The notes beneath the pieces are model-generated. The model searched no databases. It saw only the letters and a program-made list of their open reading frames with translations, and had not been told where the DNA came from. A stretch of DNA of 64,000 nt from Nitrosomonas supralitoralis (lineage in GTDB: Bacteria; Pseudomonadota; Gammaproteobacteria; Burkholderiales; Nitrosomonadaceae), in assembly GCF_003011925.2 (NCBI RefSeq), contig NZ_PXXU01000012.1:1-64000 (forward strand), written 5' to 3'. Positions 1 to 64,000 of this stretch are shown piece by piece. Made by a program: the position numbers and the translations under genes. Positions within the stretch are counted from its first letter, which is position 1. Every line of letters begins with the position of its first letter.

Positions 1-73
1 AAATTAATTGCATACTTTTACCCATCTTGATTGAAATCTGATGAATAAACCAATAGTGAATATATCCCTTCTA

Positions 74-1552
74 CTACCAGCGTAGCGCAATATAGCGTTG
101 GGCATTACCTTCTCGGATCAATAACAATAATCTCTTGTCACCACTGCTTGCCTTAACGACCCGTTGAAATTCCTCCGCATTATCAATAGCCTTGCGATCC
201 ACTTGAAGGATGATTGTGCCAGCCTTTATACCCGACATGGCAGCGATTGATCCAGGTTGAACCTTGGTTATTACCACGCCTTCACCCGGTTTCGCATCGA
301 ATTGCTCTGCTAACTGCGGCGTAAGCGTCTGGACAGTTAAGCCGATATCAGCGGTACTCTGAGTTGCACCCTGTGCTACTTGATTATTCTTGGGAAGGTT
401 ACCAACGACTATTGTCACGTTCTTTTTCTTCCCTTCCCGTAGAATCGTTAACGTTATCCGACTGCCTGGAGGCATCAGTGAAATTAGATTTCTGAAACCA
501 CCTATATCTTTCACAGATTTATCGTTATAAGCAATAATCACGTCTCCCTGGTGTAAGCCCGCCTTATCGGCTGGAGAATCTTTTGTTACTTGAGCAATGA
601 GTATGCCTTGAACAGAATCGATATTGAAAGATTCGGCAAGCTCAGTGGTAAGAGGCTGAATCATAACTCCAATATAGCCACGAGTCACTTCTCCTTTCTC
701 AATCAGCTGATTAGCAATAGTTTTACCAAGATTGATTGGAATAGCAAAGCCCACACCCATGTAACCACCACTACGGCTGAAAATGGCCGTATTGATTCCC
801 ACTACCTCCCCATCCAAATTTACTAATGGCCCGCCAGAATTACCCGGATTGATAGCTGCATCAGTCTGAATAAAATCTTCATAATCATTGATGCCAAGAC
901 TAGTTCGTCCTGTAGCGCTAACCACACCGACCGTAAGCGTGTGACTGAGGCCGAATGGATTGCCGATCGCTACTACCCATTCACCAACCTCCAAGTTGGA
1001 GGAATCTGCAAACGAAAGCGGCGGCATTCCATCCACATTGATTTCAATGACGGCAATGTCTGATTGCGGATCACGCCCTGTGACTTTGGCTTCATATTCA
1101 CGTCCGTCCTGAAATTTGACAAGGATTCGATCTGCATCCGCTATTACATGATTATTGGTAAGGATGTATGTCTTGTTGTCAGACAACATGCTTCTTTTGG
1201 TTGCAAACACAAACCCTGATCCCTGCCCTATGGCTTGACGTTCATTTGGAGATGTTTCAGAACGCGGCCCACGAGGAATACCCGGAAAATCATCGCCAAA
1301 GAAACGTTTAAATATATCGTCGCCAAAAGGCCATTCATCGCCGAATGGTGAAGAAAATCGTGTAATCGTCGAGTTTGATACTTTAGATTCAGTCTGAATA
1401 AACACTACCGAGGGGGAAACAGACTTTGCCACTGATGCAAAGGCCTTGCCCGTCTGCTTCAAGTTCTCGACTCCGCCGTCTTGCGCATATGCTGTAAATG
1501 CAACAAAACAGATCAAGAAAAGAAATAGTTGTATGATAAAAATTTTTCTCAT
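74..1552 (-). CDS. degP: Periplasmic serine protease DegP/HtrA (Do family)
   Basis: Envelope protease/chaperone that degrades misfolded periplasmic proteins. The 492-residue product starts with a hydrophobic signal peptide (about residues 1-23, ending AYA). A trypsin-like domain follows, with the catalytic triad visible as H135 (in NNHVIA), D165 (in SDIAV) and S239 (in GNSGGP). Two PDZ domains follow (roughly 285-375 and 400-490), the usual length and order for the family. The ATG is preceded by GAGAGG. It is followed on the same strand side by a small heat-shock protein gene upstream, giving a protein-quality-control pair. Which Deg paralogue (DegP, DegQ or MucD) it is cannot be fixed from sequence alone. 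Confidence 0.95.
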   Translation of the reverse strand: MRKIFIIQLFLFLICFVAFTAYAQDGGVENLKQTGKAFASVAKSVSPSVVFIQTESKVSNSTITRFSSPFGDEWPFGDDIFKRFFGDDFPGIPRGPRSETSPNERQAIGQGSGFVFATKRSMLSDNKTYILTNNHVIADADRILVKFQDGREYEAKVTGRDPQSDIAVIEINVDGMPPLSFADSSNLEVGEWVVAIGNPFGLSHTLTVGVVSATGRTSLGINDYEDFIQTDAAINPGNSGGPLVNLDGEVVGINTAIFSRSGGYMGVGFAIPINLGKTIANQLIEKGEVTRGYIGVMIQPLTTELAESFNIDSVQGILIAQVTKDSPADKAGLHQGDVIIAYNDKSVKDIGGFRNLISLMPPGSRITLTILREGKKKNVTIVVGNLPKNNQVAQGATQSTADIGLTVQTLTPQLAEQFDAKPGEGVVITKVQPGSIAAMSGIKAGTIILQVDRKAIDNAEEFQRVVKASSGDKRLLLLIREGNAQRYIALRW

Positions 1553-1699
1553 TACATCCTCTCGGAAATAGGATTGTCTATAAATTCAATTATCATTGAG
1601 ATCTATGCTGGTTCTATGCATCGTTACATCGAATGCCCGTTGAGCATTGAGTAATCAAACAAACCACATAAGCAGTTGTTCTCCCTATCTATAGCACAG

Positions 1700-2206
1700 T
1701 CAGGACAATGGAATGCTTTTAACTTTTCCAGCCGTCATTTTTGGCAGATGAATTTTTAGCACTCCATTCTTGTAGCTTGCTTCGACCTCATCAGCGTCAA
1801 TATTGCGTGGCAGTGGGATAGTGCGCTGAAATGATCCATATGCACGTTCCATAATATGGTAATTACTGTGCTTAGATTCACGCTCAATGCGTTTTTCACC
1901 GCTCAGACAAAGCATGTTGCCATCAATCGTAATTTGTAAATCTTCCTTTTCCATACCCGGGACTTCTATCCGCACGACAATGTCTTTATCTGTTTCTTCC
2001 ACTTCTCCTGCCAGCAAGCTCCAGCTTGGAAAACCAGGAAGCGGGTGACTGCTTTCTACGTTTTCTTCATCTCTTTTACGAGCAAAATGTGTAAGCGCTT
2101 CATTACTACGGCTCAGCAGCTCATGCCAACCTTCAGTAAGATTTTCCCATGTACGGCTTAGTTCGCGGCTAATATTCTTTCCGACTTGTTTAAAGGAATC
2201 TAACAT
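1700..2206 (-). CDS. Small heat-shock protein, Hsp20/alpha-crystallin family
   Basis: ATP-independent holdase chaperone, cytoplasmic. The product is 168 residues with an alpha-crystallin domain in the C-terminal half; VRIEVPGMEKEDL and the GVLKIHLPK strand are typical, and a short tail follows. I chose the ATG at 2206 (MLDSF) because AGGAG at 2213-2217 lies 6 nt upstream of it. The in-frame ATG at 2212 directly abuts that Shine-Dalgarno and the upstream candidates have none. The N-terminal 60 residues are charged and amphipathic, as usual in Hsp20 proteins. A short hairpin precedes the Shine-Dalgarno. It sits upstream of degP on the same strand with about 150 bp between, so separate promoters are possible. 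Confidence 0.9.
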   Translation of the reverse strand: MLDSFKQVGKNISRELSRTWENLTEGWHELLSRSNEALTHFARKRDEENVESSHPLPGFPSWSLLAGEVEETDKDIVVRIEVPGMEKEDLQITIDGNMLCLSGEKRIERESKHSNYHIMERAYGSFQRTIPLPRNIDADEVEASYKNGVLKIHLPKMTAGKVKSIPLS

Positions 2207-2538
2207 TTTCATCTCCTGTTTTAGTAGACCCCGCAACGCAGTATTACGGGGCCATTCTGATTGATATGCATTCAGTTAATCATTTTCTGTATATCAGAAT
2301 TAGGCTTGTCAGTGCGTTCGTCAAGTTTTTTCAGGGATTCTTCATTGTTCATGTCACATATTGATTGTAAATTAATGCCAAATTTTATTTTCTTGCAGGC
2401 AAATTAATTTGGTGCAGTTACTCAAACACCTCTTTGAGATTCTATCGCTCTCACACACTTCCATTTAATGGCGCAGTGGGAGTAAAGCTACAGTTTATCA
2501 ACGTATAAAACTCATTTGCAAACACCCTCCATTACTCT
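2207..2538. other. Intergenic region between hsp20 and the 686-aa membrane protein
   Basis: This divergent spacer holds the promoters of both neighbours. On the minus strand it contains a GC hairpin (CCCCG at 2229-2233 pairing with CGGGG at 2247-2251, 13-nt loop) about 12 nt upstream of the hsp20 Shine-Dalgarno. It also holds a 26-codon reading frame (minus, 2352 to 2272; peptide begins MNNEESLKKLDERT) without a clear ribosome binding site. No RNA gene or repeat was recognised. Whether the hairpin is a heat-responsive leader is unknown. Confidence 0.4.
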
Positions 2539-4599
2539 ATGTATTTAGAATACTATTATCATGTTAATAACAAGGTATCTCATCAATATCTTGACAGTCA
2601 AAAGTCAATAAAGTCTACTATCAGCAGGCTGTCAGGCTTTATACCATCTCGTTACAGCTCAAATTCATCTCCGGTTGTTGATCATGAAGGAATCATTGCG
2701 GTGTTTTCTGTATTTACAAATTTCAATATCATAACAACGCTCGGTTATCTGGTATTTTCTGTAAGCTGGCTCGCATTTGCTTACTTCTTCGGACGATTGA
2801 TTCCGGATCAACAATTATGGTTTGCCTTGCTGGTAACGCTCGTATTTGGCTTACCAATTTATTTTGCTGCTATTTATGCGGTGACAATACAAAGAATTTA
2901 TCTGTCCAGTCAGTTCAAGAAACCCGGTATTTTGCATTGGTTGTTCACTCGACGAATTTTAGCGTATATCTGGTGGTTACTGTGGTCAGTCATCTTTGCT
3001 TTTTTATTGTTGTTTTATCTCGGTTCAGCTGATAAACAGGAATGGCTTGCATTTTTCGCCACAATTCCTGCATTCGCCATCGTTTATGCTGTTTTCTTCC
3101 CACTGGCTGCACGTGAATACAAACCGTACATTGCCGTGCACAAATCTTTATCCTGGTCACGTTGGGTAACTTCATTTCTTATGGCGTTAATCTTTGTAGT
3201 GTTCATCAACCATAGCGATGTAAATCATCAATATGCATCACTGACTGAAGCGGTTGCGACGGAAAGCAAGAAATTGGATGGAACAACAAATAGTATATTA
3301 ATTCTCGAAACCAATCGGTTATTAGGTTTTATCGAAGGAGTAAAAAGTTTTGCATTAAGCAGCTTATACTCCCGCAGCAATATGCTGTATGTAGGCGCAG
3401 TTTACCTGGGTAGCTTAGTGTTTTTCTTCAATCTGGCGTTGGGCGTTTCCAGCTTCATGGTTCCTTTATCTGAATACCGTCGCGTATTTGCTCCGATACA
3501 GGATAGCGATAGTCCACCTGCGGTTTCACCTTGGGCCTGGGGAATCACGTCAGCGTTTGCCACTTTCTTTGTTTTCTTTATTTACGTACCCTCGACTGTC
3601 TACGTCGATGCTTGGATGCGATCCAATCCTGAAACTATGGAAGAGCTGCGCACCTCCCAGCAAGCTGTTATTCAATCAGTGGAAAAGATTGGAGATGATT
3701 ATTATAAGCCCGGAACTGCAGAACAGATTGAACTAGCTTATCTCGAAAGCTTGTACAAACTGGAAACTTCCATCAATCAATTGCGCAAGACCGCCGATCT
3801 CGGATTTAAGCAAATGACCGATAATGTGGACAATTATCTCGACTGGTACTATAGCTTGCCAGGTGAGTATGAGCGTATTGTGGCGCTGGCGACCGGCGTA
3901 CTCGAAAACTGGATGACAGAGAAACTGCAGAGCTATCTAATGAAAGGCAATGCATTCGGTCCTGTTCAACAATCCATTGAAGAGGTATTACATAATAATC
4001 TCCAATTGCGCGCTGAGCATTTGCAGAAAGTTGAGCGAATACTCATTAAAAACCGCGTCGATCACATCGACAATTCACAACTTGAAATTGTCCGGCAAGC
4101 CTCGCTGAGTGCACTGAAAGAACCGCCTACGCACAGTGTAATTGTTAATTTGGAAAATCGCATGCTGATTTCCGGCGGCATAGGCACTGCGGGTGCAATC
4201 ACTGGTGCGATTGCCGGAAAAATTACAGCGAAAGTCGCCGGAAAGGGCATCATCAAGCTGGGCGCACAAGCTTTGATCAAAGTAACTGCCGGCAAAGCAG
4301 TCAGTGCTTTAGGCGGAGCCGCAGCCGGAGCCGCCACCGGCATGGCATTTGGCTCATTCATTCCCGGCATTGGCACCGCCATTGGTGCAGCCATCGGTGG
4401 TATCATTGGCGGGATTACTATTGGATTAACGGTCGAGAAATTGCTCTTGATGCTTGAGGAAGCATTTTCACGCGAGGAATTTAAACATCAAATCCTTGAA
4501 GCCATTGAGGAAGAGCGCATCGAATTTGAAAAGTTTTTAAGCACCCCGGCTTTATTGGATGAAATCTCCGATGACATGATTGAAGTTCAAGCGCCCTGA
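2539..4599 (+). CDS. Uncharacterised multi-pass membrane protein with C-terminal glycine-zipper segment
   Basis: I do not recognise the family. The 686-residue product has several hydrophobic segments in its N-terminal half (about 55-83, 93-117, 142-162, 170-190, 208-224, 284-308 and 333-353). A long mostly helical, charged region follows (about 360-540), then a strongly glycine/alanine-rich hydrophobic stretch (about 546-630) with GxxxG spacing (for example IGTAIGAAIGGIIGG), and an acidic helical tail. Glycine zippers of this kind are known from pore-forming and membrane-inserting proteins, but no function should be assigned on that basis. The first ATG at 2539 has little ribosome-binding support; a GTG at 2701 (residue 55), preceded by GAAGGA, is an alternative start. 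It ends 53 bp before the antiporter gene on the same strand. Confidence 0.75.
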   Translation: MYLEYYYHVNNKVSHQYLDSQKSIKSTISRLSGFIPSRYSSNSSPVVDHEGIIAVFSVFTNFNIITTLGYLVFSVSWLAFAYFFGRLIPDQQLWFALLVTLVFGLPIYFAAIYAVTIQRIYLSSQFKKPGILHWLFTRRILAYIWWLLWSVIFAFLLLFYLGSADKQEWLAFFATIPAFAIVYAVFFPLAAREYKPYIAVHKSLSWSRWVTSFLMALIFVVFINHSDVNHQYASLTEAVATESKKLDGTTNSILILETNRLLGFIEGVKSFALSSLYSRSNMLYVGAVYLGSLVFFFNLALGVSSFMVPLSEYRRVFAPIQDSDSPPAVSPWAWGITSAFATFFVFFIYVPSTVYVDAWMRSNPETMEELRTSQQAVIQSVEKIGDDYYKPGTAEQIELAYLESLYKLETSINQLRKTADLGFKQMTDNVDNYLDWYYSLPGEYERIVALATGVLENWMTEKLQSYLMKGNAFGPVQQSIEEVLHNNLQLRAEHLQKVERILIKNRVDHIDNSQLEIVRQASLSALKEPPTHSVIVNLENRMLISGGIGTAGAITGAIAGKITAKVAGKGIIKLGAQALIKVTAGKAVSALGGAAAGAATGMAFGSFIPGIGTAIGAAIGGIIGGITIGLTVEKLLLMLEEAFSREEFKHQILEAIEEERIEFEKFLSTPALLDEISDDMIEVQAP

Positions 4600-4652
4600 A
4601 GTTTTTCTGAATCCAAAAACGCTTATTTATCTAATATTGACCTTGAACCTGA

Positions 4653-6350
4653 ATGGAACATAACATTACCCTGATCACTACAATTGCAGCAGGCTTTGGC
4701 TTAGCTTTGATTTTTGGCTTTATTGCTGAAAAGCTAAAAACACCTGCACTGGTTGGCTATTTATTGGCCGGAATTGCAATCGGTCCTGCAACACCAGGAT
4801 TTGTCGCAGATATCGGCATTGCCTCACAATTAGCCGAAATCGGTGTAATGTTGCTGATGTTTGGTGTCGGGTTGCATTTTTCCTTGAGTGATCTATTAGC
4901 TGTCAAGCGCATCGCTCTGCCGGGTGCAATAGTGCAAATGACTGTTGCGACTCTACTGGGTATCGCTTTGGCTGATTGGTGGGGCTGGGATTTTGGCGCA
5001 GGACTGGTTCTAGGCTTATCGCTATCCTGTGCCAGCACGGTCGTGCTCCTTAAAGCAGTTGAATCGCGAGGATTACTGGACACCATGACCGGCCGCATTG
5101 CGGTTGGCTGGTTGATTGTTGAAGATTTAGTGACGGTCCTGATTCTAGTGCTTCTGCCATCATTTGCAACTCTGTTGGGAGGATCAAACGGAACTGAAAC
5201 TGCAGCAGAGCCTATGTGGCAAACGATTGGAATCACTTTGCTGCTGGTTTCAGCTTTTATCGCTTTCATGTTCATTGTTGGGTTGCGCGTATTGCCCTGG
5301 CTGTTATGGCAGGTTGCTCGTACGGGTTCACGCGAACTATTCACGCTGGCTGTTGTTGCCGCCGCCATTTGTATTGCCTATGGTGCTGCAGCATTATTTA
5401 ATGTGTCATTTGCATTAGGTGCCTTTTTTGCAGGTATGGTCATGCGTGAATCAAAATTCAGCCATCGCGCTGCGGAAGAATCTCTACCACTACGTGATGC
5501 TTTTGCTGTGTTGTTTTTTGTTTCCGTTGGCATGTTGTTTGATCCTGCCGTATTAATCGATGAGCCTATGCGGGTTTTAGCTGTGGTCGCGATAATTATT
5601 GTGGGAAAGTCAATAGCCGCCATGTTGCTGGTTCTGATACTGCGATATCCGCTCAATACTTCATTAACAGTGGCTGCCAGTCTCGGGCAAATTGGAGAAT
5701 TTTCATTTATTCTGGCAGGATTGGGGTTATCACTTGAATTGATGCCAGCTGAAGGAATGAGCCTGGTGCTTGCTGGCGCGTTAATTTCTATCGCTTTTAA
5801 TCCGATTGCATTCGCGGTTATTGTGCCCGTCCGTAATTGGATTTTGAAACATTCTGCCGTGGCACGCAAATATGAAAGTCGCGATGATCCATATGCTGAA
5901 CTGCCCATGAGTACCGAGCGCAAATACCTGCAGGGTCAGGTTGTTCTCGTCGGCTATGGCCACGTAGGTGAGCGCATTGGACAGGCCCTTAAAGACCAGG
6001 ATATTCCGTTTGTCGTTGCTGAGCAAAATCGTGAACTGGTTCAGGATTTGCGAAAGCAGGATATTAATGCAGTATCCGGTGATGCGACAGAACCTTCGGT
6101 ATTAATCCAGGCACATATTACAGATGCGGCAATGCTGGTTATTGCAACCCCTGATCCATTAAATATTCGTCAAATGATTGATACTGCGCGCACCTTAAAT
6201 CCTGCAATCGAAATTGTATTACGTACCCGCAATGTAGATGAAACAACATTGCTTCGCAAGGACAACGTTGGCACCGTATTTTTCAGTGAAGAGGAGCTTG
6301 CTAAAAGCATGACTCATCATATATTGCAACGCTTTGATACAAAAACCTAA
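4653..6350 (+). CDS. ybaL: CPA2-family cation:proton antiporter with TrkA-N domain (YbaL/KefB-like)
   Basis: Inner-membrane monovalent cation/proton antiporter. The 565-residue product has about 12-13 membrane segments forming the Na+/H+ exchanger core (about 5-390). A cytosolic Rossmann TrkA-N (RCK-type) regulatory domain follows (about 415-540), with the dinucleotide fold VVLVGYGHVGERIG. The opening LVGYLLAGIAIGPATPGFVAD and the stretch ASTVVLLKAVE closely match what I recall of E. coli YbaL, more than KefB/KefC, and its length fits YbaL (about 558). Substrate (K+ or Na+) cannot be told from sequence. A same-strand small hypothetical gene follows 67 bp later. Confidence 0.88.
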   Translation: MEHNITLITTIAAGFGLALIFGFIAEKLKTPALVGYLLAGIAIGPATPGFVADIGIASQLAEIGVMLLMFGVGLHFSLSDLLAVKRIALPGAIVQMTVATLLGIALADWWGWDFGAGLVLGLSLSCASTVVLLKAVESRGLLDTMTGRIAVGWLIVEDLVTVLILVLLPSFATLLGGSNGTETAAEPMWQTIGITLLLVSAFIAFMFIVGLRVLPWLLWQVARTGSRELFTLAVVAAAICIAYGAAALFNVSFALGAFFAGMVMRESKFSHRAAEESLPLRDAFAVLFFVSVGMLFDPAVLIDEPMRVLAVVAIIIVGKSIAAMLLVLILRYPLNTSLTVAASLGQIGEFSFILAGLGLSLELMPAEGMSLVLAGALISIAFNPIAFAVIVPVRNWILKHSAVARKYESRDDPYAELPMSTERKYLQGQVVLVGYGHVGERIGQALKDQDIPFVVAEQNRELVQDLRKQDINAVSGDATEPSVLIQAHITDAAMLVIATPDPLNIRQMIDTARTLNPAIEIVLRTRNVDETTLLRKDNVGTVFFSEEELAKSMTHHILQRFDTKT

Positions 6351-6417
6351 ACGGACACAATAAAACACCAAGTAGAATTGTTTACATAATAATTCCAACA
6401 ATAATGAGATCGACGTA

Positions 6418-6720
6418 ATGATAGAACAGATATATGTAGGTATTGATCTTGATGAAAATGAGGGGCTCACCCATCTTGGTCGCATCGTGCGTGATGCCTG
6501 GGTGTTCAGTATTTTGCCGGAATCCGAAACTTGCGCAGGCTGGAGTGGTGCGCAAATGCAATCTTTGTATGAAAAAGTCTACGCTGCCTGGGAACCCTAT
6601 GCACATCTGCCTAGCCGTTTACCAGATGAGCTACGTGAAAAACATGCACGACTATATGAACAAGCCATTATAAACGCGAAAAAGAAAGGCTGGGACACCG
6701 AGTTGGATGAAGATGACTAA
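6418..6720 (+). CDS. Small hypothetical protein, 100 aa
   Basis: Unrecognised soluble protein. The sequence is balanced and codon-like throughout, rich in acidic residues at both ends (IDLDENEG near the N-terminus and ELDEDD at the C-terminus), with a predicted amphipathic helix in the second half (LREKHARLYEQAIINAKKKG). No cysteine-pair or membrane motif. It starts at ATG 6418 with only a weak GAG-type ribosome binding site. Its TAA overlaps by 4 nt the stop codon of the convergent gene on the opposite strand, so the two genes share their 3' ends with no terminator between. It could be the last gene of the antiporter transcript. Confidence 0.65.
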   Translation: MIEQIYVGIDLDENEGLTHLGRIVRDAWVFSILPESETCAGWSGAQMQSLYEKVYAAWEPYAHLPSRLPDELREKHARLYEQAIINAKKKGWDTELDEDD

Positions 6721-7121
6721 CGATTTGCCGGAAAATGAATGATTCGTGCCGGACCATCCAGCTTGGTTTTGTTGACCAAGCTCTGCAATGCAAGGGGCAG
6801 TTCCCTTTGCAATCGTGTCATAATTTCTGACATGTTCTCACGATAATAAATTGTTTCATAAGCGACCGGCTGATTCAATGCATCACGGTCTTCCCGTCTG
6901 AAATTGCACCAGGCGATATCAATCCAGCATTTACGCTCCCCATCTATAAACACAAACTCTTCGTTATCAATAATGGCCATATACTGCATCGCACGGACAG
7001 GTACAAACAGATGCCGAGTCGAGCAGCGCTTTAATAAAGTGATGGCTAGATTATACGTATTTGCAGGTAAGTGACGAATCTCTCGATAAATCTCAGGATC
7101 ACGATAACAGGTAATTTCCAT
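6717..7121 (-). CDS. Hypothetical protein, 134 aa
   Basis: Unrecognised cytoplasmic protein with no signal peptide or membrane segment. It contains aromatic-rich strands (YMAIIDNEEFVFIDGERKCWIDIAWCNF) that suggest a small beta-sheet fold, followed by a helical C-terminal part ending in ARIIHFPANR. The ATG at 7121 is the only good start. It converges on the 100-residue gene with a 4-nt stop-to-stop overlap. Upstream lies a short MITE-like element (7166-7242), which may affect its expression. Function unknown. Confidence 0.65.
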   Translation of the reverse strand: MEITCYRDPEIYREIRHLPANTYNLAITLLKRCSTRHLFVPVRAMQYMAIIDNEEFVFIDGERKCWIDIAWCNFRREDRDALNQPVAYETIYYRENMSEIMTRLQRELPLALQSLVNKTKLDGPARIIHFPANR

Positions 7122-7165
7122 AATTGTCCTAGCTATAAAGTATTTTAGAGTTAGATATTACCCTA

Positions 7166-7242
7166 ACAGGCTGTTGAAAACCGTTTTCGAGGCAACTGAT
7201 TAATACCGCAGCTGCAATGCAGATAGTTTTTCAACGGCTTGC
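7166..7242. repeat. MITE-like element, short copy (77 bp)
   Basis: The 77-bp segment is bounded by imperfect terminal inverted repeats: ACAGGCTGTTGAAAAC at the left, and the right end reads GTTTTTCAACGGCTTGC, whose complement is GCAAGCCGTTGAAAAAC. Both outer edges are flanked by TA (7164-7165 and 7243-7244). It shares GTTTTCGAGG (7183-7192) and the 19-mer CAGATAGTTTTTCAACGGC (7220-7238) exactly with a second, longer copy at 42992-43133, but lacks that copy's central hairpin. TA flanks suggest a Tc1/mariner-IS630-type transposase, an inference. It carries no gene. Confidence 0.7.
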
Positions 7243-7419
7243 TAGAGATCTATACTTTCAACTATGCAGTTGAGAAGAAAAATATCCATACTTGTGTTAC
7301 CTTACCGCCGATAATTCAGGAACTCAAGGTGATCGGCAATAATTTTTTCATCAACTAAGCCAAGAAGCAAGTTTTTTGACCGAGCAAGTATTCTCTGTGG
7401 CCTACAACAAGAATGAACC

Positions 7420-8697
7420 ATGTCACTGCACAAACTTTTTAAACATTTTATTTCACGCTTGGGGCCTGGATTACTCTATGCAGGCGCAGCTGTCGGTGTC
7501 TCTCATCTGGTTCAATCCACGCAAGCCGGTGGCATGTTTGGATTTGAGTTAATTATTGCGATTATTATTATTCATTTAATCAAGTATCCTTTCTTTGAAT
7601 TTGGCCCGCGTTATACCGCAGCAACTGGGCAGCATATTTTGCACGGATATCTAAGATTGGGAAAATGGGCAATATGGCTCTATCTATTCCTGTCGATATC
7701 AACCATGTTCATCGTGCAAGCCGCTATCACGGTAGTAACAGCAGGTTTAATTACAAATATCTTTGGCCTTGAAGGACTTGGCGGGCATGATCCACAAATA
7801 GTTGCATTTATAATCAGTAGTATCTTGTTGTTACTTGCTTTGATCCTGTTGGTAAGTGGCCACTATAAGCTACTGGATAAATTAATGAAAATAATTATCC
7901 TGGTGCTTACCGTCACATCGATTGCTGCTGTGATTATGTTGTTATTTAACAATCCCGGACACTATAAATCCGCAACTGTGTTTTTTTCATTTTCAGATAC
8001 CGTACATTTAATTTTTCTGGCAACATTTCTTGGCTGGATGCCGGCACCTCTTGATCTTTCCGTATGGCATTCCATTTGGGCCAAAAGCAAAAATGAGAGT
8101 GTGGGTAAGCTAACCAGTATGCAAGACACTCTGTTCGATTTTAGAGTGGGTTATATTGGAACGGCTTTTTTGGCAATCTGCTTTCTATTAATGGGAGCGC
8201 TGGTGATGTATGGCAGCAATATCCCTTTTGCGGCTGGTGGCGCAGCTTTTGCAGGACAATTGATTGATATGTACGAACAGGCGTTAGGTCAGTGGGCTTA
8301 TCCAATTGTTGCCATCGCAGCATTGGCAACCATGTTCAGCACCACATTAACCGTACTTGACGCTTTCCCGCGCTCAATCAGCGCTGCTCTGGAATTGATA
8401 TTTCCCAAAAAATCACTGCTGAATAACGAGAAAACCTATCTGGTCTGGCTATTGATTATTATTACAGGAACGTTATTCATCTTATTCTTTTATCTCGCTT
8501 CAATGCGCGACTTGGTTAAAATTGCCACCATAGTATCTTTCGTAGCAGCGCCCATTTTCGCCGTATTAAACATGCAGGCCGTATTTAGTAAAAATATGCC
8601 CGATCAGTATCGTCCGGGAAAACTGATGTGGATTTGGTGCTGGCTCGGCGTTGCCGCTTTATCTGGATGTTCAATTACCTATTTATTATTACTTTAA
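7420..8697 (+). CDS. Nramp-related membrane transporter lacking the DPGN motif
   Basis: Integral membrane protein of 425 residues with about 11 hydrophobic segments. The opening GPGLLYAGAAVGVSH aligns with the first helix of Nramp (SLC11) divalent-metal transporters, as does the second-helix region with KYPFFEFGPRY. The metal-binding DPGN of true Nramp proteins is replaced by GVSH here (residues about 26-29), so Mn2+/Fe2+ transport should not be assumed. Shortened, divergent Nramp relatives of this kind occur in proteobacteria without a settled substrate. It ends only 22 bp before the ABC exporter start on the same strand, so they probably form one transcript. Confidence 0.75.
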   Translation: MSLHKLFKHFISRLGPGLLYAGAAVGVSHLVQSTQAGGMFGFELIIAIIIIHLIKYPFFEFGPRYTAATGQHILHGYLRLGKWAIWLYLFLSISTMFIVQAAITVVTAGLITNIFGLEGLGGHDPQIVAFIISSILLLLALILLVSGHYKLLDKLMKIIILVLTVTSIAAVIMLLFNNPGHYKSATVFFSFSDTVHLIFLATFLGWMPAPLDLSVWHSIWAKSKNESVGKLTSMQDTLFDFRVGYIGTAFLAICFLLMGALVMYGSNIPFAAGGAAFAGQLIDMYEQALGQWAYPIVAIAALATMFSTTLTVLDAFPRSISAALELIFPKKSLLNNEKTYLVWLLIIITGTLFILFFYLASMRDLVKIATIVSFVAAPIFAVLNMQAVFSKNMPDQYRPGKLMWIWCWLGVAALSGCSITYLLLL

Positions 8698-8719
8698 TTT
8701 GCTGGCAAAATAACATTTG

Positions 8720-10531
8720 ATGCGCCCTACCCGCCTTGAGAAGCCAGCGGCCACCCGCAGCAATCTGAAAACAATTGCTTCACTGTTACCCTATTTATGG
8801 GAATTCAAAGTCAGAGTTGTTCTAGCGCTATGCCTGTTAATATTGGCAAAAATAGCCAATGTTTCTGTTCCATTGGTTCTAAAGGAAATTGTTGATGCTT
8901 TGGATCAGACTCGCGCTGAACTGGTGCTACCCGTTTTTTTGCTGCTCTGTTATGGTGTATTACGTCTGTGTAGTACTTTATTTGGCGAGTTGCGTGATGC
9001 CATCTTCGCCAAAGTAACACAACGAGCTATTCGGCGCGTAGCTAACAAAGTATTTACTCATCTGCATTCACTGTCATTGCGTTTTCATTTGGAACGACAA
9101 ACTGGCGGCGTTTCGCGCGACATCGAGCGCGGCACACGTGGCATTTCATTCCTCCTGAACTTTATGCTGTTCAATATTCTGCCGACACTGCTGGAAATTG
9201 GCCTGGTATTGGCCATACTTATCAGCAAGTACGACATCTGGTTTGCCATCATCATTGCCTCGACCTTGCTGGCTTATATCGCTTTGACACTGATCGTCAC
9301 CGAATGGCGCATGATTTTCCGCCGCACCATGAATAATATGGACTCAAAAGCCAACACTCAGGCAATCGATAGTTTGCTGAACTACGAAACAGTCAAATAT
9401 TTTGGTAATGAATCGTGGGAAGCTCGGCGTTACGACGAGCATTTGCAATCATGGGAAAAAGCCGCCATACGCAACCAGACTTCGCTGGCAACACTGAATG
9501 CAGCACAAAGCGCAATTATTGCTGTTGGGGTCACACTGCTCATGCTATTGGCAGCTGATCAGGTAATTGACGGCCATATGACCTTGGGTGATCTGGTATT
9601 GATCAATGCTTTTATGCTGCAACTCTATATGCCATTACATTTCCTCGGTTTTGTGTATCGTGAAATCAAGCATTCACTCGCAGATATGGAACGCATGTTT
9701 ACTTTACTGGAGGAAAACAAGGAAATTCAGGACAAATCAGAAGCACAAATACTTGATGCTAAAAATGCAGCGATCCATTTTGATCACGTCAATTTTAGCT
9801 ATGAACCCAATCGTCAAATTCTGTTTGATGTCAGCTTTGATATTCCTGCCGGACAGAATATCGCCGTTGTAGGTCACAGTGGCTCAGGCAAATCCACGCT
9901 GGCCCGTTTGTTGTTTCGTTTTTATGACGTGCAGTCAGGCTGTATCCTAATCAATAATCAGGACATCCGTGATGTCACTCAGCAAAGCCTGCGTACTGCC
10001 ATGGGTATCGTACCGCAAGACACGGTACTATTTAACGATAGTATTTATTACAACATTGCTTATGGACGGCCGGAAGCCACTGCGGATGAAGTTCATGCAG
10101 CAGCCAAATCAGCGCATATCCATGACTTTATTGAAACTCTTCCGGAAAAATATGAAACCATCGTCGGTGAGCGCGGCTTGAAACTATCCGGAGGTGAAAA
10201 ACAGCGCGTGGCCATTGCCCGTACCATTTTAAAGAATCCAGTTATACTGATTTTTGACGAGGCTACATCGGCGTTGGATTCAAACTCGGAAAAACGTATT
10301 CAGGCTGAATTAAAGCGCATTGCAAAGAACCGCACAACTTTGACCATAGCGCATCGATTATCCACAATTGTTGATGCTGACCAGATTCTGGTCATGGATC
10401 AAGGGCGCATCATTGAACGCGGCACGCATCAGCAGTTACTGGCAATAAACGGTCAATATGCGCGCATGTGGGAATTACAACGCCAAGAGGCAATCCATCA
10501 AAATGTGCAACAAAATTTAACTATTAGCTAA
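8720..10531 (+). CDS. ABC exporter, Atm1/HMT1-like half-transporter (membrane + ATPase)
   Basis: Half-size ABC exporter, 603 residues from the ATG at 8720 (a TTG one codon earlier is less likely). The N-terminal six-helix domain (about 30-320) is followed by an ATPase domain with Walker A GHSGSGKST, signature LSGGEKQR, and Walker B VILIFDEATSALD, then the H-loop region TIAHRLSTI. The segment LLNYETVKYFGNE is characteristic of the Atm1/ABCB7 branch, whose bacterial members export glutathione or glutathione-metal conjugates and protect against heavy metals. It is probably co-transcribed with the upstream Nramp-related gene, which would fit metal handling. The substrate is inferred from family, not shown. 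Confidence 0.9.
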   Translation: MRPTRLEKPAATRSNLKTIASLLPYLWEFKVRVVLALCLLILAKIANVSVPLVLKEIVDALDQTRAELVLPVFLLLCYGVLRLCSTLFGELRDAIFAKVTQRAIRRVANKVFTHLHSLSLRFHLERQTGGVSRDIERGTRGISFLLNFMLFNILPTLLEIGLVLAILISKYDIWFAIIIASTLLAYIALTLIVTEWRMIFRRTMNNMDSKANTQAIDSLLNYETVKYFGNESWEARRYDEHLQSWEKAAIRNQTSLATLNAAQSAIIAVGVTLLMLLAADQVIDGHMTLGDLVLINAFMLQLYMPLHFLGFVYREIKHSLADMERMFTLLEENKEIQDKSEAQILDAKNAAIHFDHVNFSYEPNRQILFDVSFDIPAGQNIAVVGHSGSGKSTLARLLFRFYDVQSGCILINNQDIRDVTQQSLRTAMGIVPQDTVLFNDSIYYNIAYGRPEATADEVHAAAKSAHIHDFIETLPEKYETIVGERGLKLSGGEKQRVAIARTILKNPVILIFDEATSALDSNSEKRIQAELKRIAKNRTTLTIAHRLSTIVDADQILVMDQGRIIERGTHQQLLAINGQYARMWELQRQEAIHQNVQQNLTIS

Positions 10532-10756
10532 CCGCCCATGTTGCTATTGCCAACAAATCAATTATTATCAATTACTTGATGAATTGATTCTTATAAACAA
10601 CTGAATCCTTTTTTTCACATTACAAGTATAAAAAAAGAAAAACACTGGGAAAACCAACCTTTTCTTCAAGAATGATTAATCTCGTGATGTGCTAACTTCT
10701 CACTTCAGAATTTGCCATCAAACAATTGCGTAATTACATTCTAGGGAGTCATCGCA

Positions 10757-11617
10757 ATGCTCGTATCGGTTGGTTATATCATTATTATTATTTCAATATT
10801 TGGTGGCTTTGCATTAGCGGGAGGTCACTTGGCATCTTTATGGCAGCCTGTGGAAATTCTCATGATCGGCGGTGGCGCCATTGGTGCATTCGTAGTCGGT
10901 AACTCAAATAAAGCGATTAAGTCCACCCTGAAGGCATTGCCTACAGTTTTCAAAGGCTCTAAATACAATAAAGCGCTTTATATGGATCTGATGACATTGC
11001 TCTATGAAGTCCTTGGTAAGATTAGGAAAGAAGGACTGATGTCCATTGAAGGAGATGTAGATGATCCATCGAATAGTCCCATTTTTACCAAATACCCAGA
11101 TATTTTGGCTGATCATCATATCACCGAATTTATTACCGACTATTTACGGTTAATGGTAGGCGGCAATCTTAATTCTCTGGAAATCGAGAGTCTCATGGAC
11201 AGCGAATTGGAAACGCATCATCAGGAAGGAGAAGTGCCCGTCCATGTAGTCGCAAAACTGGGTGACGGGCTACCTGCTTTTGGTATTGTGGCTGCAGTTA
11301 TGGGCGTAGTGCATACGATGGAATCCGTTCATCTTCCACCTGCGGAATTAGGCGTTCTGATCGCGGCAGCTCTAGTGGGTACATTCTTGGGAATTTTACT
11401 GGCATACGGATTTGTTAGCCCCCTGGCCGGCAAGCTCGAGCACAATCTCCATGAATCCAGCAAAATGTTTGAATGCATCAAAATTACCTTGCTAGCCAAT
11501 TTAAACGGTTATTCACCGGTGCTTGCGGTGGAATTCGGCCGGAAAGTTTTATTTACTACCGAAAGACCTTCTTTCATGGAACTGGAAGAACACGTTAAAC
11601 AAAGTAAATCCAGGTAA
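10757..11617 (+). CDS. motA: Flagellar motor stator protein MotA
   Basis: Proton-channel subunit of the flagellar stator. The 286 residues match the E. coli-type MotA length, with four membrane helices (about 4-24, 33-52, 170-190 and 200-222) and a large cytoplasmic loop between helices 2 and 3 that contacts the rotor. The LPAFGIVAAVMGVVHTM segment carries the conserved proline of helix 3. AGGGAG at 10743-10748 sits 8 nt before the ATG. It lies 48 bp upstream of motB. No clear sigma-28 promoter is visible in the 225-bp upstream spacer. No other flagellar genes are in the window. Confidence 0.96.
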   Translation: MLVSVGYIIIIISIFGGFALAGGHLASLWQPVEILMIGGGAIGAFVVGNSNKAIKSTLKALPTVFKGSKYNKALYMDLMTLLYEVLGKIRKEGLMSIEGDVDDPSNSPIFTKYPDILADHHITEFITDYLRLMVGGNLNSLEIESLMDSELETHHQEGEVPVHVVAKLGDGLPAFGIVAAVMGVVHTMESVHLPPAELGVLIAAALVGTFLGILLAYGFVSPLAGKLEHNLHESSKMFECIKITLLANLNGYSPVLAVEFGRKVLFTTERPSFMELEEHVKQSKSR

Positions 11618-11665
11618 TTAATAATTTTCCCACCCTAACATCCAATTTAATTTACGAGAATATTT

Positions 11666-12598
11666 ATGGCTGATGATCTTTCACAGCGCCCAATAGTTAT
11701 CAAACGGATTAAGAAGGTAGCTGGCGGTCATCATGGCGGTGCCTGGAAAATTGCCTATGCAGATTTCGTAACTGCCATGATGGCTTTCTTTTTGCTGATG
11801 TGGCTATTGGGATCATCGACTCAGAGTCAACTGGAAGGTATCTCTGAATATTTTAAAACACCCTTAAAAATTGCCTTTATGGGTGGCTCCAGCATTGGAG
11901 AAACCAACAGTTTAATTAAGGGAGGCGGTACAGATCTAACGCGTCAGCATGGCCAAGTTAAGAATGGAGAAATTATCACCAACGACCCTGCCAATAAGCA
12001 AGCAATAAAAGTTATCAAAGAGCGGATTGAGTTAGAGAAGCTCGAAGGATTGAAAAAGAAAATAGAGGAAGCTATTCAAGCCAATCCCCAGTTGCAAAGG
12101 TTTGCAAACCAACTTTTACTGGACATCACATCTGAGGGATTGAGAATCCAAATCGTTGATGAGCAAAACCGCCCTATGTTTGCCCTGGGAAAAGCCGAAT
12201 TACAACCCTATACCAGAATCATTTTACGTGAAATCGGCAAAATGCTTAACGAAGTAACTAACAAAATCAGTCTTTCCGGGCATACGGACGCGAAGCCTTT
12301 CCCGACCGGTGACAAAGGCTACAGCAATTGGGAGCTTTCCGCTGATCGTGCCAATGCTTCACGACGAGAATTGATCGCAGGCGGAATGGATGCCAACAAA
12401 ATGCTGCAAGTTATTGGATTGTCTTCCGCAGTATTATTTGACAAGAATGATCCGCTTAACCCGATTAATCGGCGGATCAGCATTGTTGTAATGAATGAAA
12501 AAGCTGAGAAAGCCATCACTATGGATAACCAGACCGTTGATATTGATATGCAGGAAGCACCCACTAAAAAGCTGCTACAAAATCCGGGCACCGATTAA
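11666..12598 (+). CDS. motB: Flagellar motor stator protein MotB
   Basis: Partner of MotA that anchors the stator to peptidoglycan and carries the proton-binding aspartate. The 310-residue product has a short cytoplasmic N-terminus and one membrane helix (about 30-52). Within the helix start, AYADFVTAMMAFFLLMWLL contains the essential Asp (D33). The periplasmic linker is followed by an OmpA-like peptidoglycan-binding domain (about 150-275; LSGHTDAKPF and NRRISIVV are typical). It follows motA directly and is followed 28 bp later by a methyltransferase gene. The ExbD/TolR alternative is excluded by length and the OmpA domain. Confidence 0.96.
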   Translation: MADDLSQRPIVIKRIKKVAGGHHGGAWKIAYADFVTAMMAFFLLMWLLGSSTQSQLEGISEYFKTPLKIAFMGGSSIGETNSLIKGGGTDLTRQHGQVKNGEIITNDPANKQAIKVIKERIELEKLEGLKKKIEEAIQANPQLQRFANQLLLDITSEGLRIQIVDEQNRPMFALGKAELQPYTRIILREIGKMLNEVTNKISLSGHTDAKPFPTGDKGYSNWELSADRANASRRELIAGGMDANKMLQVIGLSSAVLFDKNDPLNPINRRISIVVMNEKAEKAITMDNQTVDIDMQEAPTKKLLQNPGTD

Positions 12599-12626
12599 TC
12601 ATAAAACTATCAGTGATTCTTCAATT

Positions 12627-13385
12627 ATGTCCAAAATAAAGCACACAGTTACTATCGCCTTACTCATCCAGATATTCACATCATTCTTGATCGCTTTCTC
12701 GATTGGATTCCAATCAGTCATAGACTTAAGCATTCTCGATTGGGCTATCTTACAGGGATTGCTGGCTGGGTTGGTGAGTCTCTTTCTCAGAATGCCAATG
12801 TGGTGGATTCCGATCCATTTGATTTTTATGCCTCTAACAATTGCTGTGTTAGCACTGAATATTTCATCAAATTGGTTCTTAGTATTATTTCTTTGTTTAC
12901 TATCCATCTACGGTAAAACCTATAAAACCCAGGTACCGTTATATCTATCCAGTAAAAGCGTGAACCAGGCGTTAACAACATTATTACCCCAACAAGGTAT
13001 TTTTTCCTTTATTGATCTTGGAAGCGGGTGCGGAGGATTAGTAAACAACCTGGCAAATACTCACAAGAATGGTTTGTTTTATGGCATCGAATATGCGCCC
13101 TTACCTTTTCTGATCAGTAAATTAAGAAGTATATTTTCCGGTTCGACCAGCAAAATAGTTTGGGGTGATTTCTGGAACCATGATTTCTCGAGCTATGACG
13201 TTGTTTATGCTTATTTGTCTCCGGTTCCAATGGCATCGCTTTGGCAGAAAGCCACCAAAGAAATGCGCCCGGGTAGTTTTCTAATCAGTAATACTTTTAT
13301 TATTCCTGATATACCGCCTGACAAAAGTATCAAGCTCGACGATTTCTCTAACTCTACGTTATATCTTTGGAAAATTAGAATTTAG
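12627..13385 (+). CDS. Membrane-anchored class I SAM-dependent methyltransferase-like protein
   Basis: 252 residues from the ATG at 12627; a longer frame opens inside motB but would overlap it by about 100 bp, so I chose the start just after the motB stop. The N-terminal third has two to three hydrophobic segments (about 8-28, 33-50 and 58-80). The C-terminal part shows a Rossmann-type SAM-binding glycine loop (IDLGSGCGGLVNNLA), an acidic strand end (GIEYAPLP) and a later motif (DVVYAYLSPVP) as in class I methyltransferases. The substrate is unknown; it may simply be co-transcribed with motAB. It converges with cysS, 11 bp away. Confidence 0.75.
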   Translation: MSKIKHTVTIALLIQIFTSFLIAFSIGFQSVIDLSILDWAILQGLLAGLVSLFLRMPMWWIPIHLIFMPLTIAVLALNISSNWFLVLFLCLLSIYGKTYKTQVPLYLSSKSVNQALTTLLPQQGIFSFIDLGSGCGGLVNNLANTHKNGLFYGIEYAPLPFLISKLRSIFSGSTSKIVWGDFWNHDFSSYDVVYAYLSPVPMASLWQKATKEMRPGSFLISNTFIIPDIPPDKSIKLDDFSNSTLYLWKIRI

Positions 13386-13396
13386 ATTTCGATGAC

Positions 13397-14782
13397 CTAT
13401 ATACGACGCCAGGTAGTTCCTTGCGAACTATCCTCAAGAATGATGCCCTGTTCTTGAAGCTTTTTTCGTATCGCATCGGCATCTGGATACCGCCCTTCTT
13501 GACGCGCACTTATTCGCTTCTGGATCAACTGTTCGATTTCATCGTTTGCTACGGTGTTTAATTCATTAGAGACAGTTTTATTTTGCAAATAGTCTTGCGG
13601 GTTTTGTTCCAAAAGACCTAGCAAGCCACCTAGTGCCTTAAGTAAACCCGCGTGTTCGACTAAACCCGTTTTATTGATATCACTTGCAAGTTCAAACAAG
13701 ATAGCGATAGCTTCCGGCGTATTAAAATCATCATCCATTGCATCTTTAAATTTTTTCGCATAAGTGTTATCCCAATCTATCGTTGAGGCATTATCAATAA
13801 GCTCAACTTCTTTTAATGCGATATAGAGACGATCCAATGCAAGCTTTGCATCTTTAAGATGATAATCCGAATAATTTAAGGGACTTCTATAGTGCGCACG
13901 TAAGATAAAAAAGCGTACCACCTCAGGTTGGTATAATTTCAATATTTCACGGACAGTGAAGAAATTACCTAGAGATTTTGACATTTTTTCATTGTCAACA
14001 CGAACAAAGCCATTATGCATCCAGTAGTTCACGAATGGATGGTTATGTGCACCCTCACTTTGAGCAATTTCATTTTCATGATGCGGGAACTGTAGATCTT
14101 GCCCTCCTCCATGAATATCAAAATGGACGCCTAGAAATTGCTCGCACATAGCAGAGCATTCAATGTGCCACCCAGGTCGTCCCGGCCCCCAAGGAGATTC
14201 CCAGAAAGGTTCACCAGATTTTGCTGATTTCCACAACACAAAATCTAATGGGTCTTTTTTGTTTGAATCAATTTCGACTCGCTCACCTGCTCGCAGATCG
14301 TTTAAAGATTTACCGGAAAGCTTGCCATAGTCAGGAAAATTATGAACCGAATAATAAACATCTCCATTATGAGCTCGATAGGCAAGTTTTTTTTCAACCA
14401 GCGTACTAATCATACCAATCATGCTTTCAACATGGTTTGTTGCTCGTGGTTCATGAGTAGGCGATGAAACTCCCAATTCCGCACAGTCTTCATTCATAGC
14501 GTGAATAAAACGCTGCGTTAGTAACTCAATTGATTCATTATTTTCTTTTGCACGTTTAATGATCTTATCATCGATATCTGTAATATTTCGTACATAGCTG
14601 ACATCAAAATTGTTCTCTCTAAACCAACGAACAACCATGTCGAATACAACCAGAACTCTCGCATGACCGAGATGACAGTAATCATAAACTGTCATCCCGC
14701 ACACATATATTTTAACTTTACCAGGTGTGATCGGAACAAAATCTTGTTTTTCACGAGCAATTGAGTTATATATTTTGAGCAT
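13397..14782 (-). CDS. cysS: Cysteinyl-tRNA synthetase
   Basis: Charges tRNA-Cys. The 461-residue length is normal. The class I signature HLGH is present in [10 protein letters not shown] near residue 37, and KMSKS in [11 protein letters not shown] (about residues 264-272). Zinc ligands are visible as the Cys of VCGMTVYD, and the downstream Cys/His of HIECSAMCE and [11 protein letters not shown]. The C-terminal end TTWRRI is typical. It is divergent from a cyclophilin gene with a 141-bp spacer, a gene pairing common in betaproteobacteria, and converges with the methyltransferase gene downstream. Confidence 0.97.
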
Positions 14783-14923
14783 AAAACTGATGGATAAATT
14801 TTGGAATTACTTGTCTTCTTGATAGAATCCAGAACCTTCTTGGATGAAACCCGAATGGTCGATGAGTATAACATAATGTAGTTTTGAATCTCTGTTTACC
14901 ACTAACAATTAGGACACCTAGCA

Positions 14924-15505
14924 ATGCATTTTCGTCAAATCTTGATTTTCCTTTTTTTATTTTCATTTCCGCTGTATGCTAACGCGGAAAATATTAAGGT
15001 CGAAATAAAAACAAATGTTGGAAATTTTGTTCTGGAGCTTTATCCAGACAAAGCGCCCAAAACCGTTGAGAATTTTCTGCAATATGTTGACGATGGTTTT
15101 TACAAAAATACGATATTCCACCGAGTAATACCCGGCTTCATGATTCAAGGCGGAGGGTTCGATATCGAATTAAACCAAAAACCGACACGAGCGCCTATCC
15201 GAAATGAGGCTGGTAGTGATTTAAAGAATGTAACCGGAACGATCGCAATGGCGCGTACATCGGATCCTCATTCTGCAACAGCACAGTTTTTTATTAATGT
15301 TTCCAATAACAAATTTCTTGATTTTAAGGCACCTAGTCAAAGCGGCTACGGTTATGCGGTATTTGGCAAAGTGATTTCCGGCATGGAAATCGTCAGCAAA
15401 ATTGCATCAATGCCAACCGGTTCAAAGGGTCCTTTCCCAACCGATGTACCCAAGAGCAATGTTATTATAGAAGATATTATTAAATTACCCATTAATATTC
15501 AATAA
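14924..15505 (+). CDS. ppiA: Peptidyl-prolyl cis-trans isomerase, cyclophilin type, exported
   Basis: Cyclophilin with an N-terminal signal peptide (about residues 1-21, LLFSFPLYANA), therefore periplasmic. The 193-residue product carries the catalytic arginine in FHRVIPGFMIQGGG, the [19 protein letters not shown] core and the C-terminal GYAVFGKVISGMEIV strand. It speeds proline isomerisation in secreted proteins. It is immediately followed (30 bp) by a second cyclophilin gene lacking a signal peptide, so the pair supplies periplasmic and cytoplasmic forms, apparently from one transcript. Confidence 0.93.
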   Translation: MHFRQILIFLFLFSFPLYANAENIKVEIKTNVGNFVLELYPDKAPKTVENFLQYVDDGFYKNTIFHRVIPGFMIQGGGFDIELNQKPTRAPIRNEAGSDLKNVTGTIAMARTSDPHSATAQFFINVSNNKFLDFKAPSQSGYGYAVFGKVISGMEIVSKIASMPTGSKGPFPTDVPKSNVIIEDIIKLPINIQ

Positions 15506-15535
15506 TTACAATCGCAAATTAACAAAGGATAACTA

Positions 15536-16027
15536 ATGGTTAGATTACAAACCAATTTAGGTGTGATAAAAATTGAGCTTGATAGCGAAAAAGCACCCGA
15601 AACTGTACAGAATTTCTTAGATTATGTAACCAGTGGATTCTATGACAATACATTGTTTCACCGTGTTATCGATGACTTCATGATTCAGGGGGGTGGATTT
15701 GAAACTGAAATGAAACAGAAAACACCGCGCGCGCCTATTCAAAATGAAGCAGCTAACGGACTCAAAAACGATACTTATACCATAGCGATGGCACGTACGG
15801 CCGATGTGCACTCTGCGACTGCACAATTTTTCATCAATGTAGCCAATAATGGATTTCTGAATTATAAAGATTCATCATCACGCGGATTTGGATACTGCGT
15901 TTTTGGTAAAGTGGTCGAGGGCCAGGAAGTTGTAGACGCGATCAAGAAAGTTAAAACTGGAAATTACGCCGGACATCAGAATGTTCCCGTTGAAGATGTT
16001 ATTATCCAAAAAGCTGAAGTAATTTAA
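15536..16027 (+). CDS. ppiB: Peptidyl-prolyl cis-trans isomerase B, cytoplasmic cyclophilin
   Basis: 163 residues, starting directly with the first cyclophilin strand ([15 protein letters not shown]), with no signal peptide. Active-site features are [33 protein letters not shown] and [12 protein letters not shown]. The sequence is closely related to the upstream exported cyclophilin, which suggests an old tandem duplication followed by different targeting. AAAGGA lies just upstream of the ATG. It converges on metZ, whose stop is 46 bp away. Confidence 0.95.
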
Positions 16028-16073
16028 TTGCGCCATCATCCTTTTTGACTGATCTGAGTGCTAAATTCTGAAG

Positions 16074-17252
16074 CTATAGCGCTAAACCTCGAGCTAAATC
16101 GGCTTGAAGATCTTGCACTGACTCTAATCCTACTGCAATACGTAACAATCCATCGGTTATTCCTGCCGCATCTCGCGCTTCTTGGCCAATCCGCGCGTGA
16201 GTTGTCGTTGCAGGATGTGTCAATGTACTCTTCGCATCGCCCAAATTGGCAGTGATTGATATTAAGCGCGTCGAATCGATAACGCGCCAGGCAGCTTCTT
16301 TACCACCTTTAACTTCAAAGGAAACAATTCCACCGCCAGACTTTTGTTGTTGTTTTGCTAACTCATATTGCGGGTGAGACATTAAGCCGGGATAAAAAAT
16401 ACGCGTCACATTTGGATGAGAGTCAAGCCATTGGGCCATTAACAAAGCATTTCTGGAATGAGCCTCTACACGAATTTTAAGTGTCTCTAGCCCTTTAAGT
16501 ATAACCCACGCATTGAATGCACTAAGCGTCGGTCCAGCCGTACGTAAGAATCCATATATGCCACCGTCCATCAATATATCGCGTCTACCTAGAACAGCGC
16601 CTCCTAACACTCTGCCTTGCCCATCCAAATATTTGGTAGCGGAATGAATGACAATATCTGCACCAAGCTCAAGTGGCTTTTGTAAGATAGGAGTACAAAA
16701 ACAGTTATCGACAACTAGCCAAATGCTTGATCTTTTCGCAATCTCAGATAACGCTGAGATATCAGATACTTCTGTCAATGGATTAGAAGGTGTTTCCAGA
16801 AAAAATAGCTTGGTATTTTGTTGTACGGCAGCTTGCCAAGAATGTACATCGGTAGCCGATACAAAAGTCGTGTCAATATTAAACTTCTTAAGTATGTTAT
16901 TGAATAAATTTACTGTTGCGCCAAATAGACTCTGTGATGCCACGATGTGATCGCCGGCAGATAACAATCCCAAAACACATGCAAGTATTGCTGACATTCC
17001 AGAAGATGTTGCAATACATGTCTCGGCGCTTTCCAGTACAGCAAGTCGCTCTTCAAATGCTGTTACGGTAGGGTTAGTAAATCGTGAATATATATTACCA
17101 GGTTCGTCCCCGGCAAAACGCGCAGCGGCTTGCGCAGCGCTATCAAATACAAAGCTTGAGGTTAAATACATAGCTTCAGAATGCTCATTAAACTGGCTGC
17201 GATGAATACCAGTATGTAGTGCAAGTGTTTCTGGCTGTAGGTGGTCGGACAT
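16074..17252 (-). CDS. metZ: O-succinylhomoserine sulfhydrylase
   Basis: PLP enzyme of the Cys/Met metabolism family that makes homocysteine directly from O-succinylhomoserine and sulfide. The 392-residue product has the PLP lysine in HSATKYLDGQGRVLGG and the family segment SSGMSAILACVLGLL near residue 80. The C-terminal TTTHARIGQEARDAAGITDGLLRIAVGLE matches MetZ. The location directly downstream of purF is the standard betaproteobacterial order, which supports MetZ over cystathionine gamma-synthase or MetY. It is the last gene of the long minus-strand run. Confidence 0.92.
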   Translation of the reverse strand: MSDHLQPETLALHTGIHRSQFNEHSEAMYLTSSFVFDSAAQAAARFAGDEPGNIYSRFTNPTVTAFEERLAVLESAETCIATSSGMSAILACVLGLLSAGDHIVASQSLFGATVNLFNNILKKFNIDTTFVSATDVHSWQAAVQQNTKLFFLETPSNPLTEVSDISALSEIAKRSSIWLVVDNCFCTPILQKPLELGADIVIHSATKYLDGQGRVLGGAVLGRRDILMDGGIYGFLRTAGPTLSAFNAWVILKGLETLKIRVEAHSRNALLMAQWLDSHPNVTRIFYPGLMSHPQYELAKQQQKSGGGIVSFEVKGGKEAAWRVIDSTRLISITANLGDAKSTLTHPATTTHARIGQEARDAAGITDGLLRIAVGLESVQDLQADLARGLAL

Positions 17253-17363
17253 GTAAGCAAAACCTCAGACAATAATTACGTTTAAAAAAATATTTTAGCA
17301 GATTGAAGCTGGCCGGATTTTAATCAAAATATCAGGTGATTTTATTTATTGTTCTCAAACAAG

Positions 17364-18884
17364 CTATTCGGAAAAAACCAAACTTAAGTCCAGTTGAGTT
17401 TTGGACCTAGTATAATTCAATTGCCGATTGGAATCGTTTTGAAATTCCAGTGAATTTAAATATTCTGGTGTTATATCTCCAGTAATATAATCTCCATCAA
17501 AACATGAAGTCTCAAATTTTTTTACATCCTGAGAAACAATTGAAACGGAATGATTGAGCGCATTCAGATCTTGAAAAATTAGATAATCAGCACCAATTTC
17601 AGCACAGATCTCATCCGTATCACGGTCGGTTGCGATTAATTCCTGGCGGGTTGGCATGTCGATACCATACACATTGGGATATCTTACCGGAGGTGCTGCG
17701 GATGCGAAATAAATCTGGTTTGCGCCAGCTTCGCGCGCCATCTGTACAATCTCACGACTTGTAGTGCCCCGTACAATGGAATCGTCGACCAACAAAACAT
17801 TTTTACCGCGAAATTCTATACCCATTGCATTTAATTTTTGCCGTACCGATTTACGTCGTTGTTGTTGTCCTGGCATAATAAAAGTTCGACCAACATATCG
17901 ATTCTTAACAAAGCCCTCGCGAAAATTAACTCCCAGACAATTAGCTAACTGTAAAGCACAGGGACGACCTGAGTCTGGTATTGGAAAAACCACATCAATA
18001 TTTAAATGAGACATTGATCTTTTAATTTTTTCAGCCAGATGTTCTCCCATATTTAACCGGGTTTCATAAACGGAGATACCATCAATTACAGAATCAGGCC
18101 TGGCTAAGTATACATATTCAAAAATACAAGGGTTTAATGAAAAGTTGTCAGCACATTGCTTATTATAAAAGTTACCGTCTTCGTCAATAAAGATAGCTTC
18201 CCCAGGTGCTATATCACGTATCAGTTTAAATCCAAGTGTATCCAAAGCAACACTTTCAGAGGCAACCAGATATTCATCACCCATTTCATTTTCTGCAGAT
18301 CCAAATACCAAAGGACGTATCCCGTAAGGATCACGGAAAGCGAGCAATCCATATCCGGCAATCATAGCAACAACCGCATATGCACCTTTACATCGCTTAT
18401 GTACGCCGGCCACTGCAGCAAAAACGGCTGCAGGATCAAGTTGACAATTGCGTGTGCTCTCCTGTAATTCATGCGCAAGAACATTTAAAAGCACTTCTGA
18501 ATCGGAATTAGTATTGACATGCCTGAGATCAGTTCTAAATAATTCTTGGTTAAGCTGCTCCGCATTCGTCAGATTCCCATTATGACTCAGTACAATACCA
18601 AATGGAGAATTCACATAAAAAGGTTGAGCCTCCGCTGGAGAACGTGCAGACCCCGCAGTAGGATAACGCACATGGCCGATGCCCATATTCCCAGTTAGAG
18701 CTCTCATGTTTCTCGTGCGAAATACATCCCTTACCAGACCAAGCCCTTTATGCATATGAAAGGTATTACCCTGCGCTGTTACAATTCCGCTCGCATCTTG
18801 TCCGCGATGCTGCAGCATTAATAGGCCATCATAAAGCAATTGATTAGCTGGTGATTTTGCAACAATGCCGAGAATTCCGCACAT
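17364..18884 (-). CDS. purF: Amidophosphoribosyltransferase
   Basis: First committed step of purine synthesis: PRPP and glutamine to phosphoribosylamine. The 506-residue product begins MCGILGIV, so Cys2 becomes the N-terminal nucleophile of the glutamine amidotransferase domain (about 1-230). The phosphoribosyltransferase domain follows, with the PRPP motif [17 protein letters not shown] around residue 365. Cysteines compatible with the Fe-S type lie in the C-terminal part, but I cannot assign a cluster. It lies between cvpA and metZ in the usual order. Confidence 0.97.
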
Positions 18885-18992
18885 AGAAATACTCCGTAAA
18901 TTCTGCTTTAATCAGATTAAAAATGGGGATAAATTTGCTTAATGAAACAAATATTTGCAAGTAAGATAAAATTTTACTGGTATAGGTTCATT

Positions 18993-19499
18993 CTAAGAGC
19001 TTTCTTTTCGTTCATAACTTATATGCTTAGATAAGTCATTGGGTAACCATGGTAAAATTTGCAATGCTATTGCCTCCAATGGCTTACTCAAAACTGCTTG
19101 CTGCCAAAAAACCTGGTTTGGAATCGTTGTTAAGCCCGCAATCAAAACTAATAGCATCACAATAATTAATGCCCGGGAAAACCCAAATATTGATCCTAAT
19201 AGTCGGTCAATAAATCCTAACCCAATACCTTTAATAAAGGCGGCCAATAACATGGTAATCAATGCCGTAACTAGCAACACAGCAAGAAAAGTTAAAACAA
19301 ATGTGATGGAAAATCTTAGCGTTTCTCCAGTTATTTCAGTAGGTAAAAATTGTTCAAAAAAAGATGTATATGCACCAGCCACAATAAAAGCAACCACCCA
19401 ACCTGCAATCGCTAATGACTCTCGAACAAATCCGCGAAAAACACTTAAAATTATAGATACAAGAAAAATACTGAGAACAACATAGTCAAAAACAGTCAT
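18993..19499 (-). CDS. cvpA: CvpA family membrane protein
   Basis: 168-residue inner-membrane protein with four hydrophobic helices (about 5-25, 29-48, 65-90 and 103-125), the standard CvpA pattern. The start is FDYVVLSIFLVSIILSVFRGFVRE. CvpA is named for colicin V production in E. coli, where it precedes purF; its biochemical role remains poorly defined and has been linked to envelope homeostasis. It lies 108 bp upstream of purF and downstream of dedD, the normal arrangement. Confidence 0.93.
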   Translation of the reverse strand: MTVFDYVVLSIFLVSIILSVFRGFVRESLAIAGWVVAFIVAGAYTSFFEQFLPTEITGETLRFSITFVLTFLAVLLVTALITMLLAAFIKGIGLGFIDRLLGSIFGFSRALIIVMLLVLIAGLTTIPNQVFWQQAVLSKPLEAIALQILPWLPNDLSKHISYERKESS

Positions 19500-19583
19500 T
19501 GATCAAAATAAATACAATTCGCTTGAATAATTTTATTTAAATAAGTAGATCTAATTAATATCATAAAATTTATGACTTATGTG

Positions 19584-20285
19584 CTACCTGGGAATTATTA
19601 CGCCGTCCAATCCAATTCTTTTTAATTTTTTCATTTCATTATCAGCTGCACCTCGAGTCGCAAAAGGTCCAACTCGTACACGTGTTACTTCGTTAGTGCC
19701 AGTTTGAAGTGTTTCGGTATAAGCCTTAAAACCATTTGATATTAAATTCGCATGTTGTTGTTTGGCTTTTAATTGATCTGAAAATGCACCTAACTGTATA
19801 ACAAATCCTTTTGCTAAATCTGCAGGGATTTTTTCTGTTTCAGTTGCGTTTGTTGTCGCGGCAGTTTGTGTATTTATGGCCGTATGCGCAGAATTTACAT
19901 TGTTCGTACTTAATATTGCAGCGGGCCGATTGTCAAATTTTGGTTTAATGCCAGGAATCGGGATACTTCTTTTCCCAGAAGTGGGTGATTCAATAATTTC
20001 CTCTATATTTTGAGTATAAATTTCAGGTTCATTTTGTAACTCAGTGGTTGCATCCAATTCATTAAATGTCTCTCGAATCATTTGTTCTGTGCTCGGAACA
20101 ATAGCACTCTTATTAACTCCTGGTAAATTTATGGCAATTTCATGCATCTCATTGTCTGGTTTAGGCTCATCGAATATGGCTGGTAAAACAATGATGGAAA
20201 CAAGAACCAGAACTATTGCGCCAACCAAACGTCTTCTAGCACGTTTTCGAAGTAATAATTCTTCTTCAGTGATATTTTTAGTCAT
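19584..20285 (-). CDS. dedD: SPOR-domain protein, DedD-like
   Basis: Inner-membrane division-associated protein. 233 residues from the ATG at 20285 (MTKNITEEEL); a TTG four codons earlier is less likely. A positively charged stretch (KRARRR) is followed by one membrane helix (about 21-40), a variable linker, and a C-terminal SPOR domain (about 155-232; GFVIQLGAFSDQLKAKQQH and RVRVGPFATRGAADNEMKKL). SPOR domains bind glycan strands lacking stem peptides at the septum. It sits between folC and cvpA, with the folC stop only 15 bp upstream. Confidence 0.9.
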   Translation of the reverse strand: MTKNITEEELLLRKRARRRLVGAIVLVLVSIIVLPAIFDEPKPDNEMHEIAINLPGVNKSAIVPSTEQMIRETFNELDATTELQNEPEIYTQNIEEIIESPTSGKRSIPIPGIKPKFDNRPAAILSTNNVNSAHTAINTQTAATTNATETEKIPADLAKGFVIQLGAFSDQLKAKQQHANLISNGFKAYTETLQTGTNEVTRVRVGPFATRGAADNEMKKLKRIGLDGVIIPR

Positions 20286-20300
20286 AAGCAAACCCAATTA

Positions 20301-21656
20301 TTACTTGCTCTGATGCGTGTTTAGATATTGCAACACGTCACTCACCGTATAGAAAGATCCAAATACGCAGATTCTATCATTTTTACCCGCCTGTTCACAG
20401 GCAAATACAAAGGCGGAAACAGTGTTGGGAAATTTTCGAATATTTTCATCCTGTGAAGTCTCAACCCTATGGACTTCATTAGTCAGACAATCTACTGTAG
20501 CAGCTCGTGAAGCCTCAGCCTTATGTATTTCATTAATCAGATAATCCGCCGTAGCAGCTCGAGAAGAGTTGGCGGAAGATACGAGCCAGTGATCAATATC
20601 ATTTCTCAATACGTTGATAACACCATAGATATCCTTATCTTGCAACATAGCTATAATTGCATAAGTTTGTCCAGTCGTCCTTGTTGCTCGTAAGTTTTGT
20701 GACAGCACCATTGCCGCACTAGGATTATGCGCGACATCCAGAATAATCAGCGGTTGAGTTGACACGACTTGAAATCGCCCTGGAATAACTGCTTCAATCA
20801 AACCTTGGCGTATGTTATTCATACTGACGGGTAGTACTTCCCTCAACGTATCTAAGGCCGCCAGACAGGCGCTAGCATTTTGTAGTTGTTTTTCCCCTCT
20901 TAAAGCAGGGAATGGCAGAGAATAGCATCTATTTCTGGATCCCCAAAAATCCCAATGTATCTCTCGCTTTGAAAAACCAAATTGTTCGTTAATCTGAAAT
21001 AAATTGGCACCATTCTTCTCAGCCTGCTGAATAACGGATTGTGGTATATCAATATCTGCGCAAATTGCCGGTTTGTTTTTTCTAAAAATCGCGGCTTTTT
21101 CATAACCTATTTTTTCCCGCGTCTCACCCAGGTAATCAACATGGTCAAGCTCGACACTAGTCAAGATTGAACAATCAGCATCAAATATATTAACCGCATC
21201 AAGACGCCCTCCTAACCCAACTTCTAAAACTGCCGCATTGACGCCTGCCTGGACAAAACAATACATTGCGGCTAATGTGCCAAATTCAAAATAGGTTAAC
21301 GAGATAGCCCGGGACTTGCAAGCTGCTAATATTTGCGCAAAGGCATTACACAGTTTTTTATCATCAATGTCTTTTTTACCGATGCGTATCCGCTCATTAT
21401 AGTGCAGCAAATGAGGAGAAGTGTAGCAACCAACTTCATAGCCTGCGCAATGTAATATGGATTCAAGCATTGCGCAGACTGAGCCTTTACCATTAGTTCC
21501 GCCGACAATAATAATAGGGAATTGCGGGTGCAATGCAAGCTCTGATTGAATGCGACTGATTCGATCCAGTCCCAATTCAATCGTTTGGGGATGAAACACT
21601 TCAAGATAACTTAACCAATCCGCAACTGAAACAGGGAGTTTACCTGGCGTATCCAT
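20301..21656 (-). CDS. folC: Bifunctional folylpolyglutamate synthase/dihydrofolate synthase
   Basis: Adds glutamate to folates and to dihydropteroate. I chose the ATG at 21656 (MDTPGKLPVSVADWLSYLE), 20 bp after accD; a TTG at 21716 would overlap accD. The 451-residue product carries the Mur-ligase ATP loop VGGTNGKGSVCAMLESIL, LEVGLGGRLDAVN, and LDVAHNPSAA of the C-terminal domain. It is about 25 residues longer than typical; the excess coincides with an 18-residue tandem repeat (SRAATADYLINEIHKAEA then SRAATVDCLTNEVHRVET) encoded by a 54-bp duplication at about 20458-20565. That insert lies in the C-terminal domain. Confidence 0.94.
   Translation of the reverse strand: MDTPGKLPVSVADWLSYLEVFHPQTIELGLDRISRIQSELALHPQFPIIIVGGTNGKGSVCAMLESILHCAGYEVGCYTSPHLLHYNERIRIGKKDIDDKKLCNAFAQILAACKSRAISLTYFEFGTLAAMYCFVQAGVNAAVLEVGLGGRLDAVNIFDADCSILTSVELDHVDYLGETREKIGYEKAAIFRKNKPAICADIDIPQSVIQQAEKNGANLFQINEQFGFSKREIHWDFWGSRNRCYSLPFPALRGEKQLQNASACLAALDTLREVLPVSMNNIRQGLIEAVIPGRFQVVSTQPLIILDVAHNPSAAMVLSQNLRATRTTGQTYAIIAMLQDKDIYGVINVLRNDIDHWLVSSANSSRAATADYLINEIHKAEASRAATVDCLTNEVHRVETSQDENIRKFPNTVSAFVFACEQAGKNDRICVFGSFYTVSDVLQYLNTHQSK
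20458..20565 (-). repeat. 54-bp imperfect tandem duplication inside folC
   Basis: Two adjacent 54-bp units (20458-20511 and 20512-20565) match at roughly four of five positions and keep the reading frame. They encode two copies of an 18-residue unit, SRAATADYLINEIHKAEA and SRAATVDCLTNEVHRVET, in the FolC C-terminal domain. The divergence between units includes several third-position changes, suggesting an established duplication rather than an assembly artefact. Confidence 0.8.
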
Positions 21657-21676
21657 TGCTTTTGATTGATCTGAAA

Positions 21677-22546
21677 TTAAGATATTGGTGTTGGGATACG
21701 CATCAGTTGTGTACAAATATTGATAATTTTGTCGCGCATTTGCCTTCGATCGACAATCATATCAATCGCGCCATGTTGCAATAAAAATTCAGCGCGTTGA
21801 AATCCTTCTGGAAGTGTCTGTCGAACAGTTTGCTCAATCACACGAGGACCAGCAAAACCAATAAGTGCTCCTGGCTCCGCAATTACAACATCCCCGATAA
21901 AAGCAAAACTTGCCGATACACCACCCATGGTTGGGTCTGTCAGAACAGAAATAAATGGGAGCTTATTGTGACTCAATCGCGTTAATGCAGCAGTAGTTTT
22001 AGCCATTTGCATTAAGGAAAACAGTCCTTCTTGCATGCGCGCACCACCACTCGCGCTGAAACAAATAAACGGCATATGGTTATCAACACAAGTCTTAACA
22101 CCCCGAACAAATCTTTCGCCTACTACAGAACCCATCGACCCCCCCATAAAACCAAATTCAAACGCCGCAACAACAACTGGAACTGTTTTTATGGTTCCTT
22201 GCATAACTACTAGAGAGTCATCCTCATCCGTATTTTCCTTGGCTTGCGCCAAGCGATCGACATAACGTTTACTATCCTTGAATTTCAATGCATCGGTCGC
22301 AACCACTTCGACACCAATTTCAGACCGCCCTTCGTGATCCAGCAGCTGATCAAGACGAGATCTTGCAGAAATACGGTTATGAAAATCACATTTAGGGCAA
22401 ACATTTAGATTCTTTGCCAGATCTGTGTAGTATAAGACTGCTTCGCAAGTCTTACACTTACTCCACAAACCTTCTGGAACTATCTTCTTTTCACCGGCTT
22501 CTTTGCGTTTAATTTTGGGTGGAATTATATTCTGGAACCAACTCAT
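21677..22546 (-). CDS. accD: Acetyl-CoA carboxylase carboxyltransferase subunit beta
   Basis: Beta subunit of the carboxyltransferase that makes malonyl-CoA for fatty-acid synthesis. The 289-residue product has an N-terminal zinc ribbon ([20 protein letters not shown] then PKCDF, a C-x2-C ... C-x2-C arrangement at about residues 30-55) and the crotonase-like core with [13 protein letters not shown] and [16 protein letters not shown]. It lies between trpA and folC, as in other betaproteobacteria. Only 12 bp separate it from trpA. Confidence 0.97.
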
Positions 22547-22558
22547 GAAAACTGTTCC

Positions 22559-23446
22559 CTACAATGTATTGTCAACATTTCTTTGAATTTCATCAATAGC
22601 AACACGTATTTTTTTTATCAGACTTCCGACGTTATTCAATAATTCTGACTCAGAACATTTCTCGATCTCCTCAATAATCCAACTACCTACAACCACGGCA
22701 TCCGCCAGTTCTGCTACCGCCTTGGCTGTCGCGCTATCGCGTATGCCAAATCCGACGCCAATCGGAAGCGAAATGTACTGACGCAATTGCATCAACATAG
22801 TATTGACATCTTGCAGATCCAAGTGCGATGCTCCAGTAACTCCTTTAAGAGAAACATAATAAATAAATCCTTTCGCCATCTTTGCCACTTGCTCAACCCT
22901 CTGTTGATGCGTTGTGGGAGATAATAGAAAGATCGCATCAATTTCATGTTGATCCAAACACTGCACCCATTCACTTGACTCTTCTGGTGGGTAATCGACA
23001 ATAAGAACACCATCCACGCCACAATCTCTTGCTTTAGCGGCAAATGAAGCATGACCTAATGCTTCAACAGGATTTGCATATCCCATCAACACTATCGGTG
23101 TACTGGTATTTGTTTTTCTGAATTCAGCTACTATTTTCAACACATCGCTCAGACTGACATGATGTTTTAGCGCACGTTCGGAAGATCTTTGGATAGTAGG
23201 TCCATCTGCCATGGGGTCGGAAAAAGGAACACCTAATTCGATAATGTCAGCACCTGACTGAACCAGTTGATGCATCAATGGAACGGTATACTTAGGATGA
23301 GGATCGCCTGCTGTAATGAAAGGAATCAAGGCTTTTCGATCTTGTTCTTTTAATCCCGCAAATGTTTTAGCAATGCGATTAGTTCTTTTAGTATCACCTT
23401 GCCTATTAAAAAGATTTAGTAAATTTTTAATACTATCTAGACTCAT
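22559..23446 (-). CDS. trpA: Tryptophan synthase alpha chain
   Basis: Cleaves indole-3-glycerol phosphate and channels indole to TrpB. Catalytic Glu is in the IIELGVPFSDPMADGP segment and catalytic Asp in VDGVLIVDYPPEES. The 295 residues are about 25 longer than usual; the excess is an N-terminal extension (MSLDSIKNLLNLFNRQGD) before the conserved TFAGLKEQDRKALIPFITAGD. No better start is visible nearer the conserved part, so the extension may be real or the start may be a non-ATG codon. It lies 67 bp after trpB. Confidence 0.96.
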   Translation of the reverse strand: MSLDSIKNLLNLFNRQGDTKRTNRIAKTFAGLKEQDRKALIPFITAGDPHPKYTVPLMHQLVQSGADIIELGVPFSDPMADGPTIQRSSERALKHHVSLSDVLKIVAEFRKTNTSTPIVLMGYANPVEALGHASFAAKARDCGVDGVLIVDYPPEESSEWVQCLDQHEIDAIFLLSPTTHQQRVEQVAKMAKGFIYYVSLKGVTGASHLDLQDVNTMLMQLRQYISLPIGVGFGIRDSATAKAVAELADAVVVGSWIIEEIEKCSESELLNNVGSLIKKIRVAIDEIQRNVDNTL

Positions 23447-23513
23447 CTGCTCAATCCGCTCTCAATTCTTTTTTTAGAAAAATTACTAATTAACGACCCT
23501 GATGGCAAATTGA

Positions 23514-24713
23514 TTACAGCGTTAAACCGGACATTTGTGCAACTGTTGCCATATCCTTGTCACCACGACCCGATAAATTAACTAGCAACAGTTTGTCTTT
23601 AGGCAAAGTAGGTGCATATTTGGCTACGTAAGCCAGTGCATGGCTTGATTCCAGTGCTGGCATAATACCCTCGTACCGGCACAATGTGTGAAATGCTGCT
23701 AGCGCCTCATCGTCAGTGATTGCAACATACTCAGCACGTCCTGAATCTTTAAGCCAAGCATGCTCTGGCCCTACACCAGGATAATCCAGACCGGCAGAAA
23801 TTGAATGCGTTTCAATAATCTGACCATTGTCATCTTGAATAAGATAAGTGCGGTTACCATGCAATACCCCGGGCTTGCCCATCGATAAGGTTGCCGCATG
23901 TTGATTGGTATCGATCCCTTTTCCCGCCGCCTCGACACCTATCAGTCGAACATTGACATCATCAATATAGGGATAAAACAAACCAATAGCATTTGATCCT
24001 CCACCGACGCAAGCAATAAGCGCATCCGGTTGTCGAGCGAAATCTTCTTGCATTTGAGTTTTAGCCTCATTTCCTATTACAGCTTGAAAATCCCTCACCA
24101 TCATCGGATACGGGTGAGGGCCGGCTACTGTACCAATAATATAAAAGGTATTTTCAACATTAGTAACCCAGTCACGCATCGCCTCATTTAATGCATCTTT
24201 CAATGTTCGCGACCCCGATTCTACTGGCACCACGGTCGCTCCCAGAAGTTTCATGCGATAAACATTGGTTGCCTGACGTCTAACATCTTCAGAACCCATA
24301 TAGACCACACATTCCATGCCATAACGCGCCGCAACCGTAGCACTAGCCACACCATGCTGACCAGCACCGGTTTCCGCGATAACACGCTTTTTCCCCATGC
24401 GTCGAGCCAATAGAGCCTGCCCGACTGTGTTGTTTATTTTATGCGCCCCGGTATGATTCAGGTCTTCACGTTTTAACAGTATTTGTGCGCCGCCTAAATA
24501 TTCAGACCATCTCTTAGCGTGATAGATGGGGCTAGGACGCCCAACATAATGTTTTAATTCATCAGAAAGCTCCGACTGGAAATCCGCATCATTACGATAA
24601 AATTCATATTGCTTTTGCAAATCCTCCAGCGCTGAAATTAATGTTTCAGCGACAAACACACCTCCATACGGGCCAAAGTGACCTTTTTTATTTGGAAGAT
24701 CATAAACACTCAC
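23514..24713 (-). CDS. trpB: Tryptophan synthase beta chain
   Basis: PLP enzyme joining indole and serine. The 399-residue product has the PLP lysine in the segment [10 protein letters not shown], the phosphate loop [10 protein letters not shown], and the C-terminal [12 protein letters not shown]. It starts with GTG at 24713; the sequence GTGA overlaps the trpF stop (TGA) by 4 nt, which implies translational coupling of trpF and trpB. Codon use and length are normal. Confidence 0.97.
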
Positions 24714-25327
24714 AGTTGTTTTACTCCTTGCATGAAAGCAAAAATCTTTTTTTCATCTTTAATACCTTTAGAGATTTCCACTCCACTGGAAACATCGACT
24801 GCCCATGGCTGGGTCCTTTGAATTGCCATAGACACATTGGTCGGATTCAAGCCACCAGAAAGGATAAGCGGCAAAGGCAGATGTTTGGGGATGAGATCCC
24901 AATCAAACGCATGTCCGGTACCTCCCGGCATACTGGATACATAAGTATCAAGCAATAAACCTTTTGCGGTGCTATATCGTTCAGCATATTGTAACAAATC
25001 TGTACCTTGTTTTACTCTAATTGCTTTAATATAAGGTTGGGAAAATTGATTACAAAATTCTGGTGTCTCATCGCCATGAAATTGAAGCAGATTTAACTTG
25101 GCTACTCGAGCAGTTTCCTCAACCCAGGCAATATCTGGATCAACATAAACACCAACAGTACAAATGAAAGGCGGAATATTTGAAGCTATATGGCGCGCCA
25201 AATTAGGATCAATATAACGTGTACTCTGGGGCCAGAAAACAAAACCGACAGCATCAACACCTGATTGAATTGCTGCTGCGGCGTCTTCACATCTAGTAAT
25301 TCCACACACTTTTACGCGTACTGACAT
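24710..25327 (-). CDS. trpF: Phosphoribosylanthranilate isomerase
   Basis: TIM-barrel enzyme of tryptophan synthesis, 205 residues. The catalytic cysteine is in [12 protein letters not shown] and the catalytic aspartate in LLLDTYV. The phosphate-binding strands [12 protein letters not shown] and AVDVSSGVE are intact. It overlaps trpB by 4 nt and follows truA by 25 bp. Other trp genes (trpE, G, D, C) are not in the window, which is usual for the betaproteobacterial trpFBA cluster. Confidence 0.96.
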
Positions 25328-25352
25328 ACAGTGATTAATAAGCTTAGAATAT

Positions 25353-26150
25353 TTAATTATATAAGAATAGGTTTGGAATAATGGGCATTTCAGCTAATTC
25401 TGGCATACCCCAACTGGGGTCATATCTCACACCTTTTAAATATAAACCTGCAGCAGAGAAAGTCGGTGCAGCGTATGTTCGATCGCAGCTTTCTAGCAAC
25501 TCAAGCATCCATTCTGAGGAATATTTCCCCTTTCCAATATAAACTAGACAACCAATGATATTTCTCACCATGTGCTGCAAAAATGCATTGGCACACAAAT
25601 CAAAAATAAATAAATTTCCATGGCGAACAATTTTTAACTGTGTAATTATACGTACAGGAGATTTTGCTTGACACTCAGCTGCCCGGAACGAAGAAAAATC
25701 ATGTTCTCCAATCAAGATATTAGCGGCTTGCTGCATTACTTCCAATTGCAACGGCTGATGAAACCATCCGACTTTTTTATGATTAATCCCTGGACGCACT
25801 GGCTGATTAAGTAACAAATAGAGATAACGTCGCTCAAGTGCGCTATACCTAGCGTGAAACTTGGCGGATACTTCAGACGCCCACAAAATAGCAATATCGT
25901 CAGGCAAAAGCGCGTTTACACCACGCACCCACGCATTGATAGAGCGTTGAGCAAAGGTATCAAAATGTACCACCTGATAGAGCGCATGAACACCTGCATC
26001 GGTTCTTCCTGCAGTGATTACGCGTATTTTTTCCTGTGCTATTTTGGATAAGGCAGCTTCCAGCGCATCCTGTATCGAACAATTTTCCGGTTGACTTTGC
26101 CATCCACAATAACGACTACCATCATATTCTAGAACCAAAATTATTCGCAC
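25353..26150 (-). CDS. truA: tRNA pseudouridine(38-40) synthase
   Basis: Makes pseudouridine at positions 38-40 of tRNA anticodon stems. The 265-residue product contains the catalytic aspartate in the TAGRTDAGVHA motif (about residue 52) and the QHMVRNIIGCLVYIGKG segment typical of TruA. The start is GTG at 26150 (MRIILVLEYDG), with no nearby ATG in frame. It lies between fimV and trpF. Confidence 0.96.
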   Translation of the reverse strand: MRIILVLEYDGSRYCGWQSQPENCSIQDALEAALSKIAQEKIRVITAGRTDAGVHALYQVVHFDTFAQRSINAWVRGVNALLPDDIAILWASEVSAKFHARYSALERRYLYLLLNQPVRPGINHKKVGWFHQPLQLEVMQQAANILIGEHDFSSFRAAECQAKSPVRIITQLKIVRHGNLFIFDLCANAFLQHMVRNIIGCLVYIGKGKYSSEWMLELLESCDRTYAAPTFSAAGLYLKGVRYDPSWGMPELAEMPIIPNLFLYN

Positions 26151-26197
26151 AAATAAAAACTGCCTTTACAAATAAACTACAATAAACTAAAGAACAA

Positions 26198-28690
26198 TCA
26201 TTGCAGATCTTTTAATATTTTCTTTGCAGCTTTTTTTTGTTTTGCATCACCGTCTCGAATAACCTCTTCAAGCATTTCTTTAGCGCCTTCCTTATCATCC
26301 ATTTCCTGATAAGCTTTTGCCAAATCTATTTTGGTCTCAACCTCCTGCCACAGCTCATTTTGATCGCCTAAATCCTCATTTTTATTTTCGCTTACTCCAG
26401 AATCTTCAAGATCCAAATTAATGGCGGTCAAATCAAGCTCAGGGACTATCGGTGATGAATTTGACTCTTTAGCATTTTGTTCAATATCTGGAGATGGATC
26501 GAATTCCAAGGGATCATGATCGGAAACAGGCTGTCTTGTATCGCTGCTGCTAATATCATTACTGAGCGCAGTAATTTCAATCTCGTTTTGGTTTTGGCTA
26601 TCTGTCAGGTCAATCTCTGAATGAGAAAACTCAAAATCTTCATTATTTTCTGCTGCATTTTTGTCTTTTAGGTTGACAGAGTCAAGAGATTGATCTGGCT
26701 CATCAAAATTAATCTCTACCGAATAATCAGAAATTTTTTCAGTTTCGTTTAATTCCTTGCCATCACTAAGTTCAGTTTTTCCTCTCGCCACAATCTCATT
26801 AGCTTCATCACTCAAATCAAAATCAATTTGATTTGCAAATCCGGTAGAATTTTTATCTTTTGTGGAATCAATCGATGGACTATTTTCCTCTTCAGAATCT
26901 TCCTTTAAGTTTCTGTCGATAGCATTGCCATTTTGATCTAAATCTTCCGAAATAGTCTCATCGTTGACCAGCGATTCCGTGATCGATTCAGTTTCAGACT
27001 CAGATGGCAATGCATACTCGGTACTATGTTCATCAGATGACAAATCAACATCTTTATCAAACCCCTCTGAATCTTCTGCTTCAGAGTATGAGTCAGCATG
27101 TTGGAAAGACTGGTTATGATCCATATTTTCATAAGCTTGATCTACCTCAGTAACAGGTACAGCCTTTGCGGCAGCCATTGAGGCTATTCGAGAACGCATT
27201 GCTGAAGAAAATTTTTCTTCATTACCACCTACATCTTCATCGTCTTGTGATTGGTTGCGGCGTTTTTTTACAATTAACAAAACAAGTAACAGCAGAAGAA
27301 TTAATACTGCACCAATATATTCTATATATTCATACGCCTGATCAATCAAGGATTGATCTGCCTCTTGATCAGGTATTAATGACGGATTGATCGCAGATTC
27401 TTCCACGGTTGGTTGAGTTTTCGCTGTTTCGTGCTGCATCGATGTAGAATCCAATTCTACAATTTCATTTACCGAAACCCCATCTGTATGAGATTGTGAT
27501 TCTGGTTCACTGGTTGTTGTTGGAATAGATTCCGCCTTAATTTGTGCCTGAGCTAATACCGAATCCTTCAACTCTAATAATTGCTTCAAGTTCTCAACAC
27601 TTTTTTCCAACATGGCTACACGTTCATTAGCTTCTTTTAATGCAAGATTTCGTGCAATCGCATCCTCTTCCATCATACGAAGACGATCAACCAATGTAGA
27701 CTCAGTAATTTGACCATCTTCATCTAGTAACTGTGCTCCGCTAGAAAGTTTCAGAATTTCTTTGGGTGCATCCGGAGTAGACTCGGACTTCTTATCAATA
27801 CTGGTTGTGATCTGCCCCTGATCTGATTGACTGATTGTATGAGGCGCTGAAGATTCTTTATTGATTGTTGCCAGTCGTTCCCGATAATTACGCCAATCCG
27901 CTATTTGCGTTTTTATTTCAGCTCTAGCAATTGATGGATCAATTGCTATTAATTCATTTTTCTCAGGCACTTTCAAAATTGCGCCTGCCTTGAGTAAATT
28001 CATATTGTTAGCGATAAAGGCATCGCGATTAGCTCGATAAAGCGCAACCAGCATTTGATTAAGATCGACACCAGCCGGAAGCACCTGTTGCGCAATCGAT
28101 GATAAGGTATCTCCCCGATTAACCGGACCATAGGTCTTTTTAGATCGACTAGAGGTATCGGCAGTCGATTGAATCGAATTTGTATTCGGATTATTTTTTT
28201 CGATACCAGACGACCTTTCTGTATCAAATCCTGACGTACCAATTATGGATGTGGAATTTGTATTTGCAGCTACCAGATTCCGGGGTTGTGACTCAACAGG
28301 ATCGAGTAAAATGGTATATTCCCGCAAAATGCGCCCTGAAGACCAATTTAACTCCATCAATAACATTAAAAACGGATCATTGACAGCTTGAGGCGAAGTC
28401 AATCTGATATAGGGATTACCATTTGCCCTCGATTCGATTGAAACTTTGAAAGCCGATAAGATAGATTCATAATTGATACCGGCTTGTACAAATGCTTCAC
28501 GAGTAGCCACGCTGGCTTCTAGAGATGGAATTTCATCACTATTGGTCGTTACAATATCGATTTCAGCGCTAAAGGGCTGCCCTAACGCTGAATTGAGGGT
28601 TAACTTTCCGAGTCCGGCTGCTTGAACCGCAACTGAAGATAACATCAGAATAATTGCAAACAAGCTTACTTTAAAAGATGTTTTATACAC
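26198..28690 (-). CDS. fimV: FimV-like pilus assembly/polar hub protein
   Basis: Large inner-membrane protein that in Pseudomonas links peptidoglycan, type IV pili and polar organisation. The 830-residue product has a signal peptide (about 1-24), a FimV N-terminal domain (LGKLTLNSALGQPFSAEIDI), and a LysM domain (about 190-245, VNRGDTLSSIAQQVLPAG). A coiled coil follows (about 325-375), then one membrane helix (about 458-478, followed by KKRRN). A long acidic low-complexity region leads to a C-terminal TPR-like FimV domain (about 780-828, KIDLAKAYQEMDDKEGAKEML). It starts with GTG at 28690, with GAGGG 8 nt upstream. The asd-fimV-truA order is the usual one. Confidence 0.93.
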   Translation of the reverse strand: MYKTSFKVSLFAIILMLSSVAVQAAGLGKLTLNSALGQPFSAEIDIVTTNSDEIPSLEASVATREAFVQAGINYESILSAFKVSIESRANGNPYIRLTSPQAVNDPFLMLLMELNWSSGRILREYTILLDPVESQPRNLVAANTNSTSIIGTSGFDTERSSGIEKNNPNTNSIQSTADTSSRSKKTYGPVNRGDTLSSIAQQVLPAGVDLNQMLVALYRANRDAFIANNMNLLKAGAILKVPEKNELIAIDPSIARAEIKTQIADWRNYRERLATINKESSAPHTISQSDQGQITTSIDKKSESTPDAPKEILKLSSGAQLLDEDGQITESTLVDRLRMMEEDAIARNLALKEANERVAMLEKSVENLKQLLELKDSVLAQAQIKAESIPTTTSEPESQSHTDGVSVNEIVELDSTSMQHETAKTQPTVEESAINPSLIPDQEADQSLIDQAYEYIEYIGAVLILLLLLVLLIVKKRRNQSQDDEDVGGNEEKFSSAMRSRIASMAAAKAVPVTEVDQAYENMDHNQSFQHADSYSEAEDSEGFDKDVDLSSDEHSTEYALPSESETESITESLVNDETISEDLDQNGNAIDRNLKEDSEEENSPSIDSTKDKNSTGFANQIDFDLSDEANEIVARGKTELSDGKELNETEKISDYSVEINFDEPDQSLDSVNLKDKNAAENNEDFEFSHSEIDLTDSQNQNEIEITALSNDISSSDTRQPVSDHDPLEFDPSPDIEQNAKESNSSPIVPELDLTAINLDLEDSGVSENKNEDLGDQNELWQEVETKIDLAKAYQEMDDKEGAKEMLEEVIRDGDAKQKKAAKKILKDLQ

Positions 28691-28970
28691 CGAAGTACCC
28701 TCTCTAGTTTTTTGGAAATAAATATCGAAAAGCTAGCATTACAACATACTCACACAAACTTCGATTATGCCTCAAATTATAGGTTAATTCATTTTAAACA
28801 AGCTCATACTAGAAAAAAACACCTCACTAAATAAATGCAAGCTGCAAATTATATGCACTTCAAGCTGCTGGTTCTATCTATCAATACTGGCCAATGTAGT
28901 ATCGAAAGATTAAACCCGGAAATACTAAAAATACTTTGGCTATTGAATTAATGATATCGATAAAAGATAT

Positions 28971-30083
28971 TTAGTGTGCAATCAGTATGCGCAGCATTCT
29001 ACGCAATGGCTCTGCGGCACCCCAAAGTAATTGATCGCCTACGGTAAAAACAGATAAGTATTCACCACCCATTGTCAGTTTGCGTAATCGCCCTACCGGT
29101 ATTGATAAAGTACCCGTTACCGCAGTTGGCGTTAATTGTGAGGTTGTTGCCTCTCTCTGATTGGGAACGATTTCTACCCAATCATTCGAATTTGCAATAA
29201 TTTCTTCTATTTCATCTAACGGTACATCTTGTTTTAGCTTGATGGTTAACGCTTGACTATGGCATCTCATTGCACCGACACGTACACAAATACCATCAAC
29301 AGGAACTTGCTGATCACTTCTTCCTAGAATTTTGTTGGTTTCGGCTTGTCCTTTCCATTCTTCTCGACTTTGTCCATTAGCGACCTCCTTGTCAATCCAT
29401 GGAATCAAACTGCCCGCTAGCGGAACACCGAAATTTCCCGTTGGGAATTTTTTATCACGTAGTGTACCTGCGACTTCACGATCAATGTCTAAAATACTGG
29501 AAGCGGGATTATCAAGTAAATCTTTTGCAACTCGATGCGCTTCACCCATTTGTTGCAGCAATTCACGCATATTTTTAGCTCCAGCACCCGAGGCAGCTTG
29601 ATAAGTCATGGCACTCATCCAGTCCACCATGTTTTTCTCAAAAAGACCGCCAACTGCCATTAGCATCAAGCTAACTGTGCAGTTGCCACCAATATAATTT
29701 TTTACCCCCTCATGAAGCGCCTGCTCAATAAAAGGCTTATTGACCGGATCCAATATAATCACAGCATCTTTTTCCATGCGCAATGCGGAAGCAGCATCTA
29801 TCCAATATCCCTGCCAGCCCGACTGACGCAATTGTTTAAAAATTTGATTGGTATAATCTCCTCCCTGACAGGAAATGATAATATCCATCGCGCCAAGCTG
29901 ATTAACATCAAAAGCATCTTTTAGTGGGGGCACTTCCTTACCAATCTCAGGGCCTGAGCCACCTTTTTGTGAAGTTGTAAAGAAAACAGGATCAATCAGA
30001 GAAAAATCTTCTTCTTCCCGCATTCTCTGCATTAGCACAGATCCGACCATCCCTCGCCAACCCACAAAACCAACTTGCTTCAT
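28971..30083 (-). CDS. asd: Aspartate-semialdehyde dehydrogenase
   Basis: NADPH-dependent reduction of aspartyl phosphate, feeding lysine, threonine, methionine and diaminopimelate synthesis. The 370-residue product has the NADP fold [18 protein letters not shown], the active-site cysteine in [12 protein letters not shown], and the substrate-binding HSQALTIKL histidine region. It is the gamma/beta-proteobacterial type of Asd by its length. It lies 155 bp downstream of leuB and 280 bp upstream of fimV; I see no other feature in that latter spacer. Confidence 0.97.
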
Positions 30084-30238
30084 TGCTTATCTCTTTCTCT
30101 AAAATTGACAATCCGTTGATCAAATATAAAATAACGCTTAAATAGTAACTTACTTTATAAAAGGCCACAAAAAGATTAACGCATCAATTACCCGTTTATT
30201 TCCTAATCATGCACTAATTTGTTATTAAGTAAGCACAT

Positions 30239-31300
30239 TTACAACATTGCCAGAACCGTATCACCCATGACTTTTGTACCTACAGATTTCATACCGGCTT
30301 CATCGATATCTTTCGTCCTGTAGCCCGCCGCTAAAACTTTTTTAACTGCATTCTCTATGCGCTTAGCGGCCTCTTCCTGATTGAATGTGTAACGTAGCAT
30401 CATGGCTACTGACAGTATTGTCGCAAGCGGATTCGCTGCATCTTTGCCGGCAATATCGGGCGCTGAACCATGAATAGGTTCATACAATCCCTTATTATTG
30501 TCATCTAACGAAGCGGAAGGCAACATGCCAATCGATCCAGTTAACATTGAAGCTTCGTCAGATAATATGTCGCCAAACATATTTCCGGTAACTATGACGT
30601 CGAATTGCTTTGGATTTCGAACCAATTGCATGGCAGCATTATCCACCAGCATATGCGATAAACTCACTTGCGGATATTCCTTGGCGACCTCAGTAACAAC
30701 ATCACGCCATAATTGTGTACATTCCAACACATTCATTTTATCGACTGAGCACAGTTTACCCTGACGTTTCAAAGCAGCTCGGAATGCTACGTGCGCAATG
30801 CGTCGTATTTCAGTTTCACTGTAAATCATCGTATTAAACCCAACATACTCTCCATTACGCATTTCGATCCCACGCGGTTCGCCAAAATATATATCCCCGG
30901 TTAATTCACGCACAATCATAATATCGAGACCTGCAACTACGTCATATTTTAAACTTGAGGCATTGGCAAGTTCGGGGTACAGTATCGCGGGACGCAGGTT
31001 AGCAAATAAATTAAGCTTCTTGCGAATCGCAAGCAAGCCGCGCTCAGGACGTTGCTCGCGCGGCAAAGCATCATATTGCGGGCCTCCAACAGCGCCTAAA
31101 AGAACTGCATCCGCTTGGCTGGTTAACCGATGGGTCGCTTCAGGATACGGCTCCCCAGTAGCGTCAACTGCGCAGCCTCCGACCAGTCCATACTCCAATT
31201 CGATACCCAAACCATCAGTTCTTAAAGCATCTAATACACGCACAGCTTGAGCAACAATTTCCGGTCCAATACCGTCGCCCGCTAACACAGCAATTTTCAT
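30239..31300 (-). CDS. leuB: 3-isopropylmalate dehydrogenase
   Basis: NAD-dependent oxidative decarboxylation in leucine synthesis. The 353-residue product starts at ATG 31300 ([16 protein letters not shown]); a TTG 14 codons earlier is possible but adds non-conserved residues. The family segments [14 protein letters not shown], the Mn/isopropylmalate-binding aspartates in [14 protein letters not shown], and [15 protein letters not shown] are all present. It follows leuD by 26 bp. Confidence 0.97.
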
Positions 31301-31326
31301 TTCTATCCCACTCTCAACACTGACGC

Positions 31327-31965
31327 TCACAAAAACAGCCAAGGCTGTTCAATACGTCGTTTCTGCTCAAACTGACTAATTTTTTCCGCGTGCTGCAAGG
31401 TTAGGCCAATATCATCCAAACCATTTAACAAGCTGTGTTTGCGGAAAGTATCAATTTCGAATGTAAATTCCTCATTCTGGGGTGTAATTACGGTTTGATT
31501 TAGGAGGTCTACCGTCAAACGATACCCTTCTGTTGATTTTACTTGTTCAAATAAGTAATCCAGTACAGCTGCATCAAGGACAACAGGCAGCAAGCCGATC
31601 TTATAACAATTGTTAAAAAAAATGTCAGCAAAACTGGGAGCAATAATGACGCGAAAACCATAATCCTGGAGCGACCAAGGGGCGTGTTCACGGCTTGATC
31701 CGCAACCAAAATTTGCTCGTGCCAGCAATATCTGCACGCCTTGGTAACGAGGTTGGTTTAATACGAACTCTGGATTCGGTTTACGTTGCGACGAATCCAT
31801 TCCCGGTTCGCCATGATCCAGATAGCGCCATTCATCAAATAAATTTTGACCGAAACCAGAGCGTTTAATTGATTTGAGAAACTGTTTCGGAATGATGGCA
31901 TCGGTATCAACATTCGCTCGATCCATTGGTGCCACCAGAGCAGTCATTGTTTGAAATTTTTCCAT
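31327..31965 (-). CDS. leuD: 3-isopropylmalate dehydratase small subunit
   Basis: Small subunit of isopropylmalate isomerase, partner of LeuC. 212 residues from the ATG at 31965; the longer TTG start at 32016 adds non-conserved residues. Family motifs are [13 protein letters not shown] and [16 protein letters not shown]. Its last codons form a compact hairpin (AACAGCCTTGGCTGTT followed by TTTG) at 31331-31349, a possible weak terminator or processing signal before leuB. It follows leuC by about 56 bp. Confidence 0.96.
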
Positions 31966-32021
31966 TGATTTAATCGTAGTTATCAAATCGTAATTGTGGC
32001 TCGTAAATAGCTGCAAAACTG

Positions 32022-33443
32022 CTATTCATTATTAGTTACTAAGTTACGCACATCAACAAAATGTCCAGCGATTGCAGCAGCAGCAGCCATTGCTGGGCTG
32101 ACCAAATGCGTTCTGCCTCCGGGTCCTTGACGGCCCTCAAAATTTCGATTGGAGGTTGAAGCACAGCGCTCACCTGCAGTCAATCGATCGTCATTCATTG
32201 CTAAACACATAGAACACCCAGGTTCACGCCATTCAAATCCAGCTGCGAGAAAAATTTGATCCAATCCCTCTTGTTCAGCTTGTTTCTTAACCAGGCCTGA
32301 GCCTGGAACCACCAGTGCCTGCTTGATATTAGCCGCAACATGTTTCCCTTTGACAATGTGTGCCGCTGCGCGCAAATCCTCAATACGCGAATTGGTGCAG
32401 GAACCGATGAAAATTTTATCCAGAGTAATCTGCTGAATCGGGGTATGGGCTTTTAGTCCCATGTAGTTCAACGCTTGCTGCATATCATGACGTTTTACTT
32501 CATCAGCAATTTGCGAAGGATCAGGCACGATTCCATCAATTGTTGTTACCATTTCAGGGGAGGTACCCCAAGTCACCTGAGGTTTGATCTTAGCAGCATC
32601 TAATGTCACTGTTCGGTCAAACACTGCATCGGTATCGCTATGCAGTGTGCGCCAATATGCAACGGCGCTATCCCATAGTTCGGTTTTGGGAGCAAACGGT
32701 CGATCTTTGATATAATCGATGGTTGTATCATCGACAGCCACCATACCCGCACGTGCGCCTGCTTCAATCGCCATATTGCACAGCGTCATTCGTCCTTCCA
32801 TCGATAACGCGCGAATAGCGTTGCCTGCAAATTCAATTGCATAACCAGTTCCACCCGCAGTACCAATTTCACCGATGATCGCTAAAGCAATATCCTTTGC
32901 AGTAACCCCCAACCCCAGCTTTCCTTCCACCAGGATGCGCATAGATTTAGATTTTTTCATCAACAAACATTGCGTTGCTAATACATGTTCTACCTCTGAT
33001 GTGCCAATACCAACTGCCAAACATGCAAATGCGCCATGAGTACTCGTGTGTGAATCTCCGCAAACCACCGTCATGCCCGGCAAGGTCGCGCCTTGCTCAG
33101 GACCAATGACATGCACGATACCCTGACGCAAGTCATTCATCTTAAACTCAGTAATACCCAATTCATCGCAATTCTGATCCAGCGTACTGACTTGTAAGCG
33201 GGAAACAGGGTCATGAATACCTTGACTACGATCGGTAGTCGGAACATTGTGATCTGCAACAGCAAGTATAGAATCAAGGCGCCAAGGCTTTCGGCCGGCC
33301 AGTTTCAGACTCTCAAACGCTTGCGGGCTGGTTACTTCGTGCACTAAATGGCGGTCAATATAAAGCAGCGTCATACTGCCCGGATCGTCAGATTCAGTAT
33401 GCACTACATGTTGATTCCAAAGCTTGTCGTATAACGTTTGCAT
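32022..33443 (-). CDS. leuC: 3-isopropylmalate dehydratase large subunit
   Basis: [4Fe-4S] aconitase-family enzyme of leucine synthesis. The 473-residue length is normal. The cluster cysteines are visible in [12 protein letters not shown] (about residue 350) and in [13 protein letters not shown] (about 410-413). The N-terminus [15 protein letters not shown] is the canonical LeuC start, and the ATG at 33443 is unambiguous. It is the first gene of the leuCDB-asd group; the upstream 76-bp spacer separates it from an MFS gene on the same strand. Confidence 0.97.
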
Positions 33444-33519
33444 CAGTAATTAAAAATTAAAATCGGTTCTAAACGTGCAATTATCCCATAAAGTATACTG
33501 ATTCAACAAACTAACTATA

Positions 33520-34674
33520 CTATTCGATATTAGCGACTGAAGACTTCATTTTCCATGTAATTAGAATCAAACCTGCCAGCGCTGCGGCGGCACTCATAAA
33601 GAAAGTGTTGTCCGCCCCCAACCAATCCCAAGTATAACCGCTGAATACCGCTCCCAACGCTCCACCCATTCCATAAGCGATACTAGTATAAATCGCTTGA
33701 CCTTTCGCTTGATGACGCCCCCGAAAGAATTGATGAATCACCATCATGGCTGCGACATGGTGCGCCCCATAGGTTGCTGCATGTAAAATCTGCGCCATGA
33801 CAATAACCACCGGCCATTCGACGTATTGACCTATTAATACAAAACGAAGTATGGCGCAAGCAAAACTAAAAATCAGAATATGCTTTAATCGAAAATGCCG
33901 CATTAACCACGGCATGATAAAAAAGATTCCAATCTCACAAATCACGCCAATCGCCCATAACCATCCGACAAATCCTTTGTCATAGCCATGCTCAACCAGA
34001 TAAATGGAGAAAAATGTGTAGTATGCGCCATGCGCAAACAACATCATCATGCTGGACAATAAAAATGCCATAACTTCTGGGCGCAGGCAGATCTGCCGTA
34101 TCGAAAGCAATCCTGTGGCATAGTGCATGATTTCTTTTTCTGGAATTTGATAAGAAAAAATCACAATACCCAGTTTAAGTCCTAAAAGCACCCAAAGCAG
34201 CCAGATAATTTCCACTTCTTCCAGCAGATAACCGATTCCGATCACTGCCACAACGAACCCGACTGACCCCCAAGAACGAATCCGTCCATACTTGTCGGTA
34301 TAATCTCCCAGATGAGACAATGTAATCGCCTCCATCAGAGGCAGTGAAGCACTCCAAAAGAAACTCATCAGCAGCATGACGATAAAGATCAAGGTAAAAG
34401 ATTCTCCTGCGAAAAAACCGCAGAAACTCACAAAACCGCTTATTGCCGCGATCTGCACCACCCATACTCGCTTGCCTGTATGATCGGCCAGCCATCCCCA
34501 GACAGCCGGTGAAAAAATACGCGTAACTAGCAATAAAGACATCAGAATACCGATCTGCAGTGCGTTAAACGATAATGACTGGAGATACAGACTCCAATAC
34601 GGTGCAAAAGCACCAATAAAAGCAAAGTAAAAAAAATAGAAACCTGAAAGGCGCCAATAAGGAAGTGATGGCAT
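33520..34674 (-). CDS. Major facilitator superfamily transporter (HcaT/MFS_1-like)
   Basis: 384-residue inner-membrane protein with about 12 hydrophobic segments. The N-terminal LSGFYFFYFAFIGAFAPYWSLYL and the loop after helix 2 (WGWLADHTGKRVWV), the family's D-R/K signature, match the HcaT/LacY-like branch of the MFS (MFS_1_like). HcaT is a putative phenylpropionate carrier in E. coli, but the name does not establish the substrate here. No neighbouring catabolic genes hint at a ligand. It is upstream of leuC on the same strand but probably an independent unit. Confidence 0.85.
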   Translation of the reverse strand: MPSLPYWRLSGFYFFYFAFIGAFAPYWSLYLQSLSFNALQIGILMSLLLVTRIFSPAVWGWLADHTGKRVWVVQIAAISGFVSFCGFFAGESFTLIFIVMLLMSFFWSASLPLMEAITLSHLGDYTDKYGRIRSWGSVGFVVAVIGIGYLLEEVEIIWLLWVLLGLKLGIVIFSYQIPEKEIMHYATGLLSIRQICLRPEVMAFLLSSMMMLFAHGAYYTFFSIYLVEHGYDKGFVGWLWAIGVICEIGIFFIMPWLMRHFRLKHILIFSFACAILRFVLIGQYVEWPVVIVMAQILHAATYGAHHVAAMMVIHQFFRGRHQAKGQAIYTSIAYGMGGALGAVFSGYTWDWLGADNTFFMSAAAALAGLILITWKMKSSVANIE

Positions 34675-34942
34675 ACTGTGGAAAAATTGATACAGCGATT
34701 AAACAAAAGATTGTCGAAATATGGATCTGTAAAACTCAGTAAATCAAAGAATAGCAGCTAAACAATCTAGTGCAATCAAATTCAAGTAATTTTATAACAA
34801 TACAAACCATCGACGAATTTAAGCAAAGTATTTTTGTAACACTTTTACCCGATACGAGTAAATTATGCTCACATAAATTTCGATTAGAAATTGACCAGTT
34901 AATTTGTCCGCTCTCATGCATGAAACCTCGTTCTGGACGATC

Positions 34943-35719
34943 TTAGGGCTTCATTAAGAAAAAACTTACAGACATGAATAGGCCGACGGATACGATAATA
35001 ACTTGCAAGGCCTGTTTAGAAATACGATATGCCAATGCCGCACCAAAATATCCTCCGACAATCGCAGCCGCACCCATCACCAGAAATTGTTTGCTGACTA
35101 TTACGCCACCAATGGCATAGACCATGACTGCGATAGCAGTTAAAAAAGATGAAACAAGATTCTTGAGCCCGTTCATACCAAGCAGATTTGTTTGACCCAT
35201 CAATCCAAGCACAGCAAGCAGGATAATGCCTAAGCCACCATTAAAATAACCGCCATAAACACACACGACAAACAGACAGAATATCGCTAGCGGCTTTCTT
35301 AAGCATAATCCTGGACGGGAATTCGTTGGCCTCTGCAATGAATGTATTCTGCTGTCATTTGCGCGCGGACCGACAACAAATAAGATCGTGGCGAACAAGA
35401 TGAGCCAAGGTATCAAAGTTGAAAATACTTGTTCACTGGTATGGAGCAAAATACCTGCACCCAGACTGCCGCCGAACAGTGTAACCATCACCATAGCTGC
35501 ACAACTTAATCCGGCAGGAAATTCAATATCACGCTTGAATCGCCAGGTACTGGCGATATATCCGGGCAGAAGTGCTGCGGTACTGGTTGCATTTGCTAAT
35601 ATTGGCGGCACTCCTACCAGGATTAAAGCGGGAAACGTGATAAAGCTACCTCCTCCGGCCAATGCATTAAGCATTCCTCCCAGAATTCCCGCCACAACAA
35701 TAATAATCCATTCGGTCAT
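34943..35719 (-). CDS. TauE/SafE family permease
   Basis: 258-residue membrane protein with about eight hydrophobic helices and the family's opening GGMLNALAGGGSFITFPAL. TauE/SafE proteins are linked to export of sulfite or small organosulfur anions, but the family is broad and the substrate is unknown here. Spacers of 268 bp (to the MFS gene) and 148 bp (to the desaturase) suggest a single-gene unit. I see no gene in those spacers. Confidence 0.85.
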   Translation of the reverse strand: MTEWIIIVVAGILGGMLNALAGGGSFITFPALILVGVPPILANATSTAALLPGYIASTWRFKRDIEFPAGLSCAAMVMVTLFGGSLGAGILLHTSEQVFSTLIPWLILFATILFVVGPRANDSRIHSLQRPTNSRPGLCLRKPLAIFCLFVVCVYGGYFNGGLGIILLAVLGLMGQTNLLGMNGLKNLVSSFLTAIAVMVYAIGGVIVSKQFLVMGAAAIVGGYFGAALAYRISKQALQVIIVSVGLFMSVSFFLMKP

Positions 35720-35867
35720 GTTAGAATATTTGAGCCTCAGTATGATTTGTGGATGTGCTTTGCATACCTACATCCGATATTTCCTTGTAATAAATTGGGC
35801 ATCACGCACGTTATCGCCAGAATCTGGAGGTCGATTTTTGATCCATTTTCTGCTCATACTGCCGAAC

Positions 35868-36896
35868 TTAAAACGGAGTCAGAAATGATACGCCATTTAT
35901 TCCAACGGCCTCGCCCTTCTGTAGGCGCTGCGCGAAGTGATTTCCATGTATTTCGCTCTCATCACCCATCACTCGAATCACTCTGTTTTTGTGAAAACTC
36001 GACAATTGTTGTCGAAACGGAACGATAAAATTCGTCTCGTTGCCATACAGTGATTGATGAAGATTCGGCAACTCATACCAAGGAGTGGTAGGCCTTGCAT
36101 GATGGGCATTATGATATCCAAAGTTAAGCGTAAACAGATTCAGCCATGGATTGTTGATTGAAATCGGATTGCTGAACGTATGAGTCTGCTCATACTCATG
36201 CCCACCTCTATGCATCATTAAATCCGGTTTATTATCGTGTCGCATAACTATGTCATAGTTATGCTGGAACGCATCCATAAAACGTAAAATCGTTAAAAAC
36301 ATCATATAGGCGAGCAAATAGCATGCGTAGGCGATTGGCGAATACAGAAATAATGTTAGAAGCAAACTGAATCGCACAACGATTACCGCAGCTGCGCGTA
36401 GCCGCTGATCTTTTTTATGCTCACAAACGAACGGAGCGATAATAAGGATTCCGTGCATGATAACTTCTATTGCCGGTATATAAAACCACTCCAAAATCTC
36501 CACTAATTTGCGCTGTATCGGATGACGAGCAAGGTAATCCCTATAATTAAACTCGATGATATCTGCGTTATGCATGTGATGCATCATATGCTTTATCCGT
36601 AAATCTTGATAACAACCATAACAACCACCGGTAAGCCAGTTCAATGCGCTTCCGATGAAGGCATTATGATGAGGCGACTTGAATAAAGCGTTATGTCCAC
36701 AGTCGTGAATCAGATAAGCCGCAATCAACATACCATGCGTCAAAAAAAGCGTGCCGATTATCATCCAAATGGGGTTCGAGGACAGAATGAGCACGACTCC
36801 GCCGAAATAGGCTAATTGGCAATATAGTATGGCTGCAACATATGGACGCAAGCCTCCCTTATACCGAAAGAATGACCCCTCAAGCTTATTTAACAT
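35868..36896 (-). CDS. Membrane fatty acid desaturase
   Basis: Diiron membrane desaturase that introduces double bonds into acyl chains. The 342-residue product has the three histidine boxes: HDCGHN (about residue 66), HMMHHMHN (about 103) and HNAHHARP (about 278), plus an additional RGGHEYEQTH segment. Hydrophobic helices lie around 20-60 and 145-220. It is divergent from a small winged-helix-like protein gene, with a palindrome in the shared 190-bp spacer, suggesting local regulation of membrane-lipid saturation. Acyl substrate and regiospecificity are not determinable. Confidence 0.9.
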   Translation of the reverse strand: MLNKLEGSFFRYKGGLRPYVAAILYCQLAYFGGVVLILSSNPIWMIIGTLFLTHGMLIAAYLIHDCGHNALFKSPHHNAFIGSALNWLTGGCYGCYQDLRIKHMMHHMHNADIIEFNYRDYLARHPIQRKLVEILEWFYIPAIEVIMHGILIIAPFVCEHKKDQRLRAAAVIVVRFSLLLTLFLYSPIAYACYLLAYMMFLTILRFMDAFQHNYDIVMRHDNKPDLMMHRGGHEYEQTHTFSNPISINNPWLNLFTLNFGYHNAHHARPTTPWYELPNLHQSLYGNETNFIVPFRQQLSSFHKNRVIRVMGDESEIHGNHFAQRLQKGEAVGINGVSFLTPF

Positions 36897-36997
36897 GATC
36901 TATCGCTCCTCAAACCAACATGAATACAGAATAAATTTAAAATGTAACCTTTAAGCAATCGAAAACTTTGTCACGCATTTTTTAAACAGTAATTATA

Positions 36998-37013
36998 CAT
37001 GCAATTTTGCATG
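36998..37013. promoter_or_regulatory. Palindrome, candidate operator between desaturase and regulator genes
   Basis: CATGCAA-TT-TTGCATG is a perfect inverted repeat with 7-bp arms. ATGCAATT also recurs as a direct repeat (36999-37006 and 37011-37018). It is followed by AT-rich promoter-like sequence. It lies about midway between the divergent starts of the desaturase (36896) and the winged-helix-like gene (37086), where an operator would be expected. The cognate protein is inferred only from position. Confidence 0.45.
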
Positions 37014-37085
37014 CAATTATATAGTATGATCCCCCACTGAACAATTTATTTTTATTTCATATGATGAGAAAAACAAGAAAAGCAG

Positions 37086-37496
37086 ATGGATACACATCCT
37101 AAGCAATCGAACACAAGGAGATGCCAGTTCATTCAGTTGTTAAGCAATGTTGATGGATACTGGGTAAATGTGCTCGGAAACAAGATCTTCCATGATCTTA
37201 ATTATTACGATCTTTTTACACAAATGTGGCTGAGGGTCAACACAACTGCCAACGATTCATTCAGAAAATCTGAGCTATACACGCTTATGCCTAATATCAG
37301 CCAGCGAACAGCCGTCAAATATGTACAGATTGCAATCGATCACGGTTTGCTTTTAGAGCATACGGATTCAGAGGATCTGCGATCTAAGCGAATTACTATG
37401 TCCCACGACCTCAAGCAGAAAATTGAAAAATTCCTCGATTATTCAATTTCGGTTTTCGAAGCACTGCCTTCGGCATCTTCGAAAGAAAAACTTTAA
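37086..37496 (+). CDS. Small winged-helix-like protein, possible MarR-type regulator
   Basis: 136 residues. The middle part looks like a helix-turn-helix with wing: a helix pair (FRKSELYTLMPNISQRTAVKYVQIAIDHGLL) followed by a beta-hairpin-like stretch (EHTDSEDLRSKRITMSHDLKQ), then a C-terminal helix. This is the layout of MarR-type proteins, though I cannot match it to a named family. It is divergently transcribed from the desaturase, and a palindrome lies between. A role in controlling the desaturase is plausible but inferred from context only. Confidence 0.6.
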   Translation: MDTHPKQSNTRRCQFIQLLSNVDGYWVNVLGNKIFHDLNYYDLFTQMWLRVNTTANDSFRKSELYTLMPNISQRTAVKYVQIAIDHGLLLEHTDSEDLRSKRITMSHDLKQKIEKFLDYSISVFEALPSASSKEKL

Positions 37497-38320
37497 ATCC
37501 TATAGATCCGCTCAATAAATAATTCTAATTTTTAATGATTCTGCAAACCATAAATTGACGCAAGAATCATTAAAGACAAGACACTGCATGAACGTGGCAG
37601 GCAAGTAATTCAACCTTCGCGAGCGCAGCGAAATTCTGCGCAAATATTATAATAATGGAATTGAGCGACATGCTTTGAAGAAAGTTATCTCACTTAATCA
37701 AACAGGTAGCAAACCCAGTTTAAACGAAGAGCGGAAGTTGAAATTGTAACGACTTTTTTTATGATTAAGTCCTGAGAAGCTAAAATTAGATTTTTCATCT
37801 GCAGAATCATGTAGCGGTAAGTCTATGATTGAACGGGAACGTGGCATATCCCTGCTGATACGCACTGTAGGTATTTATTAATCTTGTAGCCTCACCCGCA
37901 GAAGGAATTCCAACGCGATTCCATCTGCTTGTTTTCAAACGACTCCAGCCAAAGAAACAGGAATTTTGATCCTTAGGGTTTCAATTTACTCTATCTTGCT
38001 GCAGACGCTAGGGATCCAAACCTAAAAAACATAACACTACTTTTTCTGATCACGTTGACTCCAATCCCGATACTCCTCTTTTCAGGAAGATACGGATAGT
38101 TGACAATCCCCAAGTCCTTCGATAGTCTCCATGCACAGATTGGATTTTGTATTTATGCACACTCACCATGTTCTGAATAAATTGAAGAAAGTGTTGTCAA
38201 AGTGCCACAACTATTATCTCATGCCTTCCATAATCAGCTAACCTCGGTTTTGTGCAATACGTAAAATACATTCATTTCATCGAATCAACCACAATAATAT
38301 ATTAATTTAAAAAGGAGAAA
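37497..38320. other. Intergenic region with possible gene relics
   Basis: About 820 bp without an intact gene. An open stretch without start codon near 37610-37750 (plus) reads FNLRERSEILRKYYNNGIER and continues to a TAA. A second near 37803-37881 (plus) reads ESCSGKSMIERERGISLL, reminiscent of GTPase-type translation factors. Both could be remnants of decayed genes. No tRNA, repeat or terminator was recognised. The final part holds the rubrerythrin promoter and its AAGGAG ribosome-binding site. Confidence 0.4.
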
Positions 38321-38743
38321 ATGATGGAACTTAAAGGATCTCAAACTGAAAGCAATCTTAAGGCCGCTTTTGCTGGAGAATCTCAAGCTAATCGGCGTTA
38401 TTTATATTTTGCAGCTAAAGCGGATGTAGAGGGACAAAATGATGTAGCTGCTGTATTTCGTTCTACCGCTGAAGGCGAAACCGGTCATGCACATGGTCAT
38501 TTGGAATATCTTGAGAGCTGCGGTGATCCGGCTACCGGCATGCCATTCGGTGCCTCACGTGACAACTTAAAAACCGCCATTGCCGGTGAAACGCACGAAT
38601 ATACCGACATGTATCCCGGCATGGCAAAAACAGCTCGCGACGAAGGTTTTGACGAAGTTGCCGACTGGTTCGAAACACTGGCTAAGGCTGAACGTTCACA
38701 CGCCAATCGATTCCAGCGCGCATTAGATAGCTTGACTGATTAA
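38321..38743 (+). CDS. Rubrerythrin (diiron peroxidase, without rubredoxin domain)
   Basis: 140-residue ferritin-like diiron protein used against peroxide. Iron-binding glutamates and histidine appear as [39 protein letters not shown] and [12 protein letters not shown] in the usual four-helix order. Classical rubrerythrins add a C-terminal rubredoxin with CxxC pairs; that domain is absent here, so electrons must come from another donor. The start is ATG 38321 (or the adjacent 38324) after AAGGAG. It heads a same-strand set with an Fe-S oxidoreductase, DUF3501 and CNP1-like gene, and a hairpin (38780-38817) lies in the spacer after it. Confidence 0.93.
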
Positions 38744-38856
38744 TTCATTGCGCTATCACATCGTTCCTAGTCAGAGTCAGCGGGGTTTGACAGATTGAGC
38801 TTCTGGTTAAATCCCGCCAATACTTTATTCGAAATTTTTGATACGAAAAAAACATT

Positions 38857-40227
38857 ATGACCACCCGTGAAGGCAGTCTCGAAGCTCCCAAACGTTATCC
38901 AATCGATTGGAAGAATCCTGATTTTTATGATGAAACCAGCCTAAATCAGGAACTGGAACGGGTTTTTGATATTTGTCAGGGATGCCGGCGCTGCGTCAAT
39001 TTATGTACAGCCTTTCCACGTCTGTTTGACCTCATTGATGATAGTGCGACAGGTGAATTGGATAGTGTCAATAAAACACAATTCTGGGAAGTGGTTGATC
39101 GCTGCTATCTCTGCGACATGTGTTTCATGACTAAATGTCCTTATGTGCCGCCACACGAATGGAACATTGATTTCCCGCATTTAATGCTCCGTGCAAAAGC
39201 AGTCAAATATAAGTACAAAGGTGCAGGATTTCGTGACAGACTGCTTTCAAATACCGATTTAATGGGTAAATTGGCCACCATTCCTGTCGTAGTTCAAACA
39301 GTAAATGCAGTGAACAAAACGCCTATTACTCGCAAGTTAATGGATGGCATGCTGGGCATTCATGCCGATAGAAAATTGCCAGAATATGCGACCAAAACAT
39401 TTCGCTCAAGTGCTGAGCCTGGTCCTGCTTTCCCCGTTATCAATGGAATGCGCACCCCTGGAAAAGTTGCTATTTACGCAACCTGTTACATTAACTATAA
39501 CGAACCCGGTATTGGACACGATTTATTAAAAATCCTGGAACATAACGAAATCTTCACCTGCTTGGTAGAAAAAGAAGCCTGCTGCGGAATGCCTAAGCTG
39601 GAATTGGGTGACTTGGAAGCGGTAGAAAAGCTTAAAAATGAAAACATTCCACATTTATTAAAACTCGCTCAAGAGGGATATGCCATTCTCTCTGCAGTGC
39701 CTTCTTGCACGCTGATGTATAAGCAAGAATTGCCACTATTATTTCCAGATGATGAAGCAGTGCATACAGTTGCTGCTGCAATGTTTGATCCGTTTGAATA
39801 TTTGGTATTAAGGAATCAGGATAATTTACTCAAAAAGGATTTCAAGAAACCCCTTGGCACTGTGGCTTATCATATCCCTTGTCATCAACGAGTACAGAAC
39901 ATTGGAAAAAAAACGCGCGATATACTGCAACTCATTCCGGAAACAACCATAAATACCGTTGAGCGCTGCTCAGGGCATGATGGCACCTGGGGTGTTAAAA
40001 GCGAGCATTTTGCAGATTCCATGAAAATAGGCCGCCCCGTCTTCAAACAAATGGCTGCGTCGGATCCAAATTACATCAGCTCAGACTGCGCTATTGCTGC
40101 GCGGCATATAGAGCAAGGTATTGGTGAAAGTAAAGCAGAGAAGCTACACCCACTTACTTTGTTGCGCATAGCTTACGATGCTGACGCTGAAATGCAGCCC
40201 ACCGAAGACCTTAAACCGATTACCTAA
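38857..40227 (+). CDS. Fe-S oxidoreductase with two 4Fe-4S motifs and CCG (HdrB-like) domains
   Basis: 456-residue soluble protein of the GlpC/heterodisulfide-reductase-like class. Two ferredoxin motifs are clear: C40-x2-C43-x2-C46-x3-C50 and C83-x2-C86-x2-C89-x4-C94. Two cysteine-rich CCG-type domains follow; the first contains EKEACCGMPKLELG (about residue 245) and the second has VERCSGHDGTWG (about 370), where the CC pair is reduced to one cysteine. Electron carrier role inferred. The gene order with rubrerythrin upstream and DUF3501 downstream suggests it supplies electrons in a peroxide-linked pathway, but this is not shown. Confidence 0.85.
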   Translation: MTTREGSLEAPKRYPIDWKNPDFYDETSLNQELERVFDICQGCRRCVNLCTAFPRLFDLIDDSATGELDSVNKTQFWEVVDRCYLCDMCFMTKCPYVPPHEWNIDFPHLMLRAKAVKYKYKGAGFRDRLLSNTDLMGKLATIPVVVQTVNAVNKTPITRKLMDGMLGIHADRKLPEYATKTFRSSAEPGPAFPVINGMRTPGKVAIYATCYINYNEPGIGHDLLKILEHNEIFTCLVEKEACCGMPKLELGDLEAVEKLKNENIPHLLKLAQEGYAILSAVPSCTLMYKQELPLLFPDDEAVHTVAAAMFDPFEYLVLRNQDNLLKKDFKKPLGTVAYHIPCHQRVQNIGKKTRDILQLIPETTINTVERCSGHDGTWGVKSEHFADSMKIGRPVFKQMAASDPNYISSDCAIAARHIEQGIGESKAEKLHPLTLLRIAYDADAEMQPTEDLKPIT

Positions 40228-40250
40228 GTTCATTTTTAATAGAGAAACAC

Positions 40251-40841
40251 ATGGCTACAATTACTCGTGAAGATTTGTTGACACTGGAAGCCTATTCCAA
40301 GATTCGTAAGGATTTTCGCGCTCAAGTGATGGCACATAAAAAAAAGCGCAAAATTTCCCTGGGAGAAAATATTACGATTATCTTCGAGGACGCTGTCACC
40401 ATTCGCTATCAAATTCAAGAGATGTTGTACGTCGAACGCATCTTTCACGAAGATGAAATCATGCACGAACTTGAAACATACACACCGTTGATTCCTGATG
40501 GACATAACTGGAAGGCTACGATGTTGATTGAATATCCAGATCCTGCAGTACGCGCCGTTAAACTGGCCGGTTTAATTGGCATAGAAGATAAAGTGTGGGT
40601 CAGCATTGCTGGGCATACACCCGTATATGCCATTGCTGACGAAGACCTGGAACGGGAAAATAGTGAAAAAACCTCATCAGTTCATTTTCTTCGCTTTGAA
40701 CTCACTTCCGAAATGATCCAATCGCTTCATCATGGTGCAGTCTTAAGTATTGGCGTTGATCATCCCGCCTATCAAGCATCCATAGATTCTGTTGACAGTC
40801 ATGTTCTCACCTCATTGTTGAAAGACTTATCAGGCGCATGA
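40251..40841 (+). CDS. DUF3501 family protein
   Basis: 196-residue soluble protein matching the DUF3501 family, which I recall as typically encoded next to this rubrerythrin/Fe-S oxidoreductase pair. It starts MATITREDLLTLEAYSKIRKDFR and has a mixed alpha/beta pattern with a conserved aromatic/charged middle (IRYQIQEMLYVERIFHEDEIMHELETY). No cysteine pairs, membrane helix or known catalytic motif is visible. It overlaps the next gene by 4 nt (ATGA), indicating translational coupling. Function unknown. Confidence 0.8.
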   Translation: MATITREDLLTLEAYSKIRKDFRAQVMAHKKKRKISLGENITIIFEDAVTIRYQIQEMLYVERIFHEDEIMHELETYTPLIPDGHNWKATMLIEYPDPAVRAVKLAGLIGIEDKVWVSIAGHTPVYAIADEDLERENSEKTSSVHFLRFELTSEMIQSLHHGAVLSIGVDHPAYQASIDSVDSHVLTSLLKDLSGA

Positions 40842-41344
40842 AACGGATTTGCTTATTACTCTGCGCCATATTGTTTGCCTGTGCCAAGCCTCCTTTCAAG
40901 GATCAATTTGAAAGCGATAAGCCATGGATTGAGCAATTAACTCAACTCCCTGCTTATCCGAATGCCACAGACCTGATGGAGTTCGACACAGGAGCTGTCT
41001 CCAGCAATCATTATTTGGTTGACAGAAATTCCATTAGTATTGGTGAAGATGGCGTGATTCGCTTTACTTTAGTCGTCAAATCGTCATCAGGTGCCCTCAA
41101 TGTCAGTTACGAAGGCATACGCTGCGCTACCAGCGAACGAAAATTGTATGCGCTCGGTAGAGATGATAAAACCTGGATACAACCCCGCGAATCGGAGTGG
41201 CAAAAGCTTGAATTGGTCCGGCAATTTAACGCACAGCGTGAGTTGGCCAAAAATATCTTTTGCCCGCATCGACAAATTGTAAGTAGCACAGAAGACGCGA
41301 TTCAGGCTCTAAAAGCCGGGATACATCGCAACATTTTCCGTTAA
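40838..41344 (+). CDS. CNP1-like family protein, probable lipoprotein
   Basis: 168 residues with an N-terminal hydrophobic leader and a lipobox-like end (AILFACAK, Cys15), so it is probably a lipoprotein. The body (PWIEQLTQLPAYPNATDLMEF, VRFTLVVKSSSGALNVSYEGIRCAT) matches my recollection of the CNP1-like family of betaproteobacteria, which has no established function. Start ATGA overlaps the DUF3501 stop. It is the last gene of the rubrerythrin set. A 16-bp perfect palindrome follows 29 bp after the stop. Confidence 0.78.
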   Translation: MKRICLLLCAILFACAKPPFKDQFESDKPWIEQLTQLPAYPNATDLMEFDTGAVSSNHYLVDRNSISIGEDGVIRFTLVVKSSSGALNVSYEGIRCATSERKLYALGRDDKTWIQPRESEWQKLELVRQFNAQRELAKNIFCPHRQIVSSTEDAIQALKAGIHRNIFR

Positions 41345-41372
41345 AGAGTGAAGTTAAAACTCATATCTTATT

Positions 41373-41388
41373 GATATTATATAATATC
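41373..41388. promoter_or_regulatory. Perfect 16-bp AT palindrome upstream of the Rh channel gene
   Basis: GATATTATATAATATC at 41373-41388 is a perfect palindrome in the 261-bp spacer between the CNP1-like gene and the Rh channel gene. It is about 220 bp before the Rh start. A site of this form could be an operator or part of a weak terminator for the upstream genes; AT-rich palindromes also arise by chance. No T-run follows. Role unknown. Confidence 0.35.
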
Positions 41389-41605
41389 TTTCAGTAATCT
41401 TTATTCCAATAAACAATGGCTTTTCTTCTGTGCCAGTAGGTTTGTGTGGCGCAGTCTTTAATTATTTCCCTAATCCCTATTGTCTTTAAGGTAATTAAAG
41501 TTCACACTCCCTTTGGGGTTTCTAATTGTCTTAACATCTTACACCCCTTCCTCTGAATCTCGTCGAGGATAAACCCGAGAAATCACTAAAATAAGGAAGA
41601 ATCAC

Positions 41606-42979
41606 ATGAATAAAAGCTTTAATTCGATAATATCGGGAGCAATCAGTCTGCTTCTCCTGAGTTTCAGCGGCTTAGTCAGTGCAGAAGCGCCCGTTTTAAG
41701 TGAAGCGCGTGTTGTCGCGCAATATAATTACATCATTCATATTTTAGCCATGCTTTTGATTGGCTTTGGTTTCTTAATGGTATTTGTGCGCCGATATGGC
41801 TTTGGTGCAGTAACCGGAACTTATCTGGTTGTCGCGGTAGGGCTTCCACTCTACATTCTGTTACGTGCAAACGGAATTTTTGGACACCAGCTATCGCCTC
41901 ATACACTTGATTCTCTGTTATTTGCTGAATTATCCGTCGCCACAGCCCTTATCGCCATGGGTGCGGTCTTGGGCCGTTTACGTGTGTTTCAGTACGCATT
42001 GCTGGCAGCTTTAATTGTTCCGCTTTATTTATTGAACGAATGGATCGTACTTGATGATGCGATCGGCTATACCACTGGGTTTCAGGACACTGCCGGTTCG
42101 GTGGTGATTCATGCTTTTGGTGCTTATTTTGGTCTGAGTATGTCAATCGTCCTGACCACTGAGTACCAACGCAGCAAGTTGATTGAATCCGATCATACTT
42201 CTGATCGGTTCGCCATGTTGGGTTCTATGGTGTTATGGCTGTTCTGGCCCAGTTTTGCCACTGCGCTAGTGCCATTAGAGAATATGCCACAAACGGTAGT
42301 TAACACATTGTTAGCATTGTCTGGCGCAACCATCGCTACATATTTCCTAAGCTCCAAATTGCATCACGGCAAAACCTCCATGGTAGACATGGCTAATGCT
42401 GCATTGGCTGGTGGCGTAGCTATCGGCTCCGTATGTGATGTAGTATCTCCTACCGGAGCATTCGGTATCGGTTTGCTCGCCGGAATACTCTCCGTTCTGG
42501 GCTATGTCATTTTGCAACCATTACTGGAGTCAAAATTTAAAATTATAGACACCTGCGGTGTGCACAATTTGCACGGCATGCCCGGATTATTAGGCGGCCT
42601 CAGTGCATTCCTGGTAGTTCCCGGTATCGCAATTGCGCAGTTTAATGGCATAATGATAACGCTTATCATCGCGATTGTAGGTGGCTTGATCGCAGGCGCC
42701 ATCATCAAGGCAACCGGCACCACTCGTGAGCCTTATGAAGATAGCGTAGAATTTACACATCTTGCTGGTCCTGAGACAGAAAAACTTCCGGAGCAACTGC
42801 AAACGCGTGTCGAAGCTCTGGAAATTCATACCTCTGCAGCAAAGCCGCAATCTCCGGTTGAATCTCCTGAGACCAAGGCATTGATTGCTCGACTGGAGTC
42901 CCGAGTTATGCTGTTAGAAAACAATATTGCTGCGACACAAAATCGTGAGGCTGGGGAAAAGCCGGAGCCCACTGCATAA
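41606..42979 (+). CDS. rh50: Rh-type ammonium/ammonia channel (Rh50-like)
   Basis: Rhesus-family NH3/NH4+ channel of the inner membrane, the type known from Nitrosomonas europaea in place of AmtB. The 457-residue product has a signal-peptide-like N-terminus (cleaved near SAEA) and 11-12 membrane helices. Signature segments are DTAGSVVIHAFGAYFGL with channel His169, and DTCGVHNLHGMPGLLGG with channel His323, the twin histidines of the conduction path. The last about 65 residues are a cytosolic tail with two leucine-rich coiled-coil-like segments (LQTRVEALEI and IARLESRVMLLENNI), which may be unusual. AAGGAAG precedes the ATG. A MITE-like element starts 13 bp after the stop. Confidence 0.94.
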   Translation: MNKSFNSIISGAISLLLLSFSGLVSAEAPVLSEARVVAQYNYIIHILAMLLIGFGFLMVFVRRYGFGAVTGTYLVVAVGLPLYILLRANGIFGHQLSPHTLDSLLFAELSVATALIAMGAVLGRLRVFQYALLAALIVPLYLLNEWIVLDDAIGYTTGFQDTAGSVVIHAFGAYFGLSMSIVLTTEYQRSKLIESDHTSDRFAMLGSMVLWLFWPSFATALVPLENMPQTVVNTLLALSGATIATYFLSSKLHHGKTSMVDMANAALAGGVAIGSVCDVVSPTGAFGIGLLAGILSVLGYVILQPLLESKFKIIDTCGVHNLHGMPGLLGGLSAFLVVPGIAIAQFNGIMITLIIAIVGGLIAGAIIKATGTTREPYEDSVEFTHLAGPETEKLPEQLQTRVEALEIHTSAAKPQSPVESPETKALIARLESRVMLLENNIAATQNREAGEKPEPTA

Positions 42980-42991
42980 TCTTCCTAGCTA

Positions 42992-43133
42992 ACCGGTCGT
43001 TGAAAAATGTTTTCGAGGTAGCCGATACAAGGCAAAAACAGGTGAAAAAGTGCAATTTATTCTTAATTAATGAGCATTTTGAGCCTGTTTTTAACTCCGT
43101 AGCAGCAACACAGATAGTTTTTCAACGGCCGGC
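42992..43133. repeat. MITE-like element, long copy (142 bp)
   Basis: Terminal inverted repeats of about 17 bp bound this element: left ACCGGTCGTTGAAAAA, right TTTTTCAACGGCCGGC (complement GCCGGCCGTTGAAAAA). TA dinucleotides flank both sides (42990-42991 and 43134-43135). Inside lies a second inverted repeat (AAAAACAGG at 43034-43042, CCTGTTTTT at 43084-43092), absent from the shorter copy at 7166-7242. It shares GTTTTCGAGG and CAGATAGTTTTTCAACGGC with that copy. It directly follows the Rh channel gene, where its folded transcript could act as a terminator, and ends 19 bp before a decayed GST gene. Confidence 0.75.
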
Positions 43134-43151
43134 TAAACACCCCGGAGCTTA

Positions 43152-43492
43152 ACGTGGGATGCTGAACCACATTTTAGTGGATTACAACCTGTTATTAGGG
43201 ATATCGTCGAAAAATCCAGCGACAAATTAACGGTCATGGCACCAGCAGACTTCAAGAGCAAGAAATCTTTGCACTCAGCAAGCAAGATATCAATGCACTA
43301 TCTGCAACGCTCGGTAGCAAAAAATACTTTCCGGGAGATCAACCAACAACACCTGACACATCTGGATTCGGACACCTCATCAACATCATCGGTTGCCCAA
43401 TCGAATCGCCGCTTAAAGAATATGGATTAACAAAAAAGAATTTGAATAGCTACGTTAATCGGATTAAGTAAGAATTTTATCCGAACTTATTT
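43152..43492 (+). pseudogene. Degenerate glutathione S-transferase C-terminal fragment
   Basis: Translation in two frames recovers the C-terminal domain of a GST-like protein. The first part (from 43158) reads DAEPHFSGLQPVIRDIV. After a frame shift near 43205-43215 the frame that ends with TAA at 43469 reads KIQRQINGHGTSRLQEQEIF, then ALSKQDINALSATLGSKKYF, PGDQPTTPDTSGFGHLINI and IGCPIESPLKEYGL. This matches the GST/Faxc-type C-terminal half (GHG...E.Y.LG, DKPYF-GDxPTTLDATAFG). The same frame reads on past the stop as EFYPNLFKFL, so the TAA may be a nonsense mutation. No N-terminal thioredoxin-like half is present; the MITE-like element abuts the 5' edge. Confidence 0.7.
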
Positions 43493-43822
43493 AAGTTTCT
43501 GGAACTCGACGGTACTTTCAGCTCTGAAATGAGACCTGAAAGCTCAGATGCATTCAGATCGAATCTGCACGCTGTTACAAACATCAAAGCTTATGCACGA
43601 ATAATCAAAACAACATAAGCTTTTAATCGCAATAATTATATATAGAACAGCAAGTTATTAATTATCATACTTGGTCATAAATAAATTCATACAAAATTCT
43701 TGACATATACAATTTCCGCATATAGAGTTCAATTGTATGTGGGTATTTTTCCCGCGTATTTTTTAAAGTATAAAAAAATGAAGAAAAGAATTAAAGAATA
43801 CTTATTTTTCAGGAGAATAATC
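43493..43822. other. Spacer between GST relic and small secreted protein gene
   Basis: Open in the relic's frame to a TAA at 43616-43618 (SSEMRPESSDAFRSNLHAV), with no recognised homologue. Further on, a promoter-like TTGACA (43700-43705) is followed after 15 bp by TATAGA (43721-43726), about 97 bp before the next ATG. No RNA gene was recognised. Confidence 0.45.
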
Positions 43823-44212
43823 ATGAAGTTAACGTTTATGAAATCCTCAACAGTTTTGGGTGCCGTATTAACAGTATTAGTTACATCATTACCCGTAGTA
43901 GATGCAAATGCTGCAAACATACGCGTAAAATGTGACGCAAGAGGAAACCAATCAAAAGTTTCTGTAGATGGTAATAATATGGTAGCAGGAAACTACATCG
44001 CTAAAATTATATCGGGCAGTCACACAAAAAAATCCCCCCCTAAACATACTGTAGGTGATGAAATAGAATTTGATTTTAGTAGCGATCCTGGAGATGTTGC
44101 TGCTGGTGCTACTCGAATCGTCCGTACTTTCGTTCAAGGGCGAGTAACTGGTCAACTTATCAACGAGCAAGGATTTACAGTAGCTCATGCTACTAGGGTC
44201 TGCCGCAGGTAA
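43823..44212 (+). CDS. Small exported hypothetical protein, 129 aa
   Basis: Unrecognised. The start is ATG 43823, chosen because AGGAG (43811-43815) lies 7 nt upstream; a longer reading frame (from 43700) has no ribosome-binding site. The N-terminus is a signal peptide (about 1-30, ending VDANA). The mature part is about 98 residues, rich in glycine and basic residues, with two cysteines only, one near each end (VKCDARG and ATRVCRR), which could form one disulfide. A beta-rich domain is likely. A hairpin (GGCTTGT/ACAAGCC at 44222-44248) follows the stop, without a T-run. Confidence 0.7.
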   Translation: MKLTFMKSSTVLGAVLTVLVTSLPVVDANAANIRVKCDARGNQSKVSVDGNNMVAGNYIAKIISGSHTKKSPPKHTVGDEIEFDFSSDPGDVAAGATRIVRTFVQGRVTGQLINEQGFTVAHATRVCRR

Positions 44213-44504
44213 GAAAACAGAGGCTTGTTGATTACTGATCCACAAGCCCAAATAACCAAAACCAAGCCTTGGAGTATCGTTAACTCATCCGGTAACTACT
44301 TCAAGGCTGTTTTGCTGATGTTTGGTTGATAAGGTCATGCGCAAACAAACTCTCACAGTAGTGCAACTCAAATAAGCTCAGAGTCTCAATACGAGCGATC
44401 TCAGATTAAACCAGTTAAAATACAAATCGTGTCACTGGCATATTTCCATAAAGACGGATAGTGCTATGTGCTAGCTAACAAAGTGGAGAAAAATCATAAA
44501 GCTA

Positions 44505-45344
44505 TTGAGCTGGAACATCCAATGGGGGCGTGGAATGGATGGTCAAGTCGACCTCGCGCGCATCATCCGCACGGTCCGCCAACTGGGTGATTTTGATGTC
44601 ATCTGCCTGCAGGAAGTCGCCGTCAATTTTCCTGGCTTGCCTGGCAGCCTCGGTGAGGATCAGGTTGCTGTAATTTCAGCGCAATTGCCCGGCTACACCA
44701 CAATTTATGGCATAGCCACTGATGTCCCGAATGACCGTGGCAACCGCAACCAGTTTGGCAATGCCATTTTTACCCGTCTGCCTGTCGGTCAGATTTGGCG
44801 TCATTTGTTGCCTTGGCAAGCGGAACTGAATACACCCAGCATGCAGCGTATATTATTAGAAGCCGTGGTGACAACTGATATCGGACCGCTGCGTATCATG
44901 ACCACACACCTGGAATACTACTCGCAACGCCAACGCGAGATTCAGATAAATACTATCCGCCAACTGCATCGCGAGGCATGCGCCATGTCACAACGAAAAT
45001 TTCTAGCTGAGGAACGAGGCGGAGCTTTCGAAGTCTTTCCCAGACCCCCAGAAGCTATTATGTGCGGCGATTTCAATTTTCCAGCAACTGGACCTGAACA
45101 TGCGCAAATTATTGCACCTTTCAACGATGGCACATCGAACTTTCATGATGCCTGGTCGGTACTGAATCCCGGCATACCACACGCACCAACCGTAGGTATA
45201 CGCCCGGTGGATTTTGTTGATCGTCCGGAATGCTACGATTTTGTGATGATTACCGATGGATTAGTGAAGTATCTCAAAGTACATGGCATTGATGCTGAAA
45301 CAGAAGCCTCGGATCATCAACCGGTGTGGGTTGAGCTTGGGTGA
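44505..45344 (+). CDS. Endonuclease/exonuclease/phosphatase (EEP) family hydrolase
   Basis: 279 residues (from a TTG) of the EEP fold. Motifs are SWNIQWGRG, the catalytic Glu in VICLQEVAV, the His in TTHLEYYS, the Asn of MCGDFNFP, and the C-terminal EASDHQPVW (D, H). The frame is open further up: GTGGAG at 44483-44488 lies 7 nt before an ATA codon at 44496, which would give the family's normal IKLLSWNIQW strand (expected MKLLSWN). So the true start may be a non-canonical ATA or the ATG has been lost. Substrate (nucleic acid, phospholipid or phosphoester) unknown. It stands alone between a secreted hypothetical and the convergent gcv cluster. Confidence 0.85.
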   Translation: MSWNIQWGRGMDGQVDLARIIRTVRQLGDFDVICLQEVAVNFPGLPGSLGEDQVAVISAQLPGYTTIYGIATDVPNDRGNRNQFGNAIFTRLPVGQIWRHLLPWQAELNTPSMQRILLEAVVTTDIGPLRIMTTHLEYYSQRQREIQINTIRQLHREACAMSQRKFLAEERGGAFEVFPRPPEAIMCGDFNFPATGPEHAQIIAPFNDGTSNFHDAWSVLNPGIPHAPTVGIRPVDFVDRPECYDFVMITDGLVKYLKVHGIDAETEASDHQPVWVELG

Positions 45345-45459
45345 AATACTTTTAGCTAATTCAATTTAAAAATGGATGGAACTTATCTTGCAATAATTGC
45401 GAATATGCTGAAAATGACTCTCGTTATTTGATTCGCGTCGTTGGAGAAACTCAGTCTTT

Positions 45460-46395
45460 TTAGAAAATTCGGACACCAAAATACTCAAAATAATACTGAT
45501 CGATCTCATCACGAGAAAATTGGTGATTTTGCCCGCCGCGCTGGGAGATTTTTAACGAACCCATGAGGGAACCCAATTGCCCGGTGGTTTGCCAATCCAG
45601 GTTATTAGAGATGCCGTACAACAACCCAGCGCGATAGGCATCGCCGCAACCGGTTGGATCAACGATTTCCTTCGGTTTAACGCTGGGAATTTCAAATTTC
45701 TTGCCATCAGCGTAAATAACGGAGCCTTGCGCTCCCAGAGTGATGATCAGTGCCTTGGCTTTGCTCGCCAAAGACTCAAGATTGATTCCTGTACGGTCTT
45801 GCAACATCTGGCCTTCATAATCGTTGACGACAATGTAATCGGCTTTATCGATGAAATCGAGCAGTTCTTCCCCGTTATACATCGGTAGCCCCTGCCCTGG
45901 ATCAAAAACAAACGGAATACCGGCTTCGTGAAATTCACGGGCGTGTTGCAACATGCCATCGCGTCCGTCTGGCGCAATAATGCCTAACCGAATATCGCGG
46001 CATTCTTGCACCGAATTGAGATGAGAGAAGTTCATTGCACCGGGATGAAATGCGGTGATCTGATTATCATCCAGGTCAGTAGTGATGAAAGCTTGCGCAG
46101 TAAAGGTACCCGCAACATGCAGCACGTGCTCCTGAGTCAGACTTAATTGCTCAAAACGCGCTGCATATGGCGCATAATCATCCCCTACGGTGGCCATCAT
46201 GACGGGGTTCCCGTCCAGCATCTTTAGGTTGTATGCAATATTACCAGCACAACCGCCGAATTCGCGACGCATTTCAGGTACCAGAAATGCAACATTCAAC
46301 ACGTGAATTTTTTCCGGCAGAATATGATCCTTAAAACGATCACGGAAAACCATAATACTATCGTACGCGATAGAACCACATATCAATGTGCGCAT
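45460..46395 (-). CDS. PfkB family carbohydrate/nucleoside kinase
   Basis: 311-residue ribokinase-fold sugar or adenosine-type kinase. The N-terminal motif GGCAGNIAYNLKMLDG and C-terminal signature EIVDPTGCGDAYRAGLL (with catalytic Asp) are clear; Mg/ATP segment LIITLGAQGSVI precedes it. The substrate cannot be told; adenosine, fructose or ribose-like substrates are common in the family. It follows gcvPB by 41 bp on the same strand and may be the last gene of the gcv transcript. Confidence 0.85.
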   Translation of the reverse strand: MRTLICGSIAYDSIMVFRDRFKDHILPEKIHVLNVAFLVPEMRREFGGCAGNIAYNLKMLDGNPVMMATVGDDYAPYAARFEQLSLTQEHVLHVAGTFTAQAFITTDLDDNQITAFHPGAMNFSHLNSVQECRDIRLGIIAPDGRDGMLQHAREFHEAGIPFVFDPGQGLPMYNGEELLDFIDKADYIVVNDYEGQMLQDRTGINLESLASKAKALIITLGAQGSVIYADGKKFEIPSVKPKEIVDPTGCGDAYRAGLLYGISNNLDWQTTGQLGSLMGSLKISQRGGQNHQFSRDEIDQYYFEYFGVRIF

Positions 46396-46436
46396 TATTC
46401 GGTTTCCACTTCGATTAACAATGCCGAATTATTGAA

Positions 46437-47888
46437 TCAAGCATCCGGTTTCCAGGCTAAATCGGGCTCACGCGCAGCCTTGACATCATCCAATTTACGC
46501 ACCGGCATGGTATGCGGCGCACCTTTCACCATATCAGGTTGCGACTCGATTTCATGCAAAATTTCTTTCATCGATGTGACAAAAGCATCCAGTGTCTCTT
46601 TAGATTCTGTCTCGGCTGGTTCAATCAATAAGCATTCGGGCACCAGCAGCGGAAAATACGTTGTCGGCGCATGATATCCTTTATCGAGCAAGCGTTTGGC
46701 CAGATTCATAGCGGTTACGCCGGTTTTATCCTTGATATCTTTCAGCGTAACAATGAATTCATGACTGGCACGACGATTAGGGTAAGCAATTTCAAATCCT
46801 GCTTTGCGCAACTCTGCCATCAAATAATTAGCATTCAGTGTTGCGAACTCGGAAATACGATGCATGCCATCCAATCCCAGCAAGCGAACATAAATATACG
46901 CCCGAAGCAACACCCCGGCATTTCCCATGTGTGCGGATAGCCGGCCAATGGATTGCGGTTTGTCTTTCTCAGTCACCCAGCGATAGGAATCGCCTTCCTT
47001 GGCAACAATTGGAATCGGCATAAAAGGCAACAAGCGTTCGGCCACTCCTACCGGCGCAGAACCTGGGCCACCACCGCCATGTGGAGTCGAAAAGGTTTTG
47101 TGGAGATTGATATGAATCACATCAAATCCCATATCGCCAGGTTTCACTTTACCCAATACCGCATTCAAGTTAGCACCGTCGTAATACAGCAATCCTCCGG
47201 CTTTATGCACCACACGACTCATTTCAGCGACATTTTTTTCGAACACGCCTAATGTAGATGGATTGGTCAGCATCAATCCGGCCGTTTTAGGTCCAACGGC
47301 AGCTTTCAGTGCGGCCAGATCGACATTTCCATCTTTATCGGTGGCAATCTCCACCACTTTGAAGCCGCACATTACGGCTGTCGCCGGATTAGTGCCATGC
47401 GCCGCATCGGGTACGATAATTTCGGTACGGTCAAAATCGCCGCGCGATTCGTGATAGGCGCGAATCATCATGACACCGATCAACTCTCCTTGCGCACCCG
47501 CCATCGGCGTCAGACTGACGCCAGCCATACCTGTGACTGATTTCAGAATTTCCTGCAATTCATACATGCAAGCAAGATAACCCTGCCCGGTATCTTCCGG
47601 TGCCAGCGGATGCCGGGATATAAACTGCGGTAACATGGCTAACGAGTTACACGCACGCGGATTGTATTTCATCGTGCAAGAACCCAGTGGGTAGAATTCG
47701 GTGTCAATCGAGAAATTCTTTTGCGATAAACGGGTGAAATGACGTACCGTATCCATCTCGGAAACTTCCGGTAGAAGCACTTTCGATTTGCGCAGCAGAT
47801 TCTCCGGAATCGCAGTCTTACTTGCCGGTTTTGCCGGTGATTGGGAATAATTAAGACGCCCTGGGCGCGAGTGTTCAAATATCAACAT
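46437..47888 (-). CDS. gcvPB: Glycine dehydrogenase (decarboxylating) subunit 2
   Basis: PLP-binding half of the two-subunit P-protein of the glycine cleavage system. The 483-residue product carries the PLP lysine in [18 protein letters not shown] and the segment [14 protein letters not shown]. Split P-protein (GcvPA + GcvPB) rather than a fused GcvP is common in clostridia and archaea and is found in some proteobacteria. It is separated from gcvPA by a thiol peroxidase gene. ATG at 47888. Confidence 0.96.
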
Positions 47889-47912
47889 GGTCTATGGGTT
47901 CACAATCTCAAT

Positions 47913-48410
47913 TTATTGCTTTAAGGCAGCCAAGGCTGCTTCATAATTAGGTTCGTCCGCAATTTCCGGAACCAGTTCGACATAAATTACTTTGTCAGAT
48001 TCGTCCAACACAATTACCGCACGTGCTGTAATACCTCCGAATGGGCTATCGGCGATCAAAACACCGTAATCCTTCATGAAATTGGCACCGCGCATGGTCG
48101 ACAGTGTAATCACTTTGTCCAACCCTTCGGCATCGGTGAATCGACTCATGGCAAAAGGCAGATCAGCGGCAATGATCAATACTACGGTATTGTCCATATT
48201 GCTCGCTTGCTGATTGAACTTGCGTGTCGAAATCGCGCATACCGGCGTATCCAGACTGGGCACAATGTTCAAAACTTTCTTTTTACCGGCAAAATCAGCC
48301 AATGTAGTATCCTGCAGATCTCGATTGACTAATGAAAAAGGCGGCGCTTTTTGACCGACCTTGGGGAAAGTACCTTCAATTTTGATGGGGTTTCCTTTGA
48401 GAGTAACCAT
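47913..48410 (-). CDS. tpx: Thiol peroxidase (Tpx-type peroxiredoxin) with one cysteine
   Basis: 165-residue peroxiredoxin that reduces peroxides. The Tpx signature [16 protein letters not shown] contains the peroxidatic Cys58. In E. coli Tpx a resolving cysteine lies in RFCGAEG; here the segment is RFTDAEG, with Thr92 in its place, and no other cysteine exists in the protein. It therefore looks like a one-Cys Tpx that needs an external thiol. It lies between gcvPA and gcvPB with spacers of 24 and 57 bp, so it is likely expressed with the glycine cleavage genes. AAGGA precedes the ATG. Confidence 0.93.
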
Positions 48411-48467
48411 AATTTTTCCTTAACGATAAAGTTGAAAAGTAATAGGTTCTTAGTAAAGCGGAACTAA

Positions 48468-49820
48468 TTAGCCAAGTGCTTGTTGCATGGCAGCAGCATA
48501 ATTCTGCAAATCCGAGTCAATCTTGGTTTCCGTCGCACAAACGAGTAGAGCATTACCCAATTCGGGATAATGTCCGTGCAGATTGTATCCTCCCAGGATG
48601 CCTCTCTGCTTCAATTTGTTCAGAACATCTGCAACAGGTTGGGACAATACTAGTGCAGCTTCGTGAAATATGGGCCCACTGAAAGCTCTTTTTACGCCAT
48701 CAATTTTCCCCAGTTGATCGACCAATTCCAACGTATTGGCGTGAGATTGTGCTGCCACCCTGCGCAATCCTTCCGGTCCTATTAATGACATAAAAATAGT
48801 GGCGGCAGTCACCATCAATCCTTGATTAGTACAAATATTGGATGTTGCTTTGGAGCGACGGATATGTTGTTCGCGCGCTTGTAAAGTCAACACAAACCCT
48901 TCTTTGCCATCCAAATCCGTAGTACGGCCAATGATACGCCCCGGCATCTGGCGCACTAATTCGTTCTTGCAGGCCATAAATCCAAAGTACGGGCCACCGC
49001 TGGACAATGGTATTCCAAGTGGCTGACCTTCACCGACAGCAATATCGGCACCTTTGCTACCCCACTCTCCCGGAGGAGTCAGTAATGCCAGTGCGGTTGG
49101 ATTGACGACACCGATAGCAAAAGCATTTTTACTGTGCGCCCAATCGGTCAATGCATCAACTTGTTCCAATACCCCAAAGAAATTGGGTTGCGGGATCACC
49201 AATGCGGCAAAGTCTTCACTGGCAAAATCGGATAACGATTTCGGATCAATTTGCCCAGATTGCGTATTAAACGGCATTTCAATCACTTCAATCTTTTGAT
49301 TACTGACAATAGCACGAACCACTTGCCGATATACCGGATGCACAGTTTTAGGAATCAAAATGCGGCGTGACGTTTTATGTGAACGAACCGCCATCAAAGC
49401 GGCCTCAGCCAAAGCAGTAGCACCGTCATACATGCTGGCGTTAGAGACATCCATGCCGGTCAGTGAAGCCATCATCGATTGATATTCATACAATAACTGC
49501 AGGGTTCCCTGACTGGCTTCCGCCTGGTAAGGTGTATAGGAAGAATAAAACTCACCGCGCGTGGTAATTTGCCACACCGCAGCGGGTATGTGATGCTCAT
49601 AAGCGCCCGCTCCAATGAAGTTTTGATAAAACCCATCCTGGGTGGCACGCTCCATCATCAGTCGAGAGATTTCCATCTCGCTGAGTCCGGGAGGAACGCC
49701 TGTTAGCTCGCCGCTGATTAATTCTTTTGGAATTTCATCAAAAAGCTCTTCAATTGTTTTCGCACCAATGCTAGCAAGCATTTCGGCAACATCTTCTTTG
49801 GTATGTGGAATAAACGGCAT
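48468..49820 (-). CDS. gcvPA: Glycine dehydrogenase (decarboxylating) subunit 1
   Basis: N-terminal half of the split P-protein, 450 residues. The family start [22 protein letters not shown] and the segments [23 protein letters not shown] and [21 protein letters not shown] are typical. It pairs with GcvPB as an alpha2beta2 enzyme and transfers the aminomethyl group to GcvH. It lies 75 bp downstream of gcvH. Confidence 0.96.
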
Positions 49821-49895
49821 GATTTATCTAAAAAACTTTAAGAAATAAGGCATTAAAATAGTCGAACAAAAACACATTTCGATTCCAGGATGATT

Positions 49896-50285
49896 TTAGT
49901 GATCTTCGTGCTCAACCAAGTCGGTATAAGCAGCTGCATCCAGTAATCCATCCAGTTCTGCCGTATTGCTCGGTTTTAATTTAAACAGCCAGGCAGAATA
50001 GGCATCTTCGTTTATTTTTCCCGGTTCGTCGATCAATGGAGAATTCACCGCAGTGACTTCACCTGAAATGGGCGAATACACATCTGCAGCTGCTTTAACT
50101 GATTCTGCAACTGCACATTCTTCTTTTTGTTTAAGGACCCGCCCTACTTCTGGCAATTCAATAAACACCATATCCCCAAGTAATTCCTGTGCATGATGGC
50201 TAATACCAACAGTCACAGTGCCGTCAGCTTCAGGTTTCACCCATTCATGAGATTTGCTATATTTTAAATTTGTTGGAATATTCAT
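49896..50285 (-). CDS. gcvH: Glycine cleavage system H protein
   Basis: Lipoyl-carrying shuttle protein, 129 residues. The lipoylated lysine is in [18 protein letters not shown]. The start is ATG 50285 ([16 protein letters not shown]), with TGGAG 8 nt upstream; a GTG three codons earlier overlaps the same Shine-Dalgarno and is unlikely. It follows gcvT by 50 bp. The C-terminus ends with DLVEHEDH. Confidence 0.96.
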
Positions 50286-50335
50286 TGTTTTCACTCCAGA
50301 TTAAGGTAATGTAATATTTTCTAATTAATTGTTAG

Positions 50336-51427
50336 TTAAACCAATACTTTGCCATTTCGCACGAAGGGATATTTTACCACTTTGGCACGCAGCTTTTTAT
50401 CGCGCACCACGACATCGACTTCATCACCGATAGTTATTTGCACCGGTATGCGTGCCAGAGCAATTGATTGATTCATGGTAGGCGAGAATCCCCCACTGGT
50501 AATCTCACCCAGGTATTCAATGCCGTCTTTCTGTCCGACAACCTGCTGATGGCCTCGCAGCACTCCACGATCAACCAATACCAACCCAACCAGCTGTTGT
50601 GTCACGGCAGTACTCAACAATGCTTGTTTGCCAACGAAATCTCGTTCGCTTTTCAGATCGACCGTCCAAGCCAGACCCGATTCCAGCGGGTTCTTGGTTT
50701 CATCCATATCCTGACCGTATAAATTCATGCCGGCTTCCAGGCGTAACGTATCACGTGCTCCCAATCCGGCAGGAGCGACACCGGCAGCATGCAACGCTTT
50801 CCAGAATACTGGCGCATCCGCAGCGGGCAGAATGATCTCAAAGCCATCCTCGCCGGTATAGCCCGTACGCGCAATGAAATATTGATCAACTACTGCGGAT
50901 TGAAATTGCTTTAATTCTTCGGTTGCTGATTGGGAACCTGGGATGATTTGCCAGACTCTGGTGCGGGCATTCGGGCCTTGCACGGCAATCATGGCAAGTT
51001 CGCGTCTTGGTGTAATCTCTAATTTGGGCGCTAGTTCATCACGTTTTTTGAGCATCCAGGCGACATCTTTATCGGCTGTGCCAGCATTGACCACGATACG
51101 GAACCAGGTCTCGGACAGAAAATAAATGATCAGGTCATCAATGATTCCTGCTTGCGGAGTCAGCATGCAGGAATATAACGCCTTACCAGGAAGCGTCAAT
51201 TTATCAACATTGTTTGCCACCAGTCGACGTAAAAAATCGCGCACATTATCGCCTTTAATGTCAACTGACAACATATGTGAGACATCAAACATACCCGCAT
51301 CCTGGCGGACTTTGTGGTGTTCGTCTAACTGTGAGCCATAATGCAATGGCATATCCCAGCCACCAAAATCCACCATTTTGGCATTCATTTCGCGATGGGT
51401 TTGATTAAGGGGTGTCATTTTCAGCAC
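50336..51427 (-). CDS. gcvT: Aminomethyltransferase (glycine cleavage T protein)
   Basis: Transfers the methylene group to tetrahydrofolate. The 363-residue product begins with the T-protein hallmark [27 protein letters not shown] and contains the catalytic aspartate in the MFDVSHMLS region, plus [10 protein letters not shown]. The start is GTG 51427, preceded by GGGAG 8 nt upstream; the ATG three codons later (51418) lacks a ribosome-binding site. It is the first gene of the operon, directly after a glycine riboswitch and terminator. Confidence 0.95.
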
Positions 51428-51445
51428 GGATTATTCTCCCGGAAA

Positions 51446-51472
51446 TAAAAAAAAGTCATCTCAGATGACTTC
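51446..51472 (-). terminator. Intrinsic terminator in the gcvT leader
   Basis: On the minus strand AAGTCATC-TGA-GATGACTT forms an 8-bp hairpin followed by a run of T (51447-51454). It lies between the glycine riboswitch and the gcvT ribosome-binding site, where a ligand-controlled terminator is expected. Glycine binding would favour read-through, by analogy with known gcvT-type riboswitches. Confidence 0.82.
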
Positions 51473-51690
51473 GTACCCCTCTGTCCTTTTTACCTGAGAG
51501 ATTTACAGATAGCATCTGTGTGCCCCTTCGGTGGCCAACGATAATTTTTTGGCGCTCTCCAGATTGCCCGTCACAAGCGGTTCTTAAGGAACAAGTCTGA
51601 CTTGACCATGCCTGAGCGATTCCGGGGGGGTTACGCCTTCGGCGGCGCTTCAATATAATTAGCGCGCTCTCCTGCTTGGACTTCAAATGG
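51473..51690 (-). ncRNA. Tandem glycine riboswitch (gcvT RNA element)
   Basis: On the minus strand the leader shows two successive glycine aptamers. The first has CAGGAGAGCGCGC, the arm GCCGCCGAAGGCGTAA and GGAATCGCTCAGGCA. The second has CTGGAGAGCGCC, the arm GGCCACCGAAGGGGCA, and CTCTCAGGTAAAAAGGACAGAGGGG at the end. The two repeated GGAGAGCG and CCGAAGG motifs, and their position before gcvT, identify the element. It lets glycine induce its own breakdown. A terminator immediately follows (51446-51472), so control is transcriptional. The upstream spacer to 51852 should hold the promoter. Confidence 0.93.
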
Positions 51691-51852
51691 CTGAGTGCGA
51701 ACTATACTCTAGTAACAGTGTTTTATACAAGCCATTCAAATAAATTTTGTTGTGGATTAATGCCAAACCATTACTCGAAGTAAGTAAATGAATTGAGGGG
51801 AACAATAAAAAATGCACCACATCCATTCAAAAGATACAATAATTATTTGATA

Positions 51853-52446
51853 TCAGTCTCTTGCAAATCTTACTCCAATAGTAGCATTCGAATCCGATGC
51901 GATCAATATAGCTGCAAAATGCTCGTCTATTTGAACCCATTGTCCATGACCGAATCTGACATTGGCCAGAGTAAGAGGGTCGCAAGCTCTTTCATCTTTC
52001 AGCGCTTCTGAAACATTCGTACAAACTAAACGATAAAGTTGTTGTGCCATATCGAGATCGGACTCAGGTATCGGCGCATCACGCGATGTGGGGCTTTTGA
52101 TCCGCCCGCCACTCATGCCTCGATAGTAGGTGATTTGACGAAATGCCGGACTTTCATCGATTTCCACACGAGAAATGGTACTCCGTCCTTTATCCGCATA
52201 CTCCTGCTTTGTATACAGCGATTCCTTAAGTTGCGTGTAATCTCGCGCCTGTAGAATGCCCGCAATCTTTTCCAGTGGCGTATTAATTGAAATCCCCTCA
52301 ATTTCAACCGTTTCTAAAGTTTGCTTTTCCGAACCGCCAGCCCATCCGTGCGATGCCGCAATACATAATAACGCGGCAATCCAAAACAACATGAAGCTTC
52401 GAATAAAACAACCCTGCCTTAAATTTTTCCATTTCATATCGTTCAT
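51853..52446 (-). CDS. Exported hypothetical protein in CopD-fusion operon
   Basis: 197 residues, not recognised. It has a short basic start then a signal peptide (about 17-36, ALLCIAASHGWAGG), so it is exported. The mature part has a helical N-terminal region with a repeated-looking Thr/Glu pattern and later a GQWVQIDEHFAAILIASD strand. Only two cysteines are in the mature protein (LVCTNVSEALKDERACD, 14 residues apart), possibly a disulfide. The start is ATG 52446 with AAGGAG 6 nt upstream. It begins 21 bp after the CopD-cytochrome fusion gene ends, so the two form an operon and may work together. Confidence 0.7.
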   Translation of the reverse strand: MNDMKWKNLRQGCFIRSFMLFWIAALLCIAASHGWAGGSEKQTLETVEIEGISINTPLEKIAGILQARDYTQLKESLYTKQEYADKGRSTISRVEIDESPAFRQITYYRGMSGGRIKSPTSRDAPIPESDLDMAQQLYRLVCTNVSEALKDERACDPLTLANVRFGHGQWVQIDEHFAAILIASDSNATIGVRFARD

Positions 52447-52467
52447 CTTAGGCTCCTTGTAAAAACA

Positions 52468-54489
52468 TTAATGCGCATGTTCACCTGGCGGTGGCATGAT
52501 TTCATCTTCCTGATTAAGCTGCTTCAATTGCAGTGTCAAAGCATCCAGATTTTGCCAACCGAATCCCTCGAATTGAACCACCCATCGCGCACGCAAGTAG
52601 CCGAAACGATCGGTAATAAATTCCATGTGTCCAGGAAACATCCCTTTGCCCGACAAATCTGGAACGGCTCTAACCCGCCGGTAGAGCCAATAAGTATCTT
52701 TGATCTCTGACCAGCCTTCTACAATCACAGGGAAATTTGCAATTTCAGCAACTTGCTCCAAATCCGATTGCTTCAGGTCATGAATTGGAACCGCCAGAAT
52801 CTCGGTATCAAGCGCCTTGATTCTGTCATAAGAGGCAGCCAATTGAAAAAAACGATCTTTCGATTGGGGCCATGAAAACAACACTAACAACACATTCTTT
52901 TGTAAACGAAAATCTTTTAAATTGCCACTAGAACCATCATCCGCTGAATAATTAAACACCGGCGATGCGATGACAGGCATCTGAGGTAAAATCATGCTTC
53001 CCAATAAGCGCGCATCAAAACCACGCGACAATGCATGGAGAAAATTAATCAAATCCCAGCGATCATCTTCGGATAAAGTTGTTGCATAACCCGGCATCTG
53101 CGTTCCCGGGATACCATGCGTTAGCAGATGAAAAACGTTACCTACGGTATATTTTGCCGTATGTTGCTGCGTCAATAGATCGGTAGGGTCACGTGCGTCG
53201 AGATCAGCAACAGGCTGTGTGCCTTTGCCTTGCGGACCATGACAGTTAGCGCAATTTTCTGCAAACAGCTTGGAACCATTAGCAATGGAAATCGCATCAA
53301 AAGGAACCGTCGATTTCAGATAAGTCTCTGGATAAGCTTTAATGGCCAAAGGCGGCAAAGCAATCGCCATCGAACTAATGCCCAGCAAACCTGGCACTAA
53401 AATCTTAACCATCCTGCTCCAGTGATTCTTTTTACCCAGCCAAATAGTACCCAATGCAATGAAAAACAACCCAAACCCAGACCATACCATTTCCTGCACA
53501 TACGGCTCATCCCACGTTGCGTTGATCGAAAAACGAAACGGATAAGGCCAGTTTTCAATCATCGTATGCTTGGCAGGCAGCGTATTGGCCAAAACGGTTG
53601 CAAGCAGCACCAGCAATAATGCCAAAAAGAATTCGATACCGATCCAATGTTTTAAATGTTTGGCACTGCGATTATTTAGTTCAGAATCATTCTTAGAAAG
53701 CATGGGAAGCCATCGATATCGTGCTTGATATGCAATCACCAGAATGATCGCCAAAACACTCAACTTGGCGAGTAACAACCAACCGTAAGTACTGGCAACC
53801 AGGGTATGATAAAAAGTTTCAACCAGGCGATCGGTCACAATCAGACCGCTTATGGCTAGTAACAGTATCACAGGCAATGCAGCAGCAGAGAATTTTTTCA
53901 GATAATTTGCAGTTGTCAAACTCTGCGCTTTATCGGATTCCTTGTGATTGCTGTATAAAATAAAAAGAACAGCCGGTAACGCGCCGAACCAAGCACCTGC
54001 CAGCAATATATGCAACGCATACGGAGCAATCGCAGCAAATGACATCTCATCCGCACTGGAATGGCTCATCAGCGTACCCGCTACCAAAGGCAGCGAAGCG
54101 GCAACAGCCCATAAAAAATAATGCCATCGCTCCCGCTTACCACGTCTGAAATAAAGAATAAAAATCAATAATACGCTTGCCAGTAGCGTACGAGCCACCC
54201 AAATATAACCAATCTGTGTTTTCAGCACGATTTCCATCCAGGCTGATGGGTTCCATACGTTAGCAGCAACTCCTGTTGCTTCACCCGTCGTGGTGGACAG
54301 AATGCCAATCAACCCAAGCAAAACGACACCAGCCATCCATGGAAAACATTTTTCCAGTCGAGCAATCCACGTGGCTTCAACTAATGTTTTCTGTTGACCA
54401 ATAATTACCAGAAAAACACAACTTCCAAATAAGATTAAATTGGCAGTCAACTGTGACCACCGTGCTAATGCAGCAAAGGTTTCAATCAT
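52468..54489 (-). CDS. CopD-cytochrome c-Sco/thioredoxin-like fusion protein
   Basis: 673-residue three-part membrane protein. Residues about 10-305 and on to 375 form a CopD-type copper-resistance membrane domain with about nine helices. A mono-heme cytochrome c domain follows, with CxxCH in ENCANCHGPQGKG (C413, C416, H417) and a Met ligand in TQMPGY. The last about 150 residues resemble a Sco/thioredoxin-like domain, but the usual CxxxC copper site is missing; that position reads LFSWPQSKDRFF. The tail is GEHAH. Copper import or electron transfer to periplasmic oxidases is inferred from domains; the fusion order suggests a dedicated redox role. The ATG at 54489 is unambiguous. Confidence 0.82.
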   Translation of the reverse strand: MIETFAALARWSQLTANLILFGSCVFLVIIGQQKTLVEATWIARLEKCFPWMAGVVLLGLIGILSTTTGEATGVAANVWNPSAWMEIVLKTQIGYIWVARTLLASVLLIFILYFRRGKRERWHYFLWAVAASLPLVAGTLMSHSSADEMSFAAIAPYALHILLAGAWFGALPAVLFILYSNHKESDKAQSLTTANYLKKFSAAALPVILLLAISGLIVTDRLVETFYHTLVASTYGWLLLAKLSVLAIILVIAYQARYRWLPMLSKNDSELNNRSAKHLKHWIGIEFFLALLLVLLATVLANTLPAKHTMIENWPYPFRFSINATWDEPYVQEMVWSGFGLFFIALGTIWLGKKNHWSRMVKILVPGLLGISSMAIALPPLAIKAYPETYLKSTVPFDAISIANGSKLFAENCANCHGPQGKGTQPVADLDARDPTDLLTQQHTAKYTVGNVFHLLTHGIPGTQMPGYATTLSEDDRWDLINFLHALSRGFDARLLGSMILPQMPVIASPVFNYSADDGSSGNLKDFRLQKNVLLVLFSWPQSKDRFFQLAASYDRIKALDTEILAVPIHDLKQSDLEQVAEIANFPVIVEGWSEIKDTYWLYRRVRAVPDLSGKGMFPGHMEFITDRFGYLRARWVVQFEGFGWQNLDALTLQLKQLNQEDEIMPPPGEHAH

Positions 54490-55252
54490 GGCTTTACAAT
54501 AGGAACATTCAGATTATTGTGATAATAATACCAGCGAAATAGTTTGTAACAGGAACAAGTCGGCCAGCCGGTAACCGAAGATTCTGAGTTGAGAAAAAAT
54601 TGTTTAAACATTCTACCCCGAGTTCAAGGATATTCAAGTCTGCTCATTGGGCGCTTTAGCAGAAAGCGCTTTTATTACGTTTCGCAAGAGCTTTGACCAG
54701 AATATGTCACTGAACTGAGATTGGAACATCACAAATTCCTCTTACGAATAGTGTGTCACACCGCAGCAATTGTCTGAATAATGCCACGATTATGATACAC
54801 AAACAGAGCAGCAGTGGATAATCGACTTGCTGTATCAAATTGATGATTACACAAAGAAAACAATGATAAATTTAGCAGGCGAATTTTGCTTGTATTGTGC
54901 TATTGCTAGTTAGATTGTAGAAAAAGCTGAGAGATAACAAGTAAGGCTTGTCACCGCTGATTTTTGGAACCAGACTCTCTCATTCAATTCAGAGCAAAAA
55001 CCTTGACTTAAAGAAATAGAAACGATTTATTTTGCTTCTAATGTACGCTACCGCGCAGACTGCAATTGGTTGGCAGATTAATATATTAACCCAATTAAGG
55101 AATCGGGGAATCTTTGCCAAGTTTGCAGAGTGTTTAAAAAAGGCATTGAAGCTGTCAGCCCATGACGAATATCAGTATATTATGATAATTGCTATTGATG
55201 TAGTATGAATGGAAGGATAGTTATTTAATAACAATTAATAGGAGATTTGATC
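54490..55252. other. Intergenic region with an unsupported short reading frame
   Basis: About 760 bp between the CopD fusion and the BON lipoprotein. It holds a 55-codon plus-strand frame at 55041-55208 (MYATAQTAIGWQINILTQLR...) that ends 45 bp before the BON gene, without a ribosome-binding site. No RNA gene, repeat or inverted repeat was recognised in the remaining AT-rich sequence. The BON promoter should lie in its last part. Confidence 0.35.
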
Positions 55253-55567
55253 ATGAAATATTTTATGAAATTATTTTTTGCTTCTTTTTTGGCTTTCACC
55301 TTGGTAACCGCCATGGGATGCGCATCAACGCAGAGTCGCGAGGGAACGGGTGAATATTTCGATGACACCGTCATTACCGCTAAAGTAAAAGCCGCCATAC
55401 TGAATGAACCAACGCTGAAAGCTACTGAAATCAATGTAGAAACTTTCAAAGGCGTCGTTCAATTAAGCGGATTTGTAAGTTCCTCAGCCAGTATTAACAA
55501 AGCAGTGGAAGTAGCGCGAAGTGTTGGCGGCGTTAAGTCTGTGAAAAACAGCCTGCATCTCAAATAA
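55253..55567 (+). CDS. BON-domain lipoprotein (OsmY-like)
   Basis: 104-residue periplasmic/envelope lipoprotein. The start is ATG 55253, with AGGAG 8 nt upstream. Signal peptide with a lipobox-like end (VTAMGC), Cys at residue 22. A single BON domain follows (about 35-104: DDTVITAKVKAAILNEP ... VQLSGFVSSSASINKAVEVARSVGGVKSVKN), a phospholipid-associated fold seen in OsmY and DolP-type stress proteins. It stands alone; 149 bp separate it from the next gene. Role in envelope stress is inferred from the family. Confidence 0.9.
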   Translation: MKYFMKLFFASFLAFTLVTAMGCASTQSREGTGEYFDDTVITAKVKAAILNEPTLKATEINVETFKGVVQLSGFVSSSASINKAVEVARSVGGVKSVKNSLHLK

Positions 55568-55716
55568 GACGCAAAGCTTTTACCATAGTTTTCACTGATG
55601 CCTAAGTTACTAATGACGCTATTATTTCAATAATGTAATGACAACATAGCAAGTCATTCGTGAATGAATACAATCATTCACGATTGCTTCTGTGTCTATT
55701 CAGGAGGCACATTGCA

Positions 55717-56766
55717 ATGTTAATCAAAGGAATATTTTTGTTCCTGGTTCTGCTACTTTCTATGCCAATAAGTGCCTTGAATAATGAGCTGGTACCTAAG
55801 AATGAAGCATTAGCGATACAACAGATCTCACAGATCGTTGAGGAAACTATTCGAACTGAAGCCAAGAATAATGGCTCTGCTCACCGGGATGTCCACTTTA
55901 AAGCTCATGGCTGTGTGAAAGCGGAATTCAGTATCCTCACTCTACCTGATGCGCTAAGCGTTGGAATCTTCGCTGAAGCACGCAAGTATCCTGCCTGGAT
56001 CCGTTATTCCAATGCCTCCGGGAAAGTGCAGGATGATTCGATCGGCGATGGTCGTGGAATGGCCATTAAACTCATGGGTGTTAAATCCAGCCAATCCGGC
56101 ACACAAGATTTCGTGATGATCAACCATCCGGTATTTTTCGTTAAAAATGCAGCAGATTATATTGAATTTCAAAAAACAGTTGCGCAGGATGCCGCTTACA
56201 AATTCTTTTTCCCTGGTTTTAATCCATTGAATTTCCGCCTACAGGAACTTGCGATTGCCATCGCAATCCGCAGCAGGAAAGTTGACAATCCGCTGGATAC
56301 TCAGTATTGGAGCACAACGCCTTACCGCATGGGTGATACTGCCATAAAATTTTCTGCACGTCCTTGCGCCAAGGCCATTCATTCTTCATCTGCCGAGACC
56401 ACTTCTCCTAATTTTTTGCGTAGCAATATGCAAAAACAACTGAGCGACAATGATGCATGTTTTGATTTCATGGTGCAATTACGTACCAAACCATTAGAAA
56501 TGCCCATCGAAGACCCCACCATCGAATGGAACGAACAAGATTCCTCCTTTATTCCTGTAGCAAAAATCACCATTCCAGCACAAACGTTCGATACGCCCGA
56601 ACAACAGAAATTCTGCGAAGATCTATCTTTCACTCCCTGGCACGCCGTGCTTGATCATCAACCGCTGGGAGGAATTAATCGAGTGCGAAAAGCAGTGTAC
56701 GAAACTTCTTCGCGTGTTCGCCATGAACTCAATGGTATCGAACGACATGAGCCGACTGGTTTTTAG
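55717..56766 (+). CDS. Catalase-like (KatE/SrpA-type) exported protein
   Basis: 349-residue protein of the catalase-related fold. The start is ATG 55717, since AGGAGG lies 9 nt upstream; a longer GTG-initiated frame has none. An N-terminal hydrophobic leader (about 3-20, ending ISA) predicts export. The distal-His region reads HRDVHFKAHGCVKAEF, followed by RKYPAWIRYSNASGK and GRGMAIKLMGV, as in SrpA-type catalases. A C-terminal FTPWHAVLDHQPLGGINRVRKAVYE and Y-S-RRH-like end matches. Heme binding and peroxidase activity are inferred, since the family is diverse and shorter than true catalases. Confidence 0.82.
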   Translation: MLIKGIFLFLVLLLSMPISALNNELVPKNEALAIQQISQIVEETIRTEAKNNGSAHRDVHFKAHGCVKAEFSILTLPDALSVGIFAEARKYPAWIRYSNASGKVQDDSIGDGRGMAIKLMGVKSSQSGTQDFVMINHPVFFVKNAADYIEFQKTVAQDAAYKFFFPGFNPLNFRLQELAIAIAIRSRKVDNPLDTQYWSTTPYRMGDTAIKFSARPCAKAIHSSSAETTSPNFLRSNMQKQLSDNDACFDFMVQLRTKPLEMPIEDPTIEWNEQDSSFIPVAKITIPAQTFDTPEQQKFCEDLSFTPWHAVLDHQPLGGINRVRKAVYETSSRVRHELNGIERHEPTGF

Positions 56767-57213
56767 CCGGTATAGATTGTTAAGGACTGATTAGGATAGG
56801 TTTCGTTTTTCGACACGACACAAAGCAATATAAGCGTGCTTGATCAGCTCAAAACCATAGAGATGTCAAATCTTTGCGATTAAAATGACACAAGTCATGT
56901 CTCGGACTCATAACAGAAACATCCATGCTTACGACAAGTCTGTCCGTATGCATACGCACGCCTAACCACTAATCTCCAGTTGATTCGGAATGATAAAATT
57001 CCAGATAAATCTCTATTTTCGTAATATTCAGAAAATTGATCGGGCAAGATTGCTTTGGCGCAATTGACGAGTAAATACTGAAATTGTACAGCACTAAACA
57101 ACTTACAAAACACGAAGGCTTTCGGCGTTATAATGAATTTATTTGCATGTGAATTCAAATCTAAAAATATCGGGTTTAGCTACGACGTCGTCAACTGCAC
57201 AAGGGAGCACAAG

Positions 57214-58545
57214 ATGCCATCTATTATTTCGCCAAACCAACTCAGATTTCTGATCAATCGATTGCATGAACGCCTCTGGGTGAAGCCGTTGCTGGCTTGC
57301 CTGCTGTCGATCTCTGCAGCTCTCGCCGCCAAACTCGCAGACGGCACTGAGCTGGGATCAATCCTTCCTGCAATTAAACCCGAACCTGTTGAAACCATGC
57401 TTTCCATTATGGCCGCAAGCATGCTGGTCATTGCCACTTTCGCAGTGACCTCCATGGTGTCAGCCTATGCCTCGGCAAGCAATTCTGCAACACCGCGTGC
57501 TTTCAGTCTGGTTATCAGTGATGATGGATCACAAAATGCGCTATCGACATTCATTGGCGCCTTTATTTACAGCATCGTAGCGTTGACGGCGATGAAGAAT
57601 GGTTATTTTGGGGCGGCAGGACGTTTTACACTCTTTGTTCTCACATCAATAGCGTTTGGCGTTGTGATTCTGACGCTGGTGCGCTGGGTGGACAGCATCG
57701 CTCGTCTTGGTCGCGTTGGAACGACCATCACCAAGGTTGAGCAAGCAACCGTCAGAGCTTTGCTGCAACGCAAGCAAACGCCAACTCTGCACGGAATACC
57801 GATAGTGTCACAAGCCCATGGATGGGCGATATTCGCGCCAAGTGTAGGTTACGTGCAACACATCGATTTTGCTGCACTTCAGGCATGGGCGGAAAAGACT
57901 GACGGCGGGGTCGAGATTGCAGCTTTGCCAGGCACATTTGCAGCTCCCGGTCGGGCCTTGGCATACATAAGAACCCGCTCAGGGGAAATACCGGCGAGTG
58001 ACTGCGAGCAGGTGGTTCAGTCGTTTCAAATCGGCAATGACCGATTATTCGACGAAGATCCGCGATTCGGCCTTGTGGTCTTGTCGGAGATTGCCTGCCG
58101 CGCGTTGTCACCCGCGGTCAATGATCCAGGTACAGCTATTAATATTATCGGAACCTTGGTTCGGCTCTTTGTTTTGTGGAATGAGTCTCCAAAAAGTGAG
58201 AGCGAAGATAAAACTGCTCCCAAGTATAGTCGCGTGGAAGTGCCTCAGATCTTAGTGCGAGACATGTTCGATGACGCCTTCACGGGAATCGCTCGTGACG
58301 GCGCCGGCATGGTGGAGGTAATGGTTCGGCTGCAAAAGGCGCTTCAATCCCTGGCTTTGATTGGCGATGCGCCAATGAAGGAAGCTGCCAAACATCACGG
58401 ACGGCTGGCTTTGGAACGTGCACGACTCGCAATGAATTTGGCGCAAGATTTAGCGGTCGTGCGTAATGCCGCTACTTTTGCAAAGACGGATGCATCTTCG
58501 AAGAATTCCCGAGATTTATCCATTGATGTACCTCATGATTATTGA
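57214..58545 (+). CDS. DUF2254 family membrane protein
   Basis: 443 residues from ATG 57214, chosen because GGGAG lies 6 nt upstream; a longer frame to 57133 has no support. Membrane helices lie at about 22-40, 58-80, 108-128 and 139-160, with a long cytoplasmic or periplasmic C-terminal part. The segments FAVTSMVSAYASASNSATPRAF and LSEIACRALSPAVNDPGTAINII are the DUF2254 hallmarks. No function is known. Its codon use seems more GC-rich than neighbours, so it may have been acquired, though I could not compute this. Confidence 0.85.
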   Translation: MPSIISPNQLRFLINRLHERLWVKPLLACLLSISAALAAKLADGTELGSILPAIKPEPVETMLSIMAASMLVIATFAVTSMVSAYASASNSATPRAFSLVISDDGSQNALSTFIGAFIYSIVALTAMKNGYFGAAGRFTLFVLTSIAFGVVILTLVRWVDSIARLGRVGTTITKVEQATVRALLQRKQTPTLHGIPIVSQAHGWAIFAPSVGYVQHIDFAALQAWAEKTDGGVEIAALPGTFAAPGRALAYIRTRSGEIPASDCEQVVQSFQIGNDRLFDEDPRFGLVVLSEIACRALSPAVNDPGTAINIIGTLVRLFVLWNESPKSESEDKTAPKYSRVEVPQILVRDMFDDAFTGIARDGAGMVEVMVRLQKALQSLALIGDAPMKEAAKHHGRLALERARLAMNLAQDLAVVRNAATFAKTDASSKNSRDLSIDVPHDY

Positions 58546-58668
58546 TGGTATGACAGCATTGCTTAATAGCTCATGGTATCACTCATTAGTCTTTTAAAAA
58601 TGACAAGCACAGCAATGCAAAACTTGTCATCTATGATTTTTAATACTTGCGGATTCTGAGAGACACCA

Positions 58669-59196
58669 ATGAGAAAGATCTTCACTATATGCATATTTAC
58701 CTTTCTATTTTGCTTTTCCTTCAGTGCTGTATACGGTGCTGATGGATTTGTCTTAAAAGCAGGTGAAGGCGAAGCGGTAATGAATGGAATGGTTATCAAA
58801 GCATCTCCATCAACTGGAACGGCTAATTCAATCTTAGTTGAACAGACTTTTCAAAAGGGGGGCACCACTGGATTGCATATACATGACCAAGGAGATGAAT
58901 TATTTTATGTCGTTTCTGGGGATGGCTTGGCAACTCTCGGCTCTACTATCAAAGAAATTAGTGCGGGCGATGTAATATTTGTGCCCGCGGGTATAGCTCA
59001 CAAAATTGAGAATTTGAAGAATTCATTGCCATTAGTAGTCGTTTTCTTCATGGATAGTCCCGAGCTGGTCGAAGAATTTAGAGCAATTCAGAAAAGAACA
59101 GCATCTCAACCCGACAAGCCGTTAACATCTGAAGAGCTCGCGGAAATTCGACGTATCATAGGTGGATCCAGGGTTGTCGAAATGCAAATCAAGTAG
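58669..59196 (+). CDS. Exported cupin-domain protein
   Basis: 175 residues with a signal peptide (about 1-23, FSAVYGA). A cupin_2 barrel follows, with the metal-binding motif in GLHIHDQGDELFYVVSGDG (two His and one Glu) and the second motif GIAHKIENL. The C-terminal helix (about 130-160) is hydrophilic. Cupins include enzymes, sugar-binding and regulatory proteins, so no activity can be assigned. It lies 123 bp after the DUF2254 gene on the same strand, with its own likely promoter. Confidence 0.85.
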   Translation: MRKIFTICIFTFLFCFSFSAVYGADGFVLKAGEGEAVMNGMVIKASPSTGTANSILVEQTFQKGGTTGLHIHDQGDELFYVVSGDGLATLGSTIKEISAGDVIFVPAGIAHKIENLKNSLPLVVVFFMDSPELVEEFRAIQKRTASQPDKPLTSEELAEIRRIIGGSRVVEMQIK

Positions 59197-59264
59197 TCAG
59201 ATTTTAAATAAACCCAAGCAATTAGGATCAAGAAATTCCAAAATCGTCCAACAAATAATGCATC

Positions 59265-59402
59265 ATGCTTCAATTCCTTGAAATTGAAGCTCCGGTAACG
59301 GTGAAACCATTAAGAATTGAAACATCTGCCGAGATATCATATGGCATCGCAATGAGATTGTCTGGAAGACATTTTGAACGTGCTGCCAAATATATTGAAT
59401 AG
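59265..59402 (+). other. Possible 45-codon reading frame between cupin and SDR genes
   Basis: ATG 59265 to TAG 59402 reads MLQFLEIEAPVTVKPLRIET and on to AAKYIE, with no ribosome-binding site. Its first codons lie within a 9-bp inverted repeat (GCTTCAATT at 59267-59275 and AATTGAAGC at 59282-59290). It may be a fragment of a lost gene rather than a working one. Confidence 0.25.
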
Positions 59403-59445
59403 CGATATCATTAAGACAAAAAGTTCTCATACTTAGGCGAAGAAC

Positions 59446-60144
59446 ATGAAAACAGTACTCATCACAGGTACCAATCGTGGCATAGGATTTGAATTTGTGC
59501 GTCAATATGCTTTGGATAAGTGGCGTGTCATTGCCTGCTGCCGTAATCCGTTGTCGGCCAATGCACTGAACCGTTTAGCTGCACAATATCCAGACCAAAT
59601 CAGCATTTACCCGTTGGATGTCGCCAACCATTCGCAAATTGAACAACTGGCACAAACGTTAGCCCATGGAACAATCGATTTGTTGATCAATAATGCCGGT
59701 GTATACCCTTCAAAATCGGGTGACGCTTTTAGAATGACAGATTACGACGCATGGGCTCATACCTTTGCAGTGAACACCATGGCACCCCTAAAAATGGCAG
59801 AAGCATTTCTGCAGCCAATTGCCCGCAGCAGCCTGAAAACCATCATCACCCTTACCAGTAAAATGGGCAGTATTGCAGATAACCGGGGCGGTGGCAGTTA
59901 CATCTACCGTTCCAGCAAAGCGGGCGTCAATATCGTGATGAAAAGCTTATCCATAGACTTAAGCTCCAAGCAAATCACAACTGTACTATTGCATCCCGGT
60001 TGGGTAAGAACCGATATGGGTGGCCCGAATGGGCTAATCTCAACCGAGCAAAGCGTCACCGGTATGCGCCGCGTTATCAGCAACTTAAAATTCGAAGACT
60101 CCGGAAAGTTTTATGCCTTTGACGGTCAGATGGTGCCTTGGTGA
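59446..60144 (+). CDS. Short-chain dehydrogenase/reductase (C-factor-like)
   Basis: 232-residue SDR oxidoreductase. The NAD(P) fingerprint is GTNRGIGFEF, the NNAG motif is present in LLINNAGVYPSKSG, and the catalytic Tyr-x3-Lys is in YIYRSSKAGVN. It resembles the CsgA/carbonyl reductase-like group. Substrate unknown. It is a stand-alone gene convergent with the metal transporter genes (88 bp between stops). Confidence 0.9.
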   Translation: MKTVLITGTNRGIGFEFVRQYALDKWRVIACCRNPLSANALNRLAAQYPDQISIYPLDVANHSQIEQLAQTLAHGTIDLLINNAGVYPSKSGDAFRMTDYDAWAHTFAVNTMAPLKMAEAFLQPIARSSLKTIITLTSKMGSIADNRGGGSYIYRSSKAGVNIVMKSLSIDLSSKQITTVLLHPGWVRTDMGGPNGLISTEQSVTGMRRVISNLKFEDSGKFYAFDGQMVPW

Positions 60145-60231
60145 ATACAGATTCCGATAGACACTTCTCGCTCCACACCTTGCACTACCCTTCATGTTGA
60201 ATCTAACTAAAAACTGACCATCTGTGCTAAT

Positions 60232-61065
60232 TCAATATGGTCGGGATCGATAGTAATTACGCAGGGGTTTCACCAGCATCGACAAGCCAAATACCAATAC
60301 GTTAAACAACACAATGGTTGTACCCGAAGCAACATTAAAAATATAACTTAAATACATACCAATTACGCCAGTCGTCGCACCAATGATGGTTGAATAAATA
60401 ACCATACTGCTAAAACGATCCGTCAGCATTCTCGCGGTCATGGCTGGTGCAATGAGTGTGGCAGCGACCATGGTAACGCCGATGACATTCAGGGAAGCAA
60501 TGACTGAAAATGTGAGCAATAATGAAAAAAGCAATTGCACAGTTTCGGTTTTAATACCAAATACACGAGCCGCTTCAATATCAAATGTGGAGAAAAGTAA
60601 TGTACGGTACGTGATGAACATGGTAATCAGTGTAAAGAAGGCTACCAGTCCGATGATCATCAAATCGTGCTCAGTAATTCCAAGAATATTGCCAAACAAG
60701 GCAGCTTCGAAGTTTTGTTTAAAGTTACGCATCTTGCTGACGATGGCCACACCCAAAGCGAACATGGCCGTGGTTACAATCCCGATCGCAGCATCCAGTT
60801 TGATTTTGTTGTTTTTAGTAATTTTATTGATGATCAATGCGGCGAGTAATCCCATCGCGCATGCGCCCGCATAAAAATTCAGATTCAGGGTAATGCCGAT
60901 CACTGCTCCGCCAATTGCCGCATGGGACAATCCGTGACCCACATAACTCATGCCGCGTAACACTACGTACACCCCGATTAGACCACCTGATGCCCCCACC
61001 ATGAACGCGGCAAGTAAAGCATGGCGGAAAAATTCATAGCCAAGCGGTTCAAGCAGAAATTCCAT
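60232..61065 (-). CDS. Zinc/manganese ABC transporter, permease
   Basis: 277-residue membrane component of a cluster-A-I (ZnuB/TroC-like) divalent-metal importer, with about eight helices and the family opening FFRHALLAAFMVGASGGLIGVYVVLRGMSYVGHGLSHAAIGG. It is the last of three genes in the order binding protein, ATPase, permease. The C-terminal basic RNYYRSRPY is cytosolic. Metal specificity is uncertain (Zn2+, Mn2+ or Fe2+). Confidence 0.92.
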   Translation of the reverse strand: MEFLLEPLGYEFFRHALLAAFMVGASGGLIGVYVVLRGMSYVGHGLSHAAIGGAVIGITLNLNFYAGACAMGLLAALIINKITKNNKIKLDAAIGIVTTAMFALGVAIVSKMRNFKQNFEAALFGNILGITEHDLMIIGLVAFFTLITMFITYRTLLFSTFDIEAARVFGIKTETVQLLFSLLLTFSVIASLNVIGVTMVAATLIAPAMTARMLTDRFSSMVIYSTIIGATTGVIGMYLSYIFNVASGTTIVLFNVLVFGLSMLVKPLRNYYRSRPY

Positions 61066-61074
61066 CAGAGAGTT

Positions 61075-61884
61075 TCAATCAATAAATTTTAGAGGAGTGC
61101 TGTTAGCAATCAGGAGATGTCCTTCATATTTAACAATGACAATATCACCCCCATAGGTTTTAGTCAGGATTTCATTGGTAAAGATAGTATGTGGCCGACC
61201 TTGGGCAATAATTCCACGATTAAAACAAATAACCCAAGGCAAATGAGAGGCCACCGCATTTAAATCATGGGTAGTTAATAAAATGGTGATGCCTTCTTTA
61301 TTGAAATCGCCCAATAAATGCAGAACCTCATGCTGAGTTTTGATATCCACACCCGAAGTTGGCTCATCAAGAATCAGAAGCTTGGGGTTGTTGATCAAGG
61401 CGCGTGCCAAAAATGCGCGTTGTCGTTGACCACCTGATATATCGCTGATGTGATGTTGCAAACAATCATTTACTCCCAATCGACAGGCAAGATCCTGAAT
61501 GCAAGCCCGCTCCTGTTTACTCAGCCAGGGCCATATACGCCCATTGGTGTAGAGTCCCATAGAAATCACTTCTTCCACAGTTACCGGAAAATTCCAATCA
61601 ACACTGCCTAGTTGTGGTACATAGCCAATCGTACCTGGCCGTACCTTATTGACCGGATGGTTGTACAGCTCTACCTGCCCTGCACTCGCAGAGTGGATTC
61701 CTAGAATAATTTTCAGCAGCGTCGATTTACCGCTGGCAGTGGGTCCGACAATTCCAGCAAACTGGCCAGCAGCAATTTCCAAAGAAAGATTGCCAAATAC
61801 CTCATTTTGTTCGTAACGAGCAGTGACACTGGACAGTCTTACAGCAGGAGTACTGAATGAATCAGAAAGAGATATTGCTTGCAT
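61075..61884 (-). CDS. Zinc/manganese ABC transporter, ATP-binding protein
   Basis: 269-residue ABC ATPase. Walker A GPTASGKST, signature ISGGQRQR, Walker B LLILDEPTSGVD and the H-loop LTTHDLNAV are intact. Its start overlaps the end of the binding-protein gene by 23 nt, and its stop is 9 nt before the permease gene, so the three genes are tightly coupled. Confidence 0.93.
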   Translation of the reverse strand: MQAISLSDSFSTPAVRLSSVTARYEQNEVFGNLSLEIAAGQFAGIVGPTASGKSTLLKIILGIHSASAGQVELYNHPVNKVRPGTIGYVPQLGSVDWNFPVTVEEVISMGLYTNGRIWPWLSKQERACIQDLACRLGVNDCLQHHISDISGGQRQRAFLARALINNPKLLILDEPTSGVDIKTQHEVLHLLGDFNKEGITILLTTHDLNAVASHLPWVICFNRGIIAQGRPHTIFTNEILTKTYGGDIVIVKYEGHLLIANSTPLKFID

Positions 61885-62830
61885 CGATATTTGCCATACA
61901 ATTTGATCGCCCTCCGAGTGCTTCGGTCATGATGTTCATGTTTCTGGCCATCATACCAATGAAAGAGTTATTGGGGGGATCAGGCAGTTCATCATCGGAC
62001 AACTGGTCAACAAATTTCACTTTAGCTTCGCGTGCAATTTGTTCCATCACTTTGCTGGGAAAAACTTCTGAGCCGAAGATTGCAGGCACACTTGTTTCCC
62101 TAATTTGCTTAATAATGCTGATGACTTCCTGGGGACCCGGTTCGGAAAAATCAGAGGGTTGCACAGCTGCGATTACTGTCATGCCGTAACGAGGTGCAAA
62201 ATAGGCAAAAGAATCATGATACGTGACTAACTTACGATTATTTTCAGGAATCGATTCCACACATTTGAAAATTGCCTGATCCAACTTCTTGAGTTTAGCC
62301 AAATACGTTTCAGTATTTTCATGGTAGCTCGCCTTATTCTTCGCATCAAGCTTAATTAAATTGTCTTTGATTATTTCTGCATAACGCATTACCAATTCAA
62401 TATTCAGCCATAAATGAGGATTAGGGTGTCCGTGCTCACGTGGGAAACTAAAATCATACCGCCAGTCCGATTCTTTGAGAGTGAGATTTCCCAATTGTAA
62501 AATTTCCGTTCCAGGCCTTTTTACTTTTTTCGCCAGGTTTAATGTCGGCAATTCCAGATCAAGGCCATTCACAATAATCATGTCGGCTGCTTGTAATATT
62601 TTTATATCAGAAGGAATGGGTTCAAATGTATGAGAATCGGTTCCATCCGGCACGATTCCGGTTACTTTGATATGTTTTCCACCAATATTTTGCACCATAT
62701 TCGTGATTGGCGATACGGTTGTAACAATTTCAGTTTTCTTATCAGCATCTGCTGCGAGTATAGGATTTTGAAAGAGTAGTAGCAGTAAGCATAAAAATAA
62801 TCTTGTAATTCTGAAGGTTGGAATCCTCAT
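61862..62830 (-). CDS. Zinc/manganese ABC transporter, periplasmic metal-binding protein
   Basis: 322 residues with a signal peptide (about 1-26, ILAA). Metal ligands of the cluster A-I fold can be seen: His in DGTDSHTFEP, His in HPNPHLWLN, His in VTYHDSFAYFA, and an acidic site in DQLSDDELPDPPNN. The third ligand being His, as in ZnuA, rather than Glu favours zinc, while there is no His-rich loop; the assignment is tentative. AGGAG-type Shine-Dalgarno is about 10 nt upstream. It is divergent from a TonB-dependent receptor gene. Confidence 0.9.
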   Translation of the reverse strand: MRIPTFRITRLFLCLLLLLFQNPILAADADKKTEIVTTVSPITNMVQNIGGKHIKVTGIVPDGTDSHTFEPIPSDIKILQAADMIIVNGLDLELPTLNLAKKVKRPGTEILQLGNLTLKESDWRYDFSFPREHGHPNPHLWLNIELVMRYAEIIKDNLIKLDAKNKASYHENTETYLAKLKKLDQAIFKCVESIPENNRKLVTYHDSFAYFAPRYGMTVIAAVQPSDFSEPGPQEVISIIKQIRETSVPAIFGSEVFPSKVMEQIAREAKVKFVDQLSDDELPDPPNNSFIGMMARNMNIMTEALGGRSNCMANIDASNISF

Positions 62831-62961
62831 AATAGAATATCTCCTCAGTTTTTACTATTTTTTGTCAGAAAAAAATTACAATCTATCATACTTTTTCTAT
62901 TAAAATATGAACTATACAGCTTTGAACTAATAAATCACACGAAACTTGGGAAAGGGAAAAT

Positions 62962-64000
62962 GTGCAGAAATTATCTAAGCTGGCTACTACGTTACAGTGG
63001 CTGATTAAAAATAGCTGTGTGATATCATTGGGTTGGATGCCATTATTGGTCCATGCGGCTGGCGTTCCAACCCTGAAGGAAATGGTTATACGTGCCAATG
63101 CACGAGAGTTAATCGGTACTGCAAATTCCGCCAATGAAGGCACTGTTCTTAAACAGCAGCTTGATTCTCGCACCGTTTATCGCCCGGGAGAATTACTGGA
63201 AACAGTACCGGGATTAATTGTTACCCAGCATAGCGGTGAAGGTAAAGCCAATCAATACTTTTTGCGTGGCTTTAATCTGGACCACGGCACGGATTTACGA
63301 ATTTCTGTAGATGGAATGCTGGTCAATCAACGCTCACATGGCCACGGGCAAGGCTGGGCGGATACTAACTTTATCATTCCTGAATTGACAGGCAATGTAC
63401 TGTACTTAAAAGGGCCTTATTACGCCAATCAAGGCGACTTTTCCTCAGCAGGTGCTGTCAGTATGAGCTACGTTGACAAATTACCGCAAGGCATTGCCAG
63501 CTATGGACTTGGACAGCAGGGCTTTATGCGGGGATTGCTGGCTAAATCACATGAAGTAGGCACGGGTAATATATTGTATGCGTTGGAACTACTGACAAAA
63601 GATGGGCCATGGGTTAAACATGAGGATTTCAAGAAATTTAACGCGGTACTACGATATAGCCAGGATAGTGGGTCGACTAAATTTAACGTAACGGCAATGG
63701 GGTACGGTGGGAACTGGAATTCAACCGATCAAATTCCGCAAAGAGGCGTCGCCACCGGTTTTGTCCCACGACTGGGTGCCATTGATCCGAGCGATGGTGG
63801 CGAATCTCATCGTTTTAGTCTCTCCAGTGCACTACAGCATATCAGTCGTTATGGCATCACTCAGCTAAATCTGTATACGCTGCATAGTAATTTGGCATTA
63901 TTCTCAAATTTCACTTATTTTCTCGCTGATCCCGCAAATGGAGATCAATTCTCCCAGTTTGATAAACGTTTCCAATCAGCGATGAATGCAAATCATCTTT
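62962..64000 (+). CDS. TonB-dependent outer-membrane receptor (partial, cut by window end)
   Basis: Open frame from GTG 62962 to the window edge with no stop, about 346 codons, so the beta-barrel is incomplete. Two GGGA sequences precede the GTG. A signal peptide (about 1-34, ending VHAAG) is followed by the plug domain: RTVYRPGELLETVPGLIV, QYFLRGFNLDHGTDLRISVDG, and a His-rich loop (RSHGHGQG). No stand-alone gene start is nearer. It is divergent from the metal ABC operon over a 131-bp spacer, suggesting an outer-membrane step for the same metal. The ligand is not identified. Confidence 0.9.
   Translation, partial: MQKLSKLATTLQWLIKNSCVISLGWMPLLVHAAGVPTLKEMVIRANARELIGTANSANEGTVLKQQLDSRTVYRPGELLETVPGLIVTQHSGEGKANQYFLRGFNLDHGTDLRISVDGMLVNQRSHGHGQGWADTNFIIPELTGNVLYLKGPYYANQGDFSSAGAVSMSYVDKLPQGIASYGLGQQGFMRGLLAKSHEVGTGNILYALELLTKDGPWVKHEDFKKFNAVLRYSQDSGSTKFNVTAMGYGGNWNSTDQIPQRGVATGFVPRLGAIDPSDGGESHRFSLSSALQHISRYGITQLNLYTLHSNLALFSNFTYFLADPANGDQFSQFDKRFQSAMNANHL

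Follow-up and report, generated by a model that had tools for sequence, protein, structure and literature searches.

The first three of four consecutive genes in the analysed stretch of Nitrosomonas DNA (64,000 nt, referred to as the window) make up the RBR, RFO and DUF3501 set called the "aerobic-type rubrerythrin" module, which is already published and thought to serve peroxide defence. Cardenas, Quatrini and Holmes (2016) described the RBR-DUF3501-RFO set, gave the Fe–S protein the name RFO and mention Nitrosomonas spp. among the carriers (available part of PMC5114695). Because this paper published the module and names Nitrosomonas, the proposal of a first-pass annotation that the locus may represent an undescribed redox system had to be abandoned. 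Added here are the cysteine pattern of RFO, the lack of a conserved cysteine in DUF3501 and, as the main new detail, a recurrent hairpin between rbr and rfo.

Gene content of the locus

Positions of the open reading frames and Pfam matches agree with the four plus-strand genes called before (Table 1). The genes are separated by 113 nt (RBR-RFO), 23 nt (RFO-DUF3501) and −4 nt (DUF3501-CNP1), the last being the annotated 4-nt overlap with the sequence ATGA. The description as tightly spaced is appropriate for the last three genes, but not for RBR-RFO with its stem-loop. The ORF at 37086–37493 matched no family in Pfam or NCBIfam, and a MARR label for it was discarded as a guess.

Table 1 Features of the locus (positions refer to the window)
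Feature	Position	Strand	Basis or remark
rbr, aerobic-type single-domain rubrerythrin (140 aa)	38321-38743	+	PF02915, E 3.5e-28
rbr-rfo intercistronic stem-loop	38780-38817; arms 38780-38791, 38806-38817	+	gap folding
RFO gene, Fe–S protein (456 aa)	38857-40227	+	PF02754 CCG, two stretches; GlpC-like
RFO-DUF3501 junction	40228-40250	+	genes separate here; fused in 5 Nitrosomonas loci
DUF3501 protein (196 aa)	40251-40841	+	PF12007, E 1.1e-73
CNP1-family protein (168 aa)	40838-41344	+	PF08750, E 4e-46

Pfam found no rubredoxin match in RBR, as expected for the rubredoxin-less rubrerythrin that had been annotated. The model of the classical two-domain rubrerythrin (RuberyRbr, NCBIfam) reached 131.4 bits, below its cut-off of 200, and with the C-terminal rubredoxin-like domain absent this assignment was rejected. 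The nearest solved chains are 9onm/4di0 (Rubrerythrin) and sulerythrin (1j30), and RBR belongs to the sulerythrin/Fpx kind of single-domain rubrerythrins. Residues E20, E53, H56, E90, E93, E124 and H127 are invariant in all 85 RBR rows of the alignment, and the conserved residues were matched to sulerythrin by alignment. By homology, RBR is a predicted di-iron peroxidase. Ligand roles of E53 and E126 were taken from PDB titles; the remaining conserved residues, Glu92 and Glu95 aside, we take to have such roles as well. For Glu92 and Glu95 they are given in the available part of PMC12851003.

Co-occurrence and adjacency

Among 274 genomes of the class, DUF3501 is present in 119, a strong RBR in 118, RFO in 119 and all three in 114, and 153 genomes have neither DUF3501 nor a strong RBR. 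RFO occurs in 115 of the 118 strong-RBR genomes and in only four others, and a strong RBR accompanies DUF3501 in 116 of its 119 genomes. The distribution of DUF3501, which had been named as a check on its partnership with the rubrerythrin/Fe–S pair, is thus correlated with that pair, and co-occurrence together with adjacency unites the three proteins in one module. In five Nitrosomonas loci among 80 compared, RFO and DUF3501 are naturally fused, and in a single genome (locus L141) all three genes are broken together. The 80 loci are mostly betaproteobacterial because they were chosen as best matches to the query. The plant symbiont Paraburkholderia mimosarum (L083) also carries the trio. A scan of the phylum revealed DUF3501 in 11 of 200 genomes, RBR and RFO being looked for only around the nine new DUF3501 genomes.

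Some arrangements count against a model in which RFO feeds RBR. RBR adjoins DUF3501 with no RFO between them in two of the 274 genomes (G064, G079), neither of which has an RFO at E ≤ 1e-60 (G079 is 81% complete), and likewise in three of the 80 loci (L087, L100, L106). Furthermore, RBR stands alone in G032, and RFO-like genes are found in G116 and G212 without a strong RBR or DUF3501.

The Fe–S protein RFO

Pfam, NCBIfam and an alignment to GlpC identify RFO as a co-localised COG0247-type CCG Fe–S protein nearest to GlpC. Of the earlier label "Hdr-like electron carrier", the CCG Fe–S protein (PF02754) stands, while GlpC-like is the better name: GlpC (NF008369) is the best NCBIfam model, with 242.7 bits against a cut-off of 278 (TIGR03379: 177.9 against 279.9). 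RFO shares 29% identity with E. coli GlpC, with a match at the two ferredoxin-type motifs as well as at the first CCG domain, and retains 15 of the 17 cluster cysteines of GlpC; 15 cysteines are invariant in all 84 RFO rows. The two GlpC cysteines missing from every row are the second and the last one of the second CCG domain, replaced by S (66), A (17) or I (1) at position 372 and by A (81) or G (3) at position 414. Three cysteines are left in this domain, together with a histidine at 374 which has no GlpC counterpart. This pattern applies to the compared loci only, Sulfolobus and Aquificae RFO sequences not being among them. GlpC goes with glpA and glpB, whereas the direct neighbours of RFO are RBR and DUF3501; with the score below cut-off and the incomplete cysteine set, an assignment as GlpC proper was rejected. 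Foldseek returned matches to LutA, EtfD and HdrB entries, and neither single-sequence nor profile searches of RFO against PDB sequences gave a match. An AlphaFold model of a natural fusion (L033) reached a pTM of 0.63 with a low-confidence linker, its DUF3501 half resting on five rows, and defines no fixed orientation of RFO to DUF3501. The 27 DUF3501 rows of a larger alignment (A2) were scattered by MAFFT, and this alignment was not used. RFO is, as had been suggested, the natural candidate for the electron donor.

DUF3501

The co-localised protein with the PF12007 match corresponds to the DUF3501 of the module. Its AlphaFold model (pLDDT 91.5) has the fold of 3fjv (Z 27.3, rmsd 1.5, 54% identity over 193 residues), the crystal structure of a DUF3501 protein whose title reads protein of unknown function. 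Further structural matches, to CrdA and GAE domains (Z < 7), did not stand out from a crowd and were disregarded. At every window column of DUF3501 a cysteine occurs in at most 12% of 94 rows; several acids and a histidine (H171) are invariant. Since no cysteine is conserved, it is unlikely that DUF3501 acts as a cysteine-based electron carrier, and this role was dropped.

The rbr-rfo stem-loop

The gap between rbr and rfo in the window folds at z −2.56, with 3 of 200 shuffles as good, and at z −2.13 in another calculation. A z of −2 or lower was found in 48 of 67 rbr-rfo gaps (39–223 nt) versus 12 of 94 control gaps, which were derived from rough gene calls and span 60–200 nt. The remaining 19 gaps do not reach this value and count against a role of the stem-loop. 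In six rows of the Nitrosomonas clade, 5 of the 12 stem pairs show changes on both sides. A search of positions 37500–42000 against Rfam up to E 1 gave no match in the gap; the sole match was SECIS_1 inside rfo, which is sub-threshold (24 bits, gathering 35).

The CNP1-family gene

CNP1 had been counted as part of the redox set, but it looks like a mere neighbour of the module rather than a firm member. By eye its N terminus is signal-peptide-like. The protein looks exported, and the gene is often absent or located elsewhere. A PDB search with CNP1 gave no match and a literature search for "CNP1-like" no paper. Frequent-neighbour clustering was clouded by shadow ORFs, and only ProB, ObgE, RplU, RppH and ProS, names presumed from their sequences, were used.

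Proposed function and alternative explanations

With a slight preference we propose that RBR reduces peroxide, RFO feeds it with electrons, DUF3501 docks or assembles, and the stem-loop favours an excess of RBR. In the cytoplasm, the di-iron site of RBR would act on H2O2 and probably also reduce organic hydroperoxides. Re-reduction is assigned to RFO because RBR has no rubredoxin domain, an absence for which RFO was suggested to compensate (available part of PMC5114695). As a GlpC/EtfD-like protein, RFO may conduct electrons by its two ferredoxin-type clusters and the first CCG domain, the putative source being a reduced pool, flavoprotein or quinone pool. DUF3501 would be a docking or assembly partner of both RFO and RBR, and the stem-loop after rbr may keep RBR above RFO and DUF3501. 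An RBR excess fits the share of about 1.2% of the proteome which is reported, for RBR only, in N. ureae and N. multiformis, RBR ranking in the top ten proteins by abundance in two ammonia oxidisers (available part of PMC5960693). CNP1 would be exported and merely lie downstream. We are doubtful about the most complete version, a cytoplasmic peroxidase chain in which RFO, with its remodelled second CCG domain, is associated with the membrane, linked to quinone or a flavoprotein, and reduces RBR with DUF3501 as cysteine-free adaptor, while a stem-loop whose position is conserved, though its sequence is not, keeps RBR far more abundant than its reductase.

Alternatively, FNR (NAD(P)H:ferredoxin reductase) or ferredoxin could be the direct in vivo reductant of RBR, and RFO and DUF3501 would act otherwise in the same stress response, e.g. 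in repair or di-iron loading. The RFO-less arrangements in G064, G079, L087, L100 and L106 are consistent with this, as are the Thermoproteales, which have RBR with DUF3501 and no RFO; re-reduction of such forms is an experimental question according to the authors (available part of PMC5114695). Fpx of Hydrogenobacter thermophilus turns over in vitro on FNR and NADPH alone, which counts against feeding by RFO (available part of PMC3317640). Nevertheless, direct reduction leaves the close association of RFO with strong-RBR genomes unexplained, FNR may be a generic in vitro donor, and we consider this route unlikely. The same RFO-less arrangements, in which DUF3501 stays with RBR, would also suit DUF3501 as an assembly factor of RBR (iron insertion or oligomer building) instead of a docking partner for electron transfer. 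Its near-constant company with a strong RBR, the lack of a conserved cysteine, the invariant acids and H171 point in this direction. However, DUF3501 is fused to RFO and not to RBR, and recombinant Fpx, apparently made alone, was active (available part of PMC3317640), so that we rate an assembly factor as rather improbable.

Transcription and gene order bear on two further readings. If the stem-loop were an ordinary intrinsic terminator, and rfo-DUF3501-CNP1 had their own promoter, two transcripts would result. Stems followed by at least five T within ten nucleotides are in line with this in 17 of the 67 gaps, but 50 have no such run, and a consensus scan, which is a weak method, detected no plus-strand terminator-like or promoter-like site in the window gap; we consider this reading unlikely. 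That all four genes form one functional unit, in which an envelope protein is linked to the removal of peroxide in the cytoplasm, seems very improbable to us. The overlap of DUF3501 and CNP1 argues for it, as do CNP1 after DUF3501 in 33 of 80 loci and less than 1 kb away in 29 of 49 CNP1-bearing class genomes. In the window, moreover, CNP1 keeps its place beside the module even though no proB or rppH was detected in the 64 kb. The enrichment is real, since 40 of the 49 CNP1 carriers have DUF3501 compared to 79 of 225 other genomes (Fisher 2e-9). Distribution and synteny speak against a four-gene cassette: 79 of 119 DUF3501 genomes have no CNP1, 9 of 49 CNP1 genomes have no DUF3501, proB is found in 26 of 37 loci with CNP1 versus 3 of 43 without, and in G107 (L112) CNP1 lies between rppH and proB with no module. 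The signal-peptide-like N terminus also argues against it.

For rubredoxin-less rubrerythrins of aerobes and some mitochondria, the view of re-reduction rests on the RFO proposal of 2016. The distinctive cluster pattern of RFO is a target for mutation, the natural fusions are a ready-made RFO-DUF3501 protein, and the stem-loop predicts an RBR:RFO stoichiometry.

Comparison with known systems

Sulerythrin of Sulfolobus tokodaii (1j30) aligns to residues 1–138 of the 140 of RBR (E 2.8e-50), but is archaeal, while the RBR described here is from Nitrosomonas. Fpx is the single-domain rubrerythrin of an aerobe and a tested NADPH/FNR-dependent peroxidase, whose disruptant shows no aerobic growth (available part of PMC3317640). 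RBR is of the same kind, and Fpx is placed in the same group in the available parts of PMC5114695 and PMC3317640. The Fpx assay contained FNR and NADPH without RFO or DUF3501, whereas the locus described here has both genes. The three-component rubrerythrin system of Andalucia (PMC7050145) comprises the same trio, but its genes are physically unlinked and the proteins predicted to be mitochondrial; here the genes are linked. With the system of PMC5114695 the locus shares the three families and the lineage. The available part of that paper describes Nitrosomonas spp. as carrying an RFO-DUF3501 fusion, whereas two separate genes are present here, and it mentions neither the stem-loop nor a reduction of the second CCG domain.

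Conservation and arrangement of the module

An ORF check of the window confirmed the positions of the four genes proposed in the first-pass annotation, and a family search recovered a rubrerythrin without rubredoxin match (RBR), a CCG Fe-S protein (RFO), DUF3501 and CNP1. The genome itself contains a single copy each of DUF3501, RBR (E ≤ 0.001) and RFO (E ≤ 1e-60). Among the best 80 loci, Nitrosomonas provides the closest named relatives of the window DUF3501 (77-80% identity). An ammonium transporter gene also lies 3′ of the module in three Nitrosomonas loci (L032-L034), and the 136-aa ORF has no counterpart seen in the 80 loci.

Features of the window and two loci of other genomes
Feature	Position	Strand	Remark
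136-aa ORF	37086-37493		upstream of rbr; no match in Pfam/NCBIfam
rbr	38321-38743	+	rubredoxin-less rubrerythrin
Stem-loop	38780-38817		in the 113-nt rbr-rfo gap
rfo	38857-40227	+	GlpC-like CCG Fe-S protein
SECIS_1	38918-38979		inside rfo; 24 bits, sub-threshold (gathering 35); taken as chance
DUF3501	40251-40841	+	
CNP1	40838-41344	+	
Ammonium transporter gene	41606-42979		family match; 261 nt gap downstream of the four-gene set
L141 (G164 C70:46000-58000)	5726-6702		decayed module; RBR, RFO and DUF3501 all in pieces, stops in DUF3501 part
L128 (G247 C6)	6177-7349		CNP1 beside second full-length single-domain RBR; RFO and DUF3501 absent

One set of 274 genomes of the class served for all four family counts: DUF3501 was present in 119, strong RBR (230 bits or more) in 118, RFO (E ≤ 1e-60) in 119 and CNP1 in 49. 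RBR matches below 230 bits (those listed had 129 bits at most) were excluded prior to counting, which lowered the number of genomes with RBR from 134 (any match, E ≤ 0.001) to 118. DUF3501 and strong RBR occurred together in 116 genomes, DUF3501 without RBR in 3, RBR without DUF3501 in 2 and neither in 153. The distribution of DUF3501, which the first-pass annotation had proposed to compare with that of the RBR/Fe-S pair, is indeed correlated with it, all three families being found in 114 of the 274 genomes. Of 116 genomes with both RFO and DUF3501, 113 have the two genes on the same strand no more than 1 kb apart and 3 have them on different contigs; for RBR and RFO this close same-strand pairing holds in 115 of 115. 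In the wider phylum 11 of 200 genomes contain DUF3501, two of them counted before, and all nine new loci have the order RBR-RFO-DUF3501.

This order is also found in 68 of the 80 best-matching loci; three have RBR and DUF3501 without intervening RFO, eight are truncated at contig ends, and one (L108) has no RBR and a weak RFO match only. The record titles of L038, L045, L052, L058 and L097 (four Bordetella parapertussis MAG, one Dehalococcoidia) look doubtful, since these loci resemble other betaproteobacterial ones.

Among the genomes with an incomplete module, RFO is cut by a contig end in G191 and G260, in neither of which strong RBR was found elsewhere, and in G208 the contig begins beside RFO, at the expected place of DUF3501. 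In G064 and G079 RBR adjoins DUF3501 and RFO is missing. Genomes with RFO-like genes only (G116, locus L133; G212, locus L134, a distant RFO of 45% identity) or RBR only (G032, locus L135) are rare.

CNP1 follows DUF3501 in 33 of the 80 loci. It is present in 40 of the 119 DUF3501 genomes, within 1 kb of DUF3501 in 29; of the other 11, eight have the two genes on different contigs and three far apart on the same contig. As nine further genomes carry CNP1 without DUF3501 and G107, from the same taxonomic order as the window, has it at a separate locus, its proposed membership in the redox cassette was set aside. In G107 the arrangement is rppH-CNP1-proB with proB convergent, 2.67 Mb from DUF3501, and L038 exemplifies the order rppH-RBR-RFO-DUF3501-CNP1-proB (we take these neighbours to be rppH and proB). 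Both genes accompany CNP1 in 16 of 80 loci, and proB is found in 26 of 37 loci with CNP1 versus 3 of 43 without. From these contexts, CNP1 appears to have been established at the rppH/proB site earlier and to have ended up downstream of the module only later. By eye, the CNP1 N termini inspected resemble signal peptides; 9 of 53 copies, including L032 and L053 and excluding the window copy, fit a loosely defined lipobox. The complete module of G247 is located on a contig other than that of L128.

RFO-DUF3501 fusion and the probable role of DUF3501

RFO and DUF3501 are separate genes in the window, whereas excerpts of PMC5114695 state a fusion for Nitrosomonas spp. The window clusters with fused L032, L033 and L035 in the RFO tree (support 92/92) and with fused L032-L035 in the DUF3501 tree (92/83), both groupings being under the tree tool's own threshold for firm support. 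Unfused G364 (L152) falls outside the groups of fused loci plus window. Alignment to L033, the nearest fused relative by RFO, revealed a 4-nt linker gap followed by a premature stop in the RFO frame. The likeliest reading of these sequences is a formerly fused gene that was re-split; repeated fusion is less likely.

The AlphaFold model of the window DUF3501 (pLDDT 91.5) matches 3fjv, a PDB entry titled protein of unknown function. Cysteine reaches at most 12% in every window column of a 94-row alignment; thus a role as Fe-S, rubredoxin-like or thiol carrier is unlikely. Contact with RFO is suggested by the fusions in L032-L035 and L039, and contact with RBR by the pairing that DUF3501 keeps with RBR in loci without RFO. 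A predicted adaptor role suits both contacts.

A stem-loop between rbr and rfo

Folding of the window gap was strong (z values of -2.13 and -2.56). Across 67 rbr-rfo gaps the median was -2.92, and 48 had z ≤ -2, compared to 11/68 regions upstream of RBR, 3/74 inside RFO, 14/80 after DUF3501 and 12/94 control gaps (remaining same-strand intervals, 60-200 nt long, in these records plus the window; Fisher p 2e-14). At phylum level 7 of nine gaps reached z ≤ -2, one locus belonging to the window's genus. The stem sequences inspected vary between genera. In the Nitrosomonas clade (6 rows) both sides changed in 5 of 12 pairs, which 31 of 500 shuffles equalled or exceeded; no shuffle of 500 reached the covariation score, which is biased upward by row relatedness. 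A T run follows the stem in 17 of 67 gaps only, and therefore most stems are not plain terminators. The gap had no Rfam match, and titles and abstract beginnings of literature on rubrerythrin with terminator and hairpin included none on this lineage. The stem-loop may shield the rbr 3′ end or damp read-through, which would help to explain the abundance of RBR; excerpts of PMC5960693 put its share of the N. ureae and N. multiformis proteomes at about 1.2% and describe N. europaea as lacking RBR.

Comparison with known systems

Two ferredoxin-type motifs (Cys 40, 43, 46, 50 and 83, 86, 89, 94), CCG1 cysteines 210, 242, 243 and 284 and CCG2 cysteines 342, 371 and 411 are common to 84/84 RFO rows, and all 15 are also Cys in E. 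coli GlpC. In contrast, two CCG2 cysteines of GlpC are replaced in RFO (S, A or I at position 372, A or G at position 414), and position 374 is His in 83/84 rows versus Ile in GlpC. With these two cysteines gone RFO is GlpC-like, not GlpC, and probably has an altered second CCG cluster or lacks the usual one. GlpC is a membrane-side subunit that feeds quinone. The fold of RFO is similar to LutA, EtfD and HdrB entries.

The window set had been regarded as a candidate for an undescribed redox system; it is a member of a known module, whose three-gene core is in print. Excerpts of PMC5114695 describe RBR, DUF3501 and RFO as co-localised and co-occurring, with all three in 185 genomes, and propose that RFO compensates for the absent rubredoxin domain; the module reappears in excerpts of PMC7852563 and PMC7760498. 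No experimental tests of RFO or DUF3501 were found among the open-licence PMC papers searched, most of them at listing level. Fpx, the Hydrogenobacter homologue, shows peroxidase activity when supplied with FNR and NADPH, and disruption of its gene abolished aerobic growth (PMC3317640, in excerpt). The analysis adds three features to the published core: the change in CCG2, a DUF3501 devoid of conserved cysteines, and the stem-loop that recurs between rbr and rfo.
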